This document shows positions 1 to 15,568 of a stretch of 15,568 bases of DNA, one piece after another. Each line of letters begins with the position of its first letter. Position 1 is the first letter of the stretch. Location of the stretch: positions 1 to 15,568 of the forward strand of contig CALBKR010000413.1 in assembly GCA_937896105.1 (NCBI GenBank), in the 5' to 3' direction. The stretch comes from an uncultured Bacteroidales bacterium. Lineage in GTDB: Bacteria; Bacteroidota; Bacteroidia; Bacteroidales; Bacteroidaceae. The notes below the pieces were generated by a model, which was given only the letters and a program-made list of their open reading frames with translations, did not search any database and was not told the origin of the DNA. The position numbers were made by a program, and so were the translations under genes.

Positions 1-60
1 GTGCTTCTCGCGACCATTGCTGCTCGCTCATCGAGCTTTTGGTCAATTACTTGACCAAAA
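1..60 (-). repeat. Partial copy of the 110-bp hairpin repeat, downstream of the first M60 gene
   Basis: Read on the minus strand, the sequence after the stop of the first protease gene (TTGACCAAAAGCTCGATGAG and on to the window edge) matches the 110-bp units at 11305-11524 with only a few differences over about 50 nt. It lies in the same orientation relative to the upstream gene as the units that follow the large secreted-protein gene. The copy is cut by the window edge, so whether the full unit or more than one unit is present cannot be seen. Confidence 0.85.
37..60 (-). promoter_or_regulatory. Perfect 10-bp palindrome spanning the stop codon of the first M60 gene
   Basis: Arms TTTTGGTCAA (37-46) and TTGACCAAAA (51-60) are perfect reverse complements around a 4-nt centre. 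In the mRNA the stem would be closed by a GUAA (GNRA-type) tetraloop that contains the first bases of the UAA stop, and the 5' arm is the codons for the Val-Leu-Val-Lys tail. There is no T-run after it, so it is not by itself a standard intrinsic terminator. It may protect the 3' end or be part of the repeat element. Confidence 0.8.
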
Positions 61-2761
61 CCTTTTTCCCATTGATAATATATACACCCTTATTGGGGGT
101 CTCTACTTTTCTTCCTGTCAAGTCGTAAATGCTTTCACTCTTCTGCTCGTCAAGCACCTCGTCAACTGCAGTGTTGTTCTGCTCCACGCAACGTATGCCC
201 CAAGTCGCTGCATTGACAAGTTCTGTGGCTGCATAGATGTTGTAGTTGTTGACATCCATTGCAAGATACAAAGTCCCGTTCTGGGTAGTGAAATAGACTG
301 TTCCGTTGTCAAGGTAATTCGCCTTGAACACCCAGGCACTCTCCTTGCTCGTTCCGTTACAAGATGTACCATTGTTTGCCATATCATTTATGTACAGGCC
401 ATTCTTGTTCTTTATGTAGTAGTGGTGCGGCGTGCCGGTGCTCTCTACCAACCAGCGCTTGTTCGGTGATGTGTTTGCCATCTGTGCGGTAGTGTAGCAC
501 TTCAAGCCATATTTGTCATAGCACATTCCGTAGGCTCTCTTCTCGCCATTGGTGAAAGTGTACACATCAAGTTCCTTCAAGTAGGCGCGTGCCGCAGGGT
601 CACTCTTCAATGCATCCATCTCCTCCTCGAGCAACTCTATCCACTCCTTGTAGCTGTGCTTGCTTGTGTCCTTGTTGTCGGCAGCAGCTTTAGCCTCGTT
701 ATAGAGAGCCTCCAATTCTGCAAGCGCGTCGGTGTAGAAATATCCAATCTCCTTGCCGGTAGTGGTGGTCTTGCTCATCAGTCCCTTGGCCGTTGTCAAT
801 ACGGCGTTCAGAGCCTCAATCTGCATCTCCTCGCTTTCGCCATCCATAGCATCAGGAACAACGTAGTCTGTTCCGTCGGCCTGCGCTGCAACAACCTTTA
901 TCTCCGCATTGGCGTGTGCTGTGGGTACTGTGAGCTGGTATTCGTTGTTGAAATCGAGCAACTCGCCGGTTTCGGCATTCAGCAGAATGAAGCCGAGAGC
1001 ACCTTTGGCATTCTCCTCCTGCTTTATAGTGATGTTGTTGCCCTTTCTCACAAAGTAATATCCTTGTGCCTTTACTGTCTCGTCGATGTAATCCTCCCAC
1101 TGGCCAACCTTGCCCATCTCGCCCACTTTGAACTCATCATTGAAATCTATTCTGTATCCATCGACACCGTCGGTACGTTTCGATGGTTTTATGCGATCCT
1201 CGATGAACATAAGGTGCCATCCCTTTGTCTTGTACTGTTGCATACGTTCACGGCTTGCCTTGGCGTCCTGCTCGGTAAGCGTAACGATGTATGTCCCATA
1301 GTCGCCGATATTGGCTTCATTCATCGGCTCGAAGAATCCCCAGGCATCAAAGAAACCGCTGAGGTCCATTTGTGCAATCTCGCAACACTTCTCGGCAAAT
1401 TTCAATTGGTCTTTGTTTGCATCGGTGTAATATCCCTTGGTAAGAGGGTCTTGTCGCAACGCCTCAAACAGGCGAGGGTAGAACGTTGTGTCTTTGCCTG
1501 CTGCGTGGAAATAGAGGAACAATTGGTAGAACATACGCGATTTGCCTATGACATTTTCGCGAAGCGGGAACGCAACTTTGTTCTTGAAATCATTGCGGCA
1601 GTCGGCCACGCCCACGCCGCGCGTGGTGCTTTTGCCTACATTGAACAACTGTACATTTGAGAACAGGTTATTGCTGGCTTCTGTGCAGGATACAATATTT
1701 ATGGCACCTTGGTTTATGTGTCCGATTTCGTGAGCCGGCCCCCACATCTGTCCGGGGTTTGCATATACTGTGTTCCAAGGGAGTATATCCTTTATAGTCC
1801 CGTGTTCATAATATGTATAGTTGCTTGTTGCATACATATACATATTCTCATAGCCGTCCCGTGCCATCAGCAGTGCATTCCAACGGTCGTAATATTTATC
1901 TACACCCATAAGCTCGTGCTGCCATGCGAGACATTGGTCCCACCAGCCAATAGCATCGGTAATGGTGTTGGGGCATACACTTCTTATATTGTCGAGTTCC
2001 ATATGAAACATCACCCTTTGACCCTTAACCTGCACGCTGTAGTGCTTGAAATGGTTAGCAAGCATATCACGCCAGTCCTCGTCCGTGTGGCGGCGTGTAT
2101 CGAAATAGCCATTTACATCACCTCCCTCGATGTGCACCTTTATATTCCCATAATCGGCAAGTCTTTTGCTTGTAGATGTTGTGTCGGTGTTTACGGCATA
2201 CCCGATGAATAGCATAGCATCGGGTTGTGTAACGGTTATCATATTCACGCCACGTGTCAGGTATTTCTCCGAGTTGTACGCATTATAGTCTGTGTACGGT
2301 TCATTTTTTACAATCTCCATCAACTTCAGCATCATTCCCGAAGGCAGGTCATCGTTTACAAAAACCAATAAGGTATCGCCGGTTGTAGCAGTTATTCCGG
2401 TAGGGTTTTGCAGGTAGCTGTATTGGTAAGTCTTCAGCTCTACACTCCAACTGTATACGTTGCCGTATGGCTCATACTCCGCTACGCGGAACTCTTTTTC
2501 ACGTGGAGCCCAGCTGTTGTTTTTAGCCTTGAGGGCAATGTTAAGGAACTCTTTTGGGAGGTCGCTGTAGTAGTTGAGCAACTGTTCATCGCTCATAGCA
2601 TTATATGGAGATTTTAATTCACTGCAAGTGCCGTCAGTGAATATTTCCTTGAATATTGCATAATAGTCCTTGACATTCTCTTTGGTAAGTTTGCTTTGTG
2701 CTGTAACGTTCGCAGTTATAGCCAGAGCGACAAATAATAGCAGTAGATTTCTTAATTTCAT
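47..2761 (-). CDS. Secreted M60-family (enhancin/mucin-type) zinc metallopeptidase, 904 aa
   Basis: Likely a secreted gluzincin of the M60/PF13402 family, whose known members cleave mucins and other O-glycoproteins. A signal peptide covers residues 1-22 (Lys/Arg start, Leu-rich core, Ala-Gln end) with no lipobox Cys. The catalytic motif HEIGH is at 344-348, with a candidate third zinc ligand Glu361, 13 residues after the last His, as expected for HExxH-x(8-28)-E. Gly-Pro before the motif and the Asn-Gln after it also fit. A FIVAR-like helical segment follows at about 643-720, then a beta-rich possibly trefoil-like module at about 735-860, and a C-terminal tail (877-904) with Tyr-Asp-Leu-Thr-Gly-Arg and a terminal KKVLVK, resembling a T9SS-type sorting tail. 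It is a paralog of the frameshifted gene upstream (3091-7024), and apparently intact. ATG at 2761 is chosen because it gives the signal peptide. A promoter lies at 2793-2823. Mucin as substrate is inferred from the family only. Confidence 0.9.
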   Translation of the reverse strand: MKLRNLLLLFVALAITANVTAQSKLTKENVKDYYAIFKEIFTDGTCSELKSPYNAMSDEQLLNYYSDLPKEFLNIALKAKNNSWAPREKEFRVAEYEPYGNVYSWSVELKTYQYSYLQNPTGITATTGDTLLVFVNDDLPSGMMLKLMEIVKNEPYTDYNAYNSEKYLTRGVNMITVTQPDAMLFIGYAVNTDTTSTSKRLADYGNIKVHIEGGDVNGYFDTRRHTDEDWRDMLANHFKHYSVQVKGQRVMFHMELDNIRSVCPNTITDAIGWWDQCLAWQHELMGVDKYYDRWNALLMARDGYENMYMYATSNYTYYEHGTIKDILPWNTVYANPGQMWGPAHEIGHINQGAINIVSCTEASNNLFSNVQLFNVGKSTTRGVGVADCRNDFKNKVAFPLRENVIGKSRMFYQLFLYFHAAGKDTTFYPRLFEALRQDPLTKGYYTDANKDQLKFAEKCCEIAQMDLSGFFDAWGFFEPMNEANIGDYGTYIVTLTEQDAKASRERMQQYKTKGWHLMFIEDRIKPSKRTDGVDGYRIDFNDEFKVGEMGKVGQWEDYIDETVKAQGYYFVRKGNNITIKQEENAKGALGFILLNAETGELLDFNNEYQLTVPTAHANAEIKVVAAQADGTDYVVPDAMDGESEEMQIEALNAVLTTAKGLMSKTTTTGKEIGYFYTDALAELEALYNEAKAAADNKDTSKHSYKEWIELLEEEMDALKSDPAARAYLKELDVYTFTNGEKRAYGMCYDKYGLKCYTTAQMANTSPNKRWLVESTGTPHHYYIKNKNGLYINDMANNGTSCNGTSKESAWVFKANYLDNGTVYFTTQNGTLYLAMDVNNYNIYAATELVNAATWGIRCVEQNNTAVDEVLDEQKSESIYDLTGRKVETPNKGVYIINGKKVLVK

Positions 2762-2792
2762 ATTTCCAGTCAGTTAAATGTTTTTTACAGGC

Positions 2793-2823
2793 CAAAAATA
2801 CATTTTTTTTATTTAAAATACAA
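2793..2823 (-). promoter_or_regulatory. Bacteroidetes-type promoter for the first M60 gene
   Basis: On the minus strand, TTG (complement of 2821-2823) is followed after 20 nt by TATTTTTG (complement of 2793-2800), a match to the Bacteroidetes -33/-7 consensus TTG-N19/20-TAnnTTTG. It would leave a short leader of about 25 nt before the ATG at 2761. The assignment rests on the motif alone. Confidence 0.6.
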
Positions 2824-2843
2824 GAATGGGTTTACCTTATATA

Positions 2844-2895
2844 TAATATACACTTGCAGGGATAGGGTACTCCCTGTCCCTGCAAGTGTATATTA
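2844..2895. repeat. 24-bp near-perfect inverted repeat with 4-nt loop, upstream of the M60 promoter
   Basis: Left arm 2844-2867 and right arm 2872-2895 pair over 24 bp; the only non-Watson-Crick pair is T2863 with G2876. The loop is TACT. The core of each arm is CACTTGCAGGGA. There is no T-run on either side, so it is a poor intrinsic terminator. Its outer edge lies about 20 bp upstream of the -33 element of the promoter at 2793-2823, a position that suits a regulator site. A mobile inverted-repeat element or a transcript-stabilising hairpin are alternatives. Confidence 0.8.
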
Positions 2896-3043
2896 TGGTA
2901 AAAATGGAATTCAGAGCAATGGTCTCAGCCAACATCGCGCTGTTGCTTCTGCATTAATTGTCCTGCCCCTAAGTCCCCTTAGCCCACGCGGCACCACTGA
3001 TGCGGTGCTTCGCGTGACCTATCGCTGTTCGTGCGCTCGAGCT
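2896..3043 (-). repeat. Intergenic region with a diverged copy of the hairpin repeat
   Basis: No gene is visible here. Read on the minus strand after the terminator of the second protease gene, the sequence (AGCTCGAGCGCACGAACAGC onward) resembles the 110-bp units elsewhere in the window in order and content, but it is strongly diverged. It contains an imperfect hairpin at 2985-3016 with arms CACGC-g-GCACC and GGTGC-ttc-GCGTG, which corresponds in position to the GCACG...CGTGC hairpin of the 110-bp unit. Homology is by eye and moderate. Confidence 0.45.
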
Positions 3044-3103
3044 ACTTGTAAAGTAAAAGAAATGGCGACCTTACGGCCGCCATTTTACTTTTACTTTACA
3101 AGT
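3044..3103 (-). terminator. Long bipartite hairpin/terminator overlapping the 3' end of the second M60 gene
   Basis: The outer stem is 16 perfect base pairs (ACTTGTAAAGTAAAAG at 3044-3059 with its complement at 3088-3103). The inner stem is 11 bp (3060-3070 with 3075-3085) with one G-U wobble, and a 2-nt bulge separates them. In minus-strand RNA the loop is GUAA, a GNRA tetraloop, and the inner stem is the same GGCGGCC/GGTCGCC hairpin seen after the gene at 7418-11239. The arm at 3088-3103 includes the Leu-Val-Lys codons and the stop. The T-rich stretch after the inner stem fits a terminator on the minus strand. Confidence 0.8.
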
Positions 3104-6100
3104 ACCTTTTTACCATTCTGGATAAAGATACCGCGTGTCGGGTTCTGTACTCTGCGGCCGCTGAGGTCGTAGATTGCACTGTTGCCGTCAGCCTCGGGAA
3201 GCACGCTCTCGATGCTTGTGATAATATCGGCAACCTCCTTGTTGGTCTCAATTAGAGCAATGTCGAGTCTCCAATATGTCTTGGTACTCGAAATGTTCAT
3301 ATATGTACCTGTATCGTAGATTGTCTTTCCGCCTGATGTCAGGAGCAAGCCTCCTGCCTTTGTGTCGTATGTGACGGTAACGGGCAGGTAATCCTCCTCG
3401 GCCGATGTGTGGATTTTGTTTGTACCGTTCTTGTACATAAATCCTTCGTTGCCGGCATTGTAAACCTTGTACTCTCCGGCCTTGCCTGTAGATGCAAAGC
3501 TCCACAGTGCATAGTCGTCGACCTCGTCCGTCATCGCTACACGGTCTTTGTTGCTTGCGGATGAACCGCTGAATATGCTTGCGAACTTATCGTTCTTGTT
3601 GCTTATGAGGTAGTACCAAACAACTCTATCGCCCTTTGTTGCAATAGGTGCTGTTACAATGTACTTGCCCTCGATGTCGGCAAGCTGCTTGCGCAGTGTG
3701 TTCACAAATTTCTGCGTCTCAAGAGTTGTGGCACCCTCCATTTTCTCTGAAACCTCGTAGTATGTATCCAGGAGGTTGAGAGCGTATGTGTTGAGGTTGT
3801 TGTCTTTTACAATGATGTTCTCGTTGAAGATGTTCATTGTCTGCAGGCTGTCAAGGTTCAGAACCTCAGTGATAACCATGTTAGCCTCGGTTGCAAGTTC
3901 ATTGAGTGTGTTCTTGTAGAACTCAGCCGAGTTGTCCTCTACAATATCTACTCTCCACAGGGAATTCTTGTCGCTCACAGCCACACCAAGAACGGTGCCT
4001 CCGCTTATACCAATCGCTACATCAGGATTTTCAACTTGTGTAAAAAGTACCCAACCGTCGGCATCGTATCCAACATTGAACTTAACAGCATCTTCCTGTT
4101 CTTTTGTTTCAGTAAACACGTTGCCGTTCATTCCGATATTTGTAATGTAATATCCGCTGGATACATTTTTCATATAGTACTCCCCGGCTTTTCCTGCATA
4201 TTCTATTACCCAGTTGATGTCTCCTTGGTTTTTTACAGCTGTAGCTGTGGGGTAACCGCCGTCAAGGTAAAGTCCTCTATCGGGAGCGACGGCTTTTCTT
4301 GCTGTGAATGTTGCAGCCTCCTTGATTAGGATACGGGCATTCTCATTTTCAATGACTCTATTGCGCTCATCATCAAGCAACATACTCCACTCTGCGTATG
4401 AATATTTGCTTGTGTCGCCGTTGTTCTTTGCTGCCAATGCCTCGTTGTAGATTGCCTCAAGGTCGGCAATTGCCTCGGGGTAGTAGTAGCCTACAATGGT
4501 ATTGCTTGTAGCCTTCTTGCCGATGATGGCTTTGGCATTCAAGAGCGAACCTTCGAGTGCAGCCAGCTGCATCTCCTCTGGGCCTTGTGATGCGTGTGGA
4601 ACAATATAGTCGGTACCGTCGGCCTGAGCTGCGACAACCTTCAGGTTTGCAGTCTCGGCGCTTGCAGGAATATTCATCTCCTTTCTGTTTGTGAAAGAGA
4701 GCAGTTCGCCTGTGTCGGCATTGTAGAGCTTGAAACCGAGTGCGCCGCTTGCGCCTTCAGCCTCCTTGATTATTACCTTGCCTTTTGAAACGGCGTAGTA
4801 GTAACCCTGTGCCTTTACTGTCTCGTCGATGTAATCCATCCACTGTCCAAAATCACCAACCTCGCCAACGCGCTCTCCATCCCAGTCGGCATAGTTCGCA
4901 CGATAGCCTGTACCGTCGCAGAATGGGCTCTCCTTCCTTGGTGACTTGCGCACGCGGTCCTCGAGGAACATCAGGTGACCACCCTTCTTCTCATACTTCT
5001 GCATACGCGCCTTGCTTGCCTTGGCATCCTCCTCGAGCAGGTAAACCCAGTGGTGTCCATAGTCTCCTACAAAGCCGTTCTTGAATGGGATGAAGAAACC
5101 CCAAGCCTCGAAGAACTCGCTAAGGTCCATCTGCAGAATCTCGCAGCACGCCTCGGCGAATTTCAGTTGGTCATTAAGTGCATTTACAGAGTTCTTGTAG
5201 AAACCGTTTTCGTCCATCTCGTCCCTAGAACCTACGCTCCAGCCTACAAGGCGGTCATAGCGGAGCTTCTCGAACAGGCGTGGGTAGAAATCTGGGCATT
5301 TGCCGGCAGCGTGTGCATAGAGGAACAGCTGGAAGTACATACGTGTCATACTGAACAGTTTTGTTCCATATTGCCCTTCACCGCGCAATACATAAGGCAC
5401 CTTGTTCTCGAAGTCGAGAATCTGGTTATTCATATTGTTACCACGGCTCACGTGTGTACCCTGGTCAAAAATTGCAAAGTTTGTAAGCGCATTGTTACTT
5501 ACCTCGGATGTACCCACAATCTGGAACGCATACTGGTTGGTGTGGCCAATCTCGTGGTTAGGACCCCAAGAACTGCCGGCATCGGCAATAAGCAGGTCAT
5601 AGTTCACAATTGTGTTCAGAGTGTTGTTGTTGTAGTGAGTGCGGTATGCACTTGCGTCCATAAAGCCGTTGTCGTCACTCATAGCAAGCTGCTTGTTGTT
5701 TCTCCAAGCGTCATACTTGTCGAGAGCCATATAGTAGTTCTGACGGCTGTTCCAGAAATCCCAAAGACGCATAACACCCTCGATGTTGTCGGGGCACTCC
5801 TTGAGGAACTCGTATGTGCGGAAGTTGAGCACGGTAAGGTCACCGGCAGCCTGCAGCGCTGTGGGGTTCTTGAACATATTGTCGCGCATATACACCCAGT
5901 CCTCGTTGGTGTGGCCGCGCTCCTTGCTCCAGAAACCGTTCACGTAACCACCCTCGATATGTATCTTCACTGTAGGATAGTCGGCCAGTTTCTTGCCGTC
6001 GATAGCAGTCTCACAGACATAGCGGATGTAGAGCGAACCATCCTTGTTTGCACATGGAACAATGTTCAAGCCCTCCTTCAAAGGGGTGTCGTTTCCCCAG

Positions 6101-7024
6101 AACTTGGTGCTGGGCATCTCGGCAAGATCAATTGTAGTACCCTCGGGGATATCCTCTACAAACACATAGATAAAGCTCTTTGAGTCGCTTGTGCTTATAC
6201 CTGTAGGGTTGTTTATTAGCCAATGTGATACGGCGTGTCTGACCGCCACCCATTGACAGACCGGCCATACCGCGGTGAGCGGCATCGGTATATACACGGA
6301 ACTCCTTCTCGCGTGTAACGCTATCCCAAGCATTGTTCTTAATCTTGAGAACAGCCTGTTGCAAATCGGCAGGAACCCCCTCCAATGCAGCAACAACTTC
6401 GTCATCGCTCATTGCTGCATACTCGGCCTTGAGTATCGTGCAGGCATTGTCCTGGAACAGGTTCTCCACGGTAGCCTTTATTGTTGATGTGTTGTTGAGT
6501 GTTTTGCTGAAATCCTGATACTCAAGGTATGCAGCTGCCATCTCCTCCTCGGTAATGGCCACCTCTTCAAATATCCACTCTGTACCCGAAATCTCTTTAT
6601 CGCCGTAGCTCCAGGGTACAATGTTAGAGCTGCCGTCGCAGTGCATACCCCAGTTCTTTCCGGCTGTCAGGTCTATGTTGTAATGTCCTTTAAGTTTTTC
6701 ATTTTCCGTTACAGCAAACTGTGTCTCGGAGAGGCCTGTCTTCCACTGTACGTTGCGGCCGGCCTCGTATTGCACGTAGCGCTGTGTGTACACGTTCCGG
6801 ATTGTGAAACGGCCATCTTCGGCGGCTGTGAATTTCCACATCTCTTGATAGCTCTTTTCATCGCCTTTGGGTGCGCAGGAAAGGGTGTTCATTATCGGGC
6901 TTTCCGACATTACACTGCCGTACTTGCTGCTCACGATGCGATAAACCTTTCCGTTCTCAACCTGTGCCATTGCAAAGGTTGTCAGCATTACAAGGAATGC
7001 TGTGAGTAAAGATTTCAGTTTCAT
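3091..7024 (-). pseudogene. Frameshifted secreted M60-family metallopeptidase (about 1311 codons)
   Basis: The first reading frame (7024 to 6128, 298 aa) has a signal peptide (residues 1-20, ending Ala-Met-Ala), a beta-trefoil-like module (about 22-155) and the start of the M60 region up to Arg-Glu-Lys-Glu-Phe-Arg-Val (238-244). The second frame, open to 3091, resumes the M60 match at Asn-Asn-Pro-Thr-Gly-Ile (about 6213 downward). It carries HEIGH (codons at about 5542-5556) with Glu 13 residues later, a FIVAR-like helical segment, two more beta-rich modules and a tail ending KKVLVK. The span of 3934 nt is not a multiple of three. Between the frames, 6211-6292 encodes an esterase-like segment foreign to M60 proteins. 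As written, translation gives a 298-aa product without the catalytic site. ATGs at the head of the second frame (from 6405) overlap the first frame antiparallel in register only and give no signal peptide, so I do not take them as starts. A paralog lies at 47-2761. An assembly error remains possible. Confidence 0.85.
6211..6292 (-). other. 82-nt patch encoding an alpha/beta-hydrolase (PF00756-type esterase) nucleophile elbow inside the M60 gene
   Basis: In the upstream frame this stretch reads Tyr-Thr-Asp-Ala-Ala-His-Arg followed by GMAGLSMGGGQT and Arg-Arg-Ile-Thr-Leu-Ala-Asn-Lys. GLSMGG with the preceding His-Arg and following Gln-Thr is the Gly-x-Ser-x-Gly elbow typical of feruloyl/acetyl-xylan-type esterases in Bacteroidales. 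The M60 paralog has 25 unrelated residues at this place (from Ala-Glu-Tyr-Glu-Pro-Tyr to Tyr-Leu-Gln). M60 identity is clear on both sides: Phe-Arg-Val before, Asn-Pro-Thr-Gly-Ile after. The replacement is 82 nt against 75 in the paralog, which causes the frameshift. The junctions fall at plausible short homologies (codons for Phe-Arg-Val; GCTAATAAAC). Confidence 0.75.
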
Positions 7025-7123
7025 ATTACAAAAAAATTAAGGTTATTTTTTTCTTCGTTGTGTTACAGGCTCTTGGCTCCTTGTGGGTGTACGCTCCATT
7101 GTGTGCGTATGCCTGCATCGTGG

Positions 7124-7131
7124 CAAAGTTA
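7124..7131 (-). promoter_or_regulatory. Candidate -7 element for the second M60 gene
   Basis: On the minus strand this reads TAACTTTG, a match to the Bacteroidetes -7 consensus TAnnTTTG, about 100 nt upstream of the ATG at 7024. No good TTG is found 19-20 nt further upstream, so the call is weaker than the others in this window. Confidence 0.4.
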
Positions 7132-7247
7132 GAAAAAAAATCCTATTAATGGCGCTTTTTCCTTTATTTTTTATAATATAAGGTGTGAGAAGGCATTATG
7201 CTTTTGCAAAATCAACATTAAAATAATTAATTTTTCACACTTTTTTC

Positions 7248-7278
7248 TTGCGATTTCAAATAATTATTCCAACCTTTG
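7248..7278 (+). promoter_or_regulatory. Candidate promoter for the large secreted-protein gene
   Basis: TTG at 7248-7250 is followed after 20 nt by AACCTTTG (7271-7278), one mismatch from TAnnTTTG. It would give a leader of roughly 130 nt. A second possible -7 element, TATTTTTG at 7390-7397, lies close to the ATG with TTG about 21 nt upstream. The 393-bp gap from 7025 to 7417 holds these and the divergent promoter of the second M60 gene, and I see no further gene in it. Confidence 0.45.
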
Positions 7279-7417
7279 CGTGATATAATGCCATTCCTAT
7301 GCGAGGGATTTAATCGGTTGTTTCGTAACATACTGGAAATTACGGAAATAGCGGTTTCTTCGCTCTTGTGGCGTTGCTTGGAAATGATTTATTTTTGTTT
7401 TTTTTAATTCATTAATT

Positions 7418-10400
7418 ATGAGAAAAAATTTATTTCTAACTCTTGCATTTGCATTTGCTGCAGCAGCGGGTGTGAATGCTCAGGATTGGTCAAAGACTCT
7501 GACGGTGGGCGACGGCCTTCCCGGCGAGAACGTTGACAAGGATGGTACAACCATCCAGGTTTATAAGTCGGATGTCATCACTGCAAGTGAGCCATTGACA
7601 ACCTTGCGCTTTACAGTTGCCGGCACATATAACGGTGAGAAACCAAACGGCAACAACTTCACTACTGCTCTCAGCGAGTTGGTCGTTTATGCAGCCGATG
7701 GTGAGACTGTAATCCCTTACACAGCAACTTCAAATGCCGACCAGAACACAATGAATAGCGCCGACGGTGCAGGTCTTGCAGCCTTGAACGATGGAAACTG
7801 GAACAACTACTGGCACTCTTGTTGGGGCTCTAACGCTCAGGCCGAATACCACCATCTCGAGCTCACTTTCGAGGCTGCGATAAGCGAGTTCGTTCTTGAG
7901 TGGGGTGCGCGTCCCGGCAACACAAAGAACGCTCCTACACTCGTCGGCCTTACAAAGGGTGGCGTTAGTTTTGTTCCTTATGCCGATTGGAATTTTACAG
8001 TAGGTGACCAGATTACATCAATGGAGGCTCTTCAGGGTGCTCAGTACTTCGTTATGAAGAGCAACGTTCCTGTTGAGTATGACACATACAAGAACAACAA
8101 CGATGGTGCCGACGGTTACAAGTTCGGTGATAAGATGAACAAGGAACCCAATGTGGGTCCCGGTCCCAAGTTTGTAAATGCCGGTGAGGTTGCCGATGAG
8201 CCTACTCCCTCTTTTGCCATTCAGCTTATCCCGGCAGATGAGGATGGCGGCTACTATCTGTACTTTGTAGCCGATGGCAAGTTCTTGAGCAAGAATCCAA
8301 CGGACAACAGTTACAATGGTGCTAACGGTGAACAGCGCAAGACTGCAAAGCTTAGCGACGCTGCTATTGTAAACATTACCGAGGAGAACGGCCGCTTCGA
8401 GATGAGCTATTTGATGGAATACGAGGGCGAAGAAGTTACCATTTATATGGGCGCAACTCCTTCAACCGGTGGTTTCAAGAATGTAGACGAGTCACGTAAG
8501 AACTTCTATGACGAGGGTAACCTCTACTGTCTTAACTATGCTTATGTAATCGATTTCGACTGGTCACTCTACAATGCAACAATGAATTATCCGGAGATAT
8601 ATGCTTCGGTTCCTGCGAGAAATGCAGTGAAGGAGGCAAAGGGTATCTATACATTTATGGACAGTGTTGCTGTTGAGGGATACGAGGATGTTTATGATGA
8701 GTTTATGATTGTTCTTGGCGAGACTGAGAATAACCTTGCCGAGGGAGTGTACAATGACATTGAGATGACCCTTGCTGCCGTTAATACATTGAACGATGCA
8801 ATGGGTGCTTATGTATACTCAAAGATAGAGTGGCTCAACGATGTCTATTTGCCCGAATTCGTTGCAGAGTATGAGGAACTCTTGACACCTGCAAGTAACC
8901 CGCAGGATGGCTATTATGTAGAGGAGGTCTTCAACGAAGTTATCCAAGCCAATCTTATCGACGCTTGTGGCGAGATCTATGAAAAAGCATTTGAAAATCC
9001 ATACGCATATATCAACGAGATGAAGAGTTTCATCAACAGCGTTCAGACTAATATCGATGCATTCCTTGCTTCAAAGATTGAGTACGTTACATTGCCAAAG
9101 GTTTATACAGCAGAGAATCCTCACCAGACACCACTCGGCACAAAGGTTGACAACAACCGTTGGGATTGGGAGCAGCTTGTTGTTCTCAACGAGGAGGTTA
9201 ACGGTATCCGCTTGACATTCCTTGAGACAAACGTCGGTACTGCAGCAAGCGACGGTAAGTTCAAGAACTTCCCAATGGTTGCACTCTCCGGTCTTGAAGT
9301 TCTGGATGCTAATGGCGAGAAGCTCATCCTTACAACAGAACTCGTGACATCCAACTCTGAGGAGACACACGAGCGCGAGAACGGCAACGGTACAATCGAC
9401 AAGCTCTTCGACGAAGACCCAGATACATACTACCACTCTGCATGGGGCGATGGCGCACGTTATGACCAGCCTTACACATACATCTACCTTGATATCAAAT
9501 TCCCGGAAGAAGTAGAGCTCAATACATTCACTGTAAAGACCATCGGCCGTAAGAATGCCTCTTTGGCTCCAGGTACAGTTTGTATCACAAAGTATGGCGA
9601 GGAGTATGACCCAGCTGTCTTCCGTGAGAACCCATACAATGTAGCAGGCGGCACGCAGATTACCGATGAATCGCAGTTGAAGGATGGCGGTATCTACATC
9701 ATCAGCGGTAACCTCCGTGCAAAGACACAGGATGCAGCTCCACGCTACTATTCAGGTGTAGCTCCATACCACACAAATATCAAGGCTGCGTTGAATGATC
9801 CTTGCGTTTATATGTTCAAGAAGGCAGCTGACGGCTGGAACATCATCAGCCTTTCAAAAGCACAGTACTGGGCGTTGAACAAGGATGTCAACGAAGTGAC
9901 AAACGAGGAGACAGGCGAGGTTACAGTGAATACAAGCTGGAGCACCGGTCTGACAGTATATCCCGAGGAGGCCGGCGACATCAAGATTGCCAAGTCGGGC
10001 AACCTTGAGAATACATTCGTGTTCTACAGCGAGATTGGTGACAACAATATCGATGCTTCCTGGACCTGGAAGAATGCGAAGGATGAAACCGACAGTATTA
10101 AAATTGATAAGGGTACAGTAAACGCCAACAAGTTCGTTTATATGGACTGGGATGGCGGTATCGCAGGCCGTCCTTGCGTGAGCGAGCTTCCCGGTGTGTT
10201 CGAGTATGGTCTCGATGCTATCAATGCCCACGCTAAGGCTCAGGAGTTCAAGGATGGCGACGGCTACAGCGCAGGTGACTACCTCCACTTCAACAAGGCT
10301 AACGGTGAGGGTGAATGGAGCATCTACGAGGTTTCAATGGACGATCCTTACTTCTTGTGGGCGAACGGTATCCCTGCAACACTCGCTTCTTTGGGTATTG

Positions 10401-11239
10401 TAGTTGGTAACGACCCGGGTTGCATTGCCGGTGATATAGCAGCTATTGAGGCAGCTGTTGATGCTGTTGAGGCTGTTGTTGCCGATGAGGACAAGGAGGG
10501 CGCACAGGCTGCCGTTGAGGCATTTGTTGCAAATGTCGGTTCGCTTGCAGATGCAGACCGTGTACAGGTTATGGATAACTACTGGTATGCTATGGAGAGT
10601 GCTTATCCCGAGTACTACAAGCAGCAGAACAAGGTTAAGGCTATCTACACCGATGGTACAAAGCTTTCTTGGGGTGATGCTCCGGCAGCATACAACCATG
10701 CAAATGCGCAGTATGTATTCCAGTTCAAGAAATATGATGCCGAATTGGATGATATGGGCTTGGGCTTGAGCGAGGAGGATGCTCCATACGCATTCTACAT
10801 CTACAACGATAAGTATGAGTCTTATGTAGGTGATGCAGGTGGCGGCAACACCGCAATTCCTGTAACAAACGATGATTTCAGCGCGGCTGTTTATCTTGTT
10901 AAGCCTCTTTCTGCAAATATCTACACAGTACATATTGCAGGCAACGCAAACAACGATCTCCACACAGCCGGTCACAGCAATGGCGCAGGTAAAGGCGGTG
11001 ACATTGTTTACTGGAACGGTGATGCCGGTACAGCTTCTTCTTGGTACATCCGTTTCGTTGACGATGCAGAGGGTTCTACCTCAGTCGAGAATCTTGTAGT
11101 TGAGGGTGCCGAGGTTGTTTCAGTAGCATACTTCACACCTGCAGGTGCTGCAGTTCCTGCTCCTGTAAGCGGTATCAACATTGTTGTTACAGTTTACAGC
11201 AACGGTGTTGTTGAGACTAAAAAAATCCTCGTTAAGTAA
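7418..11239 (+). CDS. Large secreted protein with two discoidin-like (F5/8 type C) modules, 1273 aa
   Basis: I do not recognise a named family for the whole protein. Residues 1-21 are a clear signal peptide (Lys-rich start, Ala-rich core, Asn-Ala-Gln end) without lipobox. Two similar modules lie at about 40-190 and 575-730. Each has a Trp/Tyr-His-Ser-x-Trp-Gly block (132-137 and 672-677) preceded by an Asp-rich turn and followed by beta strands, the pattern of discoidin/CBM32-like carbohydrate-binding folds. A helical linker (about 400-560) separates them. A second helical segment at 1005-1045 is Ala/Val/Glu rich (FIVAR-like), and a beta-rich module follows at 1050-1215. The C-terminus (1222-1273) is a sorting-tail-like domain with Asn-Gly-Val-Val and final KKILVK, matching the two M60 proteins. 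No catalytic motif is visible. It is acidic overall and uses a narrow set of preferred codons, consistent with high expression (inference). A surface or secreted glycan-binding protein is the best guess. Confidence 0.8.
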   Translation: MRKNLFLTLAFAFAAAAGVNAQDWSKTLTVGDGLPGENVDKDGTTIQVYKSDVITASEPLTTLRFTVAGTYNGEKPNGNNFTTALSELVVYAADGETVIPYTATSNADQNTMNSADGAGLAALNDGNWNNYWHSCWGSNAQAEYHHLELTFEAAISEFVLEWGARPGNTKNAPTLVGLTKGGVSFVPYADWNFTVGDQITSMEALQGAQYFVMKSNVPVEYDTYKNNNDGADGYKFGDKMNKEPNVGPGPKFVNAGEVADEPTPSFAIQLIPADEDGGYYLYFVADGKFLSKNPTDNSYNGANGEQRKTAKLSDAAIVNITEENGRFEMSYLMEYEGEEVTIYMGATPSTGGFKNVDESRKNFYDEGNLYCLNYAYVIDFDWSLYNATMNYPEIYASVPARNAVKEAKGIYTFMDSVAVEGYEDVYDEFMIVLGETENNLAEGVYNDIEMTLAAVNTLNDAMGAYVYSKIEWLNDVYLPEFVAEYEELLTPASNPQDGYYVEEVFNEVIQANLIDACGEIYEKAFENPYAYINEMKSFINSVQTNIDAFLASKIEYVTLPKVYTAENPHQTPLGTKVDNNRWDWEQLVVLNEEVNGIRLTFLETNVGTAASDGKFKNFPMVALSGLEVLDANGEKLILTTELVTSNSEETHERENGNGTIDKLFDEDPDTYYHSAWGDGARYDQPYTYIYLDIKFPEEVELNTFTVKTIGRKNASLAPGTVCITKYGEEYDPAVFRENPYNVAGGTQITDESQLKDGGIYIISGNLRAKTQDAAPRYYSGVAPYHTNIKAALNDPCVYMFKKAADGWNIISLSKAQYWALNKDVNEVTNEETGEVTVNTSWSTGLTVYPEEAGDIKIAKSGNLENTFVFYSEIGDNNIDASWTWKNAKDETDSIKIDKGTVNANKFVYMDWDGGIAGRPCVSELPGVFEYGLDAINAHAKAQEFKDGDGYSAGDYLHFNKANGEGEWSIYEVSMDDPYFLWANGIPATLASLGIVVGNDPGCIAGDIAAIEAAVDAVEAVVADEDKEGAQAAVEAFVANVGSLADADRVQVMDNYWYAMESAYPEYYKQQNKVKAIYTDGTKLSWGDAPAAYNHANAQYVFQFKKYDAELDDMGLGLSEEDAPYAFYIYNDKYESYVGDAGGGNTAIPVTNDDFSAAVYLVKPLSANIYTVHIAGNANNDLHTAGHSNGAGKGGDIVYWNGDAGTASSWYIRFVDDAEGSTSVENLVVEGAEVVSVAYFTPAGAAVPAPVSGINIVVTVYSNGVVETKKILVK

Positions 11240-11257
11240 TTGACTAAAAGCTATATG

Positions 11258-11290
11258 AAAAATGGCGGCCGCAAGGTCGCCATTTTTTTT
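11258..11290 (+). terminator. Intrinsic terminator of the large secreted-protein gene
   Basis: Stem 11258-11270 pairs with 11275-11287 around a GCAA (GNRA) tetraloop, and it runs into eight T residues (11283-11290). It lies 18 nt after the stop. The GGCGGCC/GGTCGCC core is the same as in the hairpin behind the second M60 gene. Eight bases spanning the last Lys codon and stop (TTAAGTAA, 11232-11239) are complementary to 11289-11296, so the outer stem again reaches into the coding end. Confidence 0.9.
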
Positions 11291-11304
11291 ACTTAATAAG
11301 CAGC

Positions 11305-11524
11305 TCAAGGTTTCTCAAACAAGTAATTGACCAAAAGCTCGATGAGCGAGCTGCAATAGTCGCGAGCAGCACGGGCAAAGCTCGTGCCTCGCGGGTTGCG
11401 GCAAGCGAGCGAAATCAAGGTTTTTCAAACGAGTAATTGACCAAAAGCTCGATGAGCGAGCAGCAATAGTCGCGAGCAGCATGGGCAAAGCTCGTGCCTC
11501 GCGGGTTGCGGCAAGCGAGCGAAA
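11305..11524 (+). repeat. Two tandem copies of a 110-bp hairpin-rich repeat
   Basis: Units 11305-11414 and 11415-11524 differ at only about four positions. Each begins TCAAGGTTT, has a CAAGTAATTGACCAAAAGCT-like block resembling the 3' end of the M60 gene at 47 plus its downstream bases, and then three small hairpins: AGCTCG-atgag-CGAGCT, GCACG...CGTGC, and CTCGC...GCGAG. No reading frame is shared between the copies. Further copies are at 1-60 (inverted in the window) and, diverged, at 2896-3043. The pattern is that of a REP/BIME-like intergenic element. Confidence 0.9.
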
Positions 11525-11600
11525 TCAAGGTTTCTCAATCAAGTAATTGACGAAAAGCTATATGAAAAATGGCGACCGCAAGGTCGCCATTTTTTTTACT
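11525..11600 (+). repeat. Third, truncated repeat unit joined to a duplicate of the terminator block
   Basis: The third unit starts in phase at 11525 but after about 34 nt switches to a copy of the sequence that follows the stop at 11239. The block from 11541 repeats the block from 11234 at an offset of 307 bp for about 60 nt with two or three differences. The two 110-bp units are thus bracketed by two copies of the gene-end/terminator block. Confidence 0.85.
11565..11597 (+). terminator. Second copy of the GNRA-loop terminator
   Basis: Stem 11565-11577 pairs with 11582-11594 around GCAA and is followed by a T-run to 11597. Compared with 11258-11290 it has GGCGACC in place of GGCGGCC, which turns the G-U wobble into an A-U pair, so pairing is kept. 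What follows (ACTTTACAAG) resembles the outer arm at the end of the second M60 gene rather than that at 11291. Confidence 0.85.
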
Positions 11601-11637
11601 TTACAAGCAGCATCGCAACCCCTCACTCCTTACGGAC

Positions 11638-11667
11638 AAAAAAATTCCTCCCCTGTCTTAGGGGAGG
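11638..11667 (-). terminator. Probable terminator of the kinase-peptidase-PqqD operon
   Basis: On the minus strand the stem CCTCCCCT, a 5-nt loop AAGAC and AGGGGAGG is followed by AATTTTTTTG, a standard intrinsic terminator. It lies about 165 nt after the stop of the PqqD-like gene. On the plus strand it continues into a GGTGCCGCATGCGGAGGGG stretch that looks like a common intergenic palindromic element. Confidence 0.65.
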
Positions 11668-11729
11668 TGCCGCATGCGGAGGGGTATGCCTCGCGCGTTT
11701 TTTTAACCCTTCGTTGTGTGGTTTTGAGA

Positions 11730-11758
11730 TCCTTCCGCCGCTTCGCTTTGTCAGGATG
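11730..11758. repeat. Short ATCCT...AGGAT hairpin element
   Basis: ATCCT (11730-11734) and AGGAT (11754-11758) enclose a CCGCCGCTTCGC-type centre. The style matches dispersed intergenic palindromes I have seen in many bacterial genomes, but only one copy lies in this window. The 11598-11832 stretch contains no gene that I can support. Confidence 0.4.
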
Positions 11759-11765
11759 ACAAGCA

Positions 11766-11832
11766 CTCTTTTCTCTGTACTCTTTTCTCTTTTCTCTGTA
11801 CTCTGTACTCTTTTCTCTGTACTCTATTCGCT
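11766..11832. repeat. CT-rich low-complexity repeat (CTGTACTCTTTTCT-type)
   Basis: Irregular tandem reiterations of the words CTCTGTACTC and CTTTTCTC fill the stretch up to the stop codon of the PqqD-like gene at 11833. The repeat is imperfect and noncoding. It lies immediately downstream of the operon, so slippage here would not alter a protein. Confidence 0.7.
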
Positions 11833-12105
11833 TTACTCTTCAACCAACTCCATCTCCTTCCAGCGCTCGATGATGGCACAGCAATCCTCGCGTGCGATGC
11901 TCTCCTCGACCTCATACTCGTCGAGCAGCAGCTTCACCAAGTCCTCAACGGTGAAATCGCCCTTGCCGGCAACGCCCTCCCACAGGTAGGCCGCCGTTTC
12001 GTTAAGGCTGATAATCTTGCTGTAATCCACGTTGTCTGCTCCGGCAGGGACAATGATGTGCTCGCCGCATACGTTCTGTATCTCAAATCCTTCTTTAATC
12101 TTCAT
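11833..12105 (-). CDS. PqqD-family (RRE-fold) protein, 90 aa
   Basis: The size and pattern fit the PqqD family (PF05402), small winged-helix proteins that bind leader peptides for RiPP-modifying enzymes or act as chaperones. Visible features are an N-terminal beta segment (residues 1-20), the Ile-Ile-Ser-Leu-Asn-Glu-Thr-Ala-Ala-Tyr-Leu-Trp block (31-42), which is the most typical PqqD stretch, a Thr-Val-Glu-Asp-Leu-Val helix (52-60) and a closing helix with Glu-Glu at the end. It is the last gene of a minus-strand operon, 17 nt after the S26-like gene. No PQQ genes, radical SAM enzyme or precursor are visible nearby, so a PQQ role is not implied. Related proteins accompany HprK-related kinases in Bacteroidetes and proteobacterial loci, which fits here. 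Confidence 0.85.
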   Translation of the reverse strand: MKIKEGFEIQNVCGEHIIVPAGADNVDYSKIISLNETAAYLWEGVAGKGDFTVEDLVKLLLDEYEVEESIAREDCCAIIERWKEMELVEE

Positions 12106-12122
12106 AATCGTATTGTTTTATA

Positions 12123-12584
12123 TTATAATCTTCGGTATATTGCCAATAATATGCGCCTCAGCGGTTTGAGAGCCTCCCACGTTGCCGAGTACCAACGCCA
12201 TTTGCGGCTGCCGATGCTCACCGGCTTGCCCTTGCGGATGAAACCGTCGGCAAGGCCTATTATCTTGTCGCTTGTGAACTGCTCGGTCATACTCAACGGG
12301 TTGCCGTCGCCGCGCATAGTGTATGTGCCGTTGTCATCAATCCTTATTACCCTGTGCAGGGCGTATGTGCGTTCGCGCACCTCGGCAAGCACCACATCGC
12401 CCTTCTTGGGCGGGCGTGGGGGAGTGAGGATGACCTTGTCTCGTCCATCCTCGAGAAAAGGACGCATACTGTAACCGCGCACCACGAATGTCACGCTCTT
12501 CTTTCCCTGTTGGCGGAACATACGGGTTATCTCCTGCATAAACAGGTGGTTGTCGACCTTTTTCTGTGTAACGCCGCTTGTCAT
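12123..12584 (-). CDS. S24/S26-like (signal-peptidase-fold) Ser/His/Asp peptidase, 153 aa
   Basis: The frame is open further upstream, but the start is set at the ATG at 12582-12584. It overlaps the stop of the kinase gene as ATGA, and the family match begins after it. Ser39 lies in Gly-Tyr-Ser-Met-Arg-Pro-Phe, the signal-peptidase box B. Gly-Asp-Val-Val-Leu-Ala (62-67) and Leu-His-Arg-Val-Ile (76-80) follow, with His77 where classical SPase I has Lys. Asp93 is in Met-Arg-Gly-Asp-Gly-Asn. A Ser-His-Asp set is the pattern of the S26B/ER (Sec11/SipW) type. No N-terminal membrane segment is visible, unlike true signal peptidases; the C-terminus (131-153) is basic and amphipathic. It could be a soluble processing protease acting with the PqqD-like protein, or a non-catalytic regulator. 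Its role is inferred from the operon only. Confidence 0.85.
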   Translation of the reverse strand: MTSGVTQKKVDNHLFMQEITRMFRQQGKKSVTFVVRGYSMRPFLEDGRDKVILTPPRPPKKGDVVLAEVRERTYALHRVIRIDDNGTYTMRGDGNPLSMTEQFTSDKIIGLADGFIRKGKPVSIGSRKWRWYSATWEALKPLRRILLAIYRRL

Positions 12585-13453
12585 ACTCCGAATGTGCTGC
12601 TCGATAGCTTGGCTGCCTCTTCGTCGGGACGGCAGAAGAGTGTGTACAGCGGCAGGCGTTCGAGCACTTTTGTTATGGTGCTGCAGATGAATATGTGTAT
12701 CTCTTTGTCGAATTTTAGCGTGGAGCAGGAGCATAGCATTATTCCGAAGGCTGTGGGGATGCTCTCCTTGCGTATCCAGTTCTTCTTGTCCTGCTCGATG
12801 GCTGCCAGTCCGCCGATGGGGTAGCTGACATCCTTGTATATGGGGCGTTTGCCGCTCCAGGGCGAGCCGTAGACAATGGGTGTACCGTCGTCGGCAATGC
12901 GTATCACGGGGTTGTCGTCGTTGATGAGCGTGCTGCCCGGGATGTGTTCGACCCATTTGTTGCTGTGGGTGCTCTTGCCTTGGCCGCTTGCTCCAAGGAA
13001 CATATATCCTTTACCGCCGTTCTCTACTGTTGCCGAGTGCATAAGCAATGTCTTGTGCGGTGCTGTACACATTGTGAAGACGACCATTAGTGTGTTGTTG
13101 AGCCCGAAGACCCTGTCGCTCGTGTTGCCACGGGTGGTCAATGAGAAATGGCGTCGCTCCCCATCACTCTGGACAAAAGCGCAGGGGGTGCCGAATTCAT
13201 TCATCGTCAGTATCTGGTATGCTCCGCTCTCCTGACGGTAGACCTCGAACTTTGCGCTGGGGCAGGGGAAGGTGCCGATGCGGTTGCCGCACCACGATGG
13301 GATGATGCTGTTGTCGACTGTCAGCTCGAACAGCAGGTCGGCGGCAGTTTCGCGCTCAAAAGGCGAGAGGTTCGGCAGCAACTCTAATATGTCGTCCTCG
13401 GTAGTGGTGATGGCGAAATTGTGCCCGGCAACGGTGAAATATCTCTTTTGCAT
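12581..13453 (-). CDS. HprK-related kinase (HPr kinase/phosphorylase-like), 290 aa
   Basis: The Walker A motif GASGQGKST is at 154-162 after Leu-Leu-Met-His-Ser-Ala (136-141), the usual HprK-core lead-in. Asn-Asp-Asp-Asn-Pro (178-182) and Tyr-Gly-Ser-Pro-Trp-Ser-Gly-Lys (195-202) follow, both typical of HprK-related proteins found beside PqqD-like genes. The N-terminal 120 residues are a beta-rich domain I do not recognise. The ATG at 13453 is preferred over the longer open frame (to 13546) because the upstream stretch is Cys/Pro-rich, low in family-like sequence, and overlaps the predicted promoter. It is the first gene of the operon. HPr itself is unlikely to be the target, as the C-terminal HPr-contact region of true HprK is not evident. 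A peptide or protein substrate handled by the PqqD-like partner is plausible but not shown. Confidence 0.85.
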   Translation of the reverse strand: MQKRYFTVAGHNFAITTTEDDILELLPNLSPFERETAADLLFELTVDNSIIPSWCGNRIGTFPCPSAKFEVYRQESGAYQILTMNEFGTPCAFVQSDGERRHFSLTTRGNTSDRVFGLNNTLMVVFTMCTAPHKTLLMHSATVENGGKGYMFLGASGQGKSTHSNKWVEHIPGSTLINDDNPVIRIADDGTPIVYGSPWSGKRPIYKDVSYPIGGLAAIEQDKKNWIRKESIPTAFGIMLCSCSTLKFDKEIHIFICSTITKVLERLPLYTLFCRPDEEAAKLSSSTFGV

Positions 13454-13543
13454 ACAATGTGGTTGGCTCTTATATGTGTGGTTCTTGGGGTTATGCGGCA
13501 GCTTGCATCCTGTCGGTGGTTTGCTGCCACTGCAATTAAGTTG

Positions 13544-13573
13544 CAAATTTATAAAAAAGGATTAAATATTCAA
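13544..13573 (-). promoter_or_regulatory. Promoter of the kinase-peptidase-PqqD operon
   Basis: On the minus strand TTG (complement of 13571-13573) is followed after exactly 19 nt by TAAATTTG (complement of 13544-13551), a full match to the Bacteroidetes consensus. The leader would be about 85 nt to the ATG at 13453, which also argues against the longer start at 13546. Confidence 0.7.
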
Positions 13574-13586
13574 TTGAAATAACAAC

Positions 13587-13613
13587 TTGTTTCGATTTTT
13601 GTTGTTACCTTTG
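13587..13613 (+). promoter_or_regulatory. Candidate promoter for folP-cdaA
   Basis: TTG at 13587-13589 and TACCTTTG at 13606-13613 give a good -7 match with a slightly short spacing of 16 nt. A leader of about 95 nt would precede folP. It is back-to-back with the promoter of the kinase operon, only about 15 bp apart. Confidence 0.5.
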
Positions 13614-13713
13614 CCTTAAAGCGAAGATTGGCTTCACTCGTTGTGAGAGATAGTGATGCAGCTATGTGTCTCTTGCTCGTTTGCTGCTGTCTATGATGTG
13701 ACGATAAGTTTAT

Positions 13714-14550
13714 ATGATACACTCCATAAATGTGCGCGGCAGGCTGATGCTGCTCGACAAGCCGGTGGTTATGGGAATACTGAATGTCACCGATGACTCG
13801 TTCTACGACGAGTCAAGGCTGGCATCGCCCGATGCTTTGGTGCGTCGCGCAAAGGGGATGCTCGATGCAGGTGCGGCAATTCTTGACATCGGTGCCTGCT
13901 CGACCCGTCCAGGGAGCGAACCTGTTACGCAGGAAACGGAGATGGCAAGGCTGCACGCTGCACTTGAATTGCTCGACAAGGAACTGCCAGGTGCGGTGGT
14001 GTCGGTCGATACCTTCAGGGGGACTGTGGCAAGAGAGTGTGTGGATAACCATAATGTGGCTATTATAAACGATGTTTCGGGCTTTGAATGGGATAGCTCG
14101 ATGTTTGATGCTGTGGCGGCGCTCCGTGTGCCGTATGTTCTCACCCATTCGGTGGGTTTTGCCGGCGAGGATGTGCAGTACAGCAGTTTCCTGCCGCAGG
14201 TGCTGGAGCGCCTTGCGTCGAAATTGTGGCAGCTGCGTCAGGCCGGCGTAGCCGATGTGATAGTTGACCCTGGCTTCGGCTTTGGCAAGAGTATGGAGCA
14301 GAACTATGAGATGCTGGCGTCGTTGCGCGATTTCAGTATTCTCGAGGCTCCGTTGCTTGTGGGGCTGTCGCGAAAGTTGATGATTACACGTTTGCTTGGC
14401 ATTGAGCCGGGTGATGCTTTGGCGGTAACAACGGCACTTAATCTTCAGGCACTTGCCGGTGGGGCGAATATTCTGAGGGTGCACGATGTAAAGGAGGCTG
14501 TGCAGGCCGTTGAACTGGCTCGGGCTTTGAATTTTTATAATGTGATATAA
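13714..14550 (+). CDS. folP: Dihydropteroate synthase, 278 aa
   Basis: Joins 6-hydroxymethyl-dihydropterin diphosphate and p-aminobenzoate in folate synthesis; cytosolic TIM barrel. Motifs in order: Gly-Ile-Leu-Asn-Val-Thr-Asp-Asp-Ser-Phe (21-30), Asp-Ile-Gly-Ala-Cys-Ser-Thr-Arg-Pro-Gly (58-67), Val-Ser-Val-Asp-Thr (96-100), Ile-Ile-Asn-Asp-Val-Ser-Gly (117-123), Asp-Pro-Gly-Phe-Gly-Phe-Gly-Lys (185-192), Gly-Leu-Ser-Arg-Lys (217-221) and Arg-Val-His-Asp-Val (255-259). Length is normal for the family. Two departures stand out: Asp27 replaces the usual Pro of loop 1 (Val-Thr-Pro-Asp-Ser-Phe), and Leu-Thr-His-Ser-Val-Gly (143-148) replaces the common Met-His-Met-x-Gly. The principal substrate-binding residues (Asp99, Asn119, Asp185, Lys221, Arg255, His257) are present, so activity is likely. 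cdaA follows after 11 nt. Confidence 0.95.
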   Translation: MIHSINVRGRLMLLDKPVVMGILNVTDDSFYDESRLASPDALVRRAKGMLDAGAAILDIGACSTRPGSEPVTQETEMARLHAALELLDKELPGAVVSVDTFRGTVARECVDNHNVAIINDVSGFEWDSSMFDAVAALRVPYVLTHSVGFAGEDVQYSSFLPQVLERLASKLWQLRQAGVADVIVDPGFGFGKSMEQNYEMLASLRDFSILEAPLLVGLSRKLMITRLLGIEPGDALAVTTALNLQALAGGANILRVHDVKEAVQAVELARALNFYNVI

Positions 14551-14561
14551 TATATATTAGG

Positions 14562-15329
14562 ATGTTTTTCGATTTTACCATAAAGGATGCGATAGATATA
14601 TTCCTGTTTGCCCTGATGCTTTACTATCTCTACAGGTTGATGAAGGAGTCGGGCTCGCTGAATATCTTTGTGGGAATAATGATGTTCCTCTTCGCCTGGG
14701 TGCTTGTGTCTAAGATTCTCGATATGCGCCTGCTCGGCTCGGTGTTCGACCAGATGATGAATGTGGGTTCTATTGCGCTTATCGTTATATTCCACGAAGA
14801 GATAAGGAACTTCTTCAAGAGTCTGGGTTCACGCCGCTACATAAAGTATATCGCGAAGATGTTCAGCCACAAGAGCGAGGCGCAGGATAGCTTGGTGATA
14901 CTGCCTGTAGTTATGGCCTGCAACAGTATGGCGCAGCAGAAGGTGGGCGCGCTGATTGTGATAGAGAGGAACGTGTCTCTGCAGGATGTGATAACAACCG
15001 GTGAGCCTATAAATTCCGATATAAGCCAGCGCCTTATCGAGGCTATCTTCTTCAAGAATGCTCCTTTGCACGATGGGGCGATGATAATACGCGGTGAGCG
15101 TATCGTCGCAGCGCAGTGTATCCTGCCTGTTTCCCATAACCTGAATATTCCCAAACGCCTTGGCTTGCGCCACCGCTCGGCAATGGGTGTTACCGAGATG
15201 TCCGATGCGATAGCGATTGTGGTGTCAGAGGAGACCGGTGGTATTTCTGTGGCGCACAAAGGAAAATTTTTCCTTAATCTCGATGCCCATAAGCTTGAAC
15301 AGCTGCTCACGGAACAGCTGCAGAGCTGA
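14562..15329 (+). CDS. cdaA: Diadenylate cyclase CdaA (c-di-AMP synthase), 255 aa
   Basis: Makes cyclic di-AMP from two ATP at the inner face of the membrane; this nucleotide controls potassium and osmolyte balance and cell-wall stress in bacteria that have it. Three N-terminal membrane segments (about 10-25, 33-52 and 62-78) are followed by a DAC domain with Leu-His-Asp-Gly-Ala (169-173) and Arg-His-Arg-Ser-Ala (203-207), the two nucleotide-binding signatures (the second is usually RHRAA). Length and architecture match the CdaA/DacA type rather than DisA. It starts 11 nt after folP, most likely co-transcribed; a folP-cdaA order is familiar from Bacteroidetes. An intrinsic terminator lies 7 nt after the stop. 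I do not see the CdaR or GlmM partners of Firmicutes nearby. Confidence 0.95.
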   Translation: MFFDFTIKDAIDIFLFALMLYYLYRLMKESGSLNIFVGIMMFLFAWVLVSKILDMRLLGSVFDQMMNVGSIALIVIFHEEIRNFFKSLGSRRYIKYIAKMFSHKSEAQDSLVILPVVMACNSMAQQKVGALIVIERNVSLQDVITTGEPINSDISQRLIEAIFFKNAPLHDGAMIIRGERIVAAQCILPVSHNLNIPKRLGLRHRSAMGVTEMSDAIAIVVSEETGGISVAHKGKFFLNLDAHKLEQLLTEQLQS

Positions 15330-15335
15330 AAAGGC

Positions 15336-15362
15336 AAAAAAGGGCAAAATGCCCTTTTTTTT
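15336..15362 (+). terminator. Intrinsic terminator after cdaA
   Basis: Arm AAAAAAGGGC (15336-15345), loop AAAAT and arm GCCCTTTTTT (15351-15360) end in a run of eight T residues. It closes the folP-cdaA unit. Confidence 0.9.
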
Positions 15363-15450
15363 ATTCCTGTTTAACTTGTTGAAAATCAAACCTGTTTTGT
15401 TTTTAGGCAAAAAAAGTGCGATTTTTTTTGAAAAAAAAGAGCGAAACTAT

Positions 15451-15481
15451 TTTGCAGTTCCAAAAAAACGCCATACCTTTG
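15451..15481 (+). promoter_or_regulatory. Strong Bacteroidetes-type promoter at the window end
   Basis: TTTG (15451-15454), exactly 19 nt, then TACCTTTG (15474-15481): a full consensus match. Several A- and T-runs lie just upstream (15410-15440) and could act as an UP-like element. It drives transcription towards the right edge of the window. Confidence 0.75.
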
Positions 15482-15568
15482 TCAACGCTTTCGGCATAAA
15501 ACGAGAGTTTTACTGGGAGCGCAATTAGATCCTTGACATCATTCCATACAGACAAGCAGTACAACCCT
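15482..15568 (+). other. Probable rRNA-operon leader (cut by the window edge)
   Basis: No protein start is convincing. GATCCTTGACATC (15529-15541) followed by ATACAGACAAGCAGTACAAC resembles the boxA-like segment (TTCTTTGACAT-type) and spacer that precede 16S rRNA in Bacteroidales. Together with the strong promoter and clean upstream terminator this suggests a 16S gene just beyond the edge. The 16S start itself is not in the window. Confidence 0.45.

Follow-up and report, generated by a model that had tools for sequence, protein, structure and literature searches.

We identified, in the window (the whole stretch of 15,568 nucleotides that was analysed), an M60 peptidase gene that contains a short piece of a PF00756 esterase gene and that on balance appears to have been inactivated, in one strain of an uncultured Bacteroidaceae bacterium, by a recent short-patch replacement. 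The evidence for this patch is one assembled contig. In profile searches the downstream ORF of the interrupted gene matched PF13402 (E 1.3e-18, 68 bits against a cut-off of 25.8) and PF18630 (E 8.7e-08), and the 5' ORF reached 22.3 bits with RicinB_lectin_2, below the cut-off of 25.6 for that profile; we take the encoded protease to be of the host-glycoprotein type. Intact homologues have a length of about 1300 amino acids, and the frame break coincides with the 3' edge of the esterase-like patch (Table 1). The database protein P0121 is the window's own truncated product, and its cluster, with two member sequences and one contig, is not proof of an independent copy. Its contig has the same length as the window (15,568 bases), which is therefore probably a complete contig.

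Table 1. Positions of the interrupted M60 gene, the patch with its seams, and neighbouring features in the window.
Feature	Position	Strand	Basis or remark
M60 (enhancin-like) peptidase gene, interrupted	3091..7024	minus	ORFs, Pfam profiles, intact homologues
M60 gene, 5' part (ORF)	6128-7024	minus	frame differs from that of the catalytic-part ORF
M60 gene, catalytic part (ORF)	3091-6405	minus	frame differs from that of the 5'-part ORF
Anchor, 21 bases, encodes EKEFRVY, common to M60 and esterase genes	6290..6310	minus	left seam
Esterase-matching patch, nucleophile elbow region, 75 bases	6215..6289	minus	DNA match to PF00756 esterase genes
Right seam, 2-base overlap; M60 resumes (from 6216) out of frame	6215..6216	minus	coordinates, 10-mer test
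Out-of-frame tail of the truncated product, up to the stop	6128..6214	minus	ORF reading
Inverted repeats, 50-53 bases, 94-96%	1-53; 11320-11372; 11432-11481		edges of the inverted block
PqqD-like protein (PF05402), S24-like peptidase (PF00717), third protein without Pfam match	11833-13546		

The patch encodes the elbow peptide TDAAHRGMAGLSMGGGQTRRITLAN on the minus strand; its reading frame is that of the upstream M60 part and differs from that of the downstream part. The first-pass annotation had described a PF00756-type esterase elbow within the M60 gene, in the upstream but not the downstream frame, and both descriptions were borne out, the former by a match of 93 of 96 bases to a PF00756 esterase gene (PF00756 E 1.2e-22) and the latter by ORF reading. 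The limits that it gave to the patch, 6211-6292, had to be narrowed to 6215-6289, the excess consisting of three anchor bases and four M60 bases. Over anchor and patch together (96 bases), the window differs from the esterase gene L024 of genome G154 at three positions, all of them silent, and the likeness of the patch to an esterase is therefore not due to chance. As the final two bases of the patch also fit M60, 73 bases replace approximately 66 bases of the intact gene; the interval from EKEFRVY to NPTG measures 79 bases in the window versus 72 in the intact allele (24 residues in protein P0001), all by hand count.

The unpatched state of this gene was observed in relatives. A search for M60 homologues gave 863 matches, the best 120 of which were examined. 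P0001, an intact allele that was compared as protein, is identical to the window at 245 of 245 residues before the patch site and at 1034 of 1040 after it, so that M60 similarity does extend up to both edges of the patch, as had been stated at first. It carries EKEFRVY, then 24 residues, then NPTG, which are ordinary M60 residues at the patch site. Because P0001 is near-identical on both flanks and intact at this site, we conclude that an intact allele is present in the same species. The first-pass annotation had used the paralog as its reference for the content of the site; in the ortholog P0001, EKEFRVY and NPTG are 24 residues apart. The normal site motif was present in each of the best 120 of the 863 homologues, among which all five with at least 93% identity were intact. 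The SMGG elbow core was present in none of these best 120 of 863, which answers the question, raised at the outset, of whether the elbow residues are a normal part of related M60 proteins: they are not. Within the recipient genus, the M60 query matched 40 of 44 genomes at E<=1e-20, and the 18 rows that began at residue 1, reached residue 990 or beyond and were at least 50% identical contained no internal stop.

A 90-base query matched 45 of 201 sampled family genomes at E<=0.001, the best match being 98% over 82 bases. The gene at this best match, L024, encodes a PF00756 esterase of approximately 388 residues (with the start picked by hand) that reads IEKEFRVYTDAAHRGMAGLSMGGGQTRRITLANPTK; its ORF scored 81.3 bits with PF00756, and that of L025 81.7 bits, the cut-off being 22. 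Among 13 esterase ORFs compared over the 96 bases, L024 had three differences, L054 and L025 had four, and L026 (the same gene as L055) and L056 had five, all silent, and the other seven had 8 to 19, with non-silent changes in five of the seven. The 32-residue peptide from EKEFRVY to LAN has exact copies in 11 database esterases among the matches listed (P0129-P0139). When 399 family genomes were sampled, 13 of the 15 matches at E<=1e-15 fell within one genus of 37 genomes, and the two outside it had identities of 78% and 81%. The folP-cdaA DNA of the recipient shares 77% identity with G005 and 74-75% with G001-G004, and 36 of the 44 genomes of that genus matched it, versus fragments only, at 65-77%, in nine donor-genus genomes; this comparison places the recipient in a genus other than that of the donor. 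In the genomes of L024 and L025, both of the donor genus, the elbow region has further DNA matches that are weaker than the best one, and several related esterase genes per donor-genus genome are therefore likely.

Each gene was also searched for in the genus of the other. The esterase query gave one match at E<=1e-20 in the 44 sampled draft genomes of the recipient genus, partial and 35% identical, and the M60 query gave no match in the 37 donor-genus genomes, the same query having matched most genomes of the recipient genus. Because these genomes are drafts and may be incomplete, absence from them is no proof. A DNA search for a donor among the L001-L007 genomes found matches that were short or weak, at best 35 bases at 83%, and plasmid records gave no match. 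L008 and L009, elbow-containing ORFs from two of the L001-L007 genomes, were considered as donors and rejected, as they are other esterases.

At the left seam, we observed that M60 and esterase genes encode EKEFRVY independently, with NPT following 24 residues later in both (P0001 and L024, by hand count). This independent coding is new here, as is the observation that 21 identical bases can occur at this seam between unpatched genes from both genera. The unpatched M60 gene of L005 and the esterase gene of L025 are identical at 21 bases of the anchor, and the other 24 pairs (M60 genes of L001-L005 with the esterases L024, L025, L026, L054 and L058) have 14-16 identical bases there. In each of these 25 pairs the anchor was the longest word in common, the words shared elsewhere being at most 14 bases long. 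This comparison covered six of the 13 esterase ORFs and six M60 genes (L001-L005 and L007, with L006 left out); for the sixth esterase, L056, the anchor was clearly the longest shared word in only one of five pairs, and the M60 gene of L007 had no word longer than 13 bases in common with any of the six esterases. With the anchor bases of the window taken as the recipient's, the left seam was undetectable at the word lengths tested, up to 23. The 10-mers of the right seam did not occur in the compared loci (loci, not whole genomes), and a k-mer assembler would thus need a read containing that seam. A search of viral_contigs gave no match to the 24-base right seam, which is a weak test, and none to the anchor with the start of the patch, a pattern that is native to esterases and hence no test of the seam.

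The explanation that we favor, with modest confidence and counting either kind of donor, is a real event in a living cell, namely a microhomology-anchored short-patch replacement. Because the left seam lies at the longest shared word, the right seam is nearly illegitimate, the patch is shorter than 100 bases and the donor looks foreign, this event would be either template switching or short-patch double illegitimate recombination (SPDIR), in the latter case with an anchor of unusual quality. We infer its occurrence in the cell, the source of the DNA, which was most likely a bacterium of another genus, and the order of the steps. Part of a PF00756 esterase gene, likely from that other genus, would reach the recipient in single-stranded form and pair with its M60 gene at the EKEFRVY codons, where up to 21 bases are identical, after which approximately 75 esterase bases would be copied or built in at the M60 locus. 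Rejoining at a 2-base match would then leave the small change in length that breaks the M60 frame. The steps may have consisted either of single-stranded DNA annealing at the fork or of a nascent strand switching template and back. ComEC-type proteins (PF03772), found in seven of seven relatives, would permit DNA uptake rather than demonstrate it, and since they were also found in 10 of 14 control genomes they lend weak support to the patch reading. A short templated replacement with microhomology had been proposed in the first-pass annotation, and this part of its proposal gained from the discovery of the donor family and from the left seam, which for five of six esterases coincides with the longest word in common. 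Gene conversion, which it had offered as an alternative, does not fit the 2-base right seam if it is to take place between homologous genes; homology on both sides of the tract, as gene conversion has, was not found, given shared words of at most 14 bases outside the anchor in the pairs compared.

SPDIR is known from experiments with Acinetobacter baylyi, as an in vivo event that is raised when RecA or single-strand DNA nucleases are missing. It (Harms et al. 2016) is named in PMC7192050 and cited in PMC6321871, and according to PMC7192050 a short heterologous segment, intragenomic or extragenomic, takes the place of chromosomal sequence, its ends having little homology. Likewise, in the contig as assembled, recipient sequence has given way to a short heterologous segment whose source can be identified. 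However, one end of the patch has an unusually long shared stretch compared with SPDIR microhomology (up to 21 bases at the left seam, if the wobble bases of the recipient are assumed, and two at the right), and the patch is known from a single assembled contig. Homology-facilitated illegitimate recombination (HFIR) is also named in PMC7192050 and appears in the reference lists of PMC8116780 and PMC13344027. As in HFIR, one joint lies in shared sequence and the other is illegitimate, with few bases. The anchor of HFIR, however, is homologous and much longer, unlike the chance stretch of 21 bases at most that we observed. The patch also resembles microhomology-mediated template switching (MMBIR/FoSTeS), in which another template is copied, with a return, at microhomologies, but differs from it in that these processes normally stay within one genome and the donor of the patch seems to come from outside the genus.

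The same seams would suit microhomology-mediated template switching within one genome as well as they suit foreign single-stranded DNA, and a strain might have copied an accessory esterase of its own, with the fork switching there and back. We consider this variant, the share of which is counted within our favored explanation, unlikely, given that the 44 genomes of the genus yielded the single partial match described above and the L001-L007 genomes only short DNA matches. The earlier suggestion that the donor lay elsewhere in the genome is likewise not supported, as the close matches are in another genus. That the elbow lends the M60 protein an esterase-like site is hardly credible: it shares its frame with the upstream part, but that frame breaks directly after the elbow, the M60 domain lies entirely in the other frame, and the remainder of the hydrolase fold is presumably missing.

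An artefact must be taken more seriously, and we judge it a real possibility, short of probable. A chimeric read or gap filling could have linked the M60 gene, via the shared 21 bases, to esterase reads from a co-resident species, with the gap then being closed arbitrarily. The nearest donors do sit in a different genus, the anchor is about as long as k=21, a common smallest k-mer of short-read assemblers, and the length of the interval is nearly kept, as a gap filler would do. All five of the closest homologues (those with at least 93% identity, among the best 120 of 863) are intact, which also counts in favor of an artefact. Moreover, an inverted repeat stands at the start of the contig, and its gene block has the opposite orientation to that in relatives, so that assembly choices may have been made here. 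Against this, the right seam comprises two bases and is missing from the compared loci even at k=10, which makes plain k-mer traversal an unlikely source and would leave at least one read or gap-filling step to blame. In addition, the two flanks belong to a single locus of one species, and an artefact would thus require two errors in a span of 100 bases, the second leading back to that locus.

If the short-patch replacement did occur, it would be a natural and apparently cross-genus event in uncultured gut bacteria, with an identified donor family and a plausible anchor in unpatched genes. Its signature, consisting of a scrap of an unrelated gene with one long and one short seam and a frame break, could be searched for in other genomes. 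We suggest, tentatively and with more doubt than belief, that gut bacteria swap scraps of less than 100 bases across genera where unrelated genes share approximately 20 bases, that conserved codon strings serve as landing sites, and that such patches may be common and overlooked as frameshifts. If the patch is instead an artefact, it would be a useful case of a 21-base word common to two species yielding a false mosaic gene.

The surroundings of the gene were also compared with relatives. L002, L004 and L005 have the order large protein (-), M60 (+), M60 paralog (+), PqqD, S24 and third protein (all -) and folP (+), and in L004 and L005 the sequence extends to cdaA (+) as well. In the window, the large protein, M60 and M60 paralog are inverted as a block relative to the rest, and L002, L004 and L005, the three relatives whose gene set is the same and for which both flanks were read, all differ from it in this respect. 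This block of approximately 11 kb, comprising the M60 paralog, M60 and a 1273-aa protein, either was inverted naturally or reflects a choice made in assembly at the repeat. In L006 the paralog is missing between M60 and PqqD, with M60 oriented as in the relatives, and L001, L003 and L007 stop short of the second flank. The genes for PqqD, S24 and the third protein, which is presumably HprK-like, have the same order in L002, L004, L005 and L006, and may form a small peptide-maturation cluster. Behind genes of the window there are three hairpin-like sequences (3036-3093, 11252-11309 and 11559-11611), 84-87% mutually complementary, which, judged by eye, look like terminators.
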